From: an uncultured Eubacteriales bacterium
GTDB lineage: Bacteria; Bacillota; Clostridia; Christensenellales; Aristaeellaceae
Assembly (NCBI GenBank): GCA_902764875.1
Contig: CACWXP010000014.1
Coordinates: forward strand, 1-64,000
Reading direction: 5' to 3'
Length of the DNA stretch: 64,000 nt
Positions 1 through 64,000 of the stretch are shown one piece after another. Both the position numbers and the translations under genes were made by a program. The notes beneath the pieces are model-generated. The model was not told where the DNA came from and did no database searches. It was given only the letters and a program-made list of their open reading frames with translations. Every line of letters starts with the position of its first letter. The stretch's first letter is position 1.

Positions 1-268
1 GCTACTTAATTAGGCGTTCTATTCTACTGTGGGGTACTTTCGTTTCGCAATCTGTTCCGCTTCTCAGCGGTCACTTTGAATCATACAGGAAGCTCCGTTT
101 CGTGTCGTTGGTGTCGGTTGACAATGGTATCTTATCAAATGTTTCAAAGTGTGTCAATAGGGTGTATGAATTATTTTGCAACATTTCAAAAACAATTATC
201 AAGTCATGTGACACGCTTTTCATGTTGTTTCTTTTGTGTCGTTAGGGTATACCCATATGACACACATT

Positions 269-1684
269 TTATTTTGAAACTTCATAATCCAATAATTCAA
301 CTCTCGCCTTGAATATTTTTGGACTCTTCTTTGTTGACATTGAAAAAGTCGATGATTCACCGGGGCGTAGATGCTCCCCGCCAACAGCATATGTCCAATC
401 AGTATCAACAACTGTTCCTGTATCGTCTAGAAACATACCCTTAACCTTAACATAATCATATGTCAAGTCTCCGTTATTTGTCACAGTGCCTTCAATAATC
501 ATGTATGATGTGTTACTTGTTAATTTCACATTTGAAATTTCTAGAACTTTTTCGCCTGATTCATAAGGAACAGGGGTAGCTGTAGTGCGAGTGTAAGTAT
601 AATTCGTGGTCGTCTTTTTGGAAGTGTTTTCGCTTCTATTTTTGTATGCATTATCGCTAGAACGAATAAATTTCGCCTTACCGTCAGACCTGTCTAAATG
701 TATTGAATTGTCTTTAGCAACCACAAGGCTATTTTTATCGTCGTTGCCAGCAATACTAATATAACCTTTATCGGGATACCATTGAATTTCATCATACCGT
801 CTAATACTTGGTTCACTATTCGCAGAATTAATTATGCGCTCCACGTAATCATTGCCGATAACATAGTATAAGTTAGTAGAATATGACGCAAGACTTTCAC
901 TTTTCCATGTACCAATCAAATCCATTTGCATTTCAGTAACAGAATCATAATGTTTCCTGTTGTTCACATCAATAAGATGATAGACTAAAAAACCACAACC
1001 AACAATCGCGCATAACGCAAAAACAGCAATTAAACCTTTTATGAATGATCTACGCTGATCGTTTTTCTTTTTTTTCTCTTTCGCTTCTTCCCTTTTGTTA
1101 ATTACATCAGCAACAAAATTCCTATTCCTAAGTTGAAGCAATTCTTCTTTTCTATTCCCACAACATGGGCATATGCCGTCCATTTGCCTATTAAAACTTC
1201 CGCACCCACAAAGCCAACCTTCTTCAAAAATCTCCGGAACATAAACAAACTGTATACCATATATTTCTGCTAGTGATTCTACAGTGGCACTATCCGTATC
1301 GTCATATTCCGTTACATCATAAGTATGATTATCTGCTCCCGCGTAAGTACTTATTGAGCCATCAGAATAGCGTATCTGATCCTCATACAGTTTCAGTTTC
1401 CGTATGTTGTTATCGGGTAATTCACGCTGAATACTGCCAGCTTCTCTATATGGTTCAACGAATATATCTTGGACAGTGAAGGAAAAAGATTCCTTTCCAT
1501 CAATCAAAACTTTTTCATTGAAGGCATTGTAACCAACTGCCCTGAATTTTATATCCGTTATAGATTTGCCGGTATTATTGAAAAACGCAATATCCGCAAG
1601 AGCAATCTTATCCTTTACGGTAATAGTTGCTGATATACTTTCCACATTTGCATTTAGGTCGATCACAATGCGTGTCTTTTTCAT
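269..1684 (-). CDS. Zinc-ribbon, single-TM, FxLYD-domain protein
   Basis: Function unknown; probably membrane-anchored with an exported C-terminal half. From the chosen start the protein is 471 aa. An N-terminal all-beta region (about 1-150) is followed by a four-cysteine zinc ribbon (CGC at about 159-161, CPCC at about 172-175), a Lys/Arg-rich stretch, one hydrophobic membrane helix (about 214-240), a middle domain, and a C-terminal FxLYD-like beta-sandwich (about 380-471). The ATG at 1684 is preferred because GGAGG lies a suitable distance upstream; an in-frame ATG at 1720 has no such site. It is divergent from an XRE repressor gene and shares palindromic operators with it. Base composition is clearly more AT-rich than the core genes to the right, which suggests acquired DNA. 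Confidence 0.7.
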   Translation of the reverse strand: MKKTRIVIDLNANVESISATITVKDKIALADIAFFNNTGKSITDIKFRAVGYNAFNEKVLIDGKESFSFTVQDIFVEPYREAGSIQRELPDNNIRKLKLYEDQIRYSDGSISTYAGADNHTYDVTEYDDTDSATVESLAEIYGIQFVYVPEIFEEGWLCGCGSFNRQMDGICPCCGNRKEELLQLRNRNFVADVINKREEAKEKKKKNDQRRSFIKGLIAVFALCAIVGCGFLVYHLIDVNNRKHYDSVTEMQMDLIGTWKSESLASYSTNLYYVIGNDYVERIINSANSEPSIRRYDEIQWYPDKGYISIAGNDDKNSLVVAKDNSIHLDRSDGKAKFIRSSDNAYKNRSENTSKKTTTNYTYTRTTATPVPYESGEKVLEISNVKLTSNTSYMIIEGTVTNNGDLTYDYVKVKGMFLDDTGTVVDTDWTYAVGGEHLRPGESSTFSMSTKKSPKIFKARVELLDYEVSK

Positions 1685-1710
1685 GTTCTCCCATCCTCCG
1701 ACCAATTCAT

Positions 1711-1744
1711 TAGTACCCAAAGGTACTATTTTGATAATACTACC
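1711..1744. promoter_or_regulatory. Overlapping palindromic operators between divergent genes
   Basis: TAGTACC (1711-1717) and GGTACTA (1722-1728) form a perfect inverted repeat around CAAA. The right arm reappears as the left arm of a second, longer dyad, GGTACTAT (1722-1729) with ATACTACC (1737-1744), 7 of 8 bases paired. Three half-sites of the same TAGTACC type thus lie in the intergenic space between the zinc-ribbon gene and the XRE gene. This is a typical binding site for a dimeric XRE autorepressor; the link to the neighbouring regulator is inference from position. Confidence 0.6.
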
Positions 1745-1796
1745 ATTATAAATGCAATAATGTCAACGGTATTTCCATTCGTGAGGGGGATATATC

Positions 1797-2024
1797 GTGG
1801 CGTTATTCCTTCGCCGTCTGCGTGATCTCAGGGAAGATAAAGACTTGTCGCAAGCTGACATAGCCTCAGTGCTTGATATTCCTCAAACGGTTTATTCTCG
1901 ATATGAGAGAGGGTATCAAACGATCCCGCTTGAGCATCTTATAACGCTATCAAAATTCTACAACGTTTCCCTTGACTACCTGACACAGGAGGCAACAAAG
2001 AATGAAAACGGGCGGAGGCGGTAA
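1797..2024 (+). CDS. XRE-family helix-turn-helix repressor
   Basis: A 75-residue stand-alone Cro/C1-type DNA-binding protein. The HTH spans about residues 5-62, with the family pattern visible: SQADIASVLDIPQTVYSRYERG, then a helix ending VSLDYL, as in PF01381-type proteins. There is no sensor or catalytic domain. It starts with GTG, preceded by GAGGGGGA. It is divergent from the zinc-ribbon protein gene and separated from it by palindromic operators, so it likely represses its own and that gene's transcription. Small repressors of this kind are common in integrative elements, in keeping with the AT-rich composition here. Confidence 0.85.
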   Translation: MALFLRRLRDLREDKDLSQADIASVLDIPQTVYSRYERGYQTIPLEHLITLSKFYNVSLDYLTQEATKNENGRRR

Positions 2025-2087
2025 CTCTCCGCCTGTTCATTTTCTCCTCTTGATCTATACGCCCGCGCCCATGGGAGGGGCGCGGGC
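2011..2087 (+). terminator. Two G+C-rich hairpins after the XRE gene
   Basis: GGCGGAG (2011-2017) pairs with CTCCGCC (2027-2033) across the XRE stop codon and is followed by a T-rich stretch, which fits a weak terminator. A second, perfect 9-bp stem, GCCCGCGCC (2061-2069) with GGCGCGGGC (2079-2087), stands out in AT-rich DNA but has no T tract. Together they probably end the repressor transcript. Confidence 0.45.
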
Positions 2088-2178
2088 ATCCATAGAATTG
2101 TTATGTGCTTCTCATATGTTAGTTTCTCAGGCGTAAACAACTGTCATATAAATTAGTTATGGGGGGTAAAGTACAATC

Positions 2179-2661
2179 TCATTCGTTCAGTTCATCAAGC
2201 AATTGTTGTATTTCATACGTGTTCATGTGCGCCAAATATTGCAAATATTCGTCATGTATTCCCTGCAATGGATTGTTCATGTATTCGCCTTGTGGTTGCT
2301 GTACAAAATACGGTCGCTTGTTTCCGCCCACTTTTAACGGCTGATCCAACAGCGCATAACCCCGAATAACTGTCCAGTTAATAAAATAGAAATGTTCATA
2401 CATATTGTATTTGTAATCAATTACCGTCATTTTCCGCAGCCTCTCGCGTATACGCTTGATATCCGCCTCGTCTATTCCGGTTGCGTTGCTTATGGCCTTT
2501 TGCGCGGGGGTAAACCCCTCCGCCTGATTCGCCAAATGCAATAGCAATTTCCGCTCCTATTTCGTCATTCTCGCATTGTCCGCGCACTTATTGACAATTT
2601 CGTCAACGTCAGTGCGTGGCGGTCTGTTTGCGCCGTGTACTATTCGCGGTGGCGTTTTCAA
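2179..2661 (-). pseudogene. Helix-turn-helix protein interrupted by an amber codon
   Basis: The reading frame begins at a TTG (2661) whose TTGA overlaps the stop of the upstream gene, with GGGGG eight bases before it, and continues for 160 codons except for a TAG at codon 35 (2557-2559). The sequence around the stop reads MTK-stop-ERKLLLHLANQAEG, a smooth continuation of one protein, so the stop looks like a point mutation. The part after the stop contains a winged-helix-like segment (FTPAQKAI, then GIDEADIKRIRERL) and a C-terminal region of unknown fold. A TTG at 2547 could restart a 122-residue product but has no clear ribosome-binding site. Family unknown; similar small HTH proteins occur in phages and conjugative elements. 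Pseudogene, restart or readthrough cannot be separated from sequence alone. Confidence 0.5.
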
Positions 2662-3611
2662 ACAGCATACCCCCTTTTTGCAAAAACAGACAGGTCAATA
2701 TATCTGTGGCGCGGGTCTCTCCTTCGTATTTCCTCAATGTATATTCTCCGTTCGCTTCCATCAGGATATAATGCTATATTCTTCAATGTGTTCAGGCGGT
2801 TGTATTGCATCTCCGCCGTTATCAATTGCCCATATGTGTTTTCATAATCTTGTAATATTTGGGGGTCTGCGTCTATCATCGTTACCGTTGCAAGGGGCAA
2901 CAGCTGATAAAAAGGAATGTGCCACATATTCACAATCATTCCGCCTGTACTATTATCCCATCGGCGGTACTTGCTCCAATACCTGTCATTTCTTTTCGGT
3001 ATGCGTACGTTTGCAATATCCCATTCCCGTTTATTTGTTATTGGGTCTTTTGCCATTGGTGGCAATATCATTTCTAAGCATCTCCGCAAGCGCGGTATAT
3101 CGTCAAACATGATACAAGCAAAAAGTTTTTCCTCGCTGTCTCTCAGCACATACGCCAGTTTATCAAACGCGCTCGCGGTTGTATTGGTATATCCTGCCTC
3201 CGCTTTCCTGTCCATGTATATCAAGTGATTAAAGATATTATATAGCCATCCAGGGAAGTCCGGGTCTCTTCCTTCCGCAATAGCTTTTTCAATATCCTTC
3301 TTACTCTGCAACAGGAATACTTCAAAGGGTATACTTCCTGTAGGTTCATAGTTATCATTTCCGCGTGTCAAAAAGTTTCGTATCGTCTTTACCTCTATAT
3401 GTCCGCCGTTCCCGTCGATTGAAAAGCCTGTACCATCCTCACCCTCGGAAGGAATACCCGCATTTATCCTGTGATCTATCATCTGATGTTCCGGCGAACA
3501 AAACCAATTTACATTCTCAATAATAAATGTTTCTACCTGTTTGTCTGTCATTCCGCAACGTCTCCTTATTTCTTTATTGTCTGTCTCCGGTATAGTCCAG
3601 TAAAGAAACAC
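2658..3611 (-). CDS. Unknown 317-aa protein, possible nuclease fold
   Basis: Not recognised as a named family. GTG start at 3611 with AAGGAGGAATT immediately before it. The N-terminal third contains the string HIEVKTIRNF (about residues 71-80) preceded by an acidic stretch with GEDGTGFSIDGNGG. An acidic residue followed by E-x-K recalls the PD-(D/E)xK nuclease core, but this is only a resemblance. The middle has alternating helices and strands with no signal peptide or membrane segment. It is translationally coupled (TTGA) to the amber-interrupted HTH gene and is AT-rich like the rest of the island. A restriction-like or mobile-element function is possible but unproven. Confidence 0.55.
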   Translation of the reverse strand: MFLYWTIPETDNKEIRRRCGMTDKQVETFIIENVNWFCSPEHQMIDHRINAGIPSEGEDGTGFSIDGNGGHIEVKTIRNFLTRGNDNYEPTGSIPFEVFLLQSKKDIEKAIAEGRDPDFPGWLYNIFNHLIYMDRKAEAGYTNTTASAFDKLAYVLRDSEEKLFACIMFDDIPRLRRCLEMILPPMAKDPITNKREWDIANVRIPKRNDRYWSKYRRWDNSTGGMIVNMWHIPFYQLLPLATVTMIDADPQILQDYENTYGQLITAEMQYNRLNTLKNIALYPDGSERRIYIEEIRRRDPRHRYIDLSVFAKRGYAV

Positions 3612-3860
3612 AATTCCTCCTTTCGTAATAATAGGGGTACTTTTCTCAGCATTTGCTAACCAATTTGAAAATTTTCCCCCACTTTTATAGAAACATCTCA
3701 GCGTGTTTTGTCTACCTGTGCTGAAAATTTTCCCACTATATATAGGACATATTTATTTACGTATGCCCAAATCTTTATATTTTTCCGTTCTACTATCTAT
3801 GGGAGCATTTTCAGGTCAATTTGTCAACCGGTTTCGAAAATTTTTTCGTCACAACCAATG

Positions 3861-3894
3861 AAAAAAATCCCCTCTTTCCTTCTTTGAAAGAGGG
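3861..3894 (-). terminator. Rho-independent terminator
   Basis: On the minus strand CCCTCTTTC (3894-3886) pairs with GAAAGAGGG (3878-3870) and is followed by GAT7. It lies about 150 bp downstream of the exported pyrophosphatase gene and would end its transcript. Confidence 0.75.
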
Positions 3895-3967
3895 TAGTAA
3901 AATGACGGTGTAGCCTTGTTTTTCAGCGTTTGGAATTATACTTCGAATCTTCTCACCCAGACGTCCC

Positions 3968-4000
3968 GGAAGCCTTGAAAATCAGGGCTTCCGTTTTTTT
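3968..4000 (+). terminator. Orphan plus-strand terminator
   Basis: GGAAGCC (3968-3974) pairs with GGCTTCC (3986-3992) and is followed by GTTTTTTT. The nearest plus-strand gene ends near 2024, so the transcript it serves is unknown; a small RNA or a truncated gene are both possible. Confidence 0.55.
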
Positions 4001-4043
4001 ACGCTGTAATCCTTAACAGTGATTGACAGAGTGACATGACCTT

Positions 4044-5090
4044 TCAGGGGGACCATTTCTCCAGCGTTTTGGTCAGGGGCGGAACGATCACCGCCTTGCG
4101 GGAAGCTTTCGGCGTAAAGATCACGGATCCGGAGCCATCGTAATCCGGGAAGCTTTCGGCCACAGCCTTTTCAGCATCCGGCCCGTACCAAATCAGGCGA
4201 GTCACGGCATCCGTCGAGATCATACAGAAAAGCATATCCAGCTTGCTGTTCGCATAGATCGATGGGAATGCTTCGATGATTTCTGCGGTCAGCGCCGCCA
4301 TGGTTTCCTCAGAGTCCGTATACACGTCGCCGATGCCGAAAGTATATTCGCCGGCCAGATATTCCTTGTAGTCCACATAATAGATCGCAGAAGGCGACAT
4401 ACCATCATAGGATGCCTTACTCTCCTTCATACCGGCGTAGAACGTCTCCACATCATCGATTTCGGCAACCGGCAGCAAGTATTCGTAGGCTTCACGGTCA
4501 AGGCCGGTCACATTGCTCGTCATTCCCTTTGTGTCGGAAAGGATGCTCATGAGCATCGCCCGCGCCATATCCCGGGTGATGCCGACGTTGCAGTCGAGAT
4601 ACATCTTGTACAGAATAGAAGAAGTGGCGCCGATGGGCATGGAGATAACCGGGATCCTCTCGGTGTTCCGGACGTCGCAGATGCCATGGTGATCGATGAT
4701 ACCGACTACGCGGGCTTTCTCCATGCCATCCAGCGCCTGGGAGTACTCGCTGTGATCCACCAGAACGAATTGCTTTCCTTCCGCGTTTTCCATGATTTCC
4801 GGCGCTGCCAGGCCAAAGGCTTCCAGCGCGAACTGCGTTTCATTGTTCACCCGAGCAGTGGCAACGGCCATAGCGTCAATGCCAAGCTGCCGCAGTAGAT
4901 AGGCACAGGCGATGGTGCTGCCGATCGTATCCGAATCGGGACTCTTATGGCCGATCACATAGGTAGTTTCGTTCCCATAGTCCACGGAGAGAAGGACGTC
5001 TGCAAACCCTGTTGGTTCCGCATGGACCGAAAGGCAGGAAAAGACCAGCATCATCACCAGGATCAAAGCCGAGATTTTCTTTTTCATCAT
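4044..5090 (-). CDS. Exported family II (DHH) inorganic pyrophosphatase
   Basis: Manganese-dependent family II pyrophosphatases hydrolyse pyrophosphate to two phosphates and are normally cytosolic. Here all DHH-family motifs are present: GHKSPDSDT at about 47-55, VDHSE at about 111-115, IDHH at about 132-135, SDTK at about 185-188, and a C-terminal DHHA2 domain with SRKAVIVPPL near the end (canonical SRKKQVVP). Unusually, the first 24 residues form a classical signal peptide: Lys-rich start, hydrophobic core, and VHA cleavage site. GGAGG lies 4 nt before this ATG and 7 nt before a second ATG at 5087, which may be the true start. The product is expected to be secreted or wall-associated. An exported phosphoesterase with altered specificity is the main alternative. 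Confidence 0.85.
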   Translation of the reverse strand: MMKKKISALILVMMLVFSCLSVHAEPTGFADVLLSVDYGNETTYVIGHKSPDSDTIGSTIACAYLLRQLGIDAMAVATARVNNETQFALEAFGLAAPEIMENAEGKQFVLVDHSEYSQALDGMEKARVVGIIDHHGICDVRNTERIPVISMPIGATSSILYKMYLDCNVGITRDMARAMLMSILSDTKGMTSNVTGLDREAYEYLLPVAEIDDVETFYAGMKESKASYDGMSPSAIYYVDYKEYLAGEYTFGIGDVYTDSEETMAALTAEIIEAFPSIYANSKLDMLFCMISTDAVTRLIWYGPDAEKAVAESFPDYDGSGSVIFTPKASRKAVIVPPLTKTLEKWSP

Positions 5091-5513
5091 AGCACCTCCG
5101 TTTTTTGTGCGTCCGTCCTCCGTGTTTAATTCAATCCATCGTACTGTTTCATGCTTCCCTGTGAATTTGTTAGCAATATATCACATACAGCCATCGATTA
5201 CAAGTTTATTCCTGCTCTGCCTCCGGCTGGTCATCGCCTTCTTTTTCATACCGCTGTTTCAGTATACCTGGTGTATGTCTGGCATTCCGGGGCTGGGTAA
5301 CACGGTAACAAAGTAACATCTAAAAATAGAGGGGTACGGGATTTTACGTATATATACGTACACACACGTAAACATAATAACCTTTTTTTCACGTGTACCT
5401 CTAAATATGTGTTACCATGGGTTTTTTTGTTACTTGTTACCCATTTCTGTGAAAACTGCTTCATGTCAAGTGAGCGAACATACCCCGTGTTTTCAATAAA
5501 GCGAGCTCCTTGA
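5091..5513. other. Gene-free AT-rich spacer with repeat array
   Basis: Between the pyrophosphatase start and the acetyltransferase remnant there is no credible gene. The stretch is AT-rich and carries the GTAACA inverted array (5297-5440). It probably marks a deletion or integration junction, because the gene to its right begins without its 5' half. Confidence 0.5.
5297..5440. repeat. Inverted GTAACA arrays flanking a 16-bp palindrome
   Basis: Three GTAACA units at 5297, 5305 and 5313 (exactly 8 bp apart) are mirrored by three TGTTAC units at 5410, 5428 and 5435. Inside them AGAGGGGTAC (5328-5337) is mirrored by GTACCTCT (5395-5402), and a perfect palindrome TACGTATATATACGTA occupies 5345-5360. 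The whole is a roughly symmetric structure of about 144 bp. Iteron-like repeats around a palindrome are typical of phage or plasmid replication origins and recombinase binding sites; which applies is not known. Confidence 0.7.
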
Positions 5514-5993
5514 CAAAAAGTTTCGTTTTTCCGCTCTTGGCCCGGCGCCGTAAGGAGTGATCATCCGGCCAGATCGGTCGCTGCCTGGGGAAAGTATGCG
5601 GAATACCTGACAAAAAACCACGGTCTTTCCGATATTTTCGGCGAAACCTCCCCTCTGGCAAAGTTCTACAAACTGGATGGAAAGGTACTGCTGATCGGCG
5701 TGGGCTATGATAAAAACACCTCCCTCCATCTGGCGGATGCGCGTGCCGAATATCCGGGCAAGCACACCTGTGTGGAGCACAGTGCCGTCCTGGAAAACGG
5801 CCGCCGCGTCTGGAAGGCCTATGAAACGCTCTTCGTCGACGGCGAGGATTTCACCGCGATCGGCGCGGCCTTTGAAGCCGCCCGCCCCGTCAAAAAGGCG
5901 CCCGTAGGCCAAACGGAATTAAGCCTCATGCGCCAGCGTGAATTGGTGGACTTTGCCGTTGAGTGGATTGAAAAAAACAGAACCGTTGTTTAA
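5514..5993 (+). pseudogene. AAC(3)-type aminoglycoside acetyltransferase remnant (C-terminal half)
   Basis: The frame is open from just after a TGA at 5511 to a TAA at 5991 and encodes about 159 residues matching the C-terminal half of the AAC(3)/YokD antibiotic N-acetyltransferase family. Diagnostic strings are WPGAVRSDHPARSVAAWGK (5540-5596) and GVGYDKNTSLHLADARA, containing the family's NTSLH segment. The family is usually about 260-280 residues, so roughly the first 110 are missing and there is no start codon or ribosome-binding site at the left end. It abuts the AT-rich repeat region, so the truncation probably came with that rearrangement. Likely non-functional. Confidence 0.85.
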
Positions 5994-6026
5994 CCCGCTG
6001 CTGCCTTCTTCATAAACCCTGAACCA

Positions 6027-6734
6027 TCAAGTTCCTCTCAGGCAATTCTTATACCAGGTTAAAAGCATCAGCGCGTCGCTGTACGTCATGCCTTTCCCGT
6101 CCTCTCCGGGCGCCGCAATCAACTCCAGCCCCTGCAGAATCCGGTGCTCCGGCATCGTCAGTTTCAGTTCCTCCAGGATCCGGTTGAACATCGCCGCCTT
6201 GTATCCGTCCAGCGTTTCATTCGGGTTCTTCGATGCATAAACCTCCATCAGGTTGTAAAGATCCCCGAAAACCTTCATCACGTATTCCAGCTCGTGGGCG
6301 TCCGTAATGAACCAGAACTTTTCTTTCGAACCTGAGGCAGTCTCCGAATTTACCGTTGCCTTTCCCTGTTCCATTTTGATTTTTCGCCCCTCTTCCTTCA
6401 AAAACCGGATCCCGGCTTCAACCTGCCGCATCATCCGCTCCGGATCCTTCTTCAGCTCCGCCAGCTCCCGTTTCCTTTCGCACCGGCGTAAAAAAGCGTC
6501 CCGGATGTCCTCCGGAACGTGGTTGGGAACCACCAGCGAAAAATAGTTCTCATTCGGATACATCTTTCCTGGGAAAAGCGGTACCACCTGTCCGATTACC
6601 TTCCGCTGCACCCGTGAATCTCCCGTATCCTTGTTGTATCTTCGCTCAACTTCCAGCGAAACCCATTTTTCTTTCCGAATCACAATTCTGTACTGATCAA
6701 ACGGGATTTCAACCGGGTAATCTTTCAAATACAT
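6027..6734 (-). CDS. Unknown 235-aa protein with IS1634-like N-terminus
   Basis: No named family recognised. Residues 20-60 include RYNKDTGDSRVQRKVIGQV and PNENYF. This resembles the N-terminal segment of IS1634-type transposases (tyrosine or glycine, then K/R-rich, then KxIG), but the catalytic DDE core is absent. The middle (about 75-130) is Lys/Glu-rich and probably helical, and the C-terminal 90 residues look like a compact helical domain. The gene is followed by the acetyltransferase remnant on the other strand. It may be a domesticated transposase fragment or a lineage-specific protein. Confidence 0.55.
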   Translation of the reverse strand: MYLKDYPVEIPFDQYRIVIRKEKWVSLEVERRYNKDTGDSRVQRKVIGQVVPLFPGKMYPNENYFSLVVPNHVPEDIRDAFLRRCERKRELAELKKDPERMMRQVEAGIRFLKEEGRKIKMEQGKATVNSETASGSKEKFWFITDAHELEYVMKVFGDLYNLMEVYASKNPNETLDGYKAAMFNRILEELKLTMPEHRILQGLELIAAPGEDGKGMTYSDALMLLTWYKNCLRGT

Positions 6735-7165
6735 ACCGTTCCCTCCTCGAGTGTCATAGTGCCAGAGTGACAGAGTGACATGGACTTTAGCCCCTCACTC
6801 CCGAATCCAGAATTCAGCCGCGCCGACCCGTCCATCGGCTGCAAAACAGAATGTTCCATTTCGACTCCTCCCTAAAAAATATCACAAAAAAAGCTCCTCG
6901 AAGGAGCTTTCATCTTGCGCATCATAAGAATACCACACTTCGTCGCAGCATACAATAGCTAACGTACTGCCAGTGTAGTGCCAAATTCAACCCATTACAG
7001 TATATCACTTGTTGCCCCGGCAATCAGCGTGCAGTCACCCTGCAGTCACCCGGCAAACACCCGGCAATTTTTCTTCCATAGCTATGTTCCGCCTTTTGTC
7101 CGAATCCGTCATGTTGATAGGATTGTGTCAAACCGACCGTTTTCACGCTTCGGCATGGTACGCAT
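6735..7165. other. Gene-free spacer with terminator and short repeats
   Basis: This 431-bp gap holds a second copy of GACAGAGTGACATG (near 6769, also near 4024), a minus-strand terminator at 6886-6910, and a short tandem duplication of GCAGTCACCC near 7030-7050. No coding sequence with a plausible start was seen. Confidence 0.5.
6886..6910 (-). terminator. Rho-independent terminator
   Basis: On the minus strand AAGCTCCT (6909-6902) pairs with AGGAGCTT (6898-6891) around a 3-nt loop and is followed by a run of T. It would end the transcript of the membrane-protein genes at 7166-8820. Confidence 0.7.
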
Positions 7166-8152
7166 TTACTTTCGGAATACCAGCCAGTTATGCGAGAAAG
7201 GCCACGGAGTGCCGATAATGTCGACATCTTTTCCCTCCGTGTTGCGATACCAGGAATAATTCCATCCGCTGCCCATATCACAGTAAAGTGCGTCCCGAAC
7301 GCCCAGGTTCTCCAGTGCGCTGATGAATTCGCTGTAATGCATCTGCGTGCGGGAATCGATGACACAGGCTTCTCCGTTCAGCAGTGCGATCACACGAAAA
7401 CATCTGAACTCATCGCTGTCATGGCCGCCCCGCTGTCCGTCATAAAGAACCACAAACTGCTGATAACCGGAGCCGCCCTCCGCGGCGGCTTTCTGCACAG
7501 CCTCTTCAGCATCATCGATATTCCAGATGCGGGGAATTCCGTTCACATACGTGAAGGCGCCGAGTCTGCTCTTTGGGGTGCCCCGTTCCAGCTGACCATC
7601 GGAGGCATGCCAGCCGACGATATTGCTGTGTTTGAAATCCAGCTGATAAGACTGCTGGAAGGCGGCCGCCACGCACATTTCGATGGACTCGTCGTCTTTG
7701 GACGGCCGGTCTCCCGCAACGTAATCGATATCGCTGTAGTTCGGACAATAGATATACAGATCGTCTGTCGCAAGCAGGATCGTGTGTTCCCTGGGTTCCC
7801 TCATGGCCGCCTCCACTTCCGCGGCGGAGGATACCGTTTTGTCCGGCACCTGAGGATTATGGTACTGGCTGGTCAGAATGAACAGGCTGAATCCAAGCAT
7901 GACAAAAACGGAAATGGAATTCAGCAGGAGCAGGATGCGGACAACCCTCGCAACCAGCAGTTTCCGGGCAGCTTTGTCCGCGTGCATATGGAAGGCCAGC
8001 CCGCCCAGGGAGAGAATGGCGTTGGCTGTTACGGCGTAAAACGGCCAGTTGTAACCGTCAAAGATCCGAATGGTACAGATATTGAAGATGGAAAGAAGGG
8101 TGGTAAAAAGGAACCAGGTTGCGGCTTTTTTATTTCCAGTCATAGGTATCAC
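7166..8152 (-). CDS. Membrane protein with phosphodiester-glycosidase-like domain
   Basis: 328 aa. Three hydrophobic helices lie in the first 95 residues (about 10-28, 37-55, 68-95), followed by a soluble, probably extracytoplasmic domain. Its C-terminal part reads DGQRGGHDSDEFRCFRV and later LGVRDALYCDMGSGWNYSW, which resembles the NAGPA/DUF2233 phosphodiester glycosidase family. That family acts on sugar phosphodiesters; the assignment here rests on a few motifs only. The GTG start at 8152 overlaps the upstream stop by four bases (GTGA); an ATG three codons later is the alternative. It is co-transcribed with the preceding membrane protein. Confidence 0.6.
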   Translation of the reverse strand: MIPMTGNKKAATWFLFTTLLSIFNICTIRIFDGYNWPFYAVTANAILSLGGLAFHMHADKAARKLLVARVVRILLLLNSISVFVMLGFSLFILTSQYHNPQVPDKTVSSAAEVEAAMREPREHTILLATDDLYIYCPNYSDIDYVAGDRPSKDDESIEMCVAAAFQQSYQLDFKHSNIVGWHASDGQLERGTPKSRLGAFTYVNGIPRIWNIDDAEEAVQKAAAEGGSGYQQFVVLYDGQRGGHDSDEFRCFRVIALLNGEACVIDSRTQMHYSEFISALENLGVRDALYCDMGSGWNYSWYRNTEGKDVDIIGTPWPFSHNWLVFRK

Positions 8153-8820
8153 GCTCCCGCAATTTCCCTCTGGTCGATCATGAGAACCAGCTCCGCGCAG
8201 GCGACCAGAATAAAGATAAACAGTTCATCCAGATGCAGTGTCCAGATATACAGGACGTATTGCAGGTCAAAGCGCAGGATCGGAGAAATCACCAGCTGGA
8301 TGATGACCAGGACCAGCAGAAAGATAATGGAAACCTGATTGACGGAGATCCGTATGGCTTCCTGCCTTCTTGCGGCATGGATGATGAAATGGCTTACACA
8401 GACAAAAGACTGGATAAACAGGATCATTCGTTCCCCTGCAAGGAAGACAAATCCCTGCAGGCCCATGGTGATATAAGTTTCCGAATCCCTGCTGGCCAGA
8501 TCGCCGAGCGCGTACTGGGACTGGGCACACAGCATGCAGAAAAGCAGTCCCACAGTGGCAGCCTGCATCAGAAACAGTTTATGTTTTTTGAGGGACCAGA
8601 ACAGCGTGGTAATCAGCGCAAGCCGCATCAGCAGGTCATATGTGCCTGCCAGATTGATCCCTCCGGAACGGGTTCCGAAATAATAGATGACCGGAAGAAT
8701 CAGCACACTCATCACAGCCGAGATCAGCGCTGTGCGCTCACTGATAAAAAACCGCTTGTATCGATTGCTCAGGGAGACTCTTATTTTGCTCATGGCGCCC
8801 CTCGTTTTCTGTTCATTCAT
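8149..8820 (-). CDS. Multi-pass membrane protein, unknown function
   Basis: 223 residues with about six hydrophobic segments (roughly 31-50, 62-78, 84-100, 118-142, 160-182, 190-212) and a Lys/Arg-rich N-terminus expected to stay in the cytosol. No catalytic motif or known family was recognised. The start is uncertain: ATG at 8820 follows the stop of the decayed upstream gene closely, while ATG at 8793 is preceded by GAGGGG. It is translationally coupled to the glycosidase-like membrane protein, so the two probably form a pair. Confidence 0.7.
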   Translation of the reverse strand: MNEQKTRGAMSKIRVSLSNRYKRFFISERTALISAVMSVLILPVIYYFGTRSGGINLAGTYDLLMRLALITTLFWSLKKHKLFLMQAATVGLLFCMLCAQSQYALGDLASRDSETYITMGLQGFVFLAGERMILFIQSFVCVSHFIIHAARRQEAIRISVNQVSIIFLLVLVIIQLVISPILRFDLQYVLYIWTLHLDELFIFILVACAELVLMIDQREIAGA

Positions 8821-8822
8821 TT

Positions 8823-9157
8823 CTACGAATCCTTCCAGACGTCCTCCTGCCGGATCATTCGCTCCAGAAGATTCACATACAGCTCATGGAAAGCTTTCAT
8901 CTGATCCGGGTCAAACAGGCCTTCCGCGTATTCCATTTCCGAATCGAACCCGCCGTCGCCGTACTCGTTCTCCAGCAGTTCCAGTTCCAGCCGCGCGCCG
9001 GCCGCCGCAAAGGCATCCTCGACCGTATTGGAAAGCATATTGTTGTTATTGACGGAGATGGCAACAAACGCTCCGGATTATAAAAGAATCGTTATCAGAC
9101 TCAGCCAGAACACCTTGCCCTGGATGCCTCTGAATCTCTTTTTCTTAGTGGTTTCAT
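8823..9157 (-). pseudogene. Decayed N-terminal part of a membrane sensor
   Basis: A good ribosome-binding site (AGGAG) precedes an ATG at 9157 that runs out of frame after a few codons. Shifting by one base gives KKKRFRGIQGKVFWLSLITILL, then a TAA at 9078-9080, then SGAFVAISVNNNNMLSNTV, and the frame continues to 8823. That is a basic N-terminus plus one membrane helix, as at the start of signalling proteins (chemoreceptor or GGDEF types). A one-base loss near codon 2-3 and the TAA both break it, and no output domain follows. A 71-residue product from 9038 is possible but lacks a ribosome-binding site. Confidence 0.6.
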
Positions 9158-9221
9158 GCCTGTCTCCTTCCTGTCCCCAAACGCCGGCCGATGCCCGGCA
9201 TCCTATTCTAAATCACTTTAT

Positions 9222-9250
9222 ATTGTATACAAATATGCGATCTATTGCAA
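9222..9250 (-). promoter_or_regulatory. Sigma-70-type promoter
   Basis: Minus strand: TTGCAA (9250-9245), 17-bp spacer, TACAAT (9227-9222). It lies about 65 bp upstream of the decayed sensor start and probably still drives the two membrane-protein genes beyond it. Confidence 0.7.
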
Positions 9251-9304
9251 TATCTGCCGTCATCTATTTCCTGATTTCTTCTTCCGGTATCACCGGTCGT
9301 CGCT

Positions 9305-10969
9305 TCAGATCATTTCCGGGTGCGTCTCAGCCAGCAGATCAAATCCTTTGTTCAGATCACCCTGCACGTCCTGAATGGTCAGCATGAAGACCGGCTCGGA
9401 AAGCTTGGGAATCTGTGTCAGCCGGGCTGAATGCCAGCTGATCCTGTCCTTTCCCATGCGCATACGGAAAATGCCCTGAATAAACTGGCCGGGACTGTTC
9501 CGGATGCGTTCCGTCATGGTGCTGAAGTCCATGAACTGCCTGAATTTCTCCTGATCTGCGGGATTCATCTGCTGCTCGCAGAACCGGAGCACGCTTTTCT
9601 CAAGCGTTTCCTCCCGGTCATAGGAAGGCAGGCTGCTCGCGGTATAGATCCGTTTCGCTTTCCTGCTTTCCGGATAAATCATCGTAACCAGTTCATAGGT
9701 GGTGAAAAGCGCGCTGCCGGCATCCAGCATCTCTTTTGCCGTTTTGACTTCCTGCTCCGCGTCAAAAGTATTCAGCCGCATCAGAATCATCGCGCGGCCT
9801 TCCCTTCTGGCGATAAACAGGGCGCTCAGCCTGTAATACACATCGTGATAAGCGTACTCAATCGTCTGGATCGTTCCATGCCGCAGCACGTCCATCACCA
9901 GTTTCTGAATCACCAGGTAGTAATGGCTCCTTTGATTGGACAAAGCGTTCTCCAGGCCGTCCACCGAAGTAAACCCAAGTTCCCGCAGCCGTTCCTTATA
10001 CCCCTCCGTGGCGTATATATAGCTGAACGATTCCCTGCCGCATTCTATCAGGGCAATCGAACCGTCATAGCTGCTCGCCCGGTCAACCGAAGCGTTCATT
10101 CGCCTTTCCGCGAATTCTTTCATCGGATTCGGATTCACGAAATTCACCCGGCCGATCTCGTTCCAGTATACCGCGTCTTCCTTTTTCTCCAGAATCCCCG
10201 GTTTTCGGTCAATCTGCTCCATCAGCGCCTCTTTGGAAAGCGGCCTGGCATAATAGAAGCCCTGCTGTGCCTCGCAGCCGACGTCCAGCAGGAATTCCCG
10301 CTGCTCGTTCGTTTCCACGCCTTCCGTCAGCGTATGAACCCCCAGCGTTTTCGCCATGCTGATCAGCGAAGCCAGCATATTTCTGCCCTTCGCGGACATT
10401 TTCCGCAGGAAGAGCATATCGAATTTGATGACGTCGAAGGGATAGTTCTGCAGCACGTTCAGCGAAGAATACCCGCTCCCGAAGTCGTCCAGCCAGACGT
10501 GAAAACCTTCGTCGCAGAAACGCCTGAACATGGCTTCGAACACATCCGTATCTTCCAGCATCACGCTTTCCGTAATCTCCAGTTTAATGGCTTCGTGGGG
10601 AACTGAGAAGCTGTCCAGCGCGGCGCAAATCTGTTCAAGCAGATCCTCCCGCGCAAAGTCCAGCCTGGAAAGGTTTACAGAAAGACCATTCAGCGGCGTG
10701 CCGCGCCGGCGGAGTTCGTCATACAGCGCGCAGGCCTGCCGGATCATTTCCATGTCCAGTTCAAAAATAAGCCCGCTGCGTTCCAGATCCGGAATAAAAT
10801 CTGCGGGGGAAATCAGGTTCCCGTCCGGATTCAGCCATCTGGCCAGCGCTTCCGCGCCCATAATCTGCTGTGTCAGCGATCTGAAAACAGGCTGAAACCA
10901 GGCCCGGATTCTGCCGCTTCCGAGCGCCTCATGAAACCGATCGGCAAAATCGGTCTGCTTGTTTTCCAT
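9305..10969 (-). CDS. EAL-domain cyclic-di-GMP phosphodiesterase
   Basis: Predicted to linearise c-di-GMP to pGpG. From the ATG at 10969 (GGGGG upstream) the protein is 554 aa and starts almost directly with the EAL domain (about 8-255). All metal and catalytic residues of the family are visible: the EAL glutamate (E40), N99 in VNLSRLD, E131 in EITES, D161-D162 in DDFGSGYSSL, K182 in IKFD, E216 in EGVET and Q236 in QQGFYYARPL. The C-terminal half (about 290-554) has a beta-rich, PAS-like look and may sense a ligand, an order opposite to the usual sensor-then-EAL layout. There are no membrane helices, so it is cytosolic. It is a single-gene unit. Confidence 0.9.
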   Translation of the reverse strand: MENKQTDFADRFHEALGSGRIRAWFQPVFRSLTQQIMGAEALARWLNPDGNLISPADFIPDLERSGLIFELDMEMIRQACALYDELRRRGTPLNGLSVNLSRLDFAREDLLEQICAALDSFSVPHEAIKLEITESVMLEDTDVFEAMFRRFCDEGFHVWLDDFGSGYSSLNVLQNYPFDVIKFDMLFLRKMSAKGRNMLASLISMAKTLGVHTLTEGVETNEQREFLLDVGCEAQQGFYYARPLSKEALMEQIDRKPGILEKKEDAVYWNEIGRVNFVNPNPMKEFAERRMNASVDRASSYDGSIALIECGRESFSYIYATEGYKERLRELGFTSVDGLENALSNQRSHYYLVIQKLVMDVLRHGTIQTIEYAYHDVYYRLSALFIARREGRAMILMRLNTFDAEQEVKTAKEMLDAGSALFTTYELVTMIYPESRKAKRIYTASSLPSYDREETLEKSVLRFCEQQMNPADQEKFRQFMDFSTMTERIRNSPGQFIQGIFRMRMGKDRISWHSARLTQIPKLSEPVFMLTIQDVQGDLNKGFDLLAETHPEMI

Positions 10970-11192
10970 TTCTGCTAACCCCCTGCAAAAGGTAAAATAA
11001 GATCGGTTTTTCTTTCCTGCTGTTCCGAAGATTTTTCTGAGTCGCTTGCAGTATAGCACAGTTCACCCAAAAACGCCAGCAGCAAAAAATTTTCTGTTTC
11101 AGCTGCCACAACAGTCTGTTCGTGCGTAAGAACTGATGAAGGACAGCAAATATCCGACAGAATAAGCCACGAAATTAAAGGAGGATGTCAAA

Positions 11193-11459
11193 ATGAAAAA
11201 CAAGGAACTGAACGTGACCGAAATGGAACAGATTGCCGGCGGTGCCAACAAGGGCGAACAGTCCCCGAAGGGCGGATCTTCCACGCCCCTGCCCGCCAAG
11301 AGCGGATGCAAGGTTTACCGGGTGGTCGGGGATGACAATCTTACCAAGATCGCCAGGAGCAACGGAACGACGGTCAATGCCATCATGGCGGTGAACCAGG
11401 GCATCATCACCAACAGGAACTTCATCCGCGCCGGTTTCTATATCTACGTCCCGGTCTGA
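11193..11459 (+). CDS. Leader-type LysM peptide (double-glycine leader plus LysM)
   Basis: An 88-residue protein in two parts. Residues 1-17 (MKNKELNVTEMEQIAGG) match the double-glycine leader of class II bacteriocins and similar peptides, which C39-peptidase ABC transporters cleave after GG. After a Gly/Ser/Pro-rich linker with a single cysteine (C39), residues 42-87 form one LysM domain (YRVVGDDNLTKIA, VNAIMAVNQ, IRAGFYIYVPV), a peptidoglycan/chitin-binding fold. No Sec signal peptide is present. AAAGGAGG precedes the ATG and a strong terminator follows, so it is a monocistron. A small exported wall-binding peptide is inferred; no dedicated transporter lies in the window. Confidence 0.8.
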   Translation: MKNKELNVTEMEQIAGGANKGEQSPKGGSSTPLPAKSGCKVYRVVGDDNLTKIARSNGTTVNAIMAVNQGIITNRNFIRAGFYIYVPV

Positions 11460-11477
11460 CAAACACCTGCCGGAATG

Positions 11478-11514
11478 AAACGGAGCTGTGATTTTTGCAC
11501 AGCACCGTTTTTTT
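11478..11514 (+). terminator. Terminator of the LysM peptide gene
   Basis: AACGG-A-GCTGTG (11479-11490) pairs with CACAGC-A-CCGTT (11498-11509), with one mismatch in the stem, followed by a run of seven T. It lies 20 bp after the stop codon, between two convergent genes. Confidence 0.85.
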
Positions 11515-11523
11515 GTCCTCTTT

Positions 11524-13293
11524 TTACATCCGGATCGTCAGCACGTTCAGCCCCAGCAGGTTCTGATAGCTCACATCCTTCGCAATCCTGTAAACCAGCC
11601 GGATCCCGACGTTTCTGCCCATGTCGTCCGCCTCCATCACCTTCTCCCGGGTGGCGGGATCAAAAGCCTTGCAGTTATCCCGCAGGCGCAGGATGATTTC
11701 GTCTCCTTTGTGAATCACCCGGATATCCACGGAATGTTTCTTCGAATCCTTTGAAAATCCGTGGGTTACGATGTTCCCGGCTATCTCCTCCATACAAAGT
11801 CCGGAGAAGAACGCCCGCTTCTTGTCGATACCCTTTTCTTCGCAGTATTCGATCACCTGCCGGGATATGGTCATCACCTCGTCCACGCTCCGTACCGTGA
11901 TGTCGATCCGTTCGTCCTCCGCCACTCCGATGTCTTGCGGAATGGCCAGCAGATCCTCCAGGTTCCGCGGAAACCGCTTCAGCGAGATCCAGGCCGCAAT
12001 CAGAATCACGACGAAGCACAGCACCCCGTTCAGCACGTTGGCGATATACAGTCCGTTCATCTGCATCGAAGGAATCAGCAGAAAACTGAACAGCACGACG
12101 CCCACCATCCCGTCGACCACCGGCAGAATCACGTTGATCGGCTTTTTCTCGGTGGTCTGGGCATAGCTGGCATAGATCAGGCTCCACATGGCCGGCAGCA
12201 TGCACAGCGGAAGAATCCGGAATCCCATCACCGTCATCATGTACACCGGATCGGAAGCGTCCCGGTAGTAAAGCTGTGTCAGCGGTTCCGCCAGCAGGAT
12301 CAGTCCCGCCACGATCACCGCCATGATCCCCATGCCCTTTGTCATGGCAATATGCATCGTGTCCACCAGCGACCGCCGGTCCTCTTCGCCGATGCTGATG
12401 CTGAACAGCATTCTGGCAACGGCCATCATGCCGAAGGGAACGGCCCAGACCACGGCCAGCAGCGAGTTGGAGGCGGCAAAGGCGGAAAGTCCGACGCTGC
12501 CGACATATTGGATCACCAGGAAATTGACGATCAGGCACCGGAACATCTCCACAAACCGGCTCAGCGCCCCCGGATAGCCGAGCCGCATGATCGCCGGCGC
12601 GTCCTCCCACCTTGCCGCCCGCAGCGAGAACTTCCATTCGGATTTTCCCCGGATGTACCACACGGCCATCACCGCCAGGAAGATCCAGTTGGCGAAGGAG
12701 GAACTCAGTCCCAGGCCGAAGGTGCCCATCCCGAGGCTCACAATGCACACATGATCCAGAACAGCGTTGGCCGCGAAGCACACGATGCTGGCCGTCATCG
12801 TTCTTTTGGTCTGATTCTCCAGTGAAAGGAAAGCAAACAGCTGCTGTCCCAATACCAGCGCCGGAATGCCGATGGCCTGCCCGAGAATGTAGTCGTTCAG
12901 CATTCCCAGGTCCGGCTCCTGGTCAATCAGGATCCGCGTTGCCCCGGTCACAACGCCGAGTACCAGCAGCAGCGAGGTCAGCAGCGCCAGCCCTGTGGAT
13001 ATCAGTACATTCACTGAAAAAAGGCCGTGAATCTTCTGTCGGTCCCGTGCCAGATACCGGCCGTAAAGGATCTGCGATCCGCTCACGAACATGATGCTCA
13101 TCGCGTAAAGAAAGTGGTTCATCGGTCCGAAAAGCCCGATGGCGCTCATGCCCGTCTTGCCGATCACGTTGCTGGCGTAGAGGCTGTCCACGACGCCGTT
13201 CACCGCAGAGATCACGATCAGCAGCACCTGATACGGCAGCAATCTGAAAAAAAGACCGCTCAGCAGCTTGTAATCCGAAGATCTTGTTTTCAT
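11524..13293 (-). CDS. MATE-family transporter fused to an anti-sigma-type ATPase domain
   Basis: 589 aa from the ATG at 13293. Residues 1 to about 450 carry about twelve membrane helices in the MATE efflux pattern (two six-helix bundles). The last about 135 residues are soluble and resemble HATPase_c_2/RsbW-type GHKL kinases: an N-box CMEEIAGNIVTHG at about 500-512, a G1-like LRLRDNCKAFDP at about 537-548, and MGRNVGIRLVYRIA near the end. MATE pumps export drugs or metabolites by ion antiport; RsbW-like domains bind ATP and inhibit or phosphorylate partners. Putting both in one chain suggests a pump that senses or signals. The N-box asparagine and the G1 aspartate are present, so ATP binding is plausible. 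No partner anti-anti-sigma gene is adjacent. Confidence 0.85.
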   Translation of the reverse strand: MKTRSSDYKLLSGLFFRLLPYQVLLIVISAVNGVVDSLYASNVIGKTGMSAIGLFGPMNHFLYAMSIMFVSGSQILYGRYLARDRQKIHGLFSVNVLISTGLALLTSLLLVLGVVTGATRILIDQEPDLGMLNDYILGQAIGIPALVLGQQLFAFLSLENQTKRTMTASIVCFAANAVLDHVCIVSLGMGTFGLGLSSSFANWIFLAVMAVWYIRGKSEWKFSLRAARWEDAPAIMRLGYPGALSRFVEMFRCLIVNFLVIQYVGSVGLSAFAASNSLLAVVWAVPFGMMAVARMLFSISIGEEDRRSLVDTMHIAMTKGMGIMAVIVAGLILLAEPLTQLYYRDASDPVYMMTVMGFRILPLCMLPAMWSLIYASYAQTTEKKPINVILPVVDGMVGVVLFSFLLIPSMQMNGLYIANVLNGVLCFVVILIAAWISLKRFPRNLEDLLAIPQDIGVAEDERIDITVRSVDEVMTISRQVIEYCEEKGIDKKRAFFSGLCMEEIAGNIVTHGFSKDSKKHSVDIRVIHKGDEIILRLRDNCKAFDPATREKVMEADDMGRNVGIRLVYRIAKDVSYQNLLGLNVLTIRM

Positions 13294-13406
13294 GGTGAAA
13301 TACCTTCTTCCGCGGCAGGACATGAACGTCTGATACCCCGTCTGCTGCCCCCGTATTGTACCACATTCCGCTCCCGAAAAAAAGCAGTATGAAAACGGTC
13401 GCCGCC

Positions 13407-13435
13407 TTGACTTTTACTGGCCTTTCTTCTAAACT
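13407..13435 (+). promoter_or_regulatory. Promoter of the glutamine synthetase gene
   Basis: TTGACT (13407-13412), 17-bp spacer, TAAACT (13430-13435). It stands about 165 bp upstream of the chosen start; the long leader between them could hold nitrogen control, but no known riboswitch fold was recognised. Confidence 0.6.
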
Positions 13436-13599
13436 TGAGAACGTGTCCGAACCATCGGTTCGGGCAGGAATCGTGCGACCATGATTTTGTCGTTTTCACA
13501 ACTGCTTCAGGTGGGTTCGGGCGTCCGGAAAACGGGTGGCAGTCCCGAAGGATGAAGTCCATGAAAGCGATGGTCGCAAAGGTACAGGAGGGATTTGCC

Positions 13600-15687
13600 A
13601 TGGCCACGGTGGAAGAACTTTTCGGAATCAACGTATTTAACGATTCGGTCATGCGCCAGCGCCTTCCGAAGGAAACCTACAAAGCCCTGCATAAAACCAT
13701 CGACGAAGGCCGCCGTCTGGATCCGGAGGTCGCCAGCGTCGTTGCCAACGCAATGAAGGACTGGGCTCTGGAGCGGGGCGCCACCCATTACACCCACTGG
13801 TTCCAGCCCCTGAATTCCGTCACCGCCGAAAAGCACGACGCGTTTATCAGCCCTATGCCCGGCGGCGCGATCATCCAGGAGTTTTCCGGCAAGGAGCTGG
13901 TTCGCGGCGAGGCGGATGCCTCCTCCCTGCCCAACGGCGGTCTGCGCTCCACCTTTGAGGCCCGGGGCTACACCGCCTGGGATCCGACTTCCTATGCTTT
14001 CATTAAGGATCATATCCTCTGCATCCCGACGGCGTACTGTTCCTGGGGCGGCGAAGCGCTGGACAAGAAAACGCCGTTGCTTCGTTCCATGGAGGCGCTG
14101 AACAGGCAGGCCGTCCGGATTCTGCATCTGTTCGGCCGTTTGGACGCCACCCGCGTCACGCCCACCGTCGGTCCCGAGCAGGAATATTTCCTCGTGGACA
14201 AGGATCTGTTCGACCGGCGCAGCGATCTGATCTTCTCCGGCCGCACGCTTTTCGGTGCCAAGCCTCCGAAGGGGCAGGAACTGGGCGATCATTTCTTCGG
14301 AACGATCCAGACCCGGGTCCAGGCCTTCATGGCCGATCTGAACGAAGAGCTCTGGAAGCTCGGCGTGCTCGCGAAAACCGAGCATAACGAAACCGCCCCG
14401 GCCCAGCATGAAATGGCCCCGATCTACGCGGTGGCCAGCGTCGCCTGCGACCATAACCAGATCACCATGGAAATGATGAAAAAGGTCGCCCTGCGGCATA
14501 ATCTGGTCTGCCTCTTAGCTGAAAAGCCCTTTGAAGGCGTCAACGGCAGCGGCAAACACAACAACTGGTCCATGTTCACAAACACCGGTTACAATCTGCT
14601 GGATCCCGGCGACAGTCCTCATGAAAGTGCCCAGTTCCTCTGTTTCCTGGCTGCCGTCATCAAGGCCGTTGACGAGAATCAGGATCTGCTCCGCGCTTCC
14701 GTGGCTTCCGCCGGCAATGATCACCGGCTCGGCGGCTGCGAGGCGCCCCCAGCGATCATCAGCATCTTTCTCGGCGACGAGCTCACCGAGATCCTCGAGG
14801 CCCTGGAGGCCGGCGCGGCCTACAGCGGCCGGGAAAAAACCGATATGACGGTGGGCGTTCACGCCCTGCCGAAGTTCCCCCGGGATACGACGGACCGGAA
14901 CCGCACCTCTCCCTTCGCCTTCACCGGCAACAAGTTCGAGTTCCGTTCCCTGGGATCCTCCGCTTCCGTGTCCGACGCCAACGTGGTGCTGAATACGATT
15001 GTGGCCGAATCCCTGCGTCAGTTCGCGGACGAGCTGGAAACCGCGGAAGACTTCCGCAAAACCCTCCACGATCTGATCGTCCGCACCATTCACGACCATA
15101 AGCGCATCATCTTCAACGGCAACAACTATTCCGCCGAATGGGTGGAGGAAGCGGCCCGCCGCGGCCTGCTGAACCTGCCGTCGACCGTGGACGCGCTTCC
15201 CTGCTATACCGCCGAAAAGAACATCCGTCTTTTTGAAACCCACCGGGTGCTTTCCGAAACAGAGCTCCGCTCACGCCGGGACATCGGCCTGGATTCCTAT
15301 GCGAAAATGATCAACATCGAGGCGGAAACCATGCTGATGATGGCCCGCCGCCAGATCCTGCCGGCCGTCCTGAAGTATGCCGGCGCCCTGGCTTCTTCGG
15401 TGAATGCGGTCCGTGCCGCCGATCTGTCCCTGGCCTGCGGAAATCCGCTGGTTTCCTCCCTCTGCGCCGGCATCGACGCCCTCAACGACTGCATCGGCCT
15501 GCTTTCCGACACGCTTTCCGCGAAACCGGCCGCCGAGGCGCCCGAGGAAGCCGCCCGCTATATGCATGATAAGGTCCTGCCTGTCATGGCCGCGCTCCGC
15601 GCCGCGGCGGACCGTCTGGAAACCGTCACCGACCGCGAAATCTGGCCCTTCCCGACCTACGACGAACTCCTCTTCAGCATCCAGTAA
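13600..15687 (+). CDS. glnN: Glutamine synthetase type III
   Basis: Makes glutamine from glutamate, ammonia and ATP, a main nitrogen-assimilation step in the cytosol. At 695 aa it has the length of the type III (GSIII) family, not the about 450 aa of type I. Family strings are visible: [12 protein letters not shown] near the N-terminus, [11 protein letters not shown] (the metal-binding GPEQE), [27 protein letters not shown] and [12 protein letters not shown]. The ATG at 13600 follows GGAGGG at the right distance; in-frame ATGs further upstream (13435, 13555, 13561) lack one. It is transcribed alone from a TTGACT/TAAACT promoter and ends at a shared terminator. Confidence 0.96.
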
Positions 15688-15821
15688 CTCCCTGCGTTCC
15701 TTTGCGGTCAAAAATGGTCCGGCGGGACGGTTCTTCCGGTCCGTTTTTCTGATTCGCAAAAAGGCGGGTCCATTTCCTGGCAGTCTTCTCAAGGTCTTGC
15801 CGCCGCTAAAACCAATAAAAA

Positions 15822-15853
15822 TAACGGGCAAGTGCGTAAGCCACTGCCCGTTT
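15822..15853. terminator. Bidirectional terminator between glnN and nagB
   Basis: AACGGGCA-A-GTG pairs with CAC-T-GCCCGTT around a short loop (15823-15851). The minus-strand side is followed by TTATTTTTATT and the plus-strand side by a shorter T stretch. It separates convergent genes. Confidence 0.7.
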
Positions 15854-15861
15854 AAATTGCC

Positions 15862-15896
15862 CTAAATCCTTATATCCTTTATCCTCATTGTTATCC
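15862..15896. repeat. Degenerate ATCCT pentamer array
   Basis: TAAATCCTTATATCCTTT followed by ATCCTC and TTATCCC gives four ATCCT-type units about 8-11 bp apart at the 3' end of nagB. Similar strings lie at 46981-47000 and 59895-59915. Cause unknown. Confidence 0.45.
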
Positions 15897-16622
15897 CTTA
15901 TAGCCGATCTCGTCCGCCAGCTTCTTCTCAATCACAATCGTGGCGTCCCGGTGCATCCGCATGAACGTGCAGGGGCATTTGGGATCGATCTTGTCTTCGA
16001 TCAGCAGCTTCGTGGCCGCTTCCTGCTTGTTGCCGCTGATGATCATGATCAGCCGTTTCGCCCGCATGATGTTGCCCATGCCCATGGTCACCGCGTGGGT
16101 GGGAACGTCTTCCTTCGAGGCAAAGAAACGCTTGTTGGCTTCAATCGTGGAATCGTCCAGCACTTCCTCATGGGCCCCGTCGTAAAGCGTTTCACCGGGC
16201 TCATTGAAGCCCAGATGGCCGTCGGGCCCGACGCCCAACACCTGGATCTCGATGTCGGTCTTGTCCAGGATGTCGTTGAACTCCTTCAGGTTTGCCTGCA
16301 CGTCGCCCGTTCCCTTGGCCACATAGGTGTTCTTCTTGTCGATGTTGATGTGGTCAAACAAGTTGGTGTTCATGAAATAGCGGTAGCTCTGGTCGTGGGT
16401 TCCGTCCAGGCCGACATATTCGTCCAGGTTCACGCTGTGAATCTTACTGAAATCAAGGCCTTCCTCCCGGCAGCGCCGGGCCAGTTCCCGATACATGCCC
16501 ACCGGGCTGCTGCCCGTGGCCAGGCCCAGGGTGCATTCCGGGTTTTCCCGGACGATCTTCTCGATGATGTCCGCCGCTTTCTTTGCGCCGTCTTCATAGT
16601 TTTCCGCGATGATTACCTTCAT
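15891..16622 (-). CDS. nagB: Glucosamine-6-phosphate deaminase
   Basis: Converts glucosamine 6-phosphate to fructose 6-phosphate and ammonia. The 243-aa length is typical. Visible motifs include GLATGSSPVGMY (phosphosugar loop, about 33-44), NLDEYVGL (about 65-72, catalytic Asp), and LGVGPDGHLGFNEP (about 129-142, with the catalytic His). GGAGGAAAG precedes the ATG. It lies downstream of glmM and the beta-helix acyltransferase on the same strand, so amino-sugar supply and breakdown are encoded together. A spacer with repeated CTTTGCG units separates it from them, and its own promoter may lie there. Confidence 0.96.
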   Translation of the reverse strand: MKVIIAENYEDGAKKAADIIEKIVRENPECTLGLATGSSPVGMYRELARRCREEGLDFSKIHSVNLDEYVGLDGTHDQSYRYFMNTNLFDHINIDKKNTYVAKGTGDVQANLKEFNDILDKTDIEIQVLGVGPDGHLGFNEPGETLYDGAHEEVLDDSTIEANKRFFASKEDVPTHAVTMGMGNIMRAKRLIMIISGNKQEAATKLLIEDKIDPKCPCTFMRMHRDATIVIEKKLADEIGYKG

Positions 16623-16650
16623 GTCTCTTTCCTCCGATCCATATTCATTT

Positions 16651-16720
16651 GCGCGCCTTTGCGCTTTTTCCGCTCCCTTGCGGTGAATAAACGCCCCTTT
16701 GCGTTTTTCGCGTCTTTGCG
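16651..16720. repeat. CTTTGCG units at about 20-bp spacing
   Basis: CCTTTGCG, CCCTTGCGG, CCCTTTGCG and TCTTTGCG recur roughly every 19-22 bp between nagB and the upstream acyltransferase gene, partly followed by TTTTT. A similar CCTTTGCGG lies just after glnN (15699). A repeated structural element or slippage product is possible. Confidence 0.45.
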
Positions 16721-16741
16721 AAGAACCGGATACTTCTGTGC

Positions 16742-17404
16742 TTAATCGTGTTTCGCCGTAATCTTCCCGTTGTTCTTCCAGATGCTCTTCGGCGGAACCG
16801 TGCCCCGCACGCAGGACGTGGGATACACGTTGGAATCCCGCCCGATCACGGTGCCGGGGTTCAGCACGCTGTTGCAGCCGACTTCCACCCGGTCGCCCAG
16901 CATGGCGCCGATTTTCTTCAGCCCGGTTTCAATCTTTTCCTCCCCGTCCTTCACGACCACCAGCAGTTTGTCGCTCTTGACGTTGGAGGTGATGGATCCG
17001 GCGCCCATATGGCTCCTGTAGCCCAGAATGCTGTCGCCTACATAGTTGTAGTGCGGCACCTGCACGTTGTCGAACAGAATCACGTTCTTGAGTTCCGTGC
17101 TGTTGCCGACAACGCAGTTGTCGCCCACCAGCGCGCTCCCGCGGATGAAGGCCCCGGGCCGCACCTCGGTCTTGTGGCCGATAATGGCTGGCGCGCCGAT
17201 GTAGTTGTTCGGGTAGATCACCGCGTCCTTCGCAATCCACACGTGCTCGCTCACTTCGTCAAACTCGTCCTTCGGAAGCTGCGGCCCGATCTCCAGGATG
17301 AAATCCTTGATCTTCGAAAGCGCATCCCAGGGATAGGTGGTGTTCTCCAGAATGGAGGCTGCCCGCGTATGCGTCAGGTCGTACAGATCTTTCGTCTTCA
17401 GCAT
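16742..17404 (-). CDS. Left-handed beta-helix acyltransferase, GlmU C-domain-like
   Basis: 220 aa. A short helical N-terminus (about 1-50) is followed by hexapeptide repeats (from about 55: IAKDAVIYPNNYIGAPAIIG, and on to PGTVIGRDSNVYPTSCVRG) that form a left-handed beta-helix as in the acetyltransferase half of GlmU. It lacks a nucleotidyltransferase domain. Its start overlaps the glmM stop by one base (TAATG). GlmM makes glucosamine 1-phosphate, the substrate of the GlmU acetyltransferase, so N-acetylation of that product is the most natural role. Many genomes annotate it as a UDP-GlcNAc pyrophosphorylase-like protein. Confidence 0.85.
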   Translation of the reverse strand: MLKTKDLYDLTHTRAASILENTTYPWDALSKIKDFILEIGPQLPKDEFDEVSEHVWIAKDAVIYPNNYIGAPAIIGHKTEVRPGAFIRGSALVGDNCVVGNSTELKNVILFDNVQVPHYNYVGDSILGYRSHMGAGSITSNVKSDKLLVVVKDGEEKIETGLKKIGAMLGDRVEVGCNSVLNPGTVIGRDSNVYPTSCVRGTVPPKSIWKNNGKITAKHD

Positions 17405-18768
17405 TACTTCTTCACCTCAATCAGATGGCCGCTTTCCTTCATGGCTTCAATGATCGCGTCCACGTGTTTTTCACATTCCTTGGTGCTTCCGGCTTCGGCC
17501 ATCACCCGCAGCACGGGTTCCGTTCCGCTCTTGCGCAGCAGCACCCGTCCGCTGTCGCCAAGGGCTTCGGTACAGGCGTTCACCGCGTCCATCACCTTCT
17601 GTTCCGCCAGTGTCTCATCCTTGTCGTCCACCTTCACGTTCTTCAGCACCTGGGGATACATCTTACATCCCTCGGCCAGTACGGAAAGGGGCAGCTGTGT
17701 GTCCGTCATCACGCCCATCAGCATGATCGCCGTGATGATGCCGTCGCCGGTCCGGGCGTGCTTGCGGAAGATGATGTGTCCGCTCTGTTCTCCGCCGATC
17801 AGGTGGTCGTAGGCCTTCATGTTCTCGTATACATACCGGTCGCCCACCGCGGTCTTTTCATAGTTGATGCCGGCCGCGTCCAGCGCCTTATACAGTCCGA
17901 AGTTGCTCATGATCGTGGTCACCACGGTATTGCTGGGCAGCATGCCTTTGCTCTTCATGTACTTGGCGCAGATGTACATGATCTTGTCGCCGTTCACTTC
18001 GTTGCCGTTCTCGTCCACGGCCAGGCAGCGGTCCGCGTCGCCGTCAAAGGCAAAGCCCACGTCCAGCTTGTTTTCCTTCACATACTGCTGCAGGCTTTCC
18101 AGGTGGGTGCTGCCGCAGTCCTTATTGATGTTCAGTCCGTCGGGCTTGTCGTGAATCACATAGGTCTTGGCGCCCAGGGCGTTGAAAACCGCCGGTCCGA
18201 TCATCCAGCTGCTGCCGTTGGAGCAGTCCAGCGCCACCTTCCGGTCGTTGAACGGCCGGATCGCCAGGTTCGTCAGGTATCCGATGTAGCGGTTCCGTCC
18301 GGTGTAGAAGTCCACCGTGCATCCGATTTTGTCCGCCGTGGCAAACGGAATCTCTTCCGTTTCCCCGTCGATGTACTTCTCAACCTGGTTCTGCAGGTCG
18401 TCGTCCATCTTTTCGCCGTTGTGGTTCATCAGCTTGATGCCGTTGTCGTAGAAATGATTGTGGCTGGCGGAGATCATCACGCCGCAGTCGAATCCTTCCG
18501 TCCGCGTGATATAGCTGACGCAGGGCGTCGTCGTCACGTGAAGCAGGTAAACGTCCGTGCCCGAGCTGGTGATGCCCGCGGCCAGCGCGTTTTCATACAT
18601 ATAGGAAGACCGGCGGGTATCCTTGCCGATCACGATCTTTGCCTTGTCGTCCAGATGTTTTTTGGCGTAATACCAACCGAGGAAGCGTCCGGTCTTGAAC
18701 GCATGTTCGGCCGTCAGGTTTTCTCCCGCTTTTCCGCGGAATCCGTCCGTTCCGAAATATTTACCCAT
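17404..18768 (-). CDS. glmM: Phosphoglucosamine mutase
   Basis: Interconverts glucosamine 6-phosphate and glucosamine 1-phosphate for peptidoglycan precursor synthesis. The 454-aa chain shows the full alpha-D-phosphohexomutase pattern: YFGTDGFRG at the N-terminus, the phosphoserine loop GVMISASHN (about 96-104), the metal loop FAFDGDADR (about 239-247), the sugar-binding loop GGEQSGH, and the phosphate-binding RKSGTEPVLRVM near the C-terminus. A consensus promoter lies just upstream. It heads the glmM-acyltransferase(-nagB) cluster. Confidence 0.95.
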   Translation of the reverse strand: MGKYFGTDGFRGKAGENLTAEHAFKTGRFLGWYYAKKHLDDKAKIVIGKDTRRSSYMYENALAAGITSSGTDVYLLHVTTTPCVSYITRTEGFDCGVMISASHNHFYDNGIKLMNHNGEKMDDDLQNQVEKYIDGETEEIPFATADKIGCTVDFYTGRNRYIGYLTNLAIRPFNDRKVALDCSNGSSWMIGPAVFNALGAKTYVIHDKPDGLNINKDCGSTHLESLQQYVKENKLDVGFAFDGDADRCLAVDENGNEVNGDKIMYICAKYMKSKGMLPSNTVVTTIMSNFGLYKALDAAGINYEKTAVGDRYVYENMKAYDHLIGGEQSGHIIFRKHARTGDGIITAIMLMGVMTDTQLPLSVLAEGCKMYPQVLKNVKVDDKDETLAEQKVMDAVNACTEALGDSGRVLLRKSGTEPVLRVMAEAGSTKECEKHVDAIIEAMKESGHLIEVKK

Positions 18769-18797
18769 GATACACCTCCATTGTGAAAATCAGATGT

Positions 18798-18826
18798 ATT
18801 ATAACGTCTTATTCAAATCCTGTCAA
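18798..18826 (-). promoter_or_regulatory. Consensus promoter of glmM
   Basis: Minus strand: perfect TTGACA (18826-18821), 17-bp spacer, perfect TATAAT (18803-18798), then a short leader and GGAGG before the start. Strong constitutive expression is expected. Confidence 0.85.
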
Positions 18827-18830
18827 CCAT

Positions 18831-18857
18831 CAAAAAACCGGCGGGTTTTCCGCCGGT
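18831..18857 (-). terminator. Terminator of gpsA
   Basis: Minus strand: ACCGGCGG (18857-18850) pairs with CCGCCGGT (18844-18837) and is followed by a T run. It sits 10 bp after the gpsA stop and just upstream of the glmM promoter. Confidence 0.85.
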
Positions 18858-18866
18858 TCTCACTTT

Positions 18867-19892
18867 TCAGTTTTCCCGTTTCAGGGCCCGCCCCATCAGT
18901 TCCTGCACAATCTCCTTCGGGTCGGCGCCTTCCTGAATCACCTGCTGCACCGCACGGATCAGCGGCATTTCCATTCCGTATTTATCGCAAAGCCGGATCG
19001 CCGCCGGCAGAGCGTTTACGCCTTCCACGACCATACCGACTTCCTTCAACGCCTCTTCCGGAGTCTTTCCCTCGCCGATCAGCATGCCCGCCCGGTTGTT
19101 CCGGCTGTGGTTGCTCGTGGCGGTAACGATCAGATCGCCGATCCCCGCCAGGCCGAAGAATGTCCGTTCCCGGCAGCCCATGGCCAGTCCCAGTCTCCGG
19201 ATTTCCTCCATGCCCCGGGTCATCATGGCGGCCTTGGTGTTGTCCCCGTAGCCCAGGCCCTTCGCGATACCCACCGCCAGGGCTTCCACGTTCTTCAGCG
19301 CCCCGCAGATCTGAACCCCCCGCTTGTCCTCGTTGGTATAGGGCCGGATGCAGCTTCCCTCAAACAGCTTCTGAACGCCTGCGGTGATGTCCGCGTCGTC
19401 TCCCGCGCATACGATCAGTGTCGGCAGATCCCGGGCCACTTCCTCCGCGTGGGTCGGCCCGCTGATCGCCACGGTTCGTGGTTTCTTTCCGCCCCGGCGC
19501 ACGACCTCGTCCTCGATCACTTCCGTCAGCGTCATCAGCGTATCGCTTTCGATGCCCTTCGCCGCGTTAATCCAGACCGTATTCTCTTTTGCGTATTTCG
19601 CAAACAGACCGGCGGTCTCCCGTACAAAGATGGAGGGCACCACCATCATCAGATAGGCTGCCCCCTCCGCCGCCGCTGCCGGATCGGCCGTAAACCCGAT
19701 TGCTTCCGGGATTCGGATCCCCGGAAGATTCGGTGCCTCCCGCCTTGTGCGCAGCTGCTCCGCCTCTTCCGGAAACTTGCTCCACACGGTCACCCGGTGC
19801 CCGTTCAGCGACAGAACCCGCGCCAGGGCAATGCCCCATGTGCCGGCTCCCAGTATGGTAATCCTCGGTGCTTCCCGGTTCATTTCACTCAT
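18867..19892 (-). CDS. gpsA: Glycerol-3-phosphate dehydrogenase [NAD(P)+]
   Basis: Reduces dihydroxyacetone phosphate to sn-glycerol 3-phosphate for phospholipid synthesis. 341 aa. The Rossmann loop is ITILGAGTWGIALARVL (about 10-26). Other family strings are NAAKGIE, SGPTHAEEV with the conserved Gly-Pro, the catalytic-lysine segment CGALKNVEALAVGIA, and GLAGIGDLIVTATS. Its ATG overlaps the stop of the DUF1934 gene (ATGA), so the two are translationally coupled. AGGAG lies about 12 nt upstream. It ends at a strong terminator. Confidence 0.95.
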   Translation of the reverse strand: MSEMNREAPRITILGAGTWGIALARVLSLNGHRVTVWSKFPEEAEQLRTRREAPNLPGIRIPEAIGFTADPAAAAEGAAYLMMVVPSIFVRETAGLFAKYAKENTVWINAAKGIESDTLMTLTEVIEDEVVRRGGKKPRTVAISGPTHAEEVARDLPTLIVCAGDDADITAGVQKLFEGSCIRPYTNEDKRGVQICGALKNVEALAVGIAKGLGYGDNTKAAMMTRGMEEIRRLGLAMGCRERTFFGLAGIGDLIVTATSNHSRNNRAGMLIGEGKTPEEALKEVGMVVEGVNALPAAIRLCDKYGMEMPLIRAVQQVIQEGADPKEIVQELMGRALKREN

Positions 19893-20350
19893 TGAATGTT
19901 GTCACTCCTGCTTTCCGCGTATTCCAGGTGCAGTTCATTGGTGGAAGCATAAGCCCCCTGGATGTCCAATTGATATTTCAGATGAACGGAGCCCTTCGCC
20001 TCCCCGATGTCGCACCGCACGCCCCGGGCATAAACGGCCATGTCCATTTCCCCGAAAGGCGTCTTGTAAACGCCCTCAAAACGCTGCTCCGGCACAAACA
20101 CCATGGTGTTGGAATAGTCTCCCCGCCGGGTCATGGTTACCCTGTTTTTCTCCAGGGCCAGGGTGATCTGCGCCGTTGTGATCTCACCCGTCTCCTCGTC
20201 CGTGTCCGATTCTGTGTATTCCAGAACAGCGTCGTTCTTTTCGCCCAGGTGCAGCATGCCCCGGGTCATGAATTGTATCGGGTATTCCGGAGCGTGTTCG
20301 TACCTGGCGATGGCCAGCAGATTGATCAGAACCGGTTTTTCCTTTCCCAT
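19889..20350 (-). CDS. DUF1934 (YwiB-like) beta-barrel protein
   Basis: 153 aa, no signal peptide. The pattern of short beta strands with MTRRGDYSNTMVFVPEQ and a conserved YKTPFGEMDMAVYARGV fits the DUF1934/YwiB calycin-like family of Firmicutes, whose role is unknown. AAAGGAGGGGGC precedes the ATG. It is translationally coupled to gpsA and follows a 54-residue small gene. Confidence 0.85.
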   Translation of the reverse strand: MGKEKPVLINLLAIARYEHAPEYPIQFMTRGMLHLGEKNDAVLEYTESDTDEETGEITTAQITLALEKNRVTMTRRGDYSNTMVFVPEQRFEGVYKTPFGEMDMAVYARGVRCDIGEAKGSVHLKYQLDIQGAYASTNELHLEYAESRSDNIQ

Positions 20351-20380
20351 TCGCCGCCCCCTCCTTTCGTAAATTCCGTG

Positions 20381-20545
20381 TCAGAATGTCATTGAATCCA
20401 CCCTCGGCAGCAGTTCCGCCAGCTGCTCCCTGCATTTTTTGATCTTCTTCCGTCCGTCCTCCCGGTTCAGGCCGTCCCGCCGCAGCTCATGGCGGATCAT
20501 CCGTACCATGCTGATCACTTTCACCTTGTTCTCAACCTCGTCCAC
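20381..20545 (-). CDS. Small basic helical protein (54 aa), unknown
   Basis: An open frame between the GGDEF gene and DUF1934, from a GTG at 20545 with GGAGAA upstream. The translation begins VDEVENKVKVISMVRMI and ends QLAELLPRVDSMTF; it is basic, helical, and looks protein-like. The frame itself is open further upstream with no better start. No family recognised. The small size and untested start keep confidence moderate. Confidence 0.5.
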   Translation of the reverse strand: MDEVENKVKVISMVRMIRHELRRDGLNREDGRKKIKKCREQLAELLPRVDSMTF

Positions 20546-20585
20546 GGCTTTGGCGTTCTCCGGCCGTTTTTCTCCTGAACGCAGG

Positions 20586-22034
20586 TCACTTCCGCCCGCC
20601 TTTCATGGCCGCCTTGTTCCGATACATGTCCGCGTCGGCTTCCTTGTACACATCGGCAAAATGGTTATGCCGCTGCCGATCGTACACCTGGCAGCCCAGT
20701 GCGGCGGACATGTTCCGCCAGGGCTTTTTCGCCTCTTCCTGTGCCGCGGTCTCCCGGAACCGGACAATCAGCTCATCCTTCTGCTCCAGATCGTGACCTT
20801 CCAGAACCACGACAAACTCGTCGCCGCCGGTGCGGAATACCGGTGAGCGCTTGAAGGTCGAACAGATGGCGTTGCACAGATCCATAATCGCCTCGTCGCC
20901 CTTCTCGTGGCCGTAGGTATCGTTGATGGTCTTCAGGTTGTTCATGTCGATCATGGCAACGGCAAAGTTTGCCTTGCCTTCCCGGATGGCCCGGTCCAGC
21001 CGTTCCTCTTCGCTGAAGAGAGCGCGCTTGTTCTTCACATGCGTCAGCGCGTCGATGTTGGCCGCTTTCCGCAGCTCCGCTTCCTTCTCCCTGGATTCGA
21101 TCAGCTCATTGGCGGTTTTGATCAGGGTTGCCACATGATCGTTGATGTCGTTTTCCATCTGCACCATCGAGCTGGCCAAATCGCCGATCTCGTCCTTGGT
21201 CCGGATATTCAGTTCCTTGAATTTATGGTGCTGATCCTTGTCGTCCTCCCGGCAGTACTCAACGGACGCCGCGGAAAGGATTTTCACGGGCTTGACAACG
21301 AAATGGTTCACGGCCAGTACGCCCAGAATGCCGGTCAGCAATGCAAGGCCCACCAGCACAGCCGCGATGATCAGCAGGTAGTGATTCTTGATTTTCGTGA
21401 TCTCGGTCATGCTGAAATCCGCGCAGAAATAGGCGATGATATCGCCGTTCATGTCCCGGACCGGTTTGCCCAGCGCCATGGTCCAGCCGTATTCCTCGGT
21501 CTCCACGATATCCAGAGGGATTTCCGACGGATTGTCGATCAGTTTGTAGTCGTTCTCCGTAAACGGATCATAGGAGCCGGGCATGCACATCTCGTCGTCA
21601 TAGGAAGCGTCCACCACATAGATTGTCCTGCCTTTTTCCGTGTCCATGGCAACCAGGTAGATACAGGCGAAGTTTCCCTCGTCCTGCACGGTCCGCATCC
21701 ATTTCTGCAGACTGATGAATTCCTGCATTTCAAGAATCGCGCTGTACCGGTTCACATAGGCTTCGTGTTCCGGACTGCCCCATTCCTCATTGCTCACTTT
21801 GTCCTTTTCATCCGTCGCGTTGTAGATGCGCATCACCTCATCCCGGACGCTGGCCGCTGCCGCCTTGTCCATCAGGTTGGCCATCACGTTCGTCACGGAC
21901 TCCGCCTTGTCGATAAACTGCTGCCGGATAATATTCGTCAGCGCGATATTCGTGCCGACAATGGAAGCCACGCACAGAACGGTCGTCAGGATAAAGATCA
22001 TGACAAAGGTTTTTGTTTTCAGCGATACTTTCAT
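20586..22034 (-). CDS. Membrane sensor diguanylate cyclase (GGDEF)
   Basis: Predicted to make c-di-GMP from two GTP in response to an external cue. 482 aa: membrane helix (about 9-31), extracytoplasmic Cache-like domain (about 32-220, with DASYDDEMCMPGSYD), second membrane helix (about 222-246), HAMP-like linker (about 250-310), short coiled coil, and a GGDEF domain (about 330-480). The signature TGGDEF at about 399-404 is intact, so the enzyme should be active. The residues just before it (KRSPVFR) do not show an RxxD inhibitory site at the usual spot, so product inhibition may be absent. Confidence 0.92.
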   Translation of the reverse strand: MKVSLKTKTFVMIFILTTVLCVASIVGTNIALTNIIRQQFIDKAESVTNVMANLMDKAAAASVRDEVMRIYNATDEKDKVSNEEWGSPEHEAYVNRYSAILEMQEFISLQKWMRTVQDEGNFACIYLVAMDTEKGRTIYVVDASYDDEMCMPGSYDPFTENDYKLIDNPSEIPLDIVETEEYGWTMALGKPVRDMNGDIIAYFCADFSMTEITKIKNHYLLIIAAVLVGLALLTGILGVLAVNHFVVKPVKILSAASVEYCREDDKDQHHKFKELNIRTKDEIGDLASSMVQMENDINDHVATLIKTANELIESREKEAELRKAANIDALTHVKNKRALFSEEERLDRAIREGKANFAVAMIDMNNLKTINDTYGHEKGDEAIMDLCNAICSTFKRSPVFRTGGDEFVVVLEGHDLEQKDELIVRFRETAAQEEAKKPWRNMSAALGCQVYDRQRHNHFADVYKEADADMYRNKAAMKGGRK

Positions 22035-22160
22035 TGTGACCGTTCACCCTCCGGCATCAGAATCCTGGATTGTCTCTTTTTTACCTGGTTGGTTTATTAT
22101 ATCACAAAAAAACCGAAGGGACAAACATCCGGTGACGAAAGATGGGATGAACCCGGCTGT

Positions 22161-22610
22161 TCAGGGAAGAATGGCATTCAGGGCCAGCGCCGACACAATC
22201 CCCCACAGGGCGCCGACCATGACCTGACGGCCGGTATGTCCGACGAATTCCTTCAGCGTTTCCTCCGGCGTCAGTTCGCCCCGGCCCATGGAGTCCAGCA
22301 GTTTCACCATATTGTTGATCACCTTGGCCTGTTTGCCCGTTTCCTGCCGGACGCCCGTCGCGTCGTGCATCACAATCAGCGCCAGGATCACGGAAACCGC
22401 GAACACCGGAGAGTCCATGCCGCACTGCAGGGCCACCGCGGTGGCGGTGGATGTCACGGCAGCCGAGTGGTTGCTGGGCATTCCGCCGTCGCTGAAAAAG
22501 AGTTTCCAGATGAACTTTTTATTGATGATCAGGTTGATGACGGCCTTGATCAGCACTGATCCGACCCAGGAAAGGAACGCGATCAGCAGAATCCGGTTGT
22601 ATATCGTCAT
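22161..22610 (-). CDS. Divergent PAP2 family protein (DUF212, YuiD-like)
   Basis: 149 aa from the ATG at 22610, chosen because AAGGACC lies just before it; an upstream in-frame ATG at 22658 lies inside zapA. Four hydrophobic helices; the strings GGMPSNHSAAVTS and VMHDATGVRQETGKQA are the acid-phosphatase-like motifs of the DUF212 branch. The family is membrane-bound and its substrate is unknown, though the fold is that of lipid phosphatases. Its start lies 92 bp inside the 3' end of zapA in another frame, so the two are coupled. Confidence 0.88.
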   Translation of the reverse strand: MTIYNRILLIAFLSWVGSVLIKAVINLIINKKFIWKLFFSDGGMPSNHSAAVTSTATAVALQCGMDSPVFAVSVILALIVMHDATGVRQETGKQAKVINNMVKLLDSMGRGELTPEETLKEFVGHTGRQVMVGALWGIVSALALNAILP

Positions 22611-23121
22611 AGCTGGTCCTTTCTTGCGCTTTTCGTTTGTCCCGAATTTTCCCGTCAATCGCTGCTGTATTTGACTTACCGACAGGTGATCCCACTTTCG
22701 TCAGCATCTCCGGCATCCTCTCCGCCTGTCCGGCGGGCGCCGCTGCTTCCGCCGCTGTTTCCGGCATTGTCTCTGTTTTTTCCAGCAGTTCCCACATGGA
22801 AACCTGGCCTTTTTCCTGTGCGGAAGCTTTCTTCCTGGCTGTTTCTTTCCGCGGTTGTCCTTCCGATGGTTCTGCCTTCTGCGGTTTGCCCTGCTTTTCC
22901 GCTTTTTCCGTCCCCCCGGCCTCTTCCGCCCGCAGCAGCCGGTCCGTCTGGGAAATCACGGCCAGAATGGCCCCGGCATAGGCGGACGGCGCAAACTCCG
23001 CGGTCTCTTTCAGCGCCGCGTTGGTTCTTTTCTCCAGCGTCCGGATATATTCGTCCGGATCGTCGGAAGCAAAGCTGTAAGGCTGCTCGCCTACCGTAAT
23101 GGTGACTCTTCTCTTCTCCAA
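22519..23121 (-). CDS. zapA: ZapA-like cell-division protein with long tail
   Basis: Promotes FtsZ bundling at the division site. The N-terminal about 70 residues carry the ZapA pattern (RVTITVGEQPYSFASDDPDEYI, then a helix with AVISQTDRLLRAEE). ZapA proteins are usually 85-110 aa; this one is 200 aa because of a low-complexity Lys/Glu/Ala-rich tail. The last about 30 residues overlap the DUF212 gene in another frame. The start is TTG at 23121, preceded by AGAGGAG. It lies between pncB and DUF212 on the same strand. Confidence 0.8.
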   Translation of the reverse strand: MEKRRVTITVGEQPYSFASDDPDEYIRTLEKRTNAALKETAEFAPSAYAGAILAVISQTDRLLRAEEAGGTEKAEKQGKPQKAEPSEGQPRKETARKKASAQEKGQVSMWELLEKTETMPETAAEAAAPAGQAERMPEMLTKVGSPVGKSNTAAIDGKIRDKRKAQERTSYDDIQPDSADRVPFLGRISADQGRHQPDHQ

Positions 23122-23164
23122 GTTGTCTCCTCTTTTCCGGGTTTATCCCCAAAGGAACGGTCTG

Positions 23165-24358
23165 TCAGCTTTCTCTCTGAATCCGGAAAGCCACGGAGCG
23201 CTTCAGATAATCCAGGTATTCCTCGTCCCGGCACATGGCTTTTCCCGGTGAGTCCGAAAGCTTGGCCACGGGACGTCCGTTGACCGTCTGCAGCTTGATG
23301 ACAATGTTCAGGGGGTTCTCACAGGTGTCGTTGGAGCAGAACGTACCGATGCCGAAGGAAACCTTTGTCCGGCCCTTAAAGGCGTCGTAAAGCTCCTGCG
23401 CCCGGTCAAAGTCCAGCCCGTCGCTGAACAGCAGCGTCTTCGTCTTCGGATCCGCCCCGTAATGCCGGTAATGGGCAATCAACTTCTCGCCCCATTCAAA
23501 TGGATCGCCGCTGTCGTGGCGCACGCCGGTGAAGTTGTTGACCATGGAACGGTTGAAATCCAGCAGGAACAGATCCGTAGTCAGCGTATCGGTCAGCGCC
23601 GTGCCGTTGTCGCCCTTGTATTCGTTGTACCAGTCCTCCAGGGCATAATGGTTGGTGTAGGCCAGCGGAATGGAGTCGATGCCCTGATACATCTGAACGT
23701 ATTCATGGGCATAGGTGCCGATGGGCGTCAGGTTGTGTTTCATGGCCAGATAAACGTTGGAGGTGCCGACGCAGTTCTTCGTTTCCTTCGCGAATCGGCG
23801 AACCATTTCGTCTTCCCATTCCAGGCTCAGCCGCCTGCGGGCGCCGAACTCCGCAAAGGGGAACGTATATTTTCCCTTCCGGAAGGCCGCGATCTTTGCG
23901 TCCAGTTTTTCCCGTGCGGAAGCCAGCAGCGTATCGTAGTCATACTTCATGCGGAAGTACACTTCGTTCACGATTTCCAGCAGGAAGATTTCAAACTGCA
24001 TGGCGGAGAACAGCGGTCCGCGAACGACAATCTGCAGTTCACCGGTTTCAGTCAGACCGGTTTCCACGTAGTCCCGGATCGGGTGCCAGAGGCGGAGAAA
24101 TTCCACATAGTCGTTTTTGATAAACCGGATGGAGCGGAGGTAATCCAGTTCCTTCTTCCGGAAGCGCAGCGTGCACAGATGGTCGATCTGCTCGTTGATT
24201 TCCTCCAGCATCTCCGGCGTGAAGACGATGCCCTCGTTCCGGCAGCGGAAATAGTATTCGCCGCACAGATCCGTATGCCGGTGAAAGATCACCTGATCCA
24301 TGTTGAACTTGTACAGATCCGTATCCAGCAGGGAAATCACGATGGGGTTCAGTTTCAT
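23165..24358 (-). CDS. pncB: Nicotinate phosphoribosyltransferase
   Basis: Condenses nicotinate with PRPP to nicotinate mononucleotide in NAD salvage. 397 aa, typical of the PncB subfamily. Visible are the N-terminal LLDTDLYKFNMDQV, the central FAEFGARRRLS (phosphoribosylation-site His replaced by a different local sequence), GTSNVYLA, and VRHDSGDPFEWGEK. The gene begins about four bases before the stop of the upstream nadD-like gene, so translation is coupled. It belongs to the nadE-nadD-pncB cluster. Confidence 0.93.
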   Translation of the reverse strand: MKLNPIVISLLDTDLYKFNMDQVIFHRHTDLCGEYYFRCRNEGIVFTPEMLEEINEQIDHLCTLRFRKKELDYLRSIRFIKNDYVEFLRLWHPIRDYVETGLTETGELQIVVRGPLFSAMQFEIFLLEIVNEVYFRMKYDYDTLLASAREKLDAKIAAFRKGKYTFPFAEFGARRRLSLEWEDEMVRRFAKETKNCVGTSNVYLAMKHNLTPIGTYAHEYVQMYQGIDSIPLAYTNHYALEDWYNEYKGDNGTALTDTLTTDLFLLDFNRSMVNNFTGVRHDSGDPFEWGEKLIAHYRHYGADPKTKTLLFSDGLDFDRAQELYDAFKGRTKVSFGIGTFCSNDTCENPLNIVIKLQTVNGRPVAKLSDSPGKAMCRDEEYLDYLKRSVAFRIQRES

Positions 24359-24987
24359 GGGGTGTTTCCTCCTTTGGCAGCCGACAGCAGCATCGGCAGG
24401 ATTTCTTCGGGCACCGTGCGGCGCAGTTCATTTTCCGGAACCGGATCCTGCAGCAGCAGTTTCCGGACTTCGGAGGAGGAAACCTCCCGGAATTCCTCCG
24501 GTGTTTCCACCACCTCGATAAAACGAGACAGTTTGCGCAGGAGCGGGCTGTCCTGAATGACCCTTTCGCATTCGTCCCTGCCGCGGGTCAAGCACACAAT
24601 CCCGAATTCCCAGCAGATCTCCGGCACATGAAGCCATTTGCTGTCCAGCTCGCAAAGCTTGTCTGACCCCAGAAGCAGCGTCGCCGGTATCCCCCACTCA
24701 CGCAGCGCGCACAGCGTTTGATAGGTTCTGGGCTGGGTTTCTTCCCGCATTTCGATGTCTGTCGCCTGCATCCACGGACGGCTTTCCGCGATCCTGTCCA
24801 GCATCGCCAGTCTCTCTTCGTCCGGAAAGGCCAGATCCTTGTGCTGGAACCCCCGGATATAGGCGGATTTAGACGGAACAAACAGCACGCTCTCCCGGCC
24901 CGTTTCCCGCATCGCGAATTCCGCCAGACAGATATGCGCCTTCGTCGGCGGGTTGAAAGCGCCGAAAAAGGCCAGGGTTTTATGCAT
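24355..24987 (-). CDS. NadD-like nicotinate-nucleotide adenylyltransferase
   Basis: Nucleotidyltransferase of the cytidylyltransferase fold, probably adenylating nicotinate mononucleotide. 210 aa from the ATG at 24987 (AGGTGACGGGA upstream). The active-site loop reads FFGAFNPPTKAH, a divergent form of the usual GGTFDPxHxGH; the second motif VSSSEVRK matches ISSTxVR. Its setting between nadE and pncB fits NadD. The Gly-to-Ala change in TKAH leaves some doubt about specificity. Confidence 0.82.
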   Translation of the reverse strand: MHKTLAFFGAFNPPTKAHICLAEFAMRETGRESVLFVPSKSAYIRGFQHKDLAFPDEERLAMLDRIAESRPWMQATDIEMREETQPRTYQTLCALREWGIPATLLLGSDKLCELDSKWLHVPEICWEFGIVCLTRGRDECERVIQDSPLLRKLSRFIEVVETPEEFREVSSSEVRKLLLQDPVPENELRRTVPEEILPMLLSAAKGGNTP

Positions 24988-25798
24988 TCCCGTCACCTGC
25001 TTCAAAGGGGTTCAGAATCAGCGGCATGCGGCGTTTGTGCATGTTGGCCGCTTCTTTTCCCGCGATCTTCCGGTCGGTTTCCGGATCCCCGCAGGTGCCC
25101 AGGCGGATATAGTTGTGAATGTCCTGATACCGGAGTCCCAGTTTCTCTTCATCGCTGACGCCTGAGAGTCCGTCCGTCGGAGTTTTCTGAACCAGCTCCG
25201 CCGGAAGCTCCGGCATGGTCAGTCCGACCTGCACGACCTCGATGCTGGTCAGCGCCCCAAGCATGGAGAAATCGCAGGAAGTATCGCCGTCTTTCGTGCA
25301 GTATCCGACGGTGGCCTCGCTCAGATTGCCGGTTCCGGCAAGCCGCGCGCCCAGGGCCTGGGCAATATACCGCAGCACGGTCATACGCAGCCGCGGGCCC
25401 ACATTGATGTCGCTCTCCCGGCTGTCCGGAACGGTGAAATCGCCGTCCCCCGCAATTTCCGGATTGCGGAAAGCAGCGTCCCGCAGCGCATCATGCATTT
25501 TTCCGATATTCACCGTGCGGAAATGAATCCCCAGGGATTCGCAGACCCTGCGGCTGTCGGCAATATCCTTTTGCTCCCCGTCGGGCAGCATCACGCCGTA
25601 GACGTTTTCCGCCCCCAAAGCCCTCGCACAGATGGCTGCCGTTACTGTGGAGTCCTTCCCGCCGGAGATTCCGATCACGACTTTCGTAAATCCCTGCTCT
25701 CGGGCCAGGTTTCTCAGGCCTTCCGCCAGCCTGTCTCTGGCTTTCTCAGGAGAAAAAATATAGTTCTTCACAGGCAGCAGCTCCCTTCTGTTTTTCAT
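24980..25798 (-). CDS. nadE: NAD+ synthase
   Basis: Amidates nicotinate adenine dinucleotide to NAD. The P-loop is VVIGISGGKDST (about 41-52). GTGNLSEATVGYCTKDGDTSCDF matches the NAD synthetase substrate loop. About 272 aa, the ammonia-dependent short type without a glutaminase domain. The ATG at 25798 is chosen; a GTG at 25822 eight codons earlier sits on a hairpin (25817-25839) and has no separate ribosome-binding site. It heads a cluster with nadD-like, pncB, zapA and DUF212. Confidence 0.93.
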   Translation of the reverse strand: MKNRRELLPVKNYIFSPEKARDRLAEGLRNLAREQGFTKVVIGISGGKDSTVTAAICARALGAENVYGVMLPDGEQKDIADSRRVCESLGIHFRTVNIGKMHDALRDAAFRNPEIAGDGDFTVPDSRESDINVGPRLRMTVLRYIAQALGARLAGTGNLSEATVGYCTKDGDTSCDFSMLGALTSIEVVQVGLTMPELPAELVQKTPTDGLSGVSDEEKLGLRYQDIHNYIRLGTCGDPETDRKIAGKEAANMHKRRMPLILNPFEAGDGNA

Positions 25799-25816
25799 GG
25801 CGTCATTTTCATGAAA

Positions 25817-25839
25817 GCGCACCCCTCAAAGAGGTGCGC
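25817..25839 (-). promoter_or_regulatory. Hairpin at the nadE start
   Basis: GCGCACC and GGTGCGC with an inner CTC/GAG pair (one bulged G) form a stem just upstream of the nadE ATG, covering an alternative GTG start. It may regulate translation; no known NAD riboswitch fold was recognised. Confidence 0.4.
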
Positions 25840-25979
25840 AGATTGTCCATCCGACGATGCGGAGATAAACCCTGACGAGCGGGCAGTTGCAATATATCAT
25901 AACTGCACGTCTGAGTCAATTGCCGTCCGCCGCCCCGGCCGGTATCTTCTCATCATCCGCACCCCTGCAGGCATCGCTT

Positions 25980-26234
25980 TGCGATGTGCTGAAGCTGGAC
26001 AAATCCTTCATCGACGGCCACGCCGGCACCCGGCGCGACAGCGTCGTTGTCTCCAATGTGGCAAAAATGGCCAACGAGCTGGATATGAGCGTGATCACTG
26101 AAGGCGTGGAGAAAGAGGAACAGGTCGAGTTCCTCAAGAGCGTCAACATCGATCTGGTGCAGGGATATCTCTTCGACAAGCCGCTTCCGAAGGCCGCTTT
26201 CGAACAGCGGCTGAAAAACAAAGTGTATGAGTAA
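25980..26234 (+). pseudogene. EAL-domain remnant (C-terminal quarter)
   Basis: The frame carries CDVLKLDKSFIDG (25980 onward), then ITEGVEKEEQVEFL and LVQGYLFDKPLPKAAFEQRL, the last about 85 residues of an EAL phosphodiesterase domain, ending in TAA and a good terminator. The frame is open to the left but the sequence there (from 25887) does not resemble EAL and there is no ribosome-binding site. The start, the EAL glutamate and the metal ligands before the lysine are missing. A truncation product; not expected to be active. Confidence 0.85.
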
Positions 26235-26275
26235 TCCGGACGGCTTCCTGTTGTGCCGTCTCTGTCATCATGCTG

Positions 26276-26310
26276 AAAGCCGCCGGTTTTCTTCCGGCGG
26301 CTTTCGTTTA
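26276..26310 (+). terminator. Terminator after the EAL remnant
   Basis: GAAAGCCGCCGG (26276-26287) pairs perfectly with CCGGCGGCTTTC (26295-26306), followed by a short T stretch. Confidence 0.7.
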
Positions 26311-26363
26311 TTCCCATCTCTGCCATTATGCCTGTAATCTATCGGTTTCACCAGGAAACAGAC

Positions 26364-27203
26364 TTACAGCAGCTCCTGTATGGCTTTCCGCAGTTTCGCC
26401 GCTTTCTCCTCCAGTTTTGCAAGTTTTTCGCGAAGCGCGGTATTTTCGGCTTTCAGTGCGTCGGGATCCTCCTTCTTTCTCTGCCCGTATTTCCGCGTTG
26501 CCGCGGCCTCCGGCCCGGCATTTTTTTCGCGTTCCCGCCGTTTCATCTGCGCAATCATCTGCCACGGCACTGTAAACTCCGCCGCGGCCTGCCGGTTCCC
26601 GACTTCATCCGCACGGGCCAGCATCCGGGCCTTCTCCTCTTCCGTAAAGTCGTACTTTGAACGGGGCTTTCCGCCCGTTTTCCCTTCCGTTCCGCTCTTC
26701 CCGGCAGAAACAGCCTTTTCGGAAGCTTCGATGTCTTCGGCGTTTCCCGCTTCCGTTTCCCGTCCTTCCGCGTCAGTGCCGTGATTCCCGTTTTCTGCAG
26801 CCACTTCTTCCGAAGTTACTCCTTCCGGTTCCCGGTATTTCACCGCCAGCCAGTACTGTCTTTTCTCACCCAGGATCACGGCAGCGACCTTTGCCCGGTC
26901 CGCTTCGATCACGGTGACGGCTCCCTCAATAGCTTTCAGAGGGCCTTCCGCAATCTTCCGGGTCTCCCGGTCCACCGTGGAAAGATGCGAATCGGAAACC
27001 GCCTCGATGATAGCCCATTCATCCTCCGGCACCTTTACGGCCCCCGGCGCATACTGCAGCGTAAACACATATCCCGGAACGACAAACCTTTTTTCCGGGG
27101 TTTTTCCTTTCCCCTCCGCGTGCATGTATTTCGGAATAAATCCGCTGGAAACCTGCCGCACCTTGATCCGTTCCCTTCCCGGCTCAACTTTAATGCAATA
27201 CAT
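26364..27203 (-). CDS. NusG-like (NGN) protein with HTH and coiled-coil tail
   Basis: 279 aa. Residues 1 to about 125 resemble the NusG N-terminal domain and a following KOW-like segment: YCIKVEPGRE at the start, RFVVPGYVF, and AEGPLKAIEGAVTVIEADRAKVAAVI. This pattern is closest to specialised NusG paralogues (LoaP-like) that bind RNA polymerase to control elongation. A low-complexity stretch follows, then a helical region with NRQAAAEFTVPWQMIAQMKRR that looks like a helix-turn-helix of an IS3 OrfA or zipper protein, and a C-terminal coiled coil with leucine heptads (about 245-279). It stands alone, not in front of a polysaccharide cluster as most LoaP/UpxY genes do. The fusion order is unusual. 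Confidence 0.7.
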   Translation of the reverse strand: MYCIKVEPGRERIKVRQVSSGFIPKYMHAEGKGKTPEKRFVVPGYVFTLQYAPGAVKVPEDEWAIIEAVSDSHLSTVDRETRKIAEGPLKAIEGAVTVIEADRAKVAAVILGEKRQYWLAVKYREPEGVTSEEVAAENGNHGTDAEGRETEAGNAEDIEASEKAVSAGKSGTEGKTGGKPRSKYDFTEEEKARMLARADEVGNRQAAAEFTVPWQMIAQMKRREREKNAGPEAAATRKYGQRKKEDPDALKAENTALREKLAKLEEKAAKLRKAIQELL

Positions 27204-27431
27204 ACTTTCATCCTCCTCTTTGCGGCAATCTTTATTTGGGTCAGACGTTTGTTCTTTTCAATGGAAATAATGATGCGTTTTCCGCATGAGAATCACCTGA
27301 TCACACAAACAGTATAGCATATCGCCGCAAAATAGGAAAGACTCATTCTTTCAGTCTCTTGCGTTTTCTTCTCCGGGGGTATATCATGACTCGGGATTTT
27401 GATATCGTAATGCTGATGCGCGGAGGGTTCT

Positions 27432-28310
27432 ATGCTTCTCAGGGCTTTTGCAAAAATCAACTGGTCGCTGGATATCACCGGTGTCCGGCCCGACGGCTAT
27501 CATCTGATGGATATGGTCATGCAGCCGGTTTCCCTCTGTGACGAAATCGAGCTGACGCCCGCGCCGGATCTTTCACTCTTTACAGACGGCAATCCGCCCT
27601 CCCGCGCCGATGAAACCAATCTGGCCTGGCGCGCCGCCGATCTGCTGCGAAAAACCTGCGGCATCCGGGAGGGCGTGCGGATCGCTCTTCACAAAAGCAT
27701 TCCGATGGGCGCCGGTCTCGGCGGAGGAAGCGCCGACGCCGCTGGCGTGCTGTTCGGCCTGAACCGCCTCTGGTGCCTGAACCTGACCCGCGAAAAGCTG
27801 GAGGAACTGGGCCTTTCCCTCGGCGCCGATGTTCCCTTCTGCCTCCACGGCGGGCTGGTCCGCACCCGCGGCATCGGCGAGCTCCTGGAGGATCATCCCT
27901 GCGGAATCAATTACTGGCTCCTCATTTTTCAGCCCTGCCGGGCCCTGAGCACCCGTGAAATCTTCGAAGCCTATCACGCGTCGGAATCCGTTTCCCGCCC
28001 GGACACGGAAAACGTTCTCTCCGCCCTGGCCGCCGTGGACAGCGAACGGCTCTCCCGGTCAGTCGGCAACGTGCTGGAGTCCGTCTCCGCCGCCCGCTGT
28101 CCGGAAATCCCGGAAGCGGTGTCCGCCCTGAAAAACGCCGGAGCCTTTGCCGCCCGGATGACCGGCAGCGGCAGCGCTGTTTTCGGCGTGTTCCGTTCCC
28201 GTGCCCTGGCGGAAAAAGCCCGGGATCTGCTCTCCCGGCAGTACCGGTCGATTCATCTTTGTCACACCCAGTCCGACAGCATCCGTGTCATGGAGGAGGA
28301 TCTCCCGTGA
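27432..28310 (+). CDS. ispE: 4-diphosphocytidyl-2-C-methyl-D-erythritol kinase
   Basis: GHMP kinase of the non-mevalonate isoprenoid pathway, phosphorylating CDP-methylerythritol. 292 aa. Motif 1 is AKINWSLDITGVRPDGYH (about 6-23), the ATP loop is PMGAGLGGGSADAAG (about 91-105), and the C-terminal MTGSGSAVFGVF is the third GHMP motif. GGAGGGTTCT precedes the ATG. The stop overlaps the next start (GTGA), so the TtcA-like gene is coupled to it. Confidence 0.95.
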   Translation: MLLRAFAKINWSLDITGVRPDGYHLMDMVMQPVSLCDEIELTPAPDLSLFTDGNPPSRADETNLAWRAADLLRKTCGIREGVRIALHKSIPMGAGLGGGSADAAGVLFGLNRLWCLNLTREKLEELGLSLGADVPFCLHGGLVRTRGIGELLEDHPCGINYWLLIFQPCRALSTREIFEAYHASESVSRPDTENVLSALAAVDSERLSRSVGNVLESVSAARCPEIPEAVSALKNAGAFAARMTGSGSAVFGVFRSRALAEKARDLLSRQYRSIHLCHTQSDSIRVMEEDLP

Positions 28311-29134
28311 AGAAAACCCTCGGCTGTATCCGGAAAGCGGATACTGACTTTCATCTGATTGAAAACGGCGACCGGGTGGCCATCGGCGTTTCCGGCGGAA
28401 AGGATTCCCTCCTGCTGCTCCACGCCCTGTCTCTCTACCGGAAGTTTACCCACAAGGATTTCACCCTGCAGGCCATCACCGTGGACAACGGCCTGGGTTT
28501 CATGGATTTTTCTCCGATTGTCTCCCTGTGCATATCGCTGGAGATCCCCTATCTGATCAAAGAAACCCAGATCGGGGACATCATCTTCAACTACCGGAAG
28601 GAAAAGAATCCCTGCGCTCTCTGCGCAAAGATGCGGCGCGCCGTCCTGGCCAACACCTGCGTGGAACTGGGCTGCAACAAGCTCGCCCTCGGCCATCACC
28701 GGGACGACGCGGTGGAAACCCTGCTGCTATCTCTCTTCCACGAAGGCCGATTTCATACCTTCCATCCCTGCACCCTTATGAGCCGTACCGGGATCACCGT
28801 GATCCGCCCGCTGGTTTATCTTCCCGAAAGCCATGTAAAGCATATGCAGAAAACCCTGGAGCTTCCCGTGGTGAAGTCCTCCTGTCCCGTCGACGGAAAA
28901 ACCGAGCGGGCAACGATGGCCGGCGTCCTTTCTGAGCTGAAGAAAATGTATCCGGATGTCACGGAGCGCATCCTTCATGCCCTCCGCTCGGAGCCCTATG
29001 ACCTCTGGCAGAAAGATGTTTCCCCGGTTTCCGAAGACTCCGGTATTCCCGGAGAATCCGAACATTCCGAAGTTGCAGCCAATGCCGGAGACTCCGGTGA
29101 TTCCGAAGATCCCGCTGAATTCAGAGACTCCTGA
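28307..29134 (+). CDS. TtcA-like PP-loop tRNA thiolation protein
   Basis: A PP-loop ATPase of the TtcA/TilS superfamily, predicted to thiolate a tRNA base. 275 aa from the GTG at 28307 (GGAGGATCTCCC before it). The PP-loop is IGVSGGKDSL (about 26-35) and a central CALCAKMRR has two cysteines suited to an iron-sulfur site. LGHHRDDAVETLLL matches the family. The last about 35 residues are an acidic Ser/Glu/Asp-rich tail with repeated ED/DSG units that is probably disordered. Coupled to ispE. Confidence 0.85.
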   Translation: MKKTLGCIRKADTDFHLIENGDRVAIGVSGGKDSLLLLHALSLYRKFTHKDFTLQAITVDNGLGFMDFSPIVSLCISLEIPYLIKETQIGDIIFNYRKEKNPCALCAKMRRAVLANTCVELGCNKLALGHHRDDAVETLLLSLFHEGRFHTFHPCTLMSRTGITVIRPLVYLPESHVKHMQKTLELPVVKSSCPVDGKTERATMAGVLSELKKMYPDVTERILHALRSEPYDLWQKDVSPVSEDSGIPGESEHSEVAANAGDSGDSEDPAEFRDS

Positions 29135-29267
29135 GATTCGCCGCTTCCCCAGGCCCGGAAGATCATGAAGAAAATTCCCGAATTTCTATTCTTCCGAATC
29201 TGCAGAAATTGTCTTTCCTATTTTTTTGAGTTTGCCGTGTTTTTCTCTTTTTTTTCCACTGCCGACG

Positions 29268-29276
29268 TGGTATAAT
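29268..29276 (+). promoter_or_regulatory. Extended -10 promoter of xpaC-telA
   Basis: TGGTATAAT (29268-29276) is an extended -10 element with TATAAT, about 35 bp before the xpaC start. The -35 region is only a T-rich stretch, as often seen with extended -10 promoters. Confidence 0.6.
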
Positions 29277-29309
29277 AACTTGATTTGTTGATTCAAGGAG
29301 AGTTTTGCC

Positions 29310-30179
29310 GTGGGAAGGAATTCAAATTATAACCGCAAGTCTGGAGGAACCGGTTTTCTGATTACGGCGGGAATCATCTTTCTTGCGCTGAAGGGGCTTC
29401 CCGGCCTTCTGCTGGGCGTGGCCATCGGCGCCGGCGTGGGCGCCATCGCCAGTATCATGGGCAAAAAGCTCGATACGACGACGCATAACCGCCGTGACCG
29501 CGAGCGCGAGGCCCAGGAGGCCATCCTCCGCAGTCAGGAAGAAGCCCGTCAGAAGCAGGAAGAGCTCCGCCGCAAACAGGAAGAGGCTTCCAAAATCCCG
29601 CTCACGGGCGATCCCCAGGCCGATAATGTGATCATGAAAGGCCAGGAAATGCTCAACACCATCCGCGAAGAGAATATCGTCATCACCGATGAGACCCTTT
29701 CCGCCCAGATGGATACCCTGTCCGACAAGTGTATGCAGATTTTCCGCACCGTGTCGGCCGAGCCTTCCAAGGCGCCCCAGGTTCGCAAGTTCATGAGCTA
29801 CTACCTGCCCACGACGCTCAAGGTGCTCGCCAATTACCGGACCATGCAGGAGCGCGGCGTTTCCTATTATGAAATGAACCAGGCCCGCGAGTCCGCGGTC
29901 CGCTGCATGGATATGGTGCTCACCGCCTGCCAGAAGCAGATCGACGCCCTCCATAAGGAAAACATGCTCGATATCTCCACCGATATCGATGTCATGGAGC
30001 AGATGCTCAAGCGCGACGGATACGTCGATAACGAAATCCTGAACAACCAGCGTCTCGGTACCGCGCGCACCGCGGCCGAAGCCCAGATGCGCTCGTCCGA
30101 CGTTCCCCTGCTGAATTTCAAGGAAGCCGAGGGAGAGGAAGAACCCCCGGCCCCCCAGGCCGCCCGGACGATCGAATAA
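29310..30179 (+). CDS. XpaC-like 5-bromo-4-chloroindolyl phosphate hydrolysis protein
   Basis: 289 aa. A Gly-rich hydrophobic segment (about 14-50) anchors it in the membrane; a long coiled coil (about 60-95, Glu/Arg/Gln-rich) follows, then a helical XpaC-family domain with MSYYLPTTLKVLANY and ESAVRCMDMVLTAC. The family is usually encoded next to telA, as here; its true role is unknown despite the name. The start is GTG with AAGGAGAG nearby. It forms an operon with telA. Confidence 0.85.
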   Translation: MGRNSNYNRKSGGTGFLITAGIIFLALKGLPGLLLGVAIGAGVGAIASIMGKKLDTTTHNRRDREREAQEAILRSQEEARQKQEELRRKQEEASKIPLTGDPQADNVIMKGQEMLNTIREENIVITDETLSAQMDTLSDKCMQIFRTVSAEPSKAPQVRKFMSYYLPTTLKVLANYRTMQERGVSYYEMNQARESAVRCMDMVLTACQKQIDALHKENMLDISTDIDVMEQMLKRDGYVDNEILNNQRLGTARTAAEAQMRSSDVPLLNFKEAEGEEEPPAPQAARTIE

Positions 30180-30280
30180 CCCCGAAGCACTCAGGCCAAT
30201 CCATCCGTTCATGAATTTGGCATTCTGATTCATCAGCGGGTAATATCACAGGAACAGAACCCAAAAGGAGGAAGAAAACC

Positions 30281-31450
30281 ATGTCCGAGTCCAATCCGAT
30301 GCTGCAGCTTTCCGTTGCGCCTTCCGCGCCCGTGCCCGAAGCGGCCGCCCCCACCGAGAGCATCCAGCAGACCGCGGCCCCCGCTGCCGAAGCGCCCGCT
30401 GAGGTCGCGCCCAAGCTCGATGAAAGCCAGCTGACCGACGCGGAAAGAAAGGCGATCAACGATTTCATTCAGAAGGTCGACGTCACCAATCCCGACCATG
30501 TGCTGCTCTTCGGCGCCGATGCCCAGAAGAAAATCGCCGATTTCTCCCAGAGCGCCCTCGACGCAGTGAAAACCCAGGATACCGGCGAAGTCGGCAACAT
30601 GCTGGTCAATCTCGTGTCCGAGCTGAAAGGCTTCCAGAAGGACACGGAAGAGCCCAAAGGCCTGGCAAAGCTTTTTGCCAAGGGTGAGGACAAGATCACC
30701 CGGATGAAGGCCCGGTACAGCAAGGTTTCCGCCAATGTGGACAACATTGCCGGTTCCCTCGAAAACTATCAGACCCAGCTGCTCAAGGACATCGCCATGT
30801 TCGACCGGCTGTATGACCAGAACAACGATTATTTCCACCAGCTCACGCTGTATATCATTGCCGGCGAGAAAAAGCTTCAGCAGGTCCGCGAAACCGAGCT
30901 GAAAGCCCTGCAGGAAAAGGCCGCCCAGACAGGCGACGCAATGGATGCCCAGCGGGCCAACGATCTGGCTGCCCAGTGCGACCGTTTTGAAAAGAAGCTC
31001 TACGATCTGAAGCTGACCCGTCAGGTAGCTATCCAGATGGCGCCCCAGATCCGTCTGCTCCAGAACAATGACAGCCTCCTGGTCGAAAGGATCCAGTCCA
31101 CCCTGTCCAACACGCTCCCCCTCTGGAAGAGCCAGATGGTTCTCGCCCTGGGGCTTCATCATTCCCAGCAGGCTCTTCAGGCCCAGACCGCTGTCACGGA
31201 TATGACCAACGAGCTCCTGCGCAAGAACGCCGAAGCCCTGAAGATCGGTACGATCCAGACCGCCAAGGAAGCGGAGCGCGGCATCATCGATATCGAAACT
31301 CTGGCCCAGACCAACCAGGACCTGATCGACACCATCAACGAAGTGATGACCATCCAGTCCGAAGGCCGGGCAAAGCGCATGGAGGCCGAAAAACAGCTCT
31401 ACAATATGGAAGCCGAACTGAAGAAAAAGCTTCTGACAACGCATCTGTAA
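30281..31450 (+). CDS. TelA-family toxic anion resistance protein
   Basis: 389 aa, mostly helical. An N-terminal Ala/Pro/Glu-rich stretch (about 1-45) is followed by the TelA domain with long amphipathic helices (DNIAGSLENYQTQLLKDI, FDRLYDQNNDYFHQLTLYI). Named after plasmid tellurite resistance but widespread in genomes without it. Coupled by position with xpaC, about 100 bp downstream, with AAAAGGAGG just before the ATG. Which stress it answers is not shown by the sequence. Confidence 0.9.
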   Translation: MSESNPMLQLSVAPSAPVPEAAAPTESIQQTAAPAAEAPAEVAPKLDESQLTDAERKAINDFIQKVDVTNPDHVLLFGADAQKKIADFSQSALDAVKTQDTGEVGNMLVNLVSELKGFQKDTEEPKGLAKLFAKGEDKITRMKARYSKVSANVDNIAGSLENYQTQLLKDIAMFDRLYDQNNDYFHQLTLYIIAGEKKLQQVRETELKALQEKAAQTGDAMDAQRANDLAAQCDRFEKKLYDLKLTRQVAIQMAPQIRLLQNNDSLLVERIQSTLSNTLPLWKSQMVLALGLHHSQQALQAQTAVTDMTNELLRKNAEALKIGTIQTAKEAERGIIDIETLAQTNQDLIDTINEVMTIQSEGRAKRMEAEKQLYNMEAELKKKLLTTHL

Positions 31451-31525
31451 TCATTTATGAATTCCCGCGGCCCGGCACAACCTGCGCCGGGCCGTTTTTC
31501 AAAACAGGAGGGTCATCGGAAAAGC

Positions 31526-33031
31526 ATGCGTATCATCGGATTGACGGGAAGCATTGCCTGCGGCAAATCAACAGTCAGCGCTTATCTCGTCTCCCGCGGC
31601 GTTCCCGTTGTGGACGGCGACCGTCTTTCCCGGGAGTTGACCGCGGCCGGGAGTCCCGTTCTCGAAGATCTTCGTCAGACTTTCGGCCCGGAGATCTTTT
31701 ATGACGACGGATCCCTGAACCGCCGCCGCCTGGGCCGGATTGTTTTCTCCGATCCCCGCGCCCGGGAGCAGCTGGACAATCTGATGGCGCCGCACCTGTT
31801 TTCCCTCACCCGCCAAAGAATCGACAAAATCCGCGCCTCCGGCGCTCCCCTCTGCGTGCTGGATATGCCGCTGCTCTTTGAAAAGGGCTACGACCGTCTC
31901 TGCGATGAGGTCTGGACCGTCTGGCTTCCGGAAGATCTCCAGCGGTCCCGCCTGATGGAGCGGGACGGCTATACCGCTGAGGAGGCCGACGCCAGGATCT
32001 GCTCGGTACTCTCCTCCGATGAAAAAGCCGCCCGTTCCGACCGGGTCATTGACAATTCCGGCGCCATGGAAAACACCCGCCGGATCGTGTCGGAATACCT
32101 GGAAGACGCGCTTGCGGCCGCCTCGGCGTCCTCCCGTCCGCGCCGTTCAAATCCCGCTGCTGCCGCGCGTTCCGCTGCGCCGTATTCACAGTTTACTCCC
32201 GCGCAGCCCTATGCGCCGGCCGCCTCTGTGCAGGCATATTCTCTGACAGCCCCCGCGCAGCCCTATGCGCCGGCCGCCGTACCGGCGGCTGCACCCGAGG
32301 GCTTTGTCCGTCCGGAATCGGCCCGGGCCCGAAAAACACCCAAAAAGGCTGCCTGGGTTCTGCCGGTGTGGCTGAAGGTTTCACTCATCGCCGCCGCCGC
32401 GGTGCTGATGGTCGGCGTCACGGCGCTGCTGCTGATGAACGCCCATCTCACTCGCTGTGCCGAGCAGCACGCGCAGGAGCAGGCCAACATCGATTACCAG
32501 TATCCGCTGCAGTACCGGGATCTGATCGAGCAGTACGCTGCGGAATTCAACCTGTCCCCCGCCTTTGTTTCCGCGGTGATCCGGAATGAAAGCTCCTTCC
32601 GTCCCACCGTGGAGTCCGGAGACGGCGCCCGGGGGCTGATGCAGCTGATGCCCGACACGGCGGAGTGGATTGCCCGCAAACTGCAGGTCAGCGGCTATGC
32701 CTTTGAACGGATGTATGATCCCGCTTCGAATATCCGCTTCGGCTGCTGGTACCTGAATTACCTCAGCAAACTTTTCCTCGGCGATCCCGTTGCGGTCACC
32801 GCCGCCTATCATGCCGGTCAGGGCCAGGTCAAGGTTTGGCTGTCCGATCCGCTGCTCAGCGAGGACGGCTATTCCCTGCCCCTCGCTTCGCTGCCGGATG
32901 GGCCCACAAAAAACTATGCAGGGAGGGTCACAAGAGACTATGGGATTTATCAGGCGAAATACTTCTCTCCTGATCAGCTTTCTGCTGATGCTGACGCTGC
33001 TCCTGCCGCTGTCTCCGGCGAAGGCAGCTGA
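31526..33031 (+). CDS. coaE: Dephospho-CoA kinase fused to a lytic transglycosylase
   Basis: 501 aa from the ATG at 31526 (a GGAGGG lies upstream). Residues 1 to about 195 are a complete CoaE: P-loop GLTGSIACGKST, DGDRLSREL, VLDMPLLFEKGYD and the LID-like RLMERDGYTAEEA. It phosphorylates dephospho-CoA. An Ala/Pro-rich linker with two copies of PAQPYAPAA leads to a membrane helix (about 277-303) and then an SLT lytic transglycosylase domain (about 330-480) with VSAVIRNESSF (catalytic Glu at about 352), GLMQLMPDTAEW and TAAYHAGQG. The two enzymes act on opposite membrane faces. The frame is unbroken, so the fusion is real unless an assembly error joined neighbours. Confidence 0.9.
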   Translation: MRIIGLTGSIACGKSTVSAYLVSRGVPVVDGDRLSRELTAAGSPVLEDLRQTFGPEIFYDDGSLNRRRLGRIVFSDPRAREQLDNLMAPHLFSLTRQRIDKIRASGAPLCVLDMPLLFEKGYDRLCDEVWTVWLPEDLQRSRLMERDGYTAEEADARICSVLSSDEKAARSDRVIDNSGAMENTRRIVSEYLEDALAAASASSRPRRSNPAAAARSAAPYSQFTPAQPYAPAASVQAYSLTAPAQPYAPAAVPAAAPEGFVRPESARARKTPKKAAWVLPVWLKVSLIAAAAVLMVGVTALLLMNAHLTRCAEQHAQEQANIDYQYPLQYRDLIEQYAAEFNLSPAFVSAVIRNESSFRPTVESGDGARGLMQLMPDTAEWIARKLQVSGYAFERMYDPASNIRFGCWYLNYLSKLFLGDPVAVTAAYHAGQGQVKVWLSDPLLSEDGYSLPLASLPDGPTKNYAGRVTRDYGIYQAKYFSPDQLSADADAAPAAVSGEGS

Positions 33032-34526
33032 AATCGGCAACAGCATCACCATCGCGATCCAGTCTTCCAAAACGCTGATGGTCCGGCCTTTTGAGCCGGT
33101 GGAGTACGATATCATCTCCGCCTATCACGCGGTCTACGAATCCCTGGTGGAGCTGGATGACGATTACCTTCCCCAGCCCTGCCTGGCCGAAAGCTGGGAG
33201 GAATCCGCCTCCGGAAAAACCTGGACCTTCCATCTCCGCGAGGATGTCCGTTTTTCAGACGGAACGCCCTTGACGGCCCGAGACGTGGTGGCTTCGGCGG
33301 AATATATCATCGCCAAGGCCAAGGATGAAAACATCGCGGATCACGGCTTTTATCAGAACCTGAACCGTTTTGTGGATTCCATCACCGCCAAGGATGATTA
33401 CACCGTTGTGGTAAAGGCCGCAAATGGCCGCACCTATTACGGCCTGCTCTATCAGATGACGTTCCCGGTGGTCCCGGCAGCGCTGGTGGCGGAGGATAAT
33501 CCGCCCGGTTCCGGCCCTTATGTCATCACCGAGTTCCACGCCGGCGAACGGATGTGGCTTTCCGCGAACACAAACTGGTGGAAAGCCCAGCCCCAGATCA
33601 AGGAAATCCTCTTCACCTTTGAAAACACATCCTCGGCCGTTGTGGAAAGCTATGAATTTGCCCAGGTTGAAGCCTGTTTCACCCGTTCCGTAGCCGGCGC
33701 TCAGCATAAAACCGGCGCCAATTCCCTCACCATGTCCTATCGCACCAACCAGCTGGAATGCCTGTATATGAACAATAACGCCTCCGAGCTCACCCTCGAG
33801 GTTCGCCAGGCGATCCGCTGCCTGATCGACAAAAACAAACTCATCTCCACCGCCTATCTCAGCCTCGCGACACCGACCAATTTTCCTTTCTATCCCGGCA
33901 CCTGGATGTACAATGACAGCCTGGATTCCTCCTTCACCCTGGATGTGGAGGAAGCAAAGCGCCTTCTGGCCGAAGCCGGATGGGAGGACTCGGATGACAA
34001 CGGCGTGCTGGACCGGGTGGATTCCAACGGCGATCTGAAGAACCTCCACCTGCGGTTCTATTATTATGAGGAGCCGGATAACGACGTCCGGGAGGAAGCC
34101 GCCAATATCATCTCGGCCGCCCTGGCCGAGGTTGGCATCGAGTGCAAAATCACCGCCATGACCCTGTCAGGCCTGCAGGAGCGCGTCAAAAGCGGCAGTT
34201 TCGACCTGGCCCTGATCGCTTTCGCCATGGATACAACCCCCGATCCCGGCTTCATGCTCATGTCCGCCAATGTCAAAAGCGGAAACTACTGCCGGTATAA
34301 GAGCAGCAAAATGGATGAGCTGTTCTCAAGCCTCCGGAAGGTCACTTCCCAGGAAGAGTACCGTCAGAAGCTGATGGACATCCAGTACCAGTTTTATCAG
34401 GACTGCCCCTTCGTCTGCCTGTATTTCCGAACCGGAAACGTCATCACCCGCTATATGTACACCGCCTGCCGGGATATCCGGGAGTACGAGCTGCTCCGCG
34501 GAATTGAATCCTTTTTTACACGCTGA
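32940..34526 (+). CDS. Peptide/oligosaccharide ABC transporter substrate-binding protein
   Basis: 528 aa from the ATG at 32940 with a signal peptide (IRRNTSLLISFLLMLTLLLP, ending AKA). The SBP_bac_5 (DppA/OppA) family pattern is clear: YDIISAYHAVYESLVELDDDYLPQPCLAESWEES, VRFSDGTPLTARDVV, and GSGPYVITEF. It binds a solute at the cell surface for import, but no permease or ATPase is adjacent, so it may be an orphan or use shared partners. The start lies about 92 bp inside the 3' end of the CoaE-SLT gene in another frame, suggesting coupling. Confidence 0.88.
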   Translation: MGFIRRNTSLLISFLLMLTLLLPLSPAKAAEIGNSITIAIQSSKTLMVRPFEPVEYDIISAYHAVYESLVELDDDYLPQPCLAESWEESASGKTWTFHLREDVRFSDGTPLTARDVVASAEYIIAKAKDENIADHGFYQNLNRFVDSITAKDDYTVVVKAANGRTYYGLLYQMTFPVVPAALVAEDNPPGSGPYVITEFHAGERMWLSANTNWWKAQPQIKEILFTFENTSSAVVESYEFAQVEACFTRSVAGAQHKTGANSLTMSYRTNQLECLYMNNNASELTLEVRQAIRCLIDKNKLISTAYLSLATPTNFPFYPGTWMYNDSLDSSFTLDVEEAKRLLAEAGWEDSDDNGVLDRVDSNGDLKNLHLRFYYYEEPDNDVREEAANIISAALAEVGIECKITAMTLSGLQERVKSGSFDLALIAFAMDTTPDPGFMLMSANVKSGNYCRYKSSKMDELFSSLRKVTSQEEYRQKLMDIQYQFYQDCPFVCLYFRTGNVITRYMYTACRDIREYELLRGIESFFTR

Positions 34527-34616
34527 ACAATCCTATACCGCTGCTGTTCGCACCTGCATGCATAGTAACTGGAAAAAAACAGATGCGGCAATCGCACTGT
34601 TACGGAGGAATTGACA

Positions 34617-35558
34617 ATGGACTGGATTGAACTGATTGTGCATACGACCACCGCCGGATCCGACTGGGTTTCCGATTGCCTGATGGAGCTCGGCGCCTCC
34701 GGCACCATGATTGAGGACAAGGCCGATATCCCCGATCCTTCCAAACCCCATGGCATCTGGGAAATCATCGATCCGAAGCTGTTGGAAACCATGCCGGAGG
34801 ATGTGCTGGTCCACGCCTGGTTCGCGCCGGATGAAACCTTCCCGGGGATTTTGCAGCAGCTGAAGGAACACCTGGACGCCATGCGGCCGCAGCAGCCGCT
34901 CTACGGCGCCCTCGTCGCGGACACCCGCACCGTTTCCGAGGACGCCTGGGCCGAAGTCTGGAAAAAATACTACAAGCCTTTTTATGCCGGTCCCCATCTG
35001 GTGGTCAAGCCTACCTGGGAAGCCTTTGAACCTGCTCCCGGCGACCGGATCATCGAGATTGATCCCGGCATGGCCTTCGGCAGCGGCACCCATGAAACCA
35101 CCGGCATGTGCATCACCCTGCTGGAGGAAGTCATCAAAGGCGGCGAACGGATCATCGACGTGGGTACCGGCAGCGGCATTCTGGCCATCGCGGCCGCCCT
35201 TCTCGGCGCCGGACAGGTGCTGGCCGTGGATATCGATCCGGACGCGGTCCGCGTCGCGACGGAAAACGTGGCCCATAACCATGTGGACGGCGTGGTCACC
35301 GTTCAGGAAGGCGACCTGCTGAAAAAAGTGAACGAAACCTGCGACATATGCGTCGCCAACATTATTTCCGATATTATTATTTCCTTCGCCGCACCCCTGA
35401 AGGAGCACATCGTCCCCGGCGGGCTCTTTATCTGCTCCGGCATCGTCCGGGAGCGCACGGAGGAAGTCCGCGAGGCGCTGCTGAAAGCCGGATTCGAAAT
35501 TCTGAAAACGGAGCACCGCGGCGAATGGACCGCCTTCCTTTCGAGGAGGAATGACTGA
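34617..35558 (+). CDS. prmA: Ribosomal protein L11 methyltransferase
   Basis: SAM-dependent trimethylation of L11. 313 aa from the ATG at 34617 (GGAGGAATTGACA before it). N-terminal substrate-binding domain, a DPGMAFGSGTHETT segment, then the Rossmann SAM motif IIDVGTGSGILAIAA (about 181-195), acidic DIDPDAV, and catalytic-site VANIISD in place of the usual NPP loop. It abuts rsmE, whose start overlaps its stop region. Confidence 0.95.
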   Translation: MDWIELIVHTTTAGSDWVSDCLMELGASGTMIEDKADIPDPSKPHGIWEIIDPKLLETMPEDVLVHAWFAPDETFPGILQQLKEHLDAMRPQQPLYGALVADTRTVSEDAWAEVWKKYYKPFYAGPHLVVKPTWEAFEPAPGDRIIEIDPGMAFGSGTHETTGMCITLLEEVIKGGERIIDVGTGSGILAIAAALLGAGQVLAVDIDPDAVRVATENVAHNHVDGVVTVQEGDLLKKVNETCDICVANIISDIIISFAAPLKEHIVPGGLFICSGIVRERTEEVREALLKAGFEILKTEHRGEWTAFLSRRND

Positions 35559-36292
35559 TGCACCGTTTCTATGCGGATCCGGAAAAATCAGAAGGCGATG
35601 TTTTTGTCCTGACGCCGGAAGATACCCTTCACGCCGTGAAAGTCCTGCGGATGAAGGAGGGCGATCAGGCCGAAATCATTCTGAACGGAAACCGGTACAG
35701 TGCCCGGATCGCTGAGGCTTCGGATACGCTCGTAAAGCTCTTCCCCGAAAGCACTCTTCCCTCCACCGAACCCCGCTTGTCCGTTACCCTGTTCCAGGGG
35801 CTTCCGAAAGCAGATAAGATGGACTGGATCGTCCAGAAATCGGTAGAGCTCGGCGTGGCCCGGATTGTGCCCGTCGCCTTTTCCCGCTGCGTGGTCCGGC
35901 TGAGTGAAAAGGACGGTGCCAAAAAGCAGGAACGCTGGCAGAAGATTGCCCGGGAGGCCGGCAAGCAGTCCGGCCGTTGTATCGTTCCCGAGGTGCTTCC
36001 GCCGGTGTCCCTCAAAAAACTGCCGGATCTGTTCGATGAATGCGAACAGGTCGCTGTTCCCTGGGAGGAATGTCCAAACCGTGGACCGCTGGCCTTCGCG
36101 AAAGAATATCCTCGTCTGCGTTCTCTGGGAATCGTGATCGGCCCGGAGGGCGGCATCGCTTCGGAGGAAATGGAGCAGCTGACGGCCTTCGGCGGAAAAC
36201 CGATCACCCTCGGAAAGCGGATTCTTCGCACCGAAACCGCCGGCCTCGCGGCCCTCAGCGTTTTCTTCGGACTGTATGGGGAAATGGAGTAA
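35558..36292 (+). CDS. rsmE: 16S rRNA m3U1498 methyltransferase
   Basis: SPOUT-class methyltransferase. 244 aa. An N-terminal PUA-like domain (about 1-70) is followed by the trefoil-knot domain with QGLPKADKMDWIVQKSVELG (about 86-105) and the SAM-binding knot IGPEGGIASEEM and LGKRILRTETAGLAAL. The ATG overlaps the prmA stop (TGATG). prmA-rsmE-mtaB is a common Firmicute order and the three appear to form one operon. Confidence 0.95.
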   Translation: MHRFYADPEKSEGDVFVLTPEDTLHAVKVLRMKEGDQAEIILNGNRYSARIAEASDTLVKLFPESTLPSTEPRLSVTLFQGLPKADKMDWIVQKSVELGVARIVPVAFSRCVVRLSEKDGAKKQERWQKIAREAGKQSGRCIVPEVLPPVSLKKLPDLFDECEQVAVPWEECPNRGPLAFAKEYPRLRSLGIVIGPEGGIASEEMEQLTAFGGKPITLGKRILRTETAGLAALSVFFGLYGEME

Positions 36293-36300
36293 GATCAAGT

Positions 36301-37599
36301 ATGCCGACCGTCGCTTATCACACCCTGGGCTGCAAAGTCAACCAGTATGATACCCAGGCCATGGAAGAGCTGCTTTCCGCCGCCGGATTTCCGACCGTCC
36401 CCTTTCCCGGCCCGGCCGATGTCTATCTGATCAATACCTGCACCGTCACCGGCACAGGAGATAAGAAAAGTCTGCAGCTGGCCCGGAAACTGAAGCGGGA
36501 ACATCCGGACTGCATCCTGATTCTCTGCGGCTGCCTGGCCCAGCTGAAGGGAGCAGCGCTGCTTTCCGCCGGCGCCGATCTGGTTCTCGGAACCCAGTTC
36601 CGCGGACAGATTGTGTCCCTGCTGCAGCAGGTGCTCTCTTCCGGAAAGCCCTTGTGCGCCGTGGAACCCCTTCCGGAAACCATGCCCTATGAATCGCTCC
36701 ATGTGTCCGACTGTCAGGAGCACACCCGGGCCGTCCTGAAAATTCAGGAAGGCTGCCGCAACCGTTGTTCCTACTGCGTCATTCCCGATGTTCGCGGACC
36801 GATCCGTTCCCGGCCCCCGGAAGACATCGCCGCCGAGGCGAAACGCCTTGCCGCCGCCGGGTTCCGGGAAATTGTTCTGACCGGTATCCATCTTTCCTCC
36901 TGGGGAAAGGACTTCACGCCCCGGCGTTCCCTGCTGGATGTGCTGAAAACCCTGGAAGAAACGAAGGGCGTTCTCCGGATCCGCCTCGGATCCCTGGAAC
37001 CCGGCATCGCATCGGAGGATTTCATCGCCGCCCTCTCCGGATGCAAAAAGCTTTGCCCTCAGTTTCATCTGGCCCTCCAGTCCGGCAGTAATACTGTCCT
37101 GCGCCGGATGCGCAGGCAGTATACGGCCGAAGGATATCTGGAAGCCGTGGGGCGGCTGCGCGCTTTCTTCCCAATGGCGGCGATCACCACGGATATTCTG
37201 ACCGGATTCCCCGGCGAAACGGAAGAGGAGTTTGCCGAAACCCGGGAGTTCATCCGGAAGGTCGGCTTCGCGAGGATTCATGTTTTCCCCTATTCACCCC
37301 GTCCCGGCACGCCGGCGGCGGATATGCCCGGCCAGCTGTCTGAATCCGTAAAGCAGGCCCGGGCCCGGGAGCTGATCGCCGTGGGCCGTGAAACCGCCCT
37401 CTGTTTCCAGCGCCGTTGGATCGGCCGGGAGACCGTTCTCTTGCCGGAAGAGCGGGTGGAAGGCTGCTGGGAAGGCTACTCGCCCGAATACCTGCGGATC
37501 CGCCTGCGGCGGGAGGATGTCTGTGTCTCCGGCGAACCGGTCCGCGTGCTGATTCAGTCTGTCTCTCCCCGTTTTCTCGGCGGAGCGATCATAAAATAA
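36301..37599 (+). CDS. mtaB: tRNA t6A37 methylthiotransferase
   Basis: Converts t6A37 of tRNA to ms2t6A. 432 aa from the ATG at 36301. The MTTase N-terminal domain shows three cysteines (TLGCKVNQYD, NTCTVT, LCGCLAQ), the radical-SAM motif is CRNRCSYC (about 156-163), and a C-terminal TRAM-like domain follows (about 365-432). The MtaB subtype is suggested by the short N-terminal loop and neighbours. It lies 8 bp after rsmE. Confidence 0.93.
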   Translation: MPTVAYHTLGCKVNQYDTQAMEELLSAAGFPTVPFPGPADVYLINTCTVTGTGDKKSLQLARKLKREHPDCILILCGCLAQLKGAALLSAGADLVLGTQFRGQIVSLLQQVLSSGKPLCAVEPLPETMPYESLHVSDCQEHTRAVLKIQEGCRNRCSYCVIPDVRGPIRSRPPEDIAAEAKRLAAAGFREIVLTGIHLSSWGKDFTPRRSLLDVLKTLEETKGVLRIRLGSLEPGIASEDFIAALSGCKKLCPQFHLALQSGSNTVLRRMRRQYTAEGYLEAVGRLRAFFPMAAITTDILTGFPGETEEEFAETREFIRKVGFARIHVFPYSPRPGTPAADMPGQLSESVKQARARELIAVGRETALCFQRRWIGRETVLLPEERVEGCWEGYSPEYLRIRLRREDVCVSGEPVRVLIQSVSPRFLGGAIIK

Positions 37600-37620
37600 A
37601 AGAGTTTGGAGGAATACAAA

Positions 37621-37962
37621 ATGGAAAACTGTCTGTTCTGCAAAATCATTAAAGGCGAAATCCCTTCCGCAAAAGTGCTCGAAAACGATCAGGTCTATGC
37701 CTTCCGGGACATCAATCCCCAGGCCCCGACCCACGTCCTGGTGGTTCCGAAAAAGCATGTCTCTTCCGTGGCGGAGATTGATCAGCTCTCCGACGCTGAA
37801 ATCGCCGCCTGCCTGAAAGCGGTGAAGCAGATCGCGGCCGAAGAATCCCTTTCCGACGGTTTCCGGGTGGTTTCCAACTGCGGCCCGGATGCCTGTCAGT
37901 CCGTGCCTCACCTGCATTTTCATATCCTCGGCGGCCGGAAAATGGGCGACCGGATGGCCTGA
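37621..37962 (+). CDS. HIT-family nucleotide hydrolase
   Basis: 113 aa from the ATG at 37621 (GGAGG eight bases upstream; the TTG further upstream is less likely). The histidine triad HLHFHILGG lies at about 97-105 with conserved NCLFCKI and KHVSSVAEI. HIT proteins of this type hydrolyse nucleoside monophosphoramidates or adenylated dinucleotides; the exact substrate is unknown. It follows mtaB closely and likely shares its transcript. Confidence 0.92.
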   Translation: MENCLFCKIIKGEIPSAKVLENDQVYAFRDINPQAPTHVLVVPKKHVSSVAEIDQLSDAEIAACLKAVKQIAAEESLSDGFRVVSNCGPDACQSVPHLHFHILGGRKMGDRMA

Positions 37963-37985
37963 AAACCTGTTTTTTCCAAAAAACG

Positions 37986-38014
37986 TTGACTGATGGAACG
38001 AATCGCTGTATAAT
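37986..38014 (+). promoter_or_regulatory. Strong promoter of rpsU
   Basis: TTGACT (37986-37991), 17-bp spacer, TATAAT (38009-38014), about 75 bp before the rpsU start. Confidence 0.85.
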
Positions 38015-38088
38015 ACTTCCATGGTTTTGCCGTCCGTCCGTGTGGTGGGCTGCTGGCAAGGCGTGAATGAGCGAGGGGAGGGATAACA

Positions 38089-38262
38089 GTGTCCGAGGTT
38101 CGTATCCGCGAAAATGAGTCCCTGGAAAGTGCGCTCAAACGGTTTAAGCGGCAGTGCGCCCGCAGTGGCGTTCTTCAGGAAGTTCGTAAACGCGAGCATT
38201 ATGAAAAGCCCAGCGTGAAGCGCAAGAAAAAGGCCGAAGCCGCCCGTAAGCGCAAGTGGTAA
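38089..38262 (+). CDS. rpsU: 30S ribosomal protein S21
   Basis: A 57-residue basic protein: begins [18 protein letters not shown] after the start and ends in a Lys/Arg-rich tail ([14 protein letters not shown]). S21 sits at the platform of the small subunit near the anti-Shine-Dalgarno and affects initiation. The start is GTG, with GGGAGGG about 8 bases before it. It has its own strong promoter and terminator. Confidence 0.95.
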
Positions 38263-38278
38263 TTCATTTCGCACTTTT

Positions 38279-38306
38279 CCCTTCCCCACATCGGGAAGGG
38301 TTTTTT
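38279..38306 (+). terminator. Terminator of rpsU
   Basis: CCCTTCCC (38279-38286) pairs with GGGAAGGG (38293-38300), followed directly by six T. Confidence 0.9.
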
Positions 38307-38351
38307 CTTTCTTCCGTCGTTCAAATTCCCCGATTTGGGGTGCGCTTGCTG

Positions 38352-38380
38352 TTGCAAAACAACTTTCCTTTTGTTATAAT
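38352..38380 (+). promoter_or_regulatory. Promoter of the TRM11-like gene and rho
   Basis: TTGCAA (38352-38357), 17-bp spacer, TATAAT (38375-38380), about 35 bp before the start. The rho homologue follows without a visible terminator between. Confidence 0.75.
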
Positions 38381-38415
38381 GGTTGCAGTTCATGATCTGA
38401 TGAAAAGAGGATGTC

Positions 38416-39432
38416 ATGGTTTATACGCTCGGTTTGGCGAAACACACAAATATCCGTTATCGCGATTCGGCCAATCGCTTAAGCCGTTGTGAACTCGTTT
38501 CCATGCTTCGCGCCCTTTCTCTGGATTGTGAAGTATCGCTCGAATCTTTCGGCGGTGCCGATTTTCTGACCTTTGAATCCCGTCCCCTCTCGGAAGATGA
38601 GCTTTCCTTTCTTTTCCGCCATTCCGCCGTTCGGTTTATGGCGGAAAAGCATGAGAATCTCCTCAGGCCCCTTTCTTTTCCCGAAGGAAATTATCTGGAG
38701 GAAGATCTGCCGGAGATTCTGAAATATAAAGGGAAAACATCCGCTTCTTTCACACGGATGATGATCAATATCGCGCTTTCCCTTTCTTCCTTTGCCCGCA
38801 GCGATGCTCCACTTACCCTGCTCGACCCGCTCTGCGGAAAGGGAACCGCCTGCTTCTGTGCCCTGCAGGCCGGCATGAATGCCGTCGGCATGGATCTGGA
38901 CCAGAAAGCGGTCCGCGAGGCGGAGGATTATTTCGGCAAATACCTGAAGGTTCATATGCTCAAGCATTCGGTCCGTTCCTGGTCGGAAACCGCCGGAAAG
39001 TCTTCCCTTCCGGTGAAGGAATTCACCTTTGCCGATTCAAAGGAACACTATCAGCAGCAGGATACCCGTTTCCTCCGGCTTTCGGCGGGAGACACCGTCC
39101 TCGCCCCAATCCTCTGCCGGCGCCGGCCCGTCCATCTTCTGATTGCCGATCTCCCCTACGGCGTGCAGCATGCGCCCCAGTTCGGCCGCAGGCCGGAATC
39201 CTTCGGCGCCCTGCTCTCCCGCGCCCTTCCCGCGTGGAAAAAGGCGCTGATCCCCGGCGGCGTCGCGGCCGTCAGTTTCAACACGTTAACCCTCCCGACG
39301 CAGCAGGTCATCGATCTGGCTGTCACGTCGGGATGGACGCCCTTTACGGGCGGCATCTTTTCCTCCCTGCGCCATGAAGTGGAGCAGGCGGTGGTCCGTG
39401 ATGTTGTTTTTATGCAGAATGAAACCCTTTGA
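38416..39432 (+). CDS. TRM11/RlmL-like SAM methyltransferase
   Basis: 338 aa. N-terminal THUMP-like region (about 1-85), then a Rossmann methyltransferase with LLDPLCGKGTACFCAL (about 134-149, SAM loop), GMDLDQKAVREAE, and the catalytic IADLPYGVQHA (DLPY in place of the canonical DPPY). This is the pattern of guanosine/adenosine N-methyltransferases of the TRM11/UPF0020 group, acting on tRNA or rRNA. Substrate unknown. It ends about 17 bp before the Rho homologue and likely shares its operon. Confidence 0.82.
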   Translation: MVYTLGLAKHTNIRYRDSANRLSRCELVSMLRALSLDCEVSLESFGGADFLTFESRPLSEDELSFLFRHSAVRFMAEKHENLLRPLSFPEGNYLEEDLPEILKYKGKTSASFTRMMINIALSLSSFARSDAPLTLLDPLCGKGTACFCALQAGMNAVGMDLDQKAVREAEDYFGKYLKVHMLKHSVRSWSETAGKSSLPVKEFTFADSKEHYQQQDTRFLRLSAGDTVLAPILCRRRPVHLLIADLPYGVQHAPQFGRRPESFGALLSRALPAWKKALIPGGVAAVSFNTLTLPTQQVIDLAVTSGWTPFTGGIFSSLRHEVEQAVVRDVVFMQNETL

Positions 39433-39448
39433 AGGAGGTACCTGATCC

Positions 39449-41329
39449 ATGACTGAAAAAGAATTATCCGCAATGACAGTCATGCAGCTTCGCAAACTCG
39501 CCAAAGACCGGAGAATCACCCTCGGTGCCGGGATTGATAAGGCCGGAATCGTCCGGAAGATTCTGGAGAACGAATCCGCCTTCCCCGTCCGCCTGGATGC
39601 GCCGGTGGATGAGAATAGCGGCGCGGTGCAATCCGAACCGGTCGCCCCGCCCGTCAGGGAAAGCGTCGCGGCACAAAGCCACGTTCCCGTCCGGGAGTCT
39701 GTTGTTCCCGACAGGGTCGCCGGACAGGCTGCCGCACCGGCACAGGAAAGTGCCGGCGACCAGGGGGGCAATCCCCGTTTCCAGGCCGCGTGGCACAATT
39801 CCGACACGCCGCGTTTTAATGTGCGTCCGGCCTATCAGGCTCCGGGCGCCGCTCTGCGCCCCGCGTGGCAGAACACCACGCCCTCCGGCCACCAGCTTCC
39901 GCAGCAATCCCGGGTGCAGCCGACCCGTCCCGGAAGCTTCACGCCCCGTTTCGGTCCCGCCGCCGCGGCGCCCGCACCCGCTCCCGCCGAGCCGGCGCCC
40001 GAGCGCAGGGAACCTGCCGCGCCTTCCGTCAATCCGCTGCCCGAGCGGCGTTTCAACGACGCTCCGTCCTATACTCACCGGATCTCTGCCAACTATACCC
40101 CGGCCTACACCGCGTCCCGGCCCCAGGAAGCTTTCACGCCTCCCCAGGCCCAGGATGCCGGCGGAGCGCCGACCCTGGAAGAACTGCTGGAATCCGGCAA
40201 TTATGAAGAAGGCAGCGGTATCCTGGAGCTGCATCCCGACGGATACGGTTTCCTTCGGGCGCCTTCTTTCCTCCCCTCCACCCGGGATATCTATGTTTCC
40301 ATGGCCCAGATCCGCCGCTTCGGTCTTCGCACCGGCGATTTGATCGAGGGTAAAGTCCGTCCCCAGCGGGAAGGCGACAAGTATGCCGCCCTTCTCTATA
40401 TCTCGACGGTGAACGGCGTTCCCGAAGAAAATGCCTTCACCCGTCCGGCCTTCGATGAACTCACGCCTGTCTATCCGGATCGCAGAATTTCCCTGGAAAC
40501 CCCGGGAGACGCGTCCCTTCCCGATATGCGCCTGATTGATCTCATCGCGCCCATCGGTTTCGGCCAGCGCGGTCTGATTCTCAGCCCGCCCAACACCGGG
40601 AAAACGCAGCTTATGCGGAATATTGCCCGCGTGATCTCCCGGAACTATCCGGAATCGCAGGTTCTGATGCTCCTGATCGACGTCAATCCCGAGGATGCGA
40701 CCCTGATGCGCGAATCCGTTCCCTGTCAGGTTCTTTCCTCCAGCTTCGATCAGGCTCCCGAATCCCATCTTCGTCTGTCGGAAATCGTTCTGGAGCGGGC
40801 CATGCGCCTTGTCGAGCAGAAAAAAGATGTGGTTCTCCTGGTCGACAGTCTGACCCGTCTGGCCAAGATCTACACATCCGCCGCCGTACAGCAGGGCCGC
40901 AGCCTGCCCGGCATGGTCAACCCTGCCAGTCTTTTCCGTGCGAAGAGAATGTTCGGCGCCGCCCGTTCCTGCAAGGAAGGCGGCAGCCTGACCGTTATCG
41001 CCGCCATGGACATCGCCACCGGCTCCAAGGTGGATGATTCCGTTGTGGAAGAATTCAAGGGAACCGCCAACATGGAACTGACCCTGGATCTGAGTGTCGC
41101 CCGGGCCGGTGTTTCACCCGCCCTGAACCTGCAGCACAGCTACACCAAAAATGCCGATATTCTCCTGAATGACCAGCAGAAGGAAGGGCTCACCCTGATC
41201 CGGACCATGCTGGGTACCACTTCCTCCGCGGTAGCCATTCCCCAGCTGATTTCCATGATGGAAAAAACAGAAACAAATGAACAGCTGCTGATCAAGATGA
41301 AGGACTGGTTCGCGCTGATGAACCGGTAA
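39449..41329 (+). CDS. rho: Transcription termination factor Rho homologue, divergent
   Basis: 626 aa. N-terminal Rho_N-like domain (about 1-45), a Pro/Ala-rich low-complexity insert (about 50-235), an RNA-binding cold-shock-like domain (about 240-320), and a RecA-fold core. Walker A is PPNTGKTQ (about 378-385) and Walker B is LLVDSLTRL. By eye alignment, the DERPEE of E. coli Rho reads DVNPED here, the arginine before the PAI segment is glycine (AGVSPALN), and the SGTRKEE arginine region reads SYTKNAD. These correspond to the catalytic glutamate, an arginine valve and the arginine finger. The protein may have little ATPase activity or a specialised role; a separate canonical rho elsewhere in the genome would fit this. 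The ATG follows GGAGG. Confidence 0.85.
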   Translation: MTEKELSAMTVMQLRKLAKDRRITLGAGIDKAGIVRKILENESAFPVRLDAPVDENSGAVQSEPVAPPVRESVAAQSHVPVRESVVPDRVAGQAAAPAQESAGDQGGNPRFQAAWHNSDTPRFNVRPAYQAPGAALRPAWQNTTPSGHQLPQQSRVQPTRPGSFTPRFGPAAAAPAPAPAEPAPERREPAAPSVNPLPERRFNDAPSYTHRISANYTPAYTASRPQEAFTPPQAQDAGGAPTLEELLESGNYEEGSGILELHPDGYGFLRAPSFLPSTRDIYVSMAQIRRFGLRTGDLIEGKVRPQREGDKYAALLYISTVNGVPEENAFTRPAFDELTPVYPDRRISLETPGDASLPDMRLIDLIAPIGFGQRGLILSPPNTGKTQLMRNIARVISRNYPESQVLMLLIDVNPEDATLMRESVPCQVLSSSFDQAPESHLRLSEIVLERAMRLVEQKKDVVLLVDSLTRLAKIYTSAAVQQGRSLPGMVNPASLFRAKRMFGAARSCKEGGSLTVIAAMDIATGSKVDDSVVEEFKGTANMELTLDLSVARAGVSPALNLQHSYTKNADILLNDQQKEGLTLIRTMLGTTSSAVAIPQLISMMEKTETNEQLLIKMKDWFALMNR

Positions 41330-41348
41330 CCCGGCCTCGCACGTCTCG

Positions 41349-41386
41349 AAAAGACGCCTGATCCTAATAAGGATCAGGCGTCTTTT
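41349..41386. terminator. Bidirectional terminator after rho
   Basis: A perfect 17-bp stem (AAAAGACGCCTGATCCT with its complement at 41370-41386) around AATA, with A/T runs at both outer ends. It ends rho on the plus strand and the SH3 gene on the minus strand. Confidence 0.95.
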
Positions 41387-41397
41387 CATCTGTCTGT

Positions 41398-42348
41398 TTA
41401 CTGTTCGTTTTTCTGGTTGCGAACGGAGATCAGCTGTCCGTTGCTGTCCAGCGTCACCAGCTTGTATCCGTCCGTCATGCCGCTTTCATATTTCACAAGG
41501 ATCGCGTCGTTGTCGACCGTGATTTCATAGGGACCGTACACATCGGGATTGTTGACGTCGGACCGCCACAGAACGACACCGTCCTGGGTGATGGCCACCG
41601 GGTCCGGTCCGTCCGTTCCGGCGACATACACCGTTCCGTCTTTGCCTACGGCCGTCGCCGCGGCATTCCCAAGCGAACAGTTTCCCGTTGTCACGCACCA
41701 GCGTTCCTTCCCGCTCAGCAGGTCCAGCATGGAAAGCCCCCAGGCCCCGTTGTAAACCATAACCTGCCAGTCGTCAGACACGCCGCCGATAAAGACCTTT
41801 AACTGGTCGTACTGTCCGAATTCCTCTGCCCGTTCCTCATGTCCCCAGATCGGTGAATCGTTGATGAAACAGCCGATCCGAAGCACTTCCCATCTTTTTT
41901 TATTCTCTTCCACCCATTCATGGGCCGCTACAACGGACATGTTATAGTCTTTCCAGTCGAGCACGACCTCGCCCGTTCCGATCACCTCTTCCATGGTCAT
42001 CTTTTTGGTTACGGAACTGGAAAGCGGTGGTTCGCACTCCGGGGCAGGCCACAGATAGCCGATCAGCGCATATCCTTTCTGGCCTTCATATTCACATTCA
42101 TAGAACCTCGGATTCCCGATGTCCACACAGTTATAAACGATCGCGCCCAGGGGGATTTCCGCCAGTCGGTTGGATGTCTTATTTGGTTCTTCCCGCAAAG
42201 AAATCCATTCCTTGCACCAGACGACGCGCATGGCCCCGATGTAGTTCTTCGGTTTCTCCTGGGGAACCCGGTCCGCCCCGGCGGTTACGTTTATGGCGAG
42301 GACACACAAAAGAAGGAGGACAAAGAGCCGTATTTTCCGTTTTTTCAT
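41398..42348 (-). CDS. Secreted SH3-domain and beta-propeller-like protein
   Basis: 316 aa. A signal peptide (about 1-25, ending AGA) is followed by an SH3b-like domain (about 30-100, with SLREEPNKTSNRLAEIP and YECEYEGQKGYALIGYLW). The rest shows repeated short beta blades (GKDGTVYVAGTDGPD, ILVKYESGMTDG) like a PQQ-type propeller. It probably acts at the cell wall; no enzyme motif is visible. The ATG at 42348 is six bases from AAAGGAGGG and is preferred over an ATG six bases upstream. Ends at the shared rho terminator. Confidence 0.75.
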   Translation of the reverse strand: MKKRKIRLFVLLLLCVLAINVTAGADRVPQEKPKNYIGAMRVVWCKEWISLREEPNKTSNRLAEIPLGAIVYNCVDIGNPRFYECEYEGQKGYALIGYLWPAPECEPPLSSSVTKKMTMEEVIGTGEVVLDWKDYNMSVVAAHEWVEENKKRWEVLRIGCFINDSPIWGHEERAEEFGQYDQLKVFIGGVSDDWQVMVYNGAWGLSMLDLLSGKERWCVTTGNCSLGNAAATAVGKDGTVYVAGTDGPDPVAITQDGVVLWRSDVNNPDVYGPYEITVDNDAILVKYESGMTDGYKLVTLDSNGQLISVRNQKNEQ

Positions 42349-42473
42349 TGACATCCCTCCTTTTGTATACACCATATTGTATTATACTTCCTTTCCGCTT
42401 TTCCCGCAAGCATGTTTTTCGGCATAAAAGGCATAAAAAGAGAAGGCCGCACTGCTGTACGCCCTTCGTCTTT

Positions 42474-42674
42474 TTATTCCATATTGAAACGCTTCTTGAA
42501 GCGATCAACACGTCCGCCAGTATCTACGAGCTTCTGCTTACCGGTGTAGAAAGGATGGCACTTGGAGCAGATATCAACCTTCATCTCTTTCTTCGTGGAG
42601 CCGGTCTCAAATGTTTCACCGCATACGCAGCGAACGATGCATTTGCCGTACTGGGGATGGATGTTTTCCTTCAT
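42474..42674 (-). CDS. rpmE: 50S ribosomal protein L31 (zinc-binding type)
   Basis: 66 aa. Four cysteines in the two-plus-two pattern of type A L31 (KCIVRCVCG at about 11-19 and [10 protein letters not shown] at about 36-45). The zinc-binding type is swapped for a zinc-free paralogue under zinc limitation in many Firmicutes. A perfect-spacing promoter lies upstream, divergent from that of yqhQ. Confidence 0.96.
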
Positions 42675-42722
42675 TGCTGTTTCACCTCTTTCGCGTATGC
42701 AATGGCGTTAAACGCAAAAAGT

Positions 42723-42751
42723 ATAATATCATATCGAAACGGGTTTTGCAA
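42723..42751 (-). promoter_or_regulatory. rpmE promoter
   Basis: Minus strand: TTGCAA (42751-42746), 17-bp spacer, TATTAT (42728-42723), about 50 bp before the rpmE start. Confidence 0.75.
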
Positions 42752-42759
42752 CATTTTTT

Positions 42760-42788
42760 TTGCAATCTTTCGCCGTTTGTTGTACAAT
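42760..42788 (+). promoter_or_regulatory. Promoter of the yqhQ-prmC-prfA operon
   Basis: TTGCAA (42760-42765), 17-bp spacer, TACAAT (42783-42788), about 95 bp before the yqhQ start. It is back-to-back with the rpmE promoter. Confidence 0.75.
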
Positions 42789-42883
42789 GATGCCCGTGGC
42801 AGGCTGCCGATTCCGTTGTTTTCCGGGTTTTCCGCCCGGTTCTGTCTGCCCGTTCAATCCAGATTGCCGGAGGTTTCTGTTTT

Positions 42884-43954
42884 ATGATCCATACATCTGC
42901 ACAGCAGGAAAAAAAGTTTGATGTCGGCGGTCAGGCCGTGATGGAAGGCGTCATGATGCGCTCGCCGAATGCCACCGCCGTTACCGTCCGCCGCCCAGAC
43001 GGAACCATGGTCACCAAGCTCTCCCCCTTCGTCCCGCTGAAGGAAAAATATCCCTGGATGGGTAAGCCCTTCATCCGCGGCGTGGTCAATATGTGTACCA
43101 TGCTCTATTATGGAATGAACACCCTCAGCGATTCCACCAAAATGCTCGGGATCCTCGACGAGGAGCCCACGAAGTTTGAAATCTGGCTGTCCAAAAAGCT
43201 CGGCAAGGGCGTCGATAAAATCGTGATGGGCGTCGCCATTGTCCTGGCCGTGGCCCTGTCCCTCGGCATCTTTATGGCCCTGCCCGCCGGTCTGGAATCC
43301 ATCCTGAAAAATGCCGGCATGGGTCCCGTGGGCTATACGCTCCTGGGTGGTCTGCTGAAAGTGGTGCTGCTGCTGGGCTACATGTTCCTGGTGGGCTTTA
43401 TTCCCGATATCCGCCGCACCTTCCAGTATCACGGCGCGGAGCACAAATCCGTCCACTGCCAGGAGTCCGGTCTTCCGCTGACGCCCGAAAACGCTCAGAC
43501 TTTTTCGCGCCTGCATCCCCGCTGCGGAACGGCGTTTCTCCTGATCGTCTTTGTCATCAGCATTCTGCTCTTCCTCGTGCTGAACATCCTGCTTCCGATC
43601 AACAATTTCTTCCTGCGCTTCCTTTTCCATCTGGCCATGCTGCCCATCGTTGCCGGCGTCAGCTATGAAGTGCTCATGGGCCTGGCCCATTCCAAATCAC
43701 GCGCGGCCTGTATCCTGCGCGCCCCCGGCATGCAGATGCAGCGTCTCACCACCCGCGAGCCGGATGCTTCCATGCTGGAATGCGCCATCGTTTCCGTCAA
43801 TGTGGTGCTGAACGGCTTCCCGGAGGGAACTCCGAAAACGCCGGAAGGCTGGGGCATTTTCCGCACCTACGACGAGTCCGAGCCCGGCCATGTGTTCCCC
43901 GCGCCGGAAGCGCCTGCCGATGCGAATCCCGAAACGCAGGAACCTCGGGCATGA
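42884..43954 (+). CDS. YqhQ-like DUF1385 membrane protein
   Basis: 356 aa. The N-terminal DVGGQAVMEGVMMRSPN (about 14-30) is the DUF1385 signature. Several membrane helices follow (about 113-135, 150-172, 205-245), with the conserved RRTFQYHGAEHKSVHC and SRLHPRCGTAF. Function unknown; in Clostridia it is often encoded beside prfA and prmC, as here. Its stop overlaps the prmC start (ATGA). Confidence 0.92.
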   Translation: MIHTSAQQEKKFDVGGQAVMEGVMMRSPNATAVTVRRPDGTMVTKLSPFVPLKEKYPWMGKPFIRGVVNMCTMLYYGMNTLSDSTKMLGILDEEPTKFEIWLSKKLGKGVDKIVMGVAIVLAVALSLGIFMALPAGLESILKNAGMGPVGYTLLGGLLKVVLLLGYMFLVGFIPDIRRTFQYHGAEHKSVHCQESGLPLTPENAQTFSRLHPRCGTAFLLIVFVISILLFLVLNILLPINNFFLRFLFHLAMLPIVAGVSYEVLMGLAHSKSRAACILRAPGMQMQRLTTREPDASMLECAIVSVNVVLNGFPEGTPKTPEGWGIFRTYDESEPGHVFPAPEAPADANPETQEPRA

Positions 43955-44805
43955 CGCCCTGCGCCCTGCTGCGTGAAACCACCCGCAGGTTCCGGGAGGC
44001 GGGCATTCCCGATCCCGAAACCGACGGCGCTTTGCTGCTTTCCTTTCTTCTTGGAAAGCCGCCCCTTTCGCTCCGCCTGGACACGGAGACGGAGCTGTCT
44101 CCCGATATGCTGGATTCATTTGATACCCTGGTACGGCGCCGGCTTGACCGTGAGCCTCTCCAGTATATCACCGGCGAAGCCCCTTTCTGCGGGCGAATGT
44201 TCTTTGTGGACCGTCGTGTGCTGATCCCCCGCCCGGAAACGGAGGAGCTCTGTGCCTGGGCGCTGGAAAACCTGCCGGCGTCGGATTCCTGCCGCGTGCT
44301 GGATCTGTGCTGCGGCAGCGGCTGCATCGGTCTGACCCTGGCGGCGGAGCGCCCTCATTGGGATGTGGTTCTTGCGGACTGTTCGCCCGACGCCCTGGAG
44401 GTTTCCGCGCTGAATGCATCCCGTTTGGATCTCAGCGTTTCCTTTCATCAGGGCGATCTGACGGAAGGCCTCGCCAACAATTCCTTTGACTGTATTGTTT
44501 CCAATCCGCCCTATATTCCCTCTGCCGAATGCGCCGCCCTGCAGCCGGAGGTGCTGCGGGAACCCTCCCTCGCCCTGGACGGAGGCACGGACGGACTGGA
44601 TTTTTACCGGCGTATTGCTGACGAAGCCGCAAAAGTGCTGAAACCCGAAGGGCTCCTGATGCTTGAACTGGGCTTTGGAGAAGCGGAGCCTGTTTCCGCC
44701 CTGCTCGCCGCCGAGGGTTTCACAGAGATCGCCGTCCGCAACGATTTTTCCGGAATCCCCCGGATGCTTTCAGCCCGCAGCCCCGCACGGAGGAATTATG
44801 TTTGA
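43951..44805 (+). CDS. prmC: Release-factor glutamine methyltransferase
   Basis: N5-methylates the GGQ glutamine of RF1/RF2, raising termination efficiency. 284 aa from the ATG at 43951. N-terminal helical domain, RPETEELC (about 94-101), SAM loop VLDLCCGSGCIGLTLA (about 117-132), and catalytic VSNPPYIPS. It precedes its substrate gene prfA, which starts eight bases inside its 3' end. Confidence 0.95.
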   Translation: MTPCALLRETTRRFREAGIPDPETDGALLLSFLLGKPPLSLRLDTETELSPDMLDSFDTLVRRRLDREPLQYITGEAPFCGRMFFVDRRVLIPRPETEELCAWALENLPASDSCRVLDLCCGSGCIGLTLAAERPHWDVVLADCSPDALEVSALNASRLDLSVSFHQGDLTEGLANNSFDCIVSNPPYIPSAECAALQPEVLREPSLALDGGTDGLDFYRRIADEAAKVLKPEGLLMLELGFGEAEPVSALLAAEGFTEIAVRNDFSGIPRMLSARSPARRNYV

Positions 44806-45859
44806 GAAACTGGATGCCGTTCTGGACCGTTTCCGGGAACTGGACGAGGAAATCGCCCAGCCGGAGGTCATTCAGAACTATGAAAAATATCAGGCCTGCC
44901 TGAAAGAGCGCGCTTCGCTCCAGCCCCTGGTTGAAAAATATCAGCAGTATCTGTCCGTTTCCCGCCAGCTTTCAGAAGCCAAAGAGCTGTTGTCGGATCC
45001 GGACTTCGCCGCCGAGGCCGAAGCGGAAATCGATCAGCTTTCTGAAGAGCAGGCAAATCTGACGGAAGAGCTGAAAATTATGCTGGTTCCGGCGGATCCG
45101 ATGGATTCCAGGAATGTGATTCTGGAAATCCGGGCCGGTGTCGGCGGCGAGGAAGCCGCTCTTTTTGCCGGGGATCTGCTGCGCATGTACCAGAAATACG
45201 CGGACCGCAACGGTCTTTCTTCCGAAATTCTCTCCCTCAGCGATACGGACCTGGGCGGCGCCAACGAAGCGCTTTTGATGTTCACCGGCCCGGACGCCTT
45301 CGCCCGCCTGAAGTTTGAAAGCGGCGTCCACTGCGTCAAGCGCGTTCCGGTCACGGAAAGCGGCGGCCGGATCCACACCTCCACGGTCACCGTGGCCGTC
45401 TTCCCGGAGGCGGAAGAAATTGAACTGGACATCAACCCTTCCGATCTGCGGATCGACGTGTTTCATGCCTCCGGCCACGGCGGCCAGGGCGTCAATACCA
45501 CCGACAGTGCCGTCCGGATCACCCATCTGCCCACAGGTACCGTCGTCACCTGCCAGGATGAGCGCAGCCAGCTGGAAAACAAAGCGAAGGCCCTGAAAGT
45601 GCTCCGCTCCCGCCTGCTGGATGAGAAGGTCCGTACGGAAACCGAATCCCGCGCGCAGGACCGGAAAAGTCAGATCCGCTGGGGCGACCGCAGCGACCGG
45701 ATCCGCACCTATTATTTCAACCATGATTACGTGGTGGATCACCGGCTGTCCATGACCGTGAACCGGGTCTCGAACGTCATGAACGGCGAAATCAGCCCCT
45801 TTATTGAAGCCCTCCGTCTCGCGGAGAAAACGGAAAAGCTCGCTGCCGTCAAAAGCTGA
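44798..45859 (+). CDS. prfA: Peptide chain release factor 1
   Basis: Decodes UAA and UAG. 353 aa from the ATG at 44798 (GGAGGAATT before it). The PVT tripeptide (KRVPVTESGGRIHTS) is the RF1 stop-codon anticodon, and not the SPF of RF2. The GGQ loop reads SGHGGQGVNTTDSA, where most RF1 proteins have GAGGQHVN; the GGQ itself, methylated by PrmC, is intact. All sides of the RF1 fold are present. Confidence 0.96.
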   Translation: MFEKLDAVLDRFRELDEEIAQPEVIQNYEKYQACLKERASLQPLVEKYQQYLSVSRQLSEAKELLSDPDFAAEAEAEIDQLSEEQANLTEELKIMLVPADPMDSRNVILEIRAGVGGEEAALFAGDLLRMYQKYADRNGLSSEILSLSDTDLGGANEALLMFTGPDAFARLKFESGVHCVKRVPVTESGGRIHTSTVTVAVFPEAEEIELDINPSDLRIDVFHASGHGGQGVNTTDSAVRITHLPTGTVVTCQDERSQLENKAKALKVLRSRLLDEKVRTETESRAQDRKSQIRWGDRSDRIRTYYFNHDYVVDHRLSMTVNRVSNVMNGEISPFIEALRLAEKTEKLAAVKS

Positions 45860-45945
45860 CCGGCCGCTCCGGAACCGTTGTGCTTCATATTCCTGCTTTT
45901 CCGCCGCAAACTGACCTTTATTGATCTGAAAGAATGTGACTTACC

Positions 45946-46983
45946 TTGAAAACGCTTCTGCTCCCCTCTTCTGAGGAATCCCTGTCCCTGGCGGCGGATC
46001 TGCTCCGCGCAGGCGAACTGGTTGCCTTTCCGACGGAAACCGTCTATGGTCTCGGGGCCGATGCCCTGAACGCAAAAGCGGTTCTGTCGATTTTTGCCGC
46101 CAAGGGCCGGCCCGCCGACAATCCGCTGATCGTTCATATCCATGACCGCGCCCAGCTTCCGGACCTCTGCACCGTCCCGGAGGCAGCCATTCCGCTGATG
46201 GACGCTTTCTGGCCGGGACCCCTGACCATTCTGTTTAACAGGAAGCCCGCCGTTCCCTCTGAGGTAACCGCCGGGCTCCCGACGGTGGCCGTGCGGATGC
46301 CTTCCCATCCGGTGGCCGCGGCCATGCTGAAAGCCTGCGGACTGCCGATCGCGGCGCCGTCCGCCAATTCCTCCGGCCGGCCGAGCCCCACCCTGGCTGC
46401 CCATGTGCTGGAGGATCTGCAGGGTAAAATCCCCCTGATTCTGGACGGCGGCCCCTGTGAGGTCGGCGTGGAATCCACGGTGCTGGATCTCTGCCACGGC
46501 GTCCCCACAATTCTCCGGCCCGGCGGCGTCACAAAGGAAATGCTGGAGTCCGTCCTGCATACGGAAGTAGCCCTGGCCGGCAGCATTCTCCGGCCCCTGA
46601 AGCCGGATGAAAAGGCTCTTTCCCCCGGCATGCGCTATAAGCACTACGCCCCGAAGGCAGCTGTCACTCTGGTGGAAGGCGAAGAGGAAGCCGTCCTTGC
46701 CCGTCTGCAGGACCTGTACCGACGCGAAGCCGAAGCCGGCCGCAAATCCTGCGTCCTCTGCTTCTCCGAGCATATGGATCAGCTCCGCGATTGCCGTCCC
46801 CATGACATCGGTTCAAAAGATCATGCGGAAGAGATCGCCCATCGGCTCTTTGATACCCTCCGCCGCCTGGATGAGGAAGGCATGGAAACCGTCTTCAGTG
46901 AAGTGGTTCCGCCGGAAGGTGTGGGCCTGGCGGTCATGAACCGCCTCGGCCGCGCCGCGGCATTCCGTACAATCAAAGCATAA
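45946..46983 (+). CDS. Sua5/YrdC threonylcarbamoyl-AMP synthase
   Basis: Makes threonylcarbamoyl-AMP for t6A37 of ANN-decoding tRNAs. 345 aa, the longer Sua5 type. AFPTETVYGLGADA and FAAKGRPADNPLIVHI (about 28-63), the dsRNA-binding-like core, and APSANSSGRPSPT are YrdC-domain strings; the C-terminal about 140 residues form a separate Sua5 domain. The start is TTG with a weak ribosome-binding site. With mtaB in the window, two steps of tRNA position-37 modification are encoded. Confidence 0.93.
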   Translation: MKTLLLPSSEESLSLAADLLRAGELVAFPTETVYGLGADALNAKAVLSIFAAKGRPADNPLIVHIHDRAQLPDLCTVPEAAIPLMDAFWPGPLTILFNRKPAVPSEVTAGLPTVAVRMPSHPVAAAMLKACGLPIAAPSANSSGRPSPTLAAHVLEDLQGKIPLILDGGPCEVGVESTVLDLCHGVPTILRPGGVTKEMLESVLHTEVALAGSILRPLKPDEKALSPGMRYKHYAPKAAVTLVEGEEEAVLARLQDLYRREAEAGRKSCVLCFSEHMDQLRDCRPHDIGSKDHAEEIAHRLFDTLRRLDEEGMETVFSEVVPPEGVGLAVMNRLGRAAAFRTIKA

Positions 46984-47000
46984 ATCCTGTTATCCTATAA
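46981..47000. repeat. ATCCT units between convergent genes
   Basis: AAATCCTGTTATCCTATAACC, a shorter form of the array at 15862-15896, fills most of the gap between the Sua5 gene and pgi. Confidence 0.4.
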
Positions 47001-47003
47001 CCG

Positions 47004-48584
47004 TCAGATTCCCAGCAAATCACTGAAAGCCTTCAGCGCGCCGTCCGTTTCATGGGCCAGCACGCGTTTCGCCAGCACCTTGCCCAGCTGTACGCCTTCC
47101 TGGTCAAAGCTGTTCAGGTTCCAGAGGAATCCCTGGAACATCACCTTGTTCTCGAAGTGGGAAAGCAGCGCGCCCAGCGCTTCCGGCGTCAGTTTCTCGC
47201 CGATAATGATGCTGGAGGGGCGGTTCCCGGCGAAGTACTTGTTCCGGTTTTCGTCCTCCTTGCCGCAGGCAAAAGCCATGATCTGGGCCGCCACGTTGGC
47301 GCCCAGCTTCTGCTGGCTGGTGCTGCCCTGAATCACAACGTCCGTTTCCGCCTGGCTCTTCTTCAAGCCGATGAACTGCAGCGGGATGATATCCGTTCCC
47401 TGGTGAAGCAGCTGATAGAAGGAATGCTGTCCGTTGGTGCCGGGTTCGCCGAAGATCACCGGCCCTGTCACATAAACCACCGGCTCGCCGAAGCGGTTCA
47501 CGCTCTTGCCGTTGGATTCCATGTCAAGCTGCTGCAGATGGGCCGGGAACCGGCTCAGCGCCTGGCTGTAGGGCAGCACCGCCGTGCAGGGATAGCCCAG
47601 AACGTTCCGCTCGTAAACGCCGATCAGCGCGTCCAGCATCGCCGGGTTTTTCAGCGGATCCTTTTCCGTTGCCAGTTTGTCTTCCTCCGCGGCGCCCTGC
47701 AGGAACCGGTCAAAGATTTCCGGTCCGAAGGCCAGGGACAGCACTGCGCCGCCCACGGCGGATGTGGAAGAATAGCGACCGCCGATATAGTCATCCATGA
47801 AGAAGGCCGCCAGATAGTCGCTGCTCTTCGCCAGGGGTGAAGTCTCGCTCGTCACGGCAATCATGTGCTTCGAGGCGTCCAGCCCCTGCTTCGCCAGCGC
47901 GTCCTTGACGAAGGCTTCGTTCGTCAGGGTTTCCAGCGTGGTTCCGCTCTTGGAAACCAGCACGAAGATCGCGTGGGCCGCGTCGGTCTCGCAAAGCACG
48001 CCGGCCGCGTCGTCCGGATCCACGTTGCTGATGAACTTCGCCGTCATTTTAAAGCAGCCGTTCTTTTTAGCCCAGTTTTCCAGCGCCAGATACATGGCCC
48101 GGGGCCCCAGGTCGCTTCCGCCGATACCGATTTGCACGACCGTGGTAAATTTCTCGCCTTTTTCGTTGAGAATCTCGCCCCGGTGCACTTTCCCGGCGAA
48201 TTCCGCAATCTTTTTCTGCTGCTCCGTATAGAAGGCGCGCTTGTCGACGCCGTCGGCGATCACCGCCTTGCCCAGCTGCCCCCGGGTCAGCTGGTGCAGC
48301 ACCCTGCGCTTCTCGCCGGTGTTGATCACTTCGCCGCTGTACAGCTCCTCAAACTTCTCCGCCAGGCCGCATTCCTCCGCCAGCGCTTTCAGCTGCGCAA
48401 GAATTCCATCGTCCACCTGTTTCGCGGCATAATAATAGGAAAGTCCGGCAGCCATCGGAACCCGGTACTTCGCCACCCGGGCCGCTCCCGCGTCCCCGGC
48501 AAGCGCTTTTGTCAGGTCAACCTTCCGGCTGTCAGCAAGATCCTTAAATGATTTTAATGTATCGAGATTTTTCCACTGTGCCAT
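47004..48584 (-). CDS. pgi: Glucose-6-phosphate isomerase
   Basis: Interconverts glucose 6-phosphate and fructose 6-phosphate. 526 aa, the longer (E. coli-like) form; many Firmicutes have about 450 aa. Family motifs: QIGIGGSDLGPRAMYLAL (about 151-168), LVSKSGTTLETLTNE, and VIFGEPGTNGQHSFYQLLHQG. Single gene, no visible promoter consensus in the short upstream gap. Confidence 0.96.
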   Translation of the reverse strand: MAQWKNLDTLKSFKDLADSRKVDLTKALAGDAGAARVAKYRVPMAAGLSYYYAAKQVDDGILAQLKALAEECGLAEKFEELYSGEVINTGEKRRVLHQLTRGQLGKAVIADGVDKRAFYTEQQKKIAEFAGKVHRGEILNEKGEKFTTVVQIGIGGSDLGPRAMYLALENWAKKNGCFKMTAKFISNVDPDDAAGVLCETDAAHAIFVLVSKSGTTLETLTNEAFVKDALAKQGLDASKHMIAVTSETSPLAKSSDYLAAFFMDDYIGGRYSSTSAVGGAVLSLAFGPEIFDRFLQGAAEEDKLATEKDPLKNPAMLDALIGVYERNVLGYPCTAVLPYSQALSRFPAHLQQLDMESNGKSVNRFGEPVVYVTGPVIFGEPGTNGQHSFYQLLHQGTDIIPLQFIGLKKSQAETDVVIQGSTSQQKLGANVAAQIMAFACGKEDENRNKYFAGNRPSSIIIGEKLTPEALGALLSHFENKVMFQGFLWNLNSFDQEGVQLGKVLAKRVLAHETDGALKAFSDLLGI

Positions 48585-48685
48585 TTTTCCGCCCTCCGCA
48601 TCCTGTTTATTTGGGATTCAACAGGAGTATTATACCGCGCCGGGCGTTCTCTTTCAAGCTGTTCGGGAATTCAGGATCCGTCTGT

Positions 48686-49426
48686 TCATGTATTCAGAAT
48701 CCGTTTCAGGAATTCCCGGGTCCTCGGGCTCTCCGGATCGGAGAAGATTTTGGAAGGTTTCCCTTCTTCTTCAATCACCCCGTCCGCCATGTAAACCACA
48801 TGGGTGCTCACATCCCGGGCGAAAGCCATTTCATGGGTTACCACCAGCATTGTCATCCGGTCCTTCGCCAGCGATTTCATTACGTCCAGCACCTCGCCCA
48901 CCATTTCCGGGTCCAGGGCCGAAGTCGGTTCGTCAAACAGCAGCACTTCCGGCTCCATGGCCAGGGCGCGGGCGATGGCGACGCGCTGTTTCTGACCGCC
49001 GGAAATCTGGTCCGGCCGCGCGTTGATATACGGCGCCATGCCCACCTTGTTCAGATAGTAAAGCGCCCGGTTCTTCGCTTCCTCCTTCGGAATTTTGGAA
49101 ACCTTCTGCTGGCCGATCATGCAGTTGCCCAGCACCGTCAGGTTGCTGAAAAGGTTGAAGTTCTGGAAAACCATACCCACCTTAGCCCGGTAGGCGGAAG
49201 GATTGATCTTCCCCGCCGTCACGTCCTGCCCGTGGAAAAGGATTTCGCCGGTGGTCAGCGTTTCCAGCAGGTTGATGCAGCGCAGCAGCGTGGATTTTCC
49301 GCTGCCGCTGGCGCCGATTATGGAGGTCACGTCTCCTTTGTCCACGGTGAAATCAATGTCCTTCAGCACAGCATGGGTTCCGAACGTTTTGGAGAGATGA
49401 CGGATTTCAAGAATATGCTCGCTCAT
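48686..49426 (-). CDS. Polar amino-acid ABC transporter ATP-binding protein
   Basis: GlnQ/HisP-type ATPase. 246 aa. Walker [15 protein letters not shown] (about 37-50), Q-loop [10 protein letters not shown] (about 83-92), signature [15 protein letters not shown] (about 140-154), Walker [15 protein letters not shown] (about 159-172), and the switch His in [11 protein letters not shown]. It ends the permease-ATPase-binding-protein set read from the minus strand; its ATG overlaps the permease stop (ATGA). Confidence 0.95.
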
Positions 49427-50265
49427 GCTTTCTCTCCTTTATAGTCCTTGCTGGTCTCGTCAAAGGGCGAAGCCGCGTCCCTCGGATAGCTGTATGTTCC
49501 GGCGCTCATCGTCAGCGTGTCCGTGTTCACCAGTTCATAGTTGGATTTCCCTGCCAGTCTCTTTTCCATTTTCCGCAGCAGGAAGGAAGCCACCAGCGTC
49601 AGGATCAGGTATCCGCCCATTTCCAGAAACGCGGAGGGGAAATATTTGAACACCGCGCCGGAAACCATCTTGTGAACAGCGAAGAAATCGTTGAACCCGA
49701 TGATGAACATGACGGAAGTATCCTTCACGTTGATGATGTAGTTATTGCCGATCTGGGGCATAATGTTGCGCAGCGTCTGGGGCAGAACGATGTACAGCAT
49801 GGTCTGCAGGTGGTTCATGCCGATGGCCCGGGCGCCTTCAAACTGGCCCGGATCAATGCTCATAATGCCGCCGCGCACGGATTCCGCCATATAGGCGCCG
49901 GTGTTGACGGAAACGACGATGATACTCACCGTCCAGATGTCCTTGAACGACACGCCGAAGAAGTACGGCATGCCGTAGTAAATGAACACCGCCTGCAGGA
50001 TCATCGGGGTTCCGCGGAAAACTTCCACGTAGATCCGGATGATGATCCTGATGATCTTCAGCAGGACCCGCTTAACAATATTGTCCTTTGGACCGCAGGG
50101 AATCGTCTGGAGGATTCCGCAGATGAACCCGATGACACAGCCGATCAGCGTTGCGACCACAGCCAGGATCAACGTGTTAAGAATCCCCGTCAGATACATG
50201 GTATGGTATTTCGCCCAAAGACTGGCAATATCGGTAAACAATTGTGCAAACATATGATTCTCCAT
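49423..50265 (-). CDS. Polar amino-acid ABC transporter permease
   Basis: His/Glu/Gln/Arg-family permease with five or six membrane helices and the EAA loop [22 protein letters not shown] near the C-terminal third. 280 aa from the ATG at 50265; an upstream GTG overlaps a hairpin. A perfect 9-bp stem (50276-50302) directly precedes and partly covers its ribosome-binding site. Confidence 0.93.
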
Positions 50266-50275
50266 AAACCGCACC

Positions 50276-50302
50276 TGCCACCGGAATCATTTACCGGTGG
50301 CA
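50276..50302 (-). promoter_or_regulatory. Hairpin before the permease start
   Basis: TGCCACCGG and CCGGTGGCA form a perfect 9-bp stem with a 9-nt loop, ending beside the permease ribosome-binding site. It lies between the binding-protein gene and the permease gene, where such stems usually lower permease synthesis relative to the abundant binding protein. Confidence 0.7.
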
Positions 50303-50341
50303 AGTGCACAGATCTTTGTCGAAAAGCGATTCAACATCCAT

Positions 50342-51175
50342 TCATTCGATAGGTTGAATCTTGATAGCTTCCGCCATCAGAGCATTGAAATCATCGGCAG
50401 TCTTGTCTTTCAGATAGCTGTTGATGGCGTCCACCAGCGCGGTGTTGCCCTTATTGACGGAAATACCGATGTTGACTTCTTCCTCGGAAACCTCAAAGTC
50501 GTCACCGCTGCCGGAAAAGTCCAGGATCTTCCAGTCCGGATGAACAATCAGTGCACCCTGGGCCGTGGGCATATCGGTGCAGACGAAGTCAACCGTATCG
50601 GATTCCAGCGCCATCAGCATGGCGGGAGCGGATTCCTGAGGAGTCAGGATTTCAGCATCTTTGATCTGCGGCAGGCAGGAGTCATACCAGATGGTGCCGC
50701 TTTGGCTCGTGCACCGTCCGCCGGCCAGGTCAGACTTGCCCTTGGCGTCGGCAAACTTGCTGTCCTGCTTCACCAGGCAAACGATCGTCGCGTAAAGATA
50801 CGGTCCGGCGAAATCAACGGTTTCCATGCGTTCGGAGGTCATGCTCTGTCCGGCGATGACGGCATCACACTGTCCGCTGATCACCGCGGGAATCAGGGAA
50901 TCCCATTCCAGCTGCATCACTTCCAGCTGCCAGCCGTTGGCTTCGCAGATGGCCTTGGCCGTCATCACGTCGTAGCCGTTGGCATAAAATGCAGAATCCT
51001 TAATCGGCACGGCGCCGTTGGAATCATCCGGCTGCGCCCAGTTGTACGGCGCGTAGGCGCATTCCATGGCCACCGTCAGCACGCCGTCTTCCACGCCGGG
51101 AATCGCGCTTTCCGCGCAGGCCGCGGAAGCAAGCAGCATCATCAGAACCAGTACTGCAGAAAGAATCTTCTTCAT
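50342..51175 (-). CDS. Amino-acid ABC transporter substrate-binding protein
   Basis: SBP_bac_3 family solute receptor. 277 aa. Signal peptide (MKKILSAVLVLMML at the start, hydrophobic core to about 20) with SAACAES at the end, readable as a lipobox or a plain AxA site. The core has DGVLTVAMECAYAPYNW, the ligand-binding KSDLAGGRCTSQSGTI, and FVCTDMPTAQGAL. First gene of the transporter operon. Confidence 0.92.
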   Translation of the reverse strand: MKKILSAVLVLMMLLASAACAESAIPGVEDGVLTVAMECAYAPYNWAQPDDSNGAVPIKDSAFYANGYDVMTAKAICEANGWQLEVMQLEWDSLIPAVISGQCDAVIAGQSMTSERMETVDFAGPYLYATIVCLVKQDSKFADAKGKSDLAGGRCTSQSGTIWYDSCLPQIKDAEILTPQESAPAMLMALESDTVDFVCTDMPTAQGALIVHPDWKILDFSGSGDDFEVSEEEVNIGISVNKGNTALVDAINSYLKDKTADDFNALMAEAIKIQPIE

Positions 51176-51284
51176 GATTGAACCCTCCCAATTCGTTTTG
51201 TTCTTCTGAACTCTTTTATTTTATGTTTCCGCCCGACAGGATACAAGTTTTTTTCCTGTACTCTTATGAAATACTCTTCCACAG

Positions 51285-51312
51285 AAAAATCCCACATCGC
51301 GTGGATGTGGGA
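51285..51312 (-). terminator. Terminator of the rplM-rpsI operon
   Basis: Minus strand: TCCCACATC (51312-51304) pairs with GATGTGGGA (51298-51290) and is followed by TTTTT, about 20 bp after the rpsI stop. Confidence 0.9.
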
Positions 51313-51331
51313 ATAAAACTCCTGGTATAAA

Positions 51332-51721
51332 TCAGCGCTTGCTGAACTGCGGAGCCCGGCGGGCAGCCTTGAGACCGTACTTTTTCCGTTCCTTCATACG
51401 AGGATCGCGGGTCAGCAGGCCTGCTTTCTTCAGCGTGTCGCGCAGTTCCGGATCAGCCTTGCACAGGGCGCGGCTGATGCCGTGACGGATCGCACCGGCC
51501 TGGCCGCTCAGACCGCCGCCGCGAACGTTGACCATCACGTCGTAGTTGCCGACGTTGGTCAGGTTCATGGGCTGACGAACGGTCATCTTCAGGGTTTCAA
51601 GTCCGAAATAATTGTCGATATCGCGCTTGTTGATCACGATTTTGCCATCGCCGGACACCAGACGTACGCGGGCAACGGCTTTTTTACGACGGCCAACAGC
51701 GTTGAATTCTCCCTTAGCCAT
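51332..51721 (-). CDS. rpsI: 30S ribosomal protein S9
   Basis: 129 aa. [17 protein letters not shown] at the start, [19 protein letters not shown] in the middle, and the basic tail ending PQFSKR whose terminal Arg contacts P-site tRNA. Follows rplM by 24 bp in the usual order. Confidence 0.97.
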
Positions 51722-51745
51722 TCTCTCTTAACTCCTTTCCGCGTC

Positions 51746-52177
51746 TTACTTCAGGTCCAGCACTTCAGGCTTCTGAGCGGCCTGTTCATGCTCGGCTCCG
51801 GCGTAAACTTTCAGTTTCTTGGCCATCTGGCGTCCCAGAGGTCCCTTGGGCAGCATGCCGACAACGGCGTGACGCACGGCAAACTCGGGCTTTTCGGCCA
51901 TCAGCTTGCGATACTTGGTCTCTTTCAGTCCGCCGGCATATCCGCTGTGGTGGTAGTAAATCTTCTGATCCAGCTTTTTGCCGGTCAGCACGGCTTTGGA
52001 CGCGTTGACGATGATCACATAGTCACCGGTGTCCATATTGGGGGTGTAGATGGGCTTGTTTTTGCCGCGCAGGATGTTCGCAACCTGGCTGGCCAGACGC
52101 CCGAGCACCATTCCCTCTGCATCAACGACATACCATTTCCGGTCAATGTCTGCAGTCTTCGGAATATAAGTCTTCAA
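51746..52177 (-). CDS. rplM: 50S ribosomal protein L13
   Basis: 143 aa. [17 protein letters not shown] (about 14-30) and [20 protein letters not shown] are L13 strings. GGGAGG-type site upstream. A consensus-like promoter lies about 105 bp upstream, leaving a leader that could fold and sense L13, as known for Firmicutes. Confidence 0.97.
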
Positions 52178-52283
52178 CGGATTTTCCTCCCTGGTATTGT
52201 GGTCGTTTCCTTCATGATGGTCGCATGTCGGAAACCTGTTTCAAGAGCTACCGGGGCTAGCGGAGCTTTTGATGCCAACGAAG

Positions 52284-52312
52284 ATAATAACAAAATTCAA
52301 CCCTCAAGTCAA
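52284..52312 (-). promoter_or_regulatory. rplM promoter
   Basis: Minus strand: TTGACT (52312-52307), 17-bp spacer, TATTAT (52289-52284). The transcript would start near 52275, giving a leader of about 100 nt. Confidence 0.75.
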
Positions 52313-52367
52313 GAAAAATCTTTGCTTTTCGGCCGGATTTTCTTTATTTTCCGGCATTTTTCCCGTT

Positions 52368-53690
52368 TCATATTCCCGGATCCGCCGTAGTCCGGATTCG
52401 TTCTTTTCGCAGACCCTTCGGATAATGGTTTTTGATCACGCCGCCGCTGCCTTTTCCCCAGCCGAGGTTCAGGCCCCGGAAGCAGACCTGCGTCCATCCC
52501 TTCGCGTCTCCCGGGATCTCCGCCCCGGCCATGTATGCCGCCGCGCCCGCCGCGTCCGTTACGGTCCGCAGCACTCCGCCGGTTTGCAGGAAACACAGTG
52601 CCAGAGCGTGATCCGGAACAAGGATTCTTCCGCGGTTTTCCGCGATCTGCAGTCCGGCCCGCAGCACCCGGATCCCTTTCATTTCCGGGCATTCCGGAAT
52701 CCGGATCAGCGTGTTTCCGAAGGTCGCGTTCGGCTCCTGCAGTCCCGGAACGGTTTCCCGCAGCACCCGGGCCGCCTCCCGGTCCGGCGGCGCAAAGGGG
52801 ATCCCGAAACGCGCTTTCTCTCCGCTGCCCTTTTTCCGCAGCAGCGCCGCGAACTGCCCTTCGCCCCGCATCCGGTGCGGCAGGCACAGCAGCGTTCCGT
52901 CCTTTCCCTCCGCCCCCGGCAGGCGAAAAGCCTCCGTTTCAAACTCCGGATGCTTTTCGAGAAAACGGTTCACAACCCCTTCGTTCTCCGCAGGGTTGTA
53001 GGTGCAGGTTGAATAGACCAGTCTTCCCCCGGGCCGTACCAGCCGGGCCGCTTCCTCAAGGATTTCTTCCTGCCGCTTCGCGCATCCTGCGGCTGCCTCT
53101 TCGCTCCATTCCCTCCGGGTTTCCGGATCCCGCCGGAACATGCCCTCACCGCTGCAGGGCGCGTCTGCCAGCACCCCGTCAAAGCATTCGTCCCAGGCGT
53201 GCGGAAGGTCCGCCGGAACCATGCAGGTCACAACGCTGTTGGGAATGCCCATACGTTCGATATTCCGGCTCAGGATTTGCGCCCGCTTCGGCACCGGTTC
53301 GTTGCAGACCAGCAGGCCCTCCCCCTTCATTTTGATGCCGATCTGGGTGGATTTCCCGCCCGGCGCGGCGCAAAGATCCAGGATCCGTTCCCCTGGCTGC
53401 GGATCCAGCACTTCCGCCGGCAGCATGGCCGCGGGCTCCTGCAGATAAAAAGCCCCGGCTTCGTGGAAAACCGTAGCCCCGGCCGTGCTTTCCCCTGCCA
53501 GGAAGAATCCGTCTTCCGTCCATGGAATCTTTCCGCCGGCTGTAAAGGCTTCCATGCCTTCGAAAGGTTTCAGGGGGTTCATCCGGATCCCGCGCAGAGG
53601 CGCTTCTTCCATCGCATGCAAAAAATCCGGCAGCTCGTTTCCCAGCTGTCGGCTCATCCGTTCAACAAATGCTTTCGGCAGGTTCGTCAT
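52368..53690 (-). CDS. RsmF-like rRNA cytosine-C5 methyltransferase
   Basis: NOL1/NOP2/Sun family, probably RsmF (16S m5C1407). 440 aa from the ATG at 53690 (GGAGG four bases away). SAM motif ILDLCAAPGGKSTQI (about 101-115), catalytic DAPCSGEGMFRRDP and STCTYNPAENEGVV with its two cysteines. A C-terminal domain (about 290-440) of the RsmF type, with PUA-like elements, supports RsmF over RsmB. The ATG overlaps the stop of the P-loop ATPase gene (ATGA). Confidence 0.9.
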   Translation of the reverse strand: MTNLPKAFVERMSRQLGNELPDFLHAMEEAPLRGIRMNPLKPFEGMEAFTAGGKIPWTEDGFFLAGESTAGATVFHEAGAFYLQEPAAMLPAEVLDPQPGERILDLCAAPGGKSTQIGIKMKGEGLLVCNEPVPKRAQILSRNIERMGIPNSVVTCMVPADLPHAWDECFDGVLADAPCSGEGMFRRDPETRREWSEEAAAGCAKRQEEILEEAARLVRPGGRLVYSTCTYNPAENEGVVNRFLEKHPEFETEAFRLPGAEGKDGTLLCLPHRMRGEGQFAALLRKKGSGEKARFGIPFAPPDREAARVLRETVPGLQEPNATFGNTLIRIPECPEMKGIRVLRAGLQIAENRGRILVPDHALALCFLQTGGVLRTVTDAAGAAAYMAGAEIPGDAKGWTQVCFRGLNLGWGKGSGGVIKNHYPKGLRKERIRTTADPGI

Positions 53691-54403
53691 TCCGCCTCCA
53701 CCATCCATTCCGGAACCATATACCGTTCGATGTCCATCGTCTCCGTCTTCAGCCGGCAGTTTTCCAGCACATTCCTTTTTCCCGCCGTGATCACCCGGCC
53801 GATCCCCATGCGCGCCGCGCAGGCGAGGACGGTTTTCTCCCCCCGCTCCACCATTTCCGCCGTGGTCCGGTCTGCCAGGTTCGTGTTGTTGATCATCAGG
53901 TCGATCTTCAGCCGGCCCCGGGCCTCAATCCGCTGCGCCAGATCGATGATATCGTCCTCTTCCATGGTCAGGGGACGCATGCAGTTGACCGCCAGGGCCA
54001 CCAGGGTCTGCTCCCGCCGGGCCATAAAGGAAGGATAGTACCGGCCCAGTGCCGCCGCGCCCGTGTCGTCTCCGCCCACGTCGAAAATGACCCGGTCGGA
54101 AGGCACTTCAAAAACGCTCTGGATCTCTGCGGGCAGCGCCGGAATGTCCACCGTCGTCATCGCGTAGGTGGGCATCAGCACGCGAACGCCCGCCGCTTTC
54201 AGTTCTTCCGCTTTTTCGCCGGTCCGAAAATAGGGATTCACAATGTCCAGATCCACCAGCGTGGTCTTTTCTTCCCGTGCGGCGTCAAAAGCAAGATTCA
54301 GCGATATTTCCGTCTTTCCGCTGCCGTAGTTCCCCGTAATCACGAGGAACCGCGCGTTCCCGAAGCATTCCTTCATGAGTTCTGCTCTCCGTTTTTCTTC
54401 CAT
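53687..54403 (-). CDS. SIMIBI-type P-loop ATPase, unknown role
   Basis: 238 aa. Walker A GNYGSGKTEISLNLAF (about 24-39) in the ParA/MinD style, followed by KTTLVDLDIVNPYFRT (switch I-like) and VIFDVGGDDTGAAAL (Walker B/switch II). This matches small MinD/CobQ-like ATPases that move or deliver partners. Its neighbours (a membrane protein, CdaR, CdaA) suggest a role at the membrane. Its 5' end overlaps the upstream membrane-protein gene by 31 bp; its stop overlaps the RsmF-like start. Confidence 0.75.
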   Translation of the reverse strand: MEEKRRAELMKECFGNARFLVITGNYGSGKTEISLNLAFDAAREEKTTLVDLDIVNPYFRTGEKAEELKAAGVRVLMPTYAMTTVDIPALPAEIQSVFEVPSDRVIFDVGGDDTGAAALGRYYPSFMARREQTLVALAVNCMRPLTMEEDDIIDLAQRIEARGRLKIDLMINNTNLADRTTAEMVERGEKTVLACAARMGIGRVITAGKRNVLENCRLKTETMDIERYMVPEWMVEAE

Positions 54404-55056
54404 CCTTCAGGATAAACCGGCGCGTGATAGGCTTCCCTGTGGTCGACGATGGGCCGGGGCGCATAATAATGAATTTCACGCTCCTCGTCGGCGTCACCCA
54501 GCAGGTTCACCCGCAGCCTGCGCCTTCCCGGTCTGCTTCCCGGCTTCCGGTAAGGACTGTCCAGCGGAACGGTGTAGCCGGCCTTCGTAATCTCGGCCTC
54601 GGGTTCCGCCTCCGGCATTTCCTTTTCCGAAACTTTCCATCTGCTCAGGTCGTCGTCCGTGTCAGGCTCCGCCTGCCGCCGGGGTGAAAGCTCCCGTTCC
54701 TCCGGTTCGTCCGCCCGCAGGCTCTCCGGAAAATAGTACTGTGCCGGGTCCGCCCCGTCGTTTTTCCATTCTTCCTGCGGCACGTTGTCCGCTTCGACCG
54801 GGGTCTCTCCTTTGTTTTTCAGCCTGCGCCAGAAGGACCGCCACACCTTGTAGGGCTGCCACCTGAAAAAGTAGACCGAAAAATCCACGATCGCCCCGAC
54901 AGCGCAGAGAATGACCGCGATTTTAATCCAGTTGTTCCAGATGAACTGAAAAAAGGATTTTCCTTCTTTTCCCGTAAACGCGGACCAGATGGCCGAGACC
55001 AGTCCCTGCATCCATCCCAGCAAAATACTGAAAACGGTATTTGCAAAGCTTCCCAT
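54373..55056 (-). CDS. Single-TM or two-TM protein with long acidic cytosolic tail
   Basis: 227 aa. One or two hydrophobic helices (about 5-28 and 42-65) are followed by a polar, Pro/Glu-rich tail of about 150 residues, probably disordered. No known family. It sits between the CdaR and ATPase genes, with overlaps on one side and a 12-bp gap on the other, so it is probably co-expressed with the c-di-AMP genes. Confidence 0.7.
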   Translation of the reverse strand: MGSFANTVFSILLGWMQGLVSAIWSAFTGKEGKSFFQFIWNNWIKIAVILCAVGAIVDFSVYFFRWQPYKVWRSFWRRLKNKGETPVEADNVPQEEWKNDGADPAQYYFPESLRADEPEERELSPRRQAEPDTDDDLSRWKVSEKEMPEAEPEAEITKAGYTVPLDSPYRKPGSRPGRRRLRVNLLGDADEEREIHYYAPRPIVDHREAYHAPVYPEGWKKNGEQNS

Positions 55057-55068
55057 TTTGTCGTCCTC

Positions 55069-56145
55069 TTATTCCGCGTTCTCCGCGTCCGGCACGATTT
55101 CAACCGTCACCGTCACGGTGTCGTTGGAAAGCACCGCGTCTTCGGAGGGTTTCTGAACCTTGATCTGGAAAACGGTGGTCTCGCTCAGATCCTGAACGTT
55201 CACAACCCGGTCCAGCGCCGGTTTGTTCATCTGTTCCATCACTTCGTTCCGCGCCGCCACGGTGATGTTTTCCGGGCTCACCTTCGTGGAAACAACTTTG
55301 TATCCTTTGGCCGGCGTTCCCTGGGTTTCAATCAGGTCGCTGACGCTGAAGGATTTGGTGGGCATCACGGTTCCCTCAATCAGCACGGTATCAATGGTTG
55401 TGCCCTCGGTGGTGATACTGAGCAGCGGGCTGTTCACTTCTTCGCCGGCGCGGTTGAACAGGCGGATCTCACCCGTGGCCAGCAGCGTTCCTTCCGTCCA
55501 TTCCAGATCCTCCGGATCCACAAACACCCGGGCAATGGAGATGGACTGCACCAGGGTGCGCGGTCCGTTCACGGCAATCAGTTTCGGGTCCACCGAAGGG
55601 TTAGTCATATACCATTCGTGGTACCAGCCGTTCTGATAGTCCCCGCCGATGCTCACGGAGATGGGAATCCGCTGACGCACCATGTATTCGTCCACTTCAA
55701 CGCTGATGGAAGAGGGCGTCGTGCCCGTCACCTTTCCGAAGGTGGCGTTGGCCGTGCTTTGGATTTTCAGTTCCTGCGTACCGATACCGTTGATTTTGGA
55801 AAGATCCACCCGCAGGTTATACGCGGAAGCTTCCGCGGTGTCATACTGCTTCTGGGGAACCGCCGCCGTTGCCGAGACGCCGGACAGCGCTTCCTCCAGG
55901 GAGCTGACGACAATATAGCCGTTTCGCTTCATGGTTTCCTCGCCCGTGATCGAAACGCTCACGTTCTGCCACGTTTTGTCCCGGGTCAGCGAGTCGTCCT
56001 GGGAAATCAGTCCGGCCCACAGTACCAGGGAGATCAGCAGCGCAATCAGTTTCACCCATCCGTTGTGAAACAGCACATGCTTGATCGCTTTCAGGATCTG
56101 CTTTCCGCTTTCTCCCGCCCGGTTCGCAAAGGACGTATTACTCAT
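55069..56145 (-). CDS. cdaR: CdaR/YbbR-type regulator of the diadenylate cyclase
   Basis: 358 aa. A membrane helix (about 26-45) anchors a chain of YbbR beta domains outside the cell (DDSLTRDKTWQNVSV onward, three or four repeats, e.g. PKLIAVNGPRTLVQSI). CdaR partners the cyclase CdaA and senses wall or osmotic state. ATG at 56145 is chosen from GGAGGGCG upstream; it lies just before the CdaA stop, so the two are coupled. Confidence 0.93.
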   Translation of the reverse strand: MSNTSFANRAGESGKQILKAIKHVLFHNGWVKLIALLISLVLWAGLISQDDSLTRDKTWQNVSVSITGEETMKRNGYIVVSSLEEALSGVSATAAVPQKQYDTAEASAYNLRVDLSKINGIGTQELKIQSTANATFGKVTGTTPSSISVEVDEYMVRQRIPISVSIGGDYQNGWYHEWYMTNPSVDPKLIAVNGPRTLVQSISIARVFVDPEDLEWTEGTLLATGEIRLFNRAGEEVNSPLLSITTEGTTIDTVLIEGTVMPTKSFSVSDLIETQGTPAKGYKVVSTKVSPENITVAARNEVMEQMNKPALDRVVNVQDLSETTVFQIKVQKPSEDAVLSNDTVTVTVEIVPDAENAE

Positions 56146-57001
56146 CTGTTTCGCCCTCCGCATCTTCTTTCATATTTTTAAAGAAGGAAAGCACCCTGGA
56201 TTGCCTCGATGTATAGATTTCGCCCAGCACTTCCTCCAGGTTCTTAACTGTCAGCGGCCGGGTCAGGTGACCGTCCCGGGCCATGGAAACAATCCCGGTT
56301 TCTTCGGAAACGACCAGCACAATCGCATCGGTATTCTCGCTGATCCCCACCGCCGCCCGGTGTCGTGTACCCAGTTCCCGGCTCACGCCGCTGGCCTCCG
56401 CCAGCGGAAGAATGCAGGCGGCTGCCATAATTTCATTGTCCCGGATCACAACCGCACCGTCGTGCAGCGGTGTGTTCGGCTCGAATATATTTTCCAGCAG
56501 CGGCGCGGAAATCTCCGCGTTCAGCCGGGTTCCGGTTTCGATCACGTCTTCCAGGCCGGTTTGCTGTTCGAAAACGATCAGCGCCCCGACTCTCCGCTTG
56601 CTCAGGTCCATGATCGTCTGGATGATTTCGGAAATGATCAGGTCCCTTTCCTCGTTCAGGGGTTTGTGGCCACTCTTCTGGAACACGCGGCTGCGTCCCA
56701 TCCGCTCCAGCGCCTTGCGGAATTCCGGCTGAAACAGAACCACCAGCACGATGGCCCCGTTCTGCAAAATGGCGTTCAGCAGCCAGTTCAGGCTCACCAG
56801 CCCCAGTAGGTTGCTCAGAAACGCAATAATCAGCAGCAGGAAAAGCCCCTTCAGCAGCGCGCTGCCGCGGGTGTGCCGGGTCAGCAGCAGAAGCTCGTAG
56901 ATAATGATCGCGACGATCAGGATGTCGATCACGTCAACCACCCGGATCCGGTGAGTCAGATTCCAGACCATGTTCCGAATCGTTCCCATCACATCGTTCA
57001 T
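56138..57001 (-). CDS. cdaA: Diadenylate cyclase
   Basis: Makes c-di-AMP from two ATP. 287 aa. Three membrane helices in the first about 100 residues, then the DAC domain with the two diagnostic motifs, NTPLHDGAVVI (about 194-204) and LGTRHRAAVG (about 227-236). First gene of the cluster with cdaR. In Firmicutes c-di-AMP controls potassium and wall balance. Confidence 0.96.
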   Translation of the reverse strand: MNDVMGTIRNMVWNLTHRIRVVDVIDILIVAIIIYELLLLTRHTRGSALLKGLFLLLIIAFLSNLLGLVSLNWLLNAILQNGAIVLVVLFQPEFRKALERMGRSRVFQKSGHKPLNEERDLIISEIIQTIMDLSKRRVGALIVFEQQTGLEDVIETGTRLNAEISAPLLENIFEPNTPLHDGAVVIRDNEIMAAACILPLAEASGVSRELGTRHRAAVGISENTDAIVLVVSEETGIVSMARDGHLTRPLTVKNLEEVLGEIYTSRQSRVLSFFKNMKEDAEGETDE

Positions 57002-57065
57002 CCGCTCACCCTCCTTCCGGCCTGACCGAAACCTTATTATACACGAACCCGGTTCAAAATGAAAG

Positions 57066-57114
57066 ACGGACTTTCATATTTTTTTCATATTTCTGAAACA
57101 ATTTGAAAGTCCGC
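57066..57114 (-). terminator. Terminator of the SH3 protein gene
   Basis: Minus strand: GGACTTTCA (57112-57104) pairs with TGAAAGTCC (57076-57068) around a long AT-rich loop, followed by T-rich sequence. Confidence 0.55.
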
Positions 57115-57123
57115 CCTGTGGTT

Positions 57124-58053
57124 CTATTTCGTAATGATAAACTGCGCCATCATGTAGCCGTATTCCGTCCCGATCTTGACAAAATGCCAGTTCGTTCCGG
57201 GGGTCAGAATGGTCACCGGCGTTCCGGGAGCGATGGAATCAATGGCAGTACTGGTAATGCGCGGCTCGCTTCTGAGGTTGACATTCTTTCCGTTGCTGCT
57301 CCATACATAAGTGCCATGCAGCGGATAGTAAGGCGACGGTTCCGTTTTGGACAGGTACATCGTCATCATATACCCGACCTTGCCGTCTACATTGATCTTG
57401 CTCCAGGTCGTGCCCAGCTCGATCATCCCCGCCTTGGTCCCAACGTCGTAGAAACCGATGGACCGGCTGCTCCTGGAAGGCCCTGACCGCAGGTTCACCC
57501 CGGCGCCGTTGGCGCTGACCACCCAAACGTCGTAAAGAATGGTTTCTCCGCCGGTTCCCGGGTCGGTTCCCGTCAGGAATTCGGTCATCATGTATCCGAT
57601 CATGCTGCCGATCTGAATCTGGGTAAAGTTGCCGTATTTCCCGAGCACCATGCACTTCGTCCCCGGCGGATAGGAAGCCACCGCGCCGTATTTGGTTCCC
57701 GGGCCGCTGCGCAGCTTCACGTTCAGGCCGTTCCTGCTGGTCACCCAGGCGTTCTGGCCCACCACCAGGTCGTCCCCGCTCACCACCAGATAGCTGCCCA
57801 GCATGTATCCGTTGATGCCGTCCGGGGCCGTCACCGCGTACCATTTTCCGCTCTGCCCGGTGATGGTCACGACCGTTCCCGTCGGATAGCTGGAGATTTT
57901 TCTTCCGCTGTAGGAAGGCGCGTCCCGCAGGATCAGCCAGCCCCCGCGCACCGTCCCGGTTTTTTCCGCAAAGGCCGCAACAGGCATGAAGCTGCAGAGA
58001 AAGATCACTGCTGAAACCAGCGCGGCAGCAAACCGTTTCTTTCCATGCTTCAC
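57124..58053 (-). CDS. Secreted four-SH3-repeat protein
   Basis: 309 aa. Signal peptide (about 1-29, ending AFA) and four bacterial SH3 (SH3b) repeats, recognisable by LRDAPSYSGRKISSYPTGT, KLRSGPGTKYGAVASYPPGT, NLRSGPSRSSRSIGF and NLRSEPRITSTAID. SH3b repeats bind peptidoglycan stems. No enzyme domain, so it is probably a wall-binding adaptor or a defensive surface protein. Monocistronic. Confidence 0.85.
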   Translation of the reverse strand: MKHGKKRFAAALVSAVIFLCSFMPVAAFAEKTGTVRGGWLILRDAPSYSGRKISSYPTGTVVTITGQSGKWYAVTAPDGINGYMLGSYLVVSGDDLVVGQNAWVTSRNGLNVKLRSGPGTKYGAVASYPPGTKCMVLGKYGNFTQIQIGSMIGYMMTEFLTGTDPGTGGETILYDVWVVSANGAGVNLRSGPSRSSRSIGFYDVGTKAGMIELGTTWSKINVDGKVGYMMTMYLSKTEPSPYYPLHGTYVWSSNGKNVNLRSEPRITSTAIDSIAPGTPVTILTPGTNWHFVKIGTEYGYMMAQFIITK

Positions 58054-58124
58054 GGCCTTCAGCTCCTTTCAGAAGAAATCCCGGGAAATTATAAACCTAT
58101 TGTACACTCTTTTGGGAAAAAGAA

Positions 58125-58152
58125 AAACCCCTTTTGCTTAAAAAAGGAGTTT
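58125..58152 (-). terminator. Terminator of rpsT
   Basis: Minus strand: AAACTCCTTTT pairs imperfectly with AAAAGGGGTTT and is followed by TTCTTTTTC, just after rpsT. Confidence 0.7.
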
Positions 58153-58174
58153 ATCACACGCGAACTTTCTTCGC

Positions 58175-58441
58175 TCAGACGGCAGCGGCCTTGTTCAGCT
58201 GCTTTGCCAGACGGGCCTTTTTGCGGTTGGCGGCATTCTTGTGAATAACGCCCTTGGCTGCGGCCTTGTCAATCACGGCGGACGTCGCGGACAACAGCTC
58301 TTTGGCGTTGGTCGGGTCGGCGGCAACAGCAGCATCGAACTTACGAATGGAAGTACGCATGCCGCTCTTCACGATGCGATTCTGCAGGTTTTTCTTCTCG
58401 CTGACCTTCACGCGTTTCTTCGCGGACTGGATATTCGGCAA
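58175..58441 (-). CDS. rpsT: 30S ribosomal protein S20
   Basis: 88 aa, highly basic helical bundle: starts PNIQSAKKRVKVSEKKN, contains KGVIHKNAANRKKARLAKQL. GGGGAGGTG precedes the ATG. A promoter with exact 17-bp spacing lies upstream. Confidence 0.97.
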   Translation of the reverse strand: MPNIQSAKKRVKVSEKKNLQNRIVKSGMRTSIRKFDAAVAADPTNAKELLSATSAVIDKAAAKGVIHKNAANRKKARLAKQLNKAAAV

Positions 58442-58486
58442 CTCGGTTCACCTCCCCTTAGGTTCCTTAAAAAACCATCGTATGGC

Positions 58487-58515
58487 ATAATATCATGTTT
58501 GAAAGGAAAAAGCAA
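58487..58515 (-). promoter_or_regulatory. rpsT promoter
   Basis: Minus strand: TTGCTT (58515-58510), 17-bp spacer, TATTAT (58492-58487), about 45 bp before the start. Confidence 0.75.
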
Positions 58516-58660
58516 CCCTTTCCGGCAGAAAAACTTTCTTTTTTTCTTTTCGCCGTTTTCATGGCGAAAACAAATCAAATACAGGCGGATTCCGAATTCT
58601 CCTCTTCCAATGAAAGGAGTTTTGGTTTATAATGGTTCCAGATTTTGATTTGCTTTGAAT

Positions 58661-59386
58661 ATGGAGGTCTTCCCCATTTGCATCAGCGCTTCCGGCGATT
58701 CCCCTGTTCTGTTCCGGCCCCCGAAGACAGATCGTGAATATCATGATCTGAAAGCTCTTTACTGCGTTTCCACCCGTCTGGATACCGCCGGTCCCTGGCT
58801 CGACAGGCTGTACAAAACCCTCAATCCGAAACGCTTTGCCCATTCCCTTTCCGTGGCACGGACTTCCGTGCGTCTGGCGGAAAAATACGGTCTGGACGTG
58901 ATCCGTGCGGAGCAGGCCGGCCTGCTGCACGACTGTGCCAAATGCCTCCGCCTGGAGGAAATGCAGAAAATCGCCGTTAGACACAATTTGACCGACGATC
59001 CTGCCTTTCTCGAGTCCCCGGCCCTGCTCCATTCCGTGGTCGGTGCCTGGGTGGCCCGGAAAAAATACGGCATGGAGGACCCGGAGGTCCTGAAAGCCAT
59101 CGAGTATCACAACACCGGCTGCGCCGGCATGTCTCCCCTGGCTATGGACATCTGCCTCTCCGATTTTATCGAGCCGAACCGTGAGCCCTTCCCCGGGCTG
59201 GAAGAGGTTCGTGCCCTGGCAGAAGTATCCCTGGAAAAAGCGCTCCTGCTTTCCCTGGAGGATGTGGTGGCCCATGTTTCCTCCAAGGGCAGAGCCCTTC
59301 ATCCCCGAACTCTCGGAACCATTGAATGGCTGAAAACACTCCCTGCCGTAAATGCCGACCCAACCCCCGAACCCATTAAACCGTAA
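58661..59386 (+). CDS. YqeK-like HD-domain Ap4A hydrolase
   Basis: HD-domain phosphohydrolase of the YqeK family (symmetrical Ap4A hydrolase). 241 aa from the ATG at 58661; a TTG two codons earlier is possible. PKRFAHSLSVARTSVRLAEK (about 57-76), GLLHDCAK (HD motif), and ALLHSVVGAWVARKKYG are family strings. An N-terminal extension of about 45 residues precedes the HD domain. TATAAT near 58629 could be its -10. It precedes rsfS, as in most Firmicutes, though nadD, the usual partner, is elsewhere. Confidence 0.88.
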   Translation: MEVFPICISASGDSPVLFRPPKTDREYHDLKALYCVSTRLDTAGPWLDRLYKTLNPKRFAHSLSVARTSVRLAEKYGLDVIRAEQAGLLHDCAKCLRLEEMQKIAVRHNLTDDPAFLESPALLHSVVGAWVARKKYGMEDPEVLKAIEYHNTGCAGMSPLAMDICLSDFIEPNREPFPGLEEVRALAEVSLEKALLLSLEDVVAHVSSKGRALHPRTLGTIEWLKTLPAVNADPTPEPIKP

Positions 59387-59462
59387 ACCTTAAATCTACT
59401 ATCCACTAACCACTCATCACTATCCACTGCCGCGCAGCAGCGCGGTCTCAAGGAGGTACTTC

Positions 59463-59828
59463 ATGCAGGATCAGGAACTGGTGCTCAACCTGGCGTCCTT
59501 TCTCTACGAAAAGAAAGCACAGGACATTGTTGTCCTGCGCGTCTCCCATCTCACGGTACTCTGCGATTATCTGGTCATCGCCAGCGGCCGGACTGCCAGC
59601 CAGGTTTCTTCTCTGGCCGACCTGGCCGATGAATTCATGGCCAAAGCCGCCCTGCCCCTCCGGCGCACCGAAGGCCAGCGGGAAGGCCGCTGGGTCGTTC
59701 TCGACTACGGAAGCATCATGGTCCATCTCTTCCATCGCGAAGAGCGCGCCTATTACGGGCTCGACCGGCTCTGGAACGACGGAACCAACGCCCTGGACCT
59801 GCCCTTCGATCAGACGGTGCCCGACTGA
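59463..59828 (+). CDS. rsfS: Ribosome silencing factor
   Basis: 121 aa DUF143/Iojap protein that binds L14 and blocks subunit joining in starvation. AQDIVVLRVSHLTVLCDYLVIASG and the closing VHLFHREERAYYGLDRLW are diagnostic. AAGGAGG precedes the ATG. Follows yqeK across a short spacer with CTATCCACT repeats. Confidence 0.96.
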   Translation: MQDQELVLNLASFLYEKKAQDIVVLRVSHLTVLCDYLVIASGRTASQVSSLADLADEFMAKAALPLRRTEGQREGRWVVLDYGSIMVHLFHREERAYYGLDRLWNDGTNALDLPFDQTVPD

Positions 59829-59832
59829 CCCC

Positions 59833-59883
59833 GTTTCCAAAGCCTTTGAGATCCAACAACGTTCCTGAAGGAACTTTGGAAAC
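59833..59883. repeat. Nested inverted repeat after rsfS
   Basis: GTTTCCAAAG (59833-59842) and CTTTGGAAAC (59874-59883) form a perfect 10-bp outer stem; inside it GTTCCT and AGGAAC form a 6-bp hairpin. No T tract. It lies between convergent genes and may act as a transcript-end structure. Confidence 0.6.
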
Positions 59884-59894
59884 AGCGATCGCAA

Positions 59895-59915
59895 AATCCT
59901 AAATCCTCAATCCTA
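59895..59915. repeat. AATCCT units at the coaBC 3' end
   Basis: AATCCTAAATCCTCAATCCT gives three AATCCT units of 7-bp period straddling the coaBC stop codon. Like the arrays at 15862 and 46981. Confidence 0.45.
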
Positions 59916-61098
59916 ACACTTCATCCAGAATCACATCCGCCAGCTGCCGCTTGCTCATGATCGGCAGCTCTTTTTTCGCCTCTTTCGTGATCAGCGTGGC
60001 AATGTTCGTGTCCGTATTGAATCCGGCGCCGGGTTTCGTCACATCGTTGGCCACGATCATGTCCAGGTTCTTCGCCGCCAGTTTCTCTTCCGCGTGGCGG
60101 ATCACATGATCCGTTTCCGCCGCGAACCCGACGAAGGTCTGTCCCTGTTTTTTTGTTTTTCCGATCGTTTTGGCAATGTCCGGGTTTTCCTCCAGCACGA
60201 TCGTCAGCGGCTCCCCGGCCTTCTTCTTGATCTTTGTTTTCGATGCTGCTGCCGGCCGGTAATCCGCCACAGCCGCTGCCTGAATCACGATATCCTGCTT
60301 CGGCGTTTCCTTCTTCATGGCCGCCAGCAGATCCGCCGCCGATTCGATTGCAACGATCCGCACGTTCTCCGGTACCGGCGCCGTGGTGCTTCCCTTCACA
60401 AGCGTCACCTCCGCGCCCCGGTCCCGGGCCGCTTCCGCCAGTGCAAAGCCCATTTTCCCGCTGGAATCATTGGTCAGAAAGCGCACGGGGTCCAGCCGCT
60501 CCCGGGTGGCTCCGGCAGTGACGAGCACCTTCAGCCCCGCCAGATCGTTTTCCCCCGCAAGGATCTCCCCGATCTTTTCCACAATCTCCGCCGGTTCGCT
60601 CATCCGCCCGGCGCCCTCGTCGCCGCAGGCCAGGATGCCCGTTCCCGGGCCGACGAACCGCACGCCCCGCTTCCGCAGGGTTTCCACGTTCTGCCGCGTG
60701 GCCTCCGCGGTCCACATGCCGGTGTTCATGGCCGGGGCCACCAGCACCGGCGCCTTCGTCGCCAGCACGGTGGTGCTCAGCATGTCGTCCGCGATACCGC
60801 AGGCCATCTTGGCCAGGATATTCGCCGTCGCCGGCGCGATTACAAACACGTCCGCCACTTTGGCCAGCGCCACGTGCTCCACGTTCCAGTATTCCGGCGC
60901 GGAAAAAGTGTCCGTAACCACCGCGTTCGCGCTCAGGGTCTGAAACGTCAGCGGTGCCACAAACTCCGTCGCGTTTTTCGTCATGATCACATGGACGCAG
61001 GCGCCCAGATGACGCAAACGGGAGACAACCTCGGCGCTTTTATACGCCGCGATGCCTCCCGTAACGCCCAGCACAATGTTTTTGCCGGTCCAGTTCAT
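59899..61098 (-). CDS. coaBC: Bifunctional phosphopantothenoylcysteine decarboxylase/synthetase
   Basis: Two steps of CoA synthesis. 399 aa: CoaC flavoprotein half (about 1-185, with TGGIAAYKSAEVVSRL, APATANILAKMACG and PAMNTGMW) and CoaB half (about 190-399, with VTAGATRERLDPVRF and ANDVTKPGAGFNTDTN). Follows rpoZ by one base, in the usual yicC-remA-gmk-rpoZ-coaBC order. The last step of CoA synthesis, CoaE, is also in the window. Confidence 0.96.
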   Translation of the reverse strand: MNWTGKNIVLGVTGGIAAYKSAEVVSRLRHLGACVHVIMTKNATEFVAPLTFQTLSANAVVTDTFSAPEYWNVEHVALAKVADVFVIAPATANILAKMACGIADDMLSTTVLATKAPVLVAPAMNTGMWTAEATRQNVETLRKRGVRFVGPGTGILACGDEGAGRMSEPAEIVEKIGEILAGENDLAGLKVLVTAGATRERLDPVRFLTNDSSGKMGFALAEAARDRGAEVTLVKGSTTAPVPENVRIVAIESAADLLAAMKKETPKQDIVIQAAAVADYRPAAASKTKIKKKAGEPLTIVLEENPDIAKTIGKTKKQGQTFVGFAAETDHVIRHAEEKLAAKNLDMIVANDVTKPGAGFNTDTNIATLITKEAKKELPIMSKRQLADVILDEVLGLRI

Positions 61099-61099
61099 T

Positions 61100-61318
61100 T
61101 TATGCCTGTTCCTCCGGATCCGCGGGGTTGTCGTAGGTCAGCAGCCCGCGGTTGATTTCTTCCACGGCGATCTTCAGAGGCTTCATGCCGTCGGCGTCAA
61201 TCATCGGCAGCGCGCCGTTGACGATTTCGCGGCCCCGCTTGCTGGCCTCCACCACCAGGGTGTAGCGGCTTTCCGCGTGGTTCAGCAGTTCCAGTACGCT
61301 CGGATCTACAATGGACAT
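61100..61318 (-). CDS. rpoZ: RNA polymerase omega subunit
   Basis: 72 aa. ESRYTLVVEASKRGREIVNG (about 16-35) is the omega core. Two genes downstream of remA in the conserved operon. Stabilises RNA polymerase beta'. Confidence 0.94.
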   Translation of the reverse strand: MSIVDPSVLELLNHAESRYTLVVEASKRGREIVNGALPMIDADGMKPLKIAVEEINRGLLTYDNPADPEEQA

Positions 61319-61337
61319 TTCTTTGTTTCCTCCTGCC

Positions 61338-61943
61338 TTATTCTTCTTCGATTTCCGGGAAATAGCGGACGGAATTCTGTTTTTCCGCCCTCACAATGGC
61401 AGCCAGCTGATCAAAAGCCAGCTCCAGGTCGTCGTTCACAACCAGGTAGCGGTAGCGGCTCATCTGTTCGATCTCGCCCCTGGCGTTGTTCAGCCGGCGC
61501 TGAATTTCTTCCTCGCCCTCGGTGTTCCGGGTGTGCAGCCGAACCTTCAGGTCGCGATAGGTCGGCGGAAGAATGAACACGCTCACGCAGTCCTTTTCCT
61601 TTTCCATCACGGCCCGGGCGCCCTGGGGATCAATGTCCAGCAGGACGTTCTGCCCCTTCTCCATCCGCTCGTAGACTTCGCTTTTCAGCGTGCCGTAGCG
61701 GTGCCCGTGAACACTGGCGTGCTCGAGGAACGCGTCCTCGCTGAGCAGTTTATCATATTCCGCTTCGGAAATAAAGTGGTAATGCACATCTTCTATTTCA
61801 TTTTCCCGCCGTCCCCGCGTTGTCACGCTCACGGAGAAGGCAAAGGAAGGATCCTTGTCCAGAAGTTTTGAAACCAGCGTTCCCTTTCCGGCGCCGGAGG
61901 GCCCGGAGATCACCAGCAGCATTCCCTTGCGGATTTCTTTCAT
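61338..61943 (-). CDS. gmk: Guanylate kinase
   Basis: Phosphorylates GMP to GDP. 201 aa. P-loop LVISGPSGAGKGTLVSKL (about 10-27), SVTTRGRRENEIEDVHYHF (GMP-binding, about 39-57), and LDIDPQGARAVM. Ends 20 bp before rpoZ. Confidence 0.97.
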   Translation of the reverse strand: MKEIRKGMLLVISGPSGAGKGTLVSKLLDKDPSFAFSVSVTTRGRRENEIEDVHYHFISEAEYDKLLSEDAFLEHASVHGHRYGTLKSEVYERMEKGQNVLLDIDPQGARAVMEKEKDCVSVFILPPTYRDLKVRLHTRNTEGEEEIQRRLNNARGEIEQMSRYRYLVVNDDLELAFDQLAAIVRAEKQNSVRYFPEIEEE

Positions 61944-61946
61944 GCT

Positions 61947-62192
61947 CTAATCCTCCGTTTTTCCGTCGATCCTCGCCGCGATGGTCTCGGGCATCAGCGG
62001 CGAAAGAATCACATGCTCCGAATCCGTCACCAGCACGGCCCGCGTCTTGTGTCCGCAGGTGGCGTCGATGACGTGTCCGGCGTCCCTGGCGTCCTGCACC
62101 ATCCGGCGCACCGGCGCCGCGTCCGGCGAAACGATGGCGATCAGCCGGTGGGCCGCCGTCATGTTTCCGTATCCGACGTTGATAAACTTCAT
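61947..62192 (-). CDS. remA: RemA/DUF370 regulator
   Basis: 81 aa. FINVGYGNMTAAHRLIAIVSPDAAPVRRM at the start matches DUF370; in Bacillus RemA binds DNA and activates matrix and osmoprotection genes. Whether this species uses it the same way is not known. It overlaps nothing and lies 3 bp before gmk. Confidence 0.93.
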   Translation of the reverse strand: MKFINVGYGNMTAAHRLIAIVSPDAAPVRRMVQDARDAGHVIDATCGHKTRAVLVTDSEHVILSPLMPETIAARIDGKTED

Positions 62193-62198
62193 TTCCTT

Positions 62199-63071
62199 TC
62201 ACTCCACATTCTGAATCTGTTCCCGAAGCTTCTCAATCTCGCTCTTCAGGTCCACCACCCACCGGGCGATCTCCGCGTCCTGTGCTTTGGAGCCGATGGT
62301 GTTGGCCTCCCGGTTCATTTCCTGAATCAGGAAGTCCATTTTCTTTCCGATCTCGCCCTCCGCCTCCAGATAGGCGCCCATCTGCCGCAGGTGGCTTTCC
62401 AGCCGGGCCAGCTCCTCGTCGATGGCGCACCGGTCTGCCATGATGGCAACTTCCTGCGCCAGCCGCTGGGGATCCACCCCGTCGGAAATCATGGATTTCA
62501 GCCGGTTCTCCAGCTTCTCCCGGTATTCGGAAACCACGTTCGGCGCCCGGCCCAGAATCTTTTCGCGCAAATCTGCCGCCTGATCCAGATGGAACCGCAG
62601 GTCCTCCTTCAGGTGCGTCCCTTCCTTTTCGCGCATGGCCGTAACCTGTTCAACCGCCTGTTCCACCGCCTCGGCACAAAGGGCGCTCACCAGTTCCTGG
62701 TCCATTTCCTTTTCGGTCAGCGTGGTCACGCCTTCCATGGCCAGCAGCCGGCTGACGGTCAGGTCGTTTTCTGTCCCGATGGCCTCGAACATGGCTTTTC
62801 CGGCTTCCCAGTACTGCCGGGCCAGTTCCCCGTCCACCGAGATCGAAACCGCGGAGCTCTCCGTGTTCCGCACGGTCACGAAAACATCCACGTGTCCGCG
62901 CTTCAGTCCTTTCCCGGCCGTTTCGCGGATCACGGGCTCCAGGAAGGAAATGTTCCGGGGCAGCCGCATGCTCAGGTCCAGAAAACGGTGGTTCACGGTT
63001 TTCAGTTCCGCCGTTACTTCCCATCCGTCCCGCAAAGCCCGTCCGGCTCCGCATCCTGTCATGCTCCGCAT
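62199..63071 (-). CDS. YicC/YloC-type endoribonuclease
   Basis: 290 aa. RSMTGCGAGRA at the start and EMNREANTIGSKAQDAEIARWVVDLKSEIEKLREQIQN at the end are the N- and C-terminal signatures. ATG at 63071 is chosen: AAGGAG lies about 12 bases before it, while an earlier in-frame ATG overlaps that site. First gene of the yicC-remA-gmk-rpoZ-coaBC operon. The family was shown to be a ribonuclease in E. coli. Confidence 0.93.
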   Translation of the reverse strand: MRSMTGCGAGRALRDGWEVTAELKTVNHRFLDLSMRLPRNISFLEPVIRETAGKGLKRGHVDVFVTVRNTESSAVSISVDGELARQYWEAGKAMFEAIGTENDLTVSRLLAMEGVTTLTEKEMDQELVSALCAEAVEQAVEQVTAMREKEGTHLKEDLRFHLDQAADLREKILGRAPNVVSEYREKLENRLKSMISDGVDPQRLAQEVAIMADRCAIDEELARLESHLRQMGAYLEAEGEIGKKMDFLIQEMNREANTIGSKAQDAEIARWVVDLKSEIEKLREQIQNVE

Positions 63072-63170
63072 CGTTTCCCGCATCTCCTTTACCCGGAAAA
63101 AACCGGATTCATTCCGTATCAAGATATTATATCATCAGTTTCCCTGAAAAATCAACAAAACCCTTCCCGC

Positions 63171-63509
63171 TTATGCCCATTTGTCCCATTCTTCCGGCGC
63201 GTATCCCTGGGTGATCCAGTTTCCGTTGCGCACAATGGGCGTCTTCAGCAGCCACGGGTTTTCCTGAATCGCGGGAATCAGCATCTCCGCCCGGTCAAAG
63301 TAGCAGGCCGGGTGTTCCTTCACCTTTTTGTCCTCCCGGTCGATCAGCTTTTCCATGCCGACGGCGTCCAGCATCAGGCGGATCTCCCGCTCCCCAAGCC
63401 GGTGTTTCTTCAGGTCCAGGCTCTGGAAGGGAATCCGGCGCTCCTTGAAATACCGCTCCGCCTTCTGGGTGTCGAAATTCTTTTTCCCCGCGTAAATCTG
63501 AATGTTCAT
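63171..63509 (-). CDS. ArsC/Spx-like thioredoxin-fold protein without catalytic cysteine
   Basis: 112 aa of the ArsC/Spx/YffB family: IQIYAGKKNFDTQKAERYFKER at the start, where active members carry a Cys-x-x-Cys or Cys near position 10-13. Here that place reads KKNFDT. IVRNGNWITQGY near the end is the family's second signature. Without the cysteine, arsenate reduction is unlikely; an Spx-type regulator needs the CXXC too. A non-redox role is inferred. Confidence 0.85.
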   Translation of the reverse strand: MNIQIYAGKKNFDTQKAERYFKERRIPFQSLDLKKHRLGEREIRLMLDAVGMEKLIDREDKKVKEHPACYFDRAEMLIPAIQENPWLLKTPIVRNGNWITQGYAPEEWDKWA

Positions 63510-63515
63510 GGATAT

Positions 63516-64000
63516 TTATTTCCTCACTATTTTTCTCAGGTCCTGCCCTTCCAGAGTTAATACAATACAGTTATTTTTGTCTGTCAATCGAGACACAATT
63601 CGTTCTGTATACCTGTCTTGTAGATTTGGAATCGGCAAATTTGTACTTATTATAGTAGAAAGTCCTCGTGCCTGCCGTTCATTAATTAAATGAAATAATT
63701 GCTCTACTGTTATATTTTGCATCAACGGTTCACTGCCTAGGTCGTCCAACATCAATACAGGGACTTCCAGCAACTCTTTTATACCATTTTCTGCGTCAAA
63801 ATAGCTTTTTCGCGCTGTCTGTAAAAAAGTATAGGCACTGACCATTAATACATTGATTCCTCGTTCTATCAATCTTTCAGTCATAGCATTCATCAGGAAA
63901 GTTTTCCCGAGCCCACTTCCACCAGACAGCAAAATATCACGTTTCTGAACATTTGGATACAGATTAGCCCAGTTTTCGCACTCATTCCGTGCATGTAACG
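63516..64000 (-). CDS. DnaC/DnaI-like AAA+ ATPase (partial, 5' end beyond window)
   Basis: The reading frame runs off the right edge with no start. Visible: ILLSGGSGLGKTFL (Walker A), VPVLMLDDLGSEPL (Walker B), TIISTNLPI (sensor I) and NLQDRYTERIVSRL (box VII-like Arg). These identify a helicase-loader-type ATPase. Base composition is strikingly AT-rich compared with the preceding operon. It could be the host primosomal loader or part of a mobile element; the cut-off start prevents a decision. Confidence 0.85.
   Translation of the reverse strand, partial: LHARNECENWANLYPNVQKRDILLSGGSGLGKTFLMNAMTERLIERGINVLMVSAYTFLQTARKSYFDAENGIKELLEVPVLMLDDLGSEPLMQNITVEQLFHLINERQARGLSTIISTNLPIPNLQDRYTERIVSRLTDKNNCIVLTLEGQDLRKIVRK

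Follow-up and report, generated by a model that had tools for sequence, protein, structure and literature searches.

In some little-studied Clostridia, small wall-binding peptides appear to be sent out by a bacteriocin-type exporter, and a dedicated regulator probably turns on their genes jointly. Each component (Gly-Gly leader, C39 exporter, NHLM system, LysM domain) is already known; what is new is a set of Gly-Gly peptides that carry a folded wall-binding domain. The initial annotation knew of no described family with this layout, and in the open literature we likewise found no description of a LysM or peptidoglycan-binding domain behind a Gly-Gly leader. In the available passages of PMC3482391, LysM refers to toxin proteins, and in those of PMC5524665, LysM belongs to a separate gene and the term double-glycine stands within a reference.

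A LysM domain behind a double-glycine leader

The window, that is, the whole 64,000-nucleotide stretch of DNA that was analysed, carries the gene at 11193..11459 on the plus strand, with coordinates, strand and translation as first reported. The gene starts with ATG behind a ribosome-binding site (AAAGGAGG, 11177..11184, plus strand) and its translation, read alongside its paralogues, gives a Gly-Gly-leader LysM precursor of 88 residues. Three parts follow one another on the same strand: the 17-residue double-glycine leader MKNKELNVTEMEQIAGG (residues 1-17, 11193..11243), for which a cut after Gly17 is predicted; a basic Gly/Ser/Pro/Lys linker containing Cys39 (residues 18-41, 11244..11315, from translation and model); and the LysM domain (residues 42-87, 11316..11453, from Pfam and from the model with Foldseek). 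The leader satisfies the double-glycine rule, with Leu, Met and Ile at positions -12, -7 and -4 and Gly at -2 and -1. The gene stands alone between two minus-strand neighbours, a MATE-HATPase fusion (11524-13323) and what looks, by eye, like an EAL-domain protein (9305-11059). A terminator-like hairpin followed by a T run (11485..11503, plus strand) is compatible with a single-gene unit; with one found against 0.8 in shuffles, it is weak taken alone.

The single LysM domain that had been recognised from the letters was recovered as a PF01476 match (E 3.9e-8; 33.6 bits against a Pfam gathering cut-off of 20.9). An AlphaFold2 model, whose confidence exceeds 90 over the greater part of LysM and is low over the leader, takes the beta-alpha-alpha-beta fold (E39-43, H50-56, H61-67, E83-87). 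When this model was searched with Foldseek, the first seven rows were LysM domains at probability 1.00 (best E 5.8e-3), none of the E-values falling under 1e-3 for a domain so short. By Pfam score and predicted fold, the peptide is a LysM member, and the mature form would be expected to bind peptidoglycan. The same fold occurs in wall enzymes such as the autolysin AtlA (PDB 2mkx, among the Foldseek rows), but no enzyme is attached here. The linker and its one cysteine, also part of the first description, hold for the window peptide; the cysteine is no family feature, occurring in 26 of the 66 distinct cores, and a conserved cysteine as a family trait is ruled out.

Does the leader reflect more than a chance likeness? 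The pattern M-x(2-20)-L-x4-[LM]-x2-[ILVA]-x-GG, sought at the head of ATG frames of 40-150 aa, matched once in the window, at the LysM gene itself, against a mean of 0.175 in 40 first-order Markov copies. Conservation is stronger evidence than this count. The leader is the most conserved part in a 34-row alignment whose rows had been chosen for a Gly-Gly leader (3.10 bits per column vs 2.57 for LysM and 2.14 for the linker). A leader-blind Pfam LysM search of seven genomes, selected as holders of such peptides, gave 35 matches, of which 34 were over the cut-off, all in frames of 76-175 aa; Gly-Gly preceded LysM in 34/34, so every over-cut-off LysM domain in the seven chosen genomes has this layout. 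The -4 residue was I, L, V, M, A, F or N in 33 of these and T in the remaining one; position -12 did not hold a large hydrophobic residue in all of the 34. The first 17 residues, which the initial annotation had read as a leader, are thus conserved both in the five paralogues of the genome and in the leader-blind set, and with the Markov copies these 34 domains rule out a chance likeness.

Short LysM frames from other families, drawn from the order, class and phylum match lists (a 49-aa frame in G313 left out), served as a control: a Gly-Gly leader was present in none of the nine readable frames, ten having been opened and the tenth (L268) being masked. Across distinct short LysM frames, Gly-Gly was found in 70 of 77, a proportion that is not leader-blind because many loci came from a leader-bearing profile. 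Among the seven frames without it, those of L018, L025 (two frames), L050 and L065 are truncated, masked or broken, and those of L117 and L140 are leaderless.

The genome of the window (G000, 93% complete) contains five paralogues scattered over five contigs, all with leader and LysM domain. A family-level profile search of 200 genomes revealed more such peptides, often several per genome and in arrays, and at least 20 Gly-Gly-LysM genomes were counted by eye, 19 from this search and one (G117) from the order search; a look for short single-LysM peptides with a GG leader, as first suggested, therefore uncovered a family. Nine loci come from named genomes, in records titled Clostridia, Clostridiales and Christensenella sp., and NCBI assigns Christensenella sp. 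UBA4379 to Christensenellales. In the order sample (297 genomes), leader-plus-LysM short frames occurred in the family itself and in G208, a genome of another family. In the class and phylum samples (391 and 398 genomes), inspection by eye found no short frame outside the order with a match starting in the leader among the matches listed. The cargo is not always LysM: G208 also has two tandem Gly-Gly peptides with an SH3_3 core (E 5e-10 and 3e-12; L167:10602-10892 and 10938-11201).

A LahT-like C39 exporter in the same genomes

A C39-peptidase ABC transporter, proposed at the outset as the companion of such a leader, is present in the genome of the window, where one C39 match is over the cut-off and two more are under it. 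On contig C7, the ABC protein carrying C39 is NHLM_micro_ABC1 (TIGR03796, 902 bits vs a cut-off of 853.3) and the adjoining partner falls just under the cut-off of TIGR03797 (708.7 vs 709.4 bits). The adjacent 169-aa protein, called HlyD-like from its position and look only, has no NCBIfam match at 1e-5, the TIGR03794 HlyD-like partner included, and no Pfam match at 0.01. The C7 peptidase is identical to LahT (PDB 6mpz) at 104 of 144 positions (72%), and its triad Cys27/His101/Asp117 is intact.

According to the available passages of PMC6363468, LahT is a proven Gly-Gly protease that cleaved the leader off seven substrates, differing widely in their cores, on which it was tested; a charge at -4 or -7 is detrimental to its cutting, and a V-4T mutant was processed. 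The corresponding positions -4, -7 and -12 of the window leader are Ile, Met and Leu. Our system thus resembles that of LahT (an AMS/PCAT transporter of Lachnospiraceae C6A11) in peptidase, triad and leader positions, whereas the LahT cluster, in the same passages, has nine precursors with Nif11-type leaders, in place of the scattered wall-binding domains found here. The likeness to NHLM/NHLP export (TIGR03794, TIGR03796, TIGR03797; PMC2887384, in its accessible passages) lies in the ABC1 with C39 over the TIGR03796 cut-off and the ABC2-like partner beside it. It may extend to gene order: those systems may encode their precursors away from the genes for modification and export, possibly as in the genome of the window, where the peptide genes are far from the exporter, no exporter genes were noticed beside the paralogues, and this distance counts against the explanation that we favour. 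Unlike in NHLM systems, the leader is short (17 aa) and not nitrile-hydratase- or Nif11-related, the cargo consists of a folded LysM domain, the system has an ECF sigma gene linked to it, and no NCBIfam family accounts for the small HlyD-like protein.

Synteny in one relative brings exporter and peptides together. In G117 (L163), a single strand carries in succession genes for a SpoIIE-HATPase protein, an HlyD-like protein, ABC1, ABC2, a small protein with a leader-like AAG motif (the AAG protein, see below) and an ECF sigma factor, then one gene and two Gly-Gly-LysM genes. G208, from the other family, has a TIGR03796 exporter over the cut-off. Among the 200 genomes, a C39 match (E<1e-20) was found in 17/20 Gly-Gly-LysM genomes vs 60/180 others (16/19 without G117); the nominal p is 1e-5 with kinship ignored, and Fisher values of this kind overstate independence because the genomes are related. 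The exporter was missing in three of the 20, G004, G083 and G198 (75, 87 and 72% complete), none of which has a TIGR03796 match over the cut-off. Read from sequence, the coincidence of exporter and peptide genomes, the G117 synteny and the conserved leader argue for the bacteriocin-type export that was first suggested. The predicted route therefore differs from that of AtlA-type autolysins: it is a C39 exporter and not Sec, by which autolysins are exported.

A common promoter-like site, an ECF sigma gene and the AAG protein

Many of the scattered genes have a common upstream element, CTGCCA, 15-16 bases and CGTATA, which in LysM genes lies mostly 85-115 bp before the start; CGTATA placed 16 bp behind the first hexamer is an arrangement that we take to be reminiscent of sigma-W-type promoters. 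The window copy is an ECF-type promoter-like site, CTGCCA-N16-CGTAAG (11103..11130, plus strand), 90 bp 5' of the start codon, a distance similar in paralogues C8, C18 and C30; its second hexamer is weak, differing from CGTATA at two positions. No sigma-70-type site was found in window 11000-11560.

The site is shared, at sequence level, by more than half of the LysM genes: 42/69 carry it at up to two mismatches and 37/69 at up to one, against 0/69 for the reversed control. These 69 are what remains of 70 Gly-Gly-LysM genes after one with too little upstream DNA was left out, and they include the genes where the motif was first seen, several of them near-identical. At two mismatches, the site is absent in 27/69, including paralogue C23 and the G117 pair. 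Within the genome of the window, CTGCCA-N15/16-CGTAT has 14 exact matches vs 1 for the reversed control. Three of these precede LysM peptides (C8, C18, C30), three precede other Gly-Gly peptides (C11, C43, C48), one precedes an AAG-protein gene (C20), two precede proteins that look Sec-exported by eye (C1, C17), and the rest precede nothing clear.

The AAG protein (60-79 aa) carries the motif ELSxDEMExVxAAG, which is leader-like with Ala-Ala for Gly-Gly. On contig C7 its gene (L014:14705-14943; also L185) and an ECF sigma gene (Sigma70_r2, E 1e-16) lie directly behind ABC2. The promoter motif was not found at one mismatch before this exporter/sigma operon, and the AAG gene of the same genome that does have the site (C20) has no sigma gene after it. 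Across genomes, the site precedes 21/29 AAG-protein genes at up to two mismatches and 20/29 at up to one (reversed control 0/29); an ECF sigma gene then follows the AAG gene in 19/29, and the site (at up to one mismatch) and the ECF gene occur together in 15/29. These counts start from 30 loci, of which L241 was left out as it gave no start, and L242, which is misplaced, is yet among the 29. In G103, a Gly-Gly peptide gene of another kind than LysM has the site upstream and is followed by HlyD-like, ABC1 and ABC2 genes. Taken as sequence associations, the G103 and AAG data tie sigma factor, exporter and peptides to one another, and this ECF sigma would be the one that reads CTGCCA-N15/16-CGTATA. 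Among the open-literature titles listed, none pairs an ECF sigma factor with double-glycine or C39. The wall peptides and the exporter-linked sigma factor seem to share one promoter, and the regulon is therefore directly testable.

AAG proteins occur in 49 of the 200 family genomes, 18/20 with Gly-Gly-LysM and 31/180 others; a C39 exporter is present in 43 of the 49. Of 60 AAG genes, 16 (in 15 genomes) have a C39 exporter no more than 10 kb away, where a rough estimate based on a genome size of 3 Mb predicts 0.55. A matrix of the LysM-leader positions -13 to -3, which excludes the Gly-Gly, was used to scan 29 AAG proteins (here L242 was dropped and the C7 copy added). The best matrix window was followed by Ala-Ala in 29/29, as AAG in 28 and as AAQG in one. 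In 23/29 it scored higher than any of 200 shuffled versions of the protein concerned; in each of the remaining six, between 1 and 9 shuffled versions scored as high. Searches of Pfam and NCBIfam at E 0.01 gave no match for the C7 AAG protein, and the structure model of the AAG protein is poor (mean pLDDT 61). Judged from its sequence, such a leader mimic could bind the C39 groove while offering no Gly-Gly cutting site. A tentative extension, which we rate as possible and well short of likely, is a self-monitoring export regulon with the LysM peptides as cargo, in which the AAG protein fills the C39 groove uncut, so that sigma activity depends on how much precursor or exporter is free. If true, the load on the exporter would be sensed in a new manner, by means of the mimic.

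A proposed path from precursor to wall

The explanation that we favour, and hold to be fairly probable, is that the precursor is made on the command of an ECF sigma factor, cut after Gly17, exported and bound to peptidoglycan. An ECF sigma factor recognising CTGCCA-N15/16-CGTATA would drive the LysM gene together with other scattered Gly-Gly peptide genes. The leader helix would then dock Leu-12, Met-7 and Ile-4 in the C39-domain groove of an NHLM-type exporter, predicted to be the C7 ABC1 working with ABC2 and the small HlyD-like protein. After a cut by the C39 peptidase behind Gly17, the ABC pair would export a 71-residue basic peptide (7.5 kDa, or 7527.5 Da for the unmodified core; pI 10), which may bind peptidoglycan outside the cell through its LysM domain. 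There it would most likely coat or tune the wall of the producer (or of a neighbour) and not kill. Coating or tuning is favoured over killing because of the basic core, the several copies, the ECF-type promoter and the fact that no immunity partner was noticed; of all steps in the mechanism, this action at the wall is the least secure, and the benefit is one that we infer. If this holds, C39 exporters would serve beyond bacteriocins, pheromones and modified peptides by placing folded wall-binding domains outside the cell, and the C39 route would have taken over LysM export in these bacteria.

Alternatively, the exported LysM peptide might be a bacteriocin that harms neighbours by binding their wall or blocking their wall enzymes. 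In favour are the bacteriocin-type leader, the basic cores (median pI 9.9 over 66 distinct cores) and one locus (L049) where a LysM peptide has in its vicinity GxxxG bacteriocin-like peptides (L049:9214-9507, 10377-10944 and 17457-18069) whose leaders are almost identical to its own. We nonetheless consider a bacteriocin improbable: by eye, none of the five copies in this genome, that of the window included, was seen to have an immunity-like neighbour, and a LysM domain by itself is not known to be lytic. Class II bacteriocins (PF10439, TIGR01847) are alike in leader type, but the core here is LysM, and even with E allowed up to 10, neither Pfam nor NCBIfam links the window peptide to any bacteriocin family.

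A still less probable origin lies in prophages, whose wall-binding peptides might block the adsorption or the lysins of rival phages (superinfection exclusion). Phage genes do lie close to some members, which are placed as cargo genes would be: an SH3-like Gly-Gly gene is flanked by genes for phage head and neck, to which it runs antisense (L161, contig C39 of the genome of the window), its SH3-like match at L161:1293-1553 being weak and under the cut-off (E 0.12); the LysM gene on contig C18 (L010) sits beside a portal-like fragment (phrog_146, E 5e-8); and the two bacteriocin-like Gly-Gly genes at L049:17457-18069 are among phage genes. However, no phage gene was noticed by eye at the window or at three of the four other LysM loci of this genome, the LysM gene of L049 is separated by 2.8 kb from the closest of the phage genes searched, and viral contigs gave 37 stretches fitting a pattern but no confirmed relative.

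That the peptide is instead a RiPP, chemically modified before export with the LysM part only a scaffold, seems to us very improbable: its leader does look like the Gly-Gly leaders of modified peptides and gives weak, mostly leader-borne matches to TIGR04149 (E 0.16) and PF14406 (E 0.25), far under their cut-offs, but the cysteine is not conserved, the LysM part is conserved and predicted to be well folded, and no modification gene was noticed by eye beside the copies of this genome.

Apart from the LysM family, two Gly-Gly proteins of one kind (121-124 aa) were seen, one on contig C1 of the genome of the window (L160:2105-2479), with no Pfam or NCBIfam match, and one that adjoins a LysM peptide (L067:9064-9609). 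Two short Cys-rich peptides, possibly modified, are encoded on the minus strand at L172:11145-11282 and 11497-11649, with a Gly-Gly leader-like start (AAAGG). Finally, a MATE protein with a HATPase-like end, the latter read by eye, is encoded directly before NHLM exporter genes (L014:7295-9163), and a link between it and the MATE-HATPase fusion next to the window LysM gene is possible.
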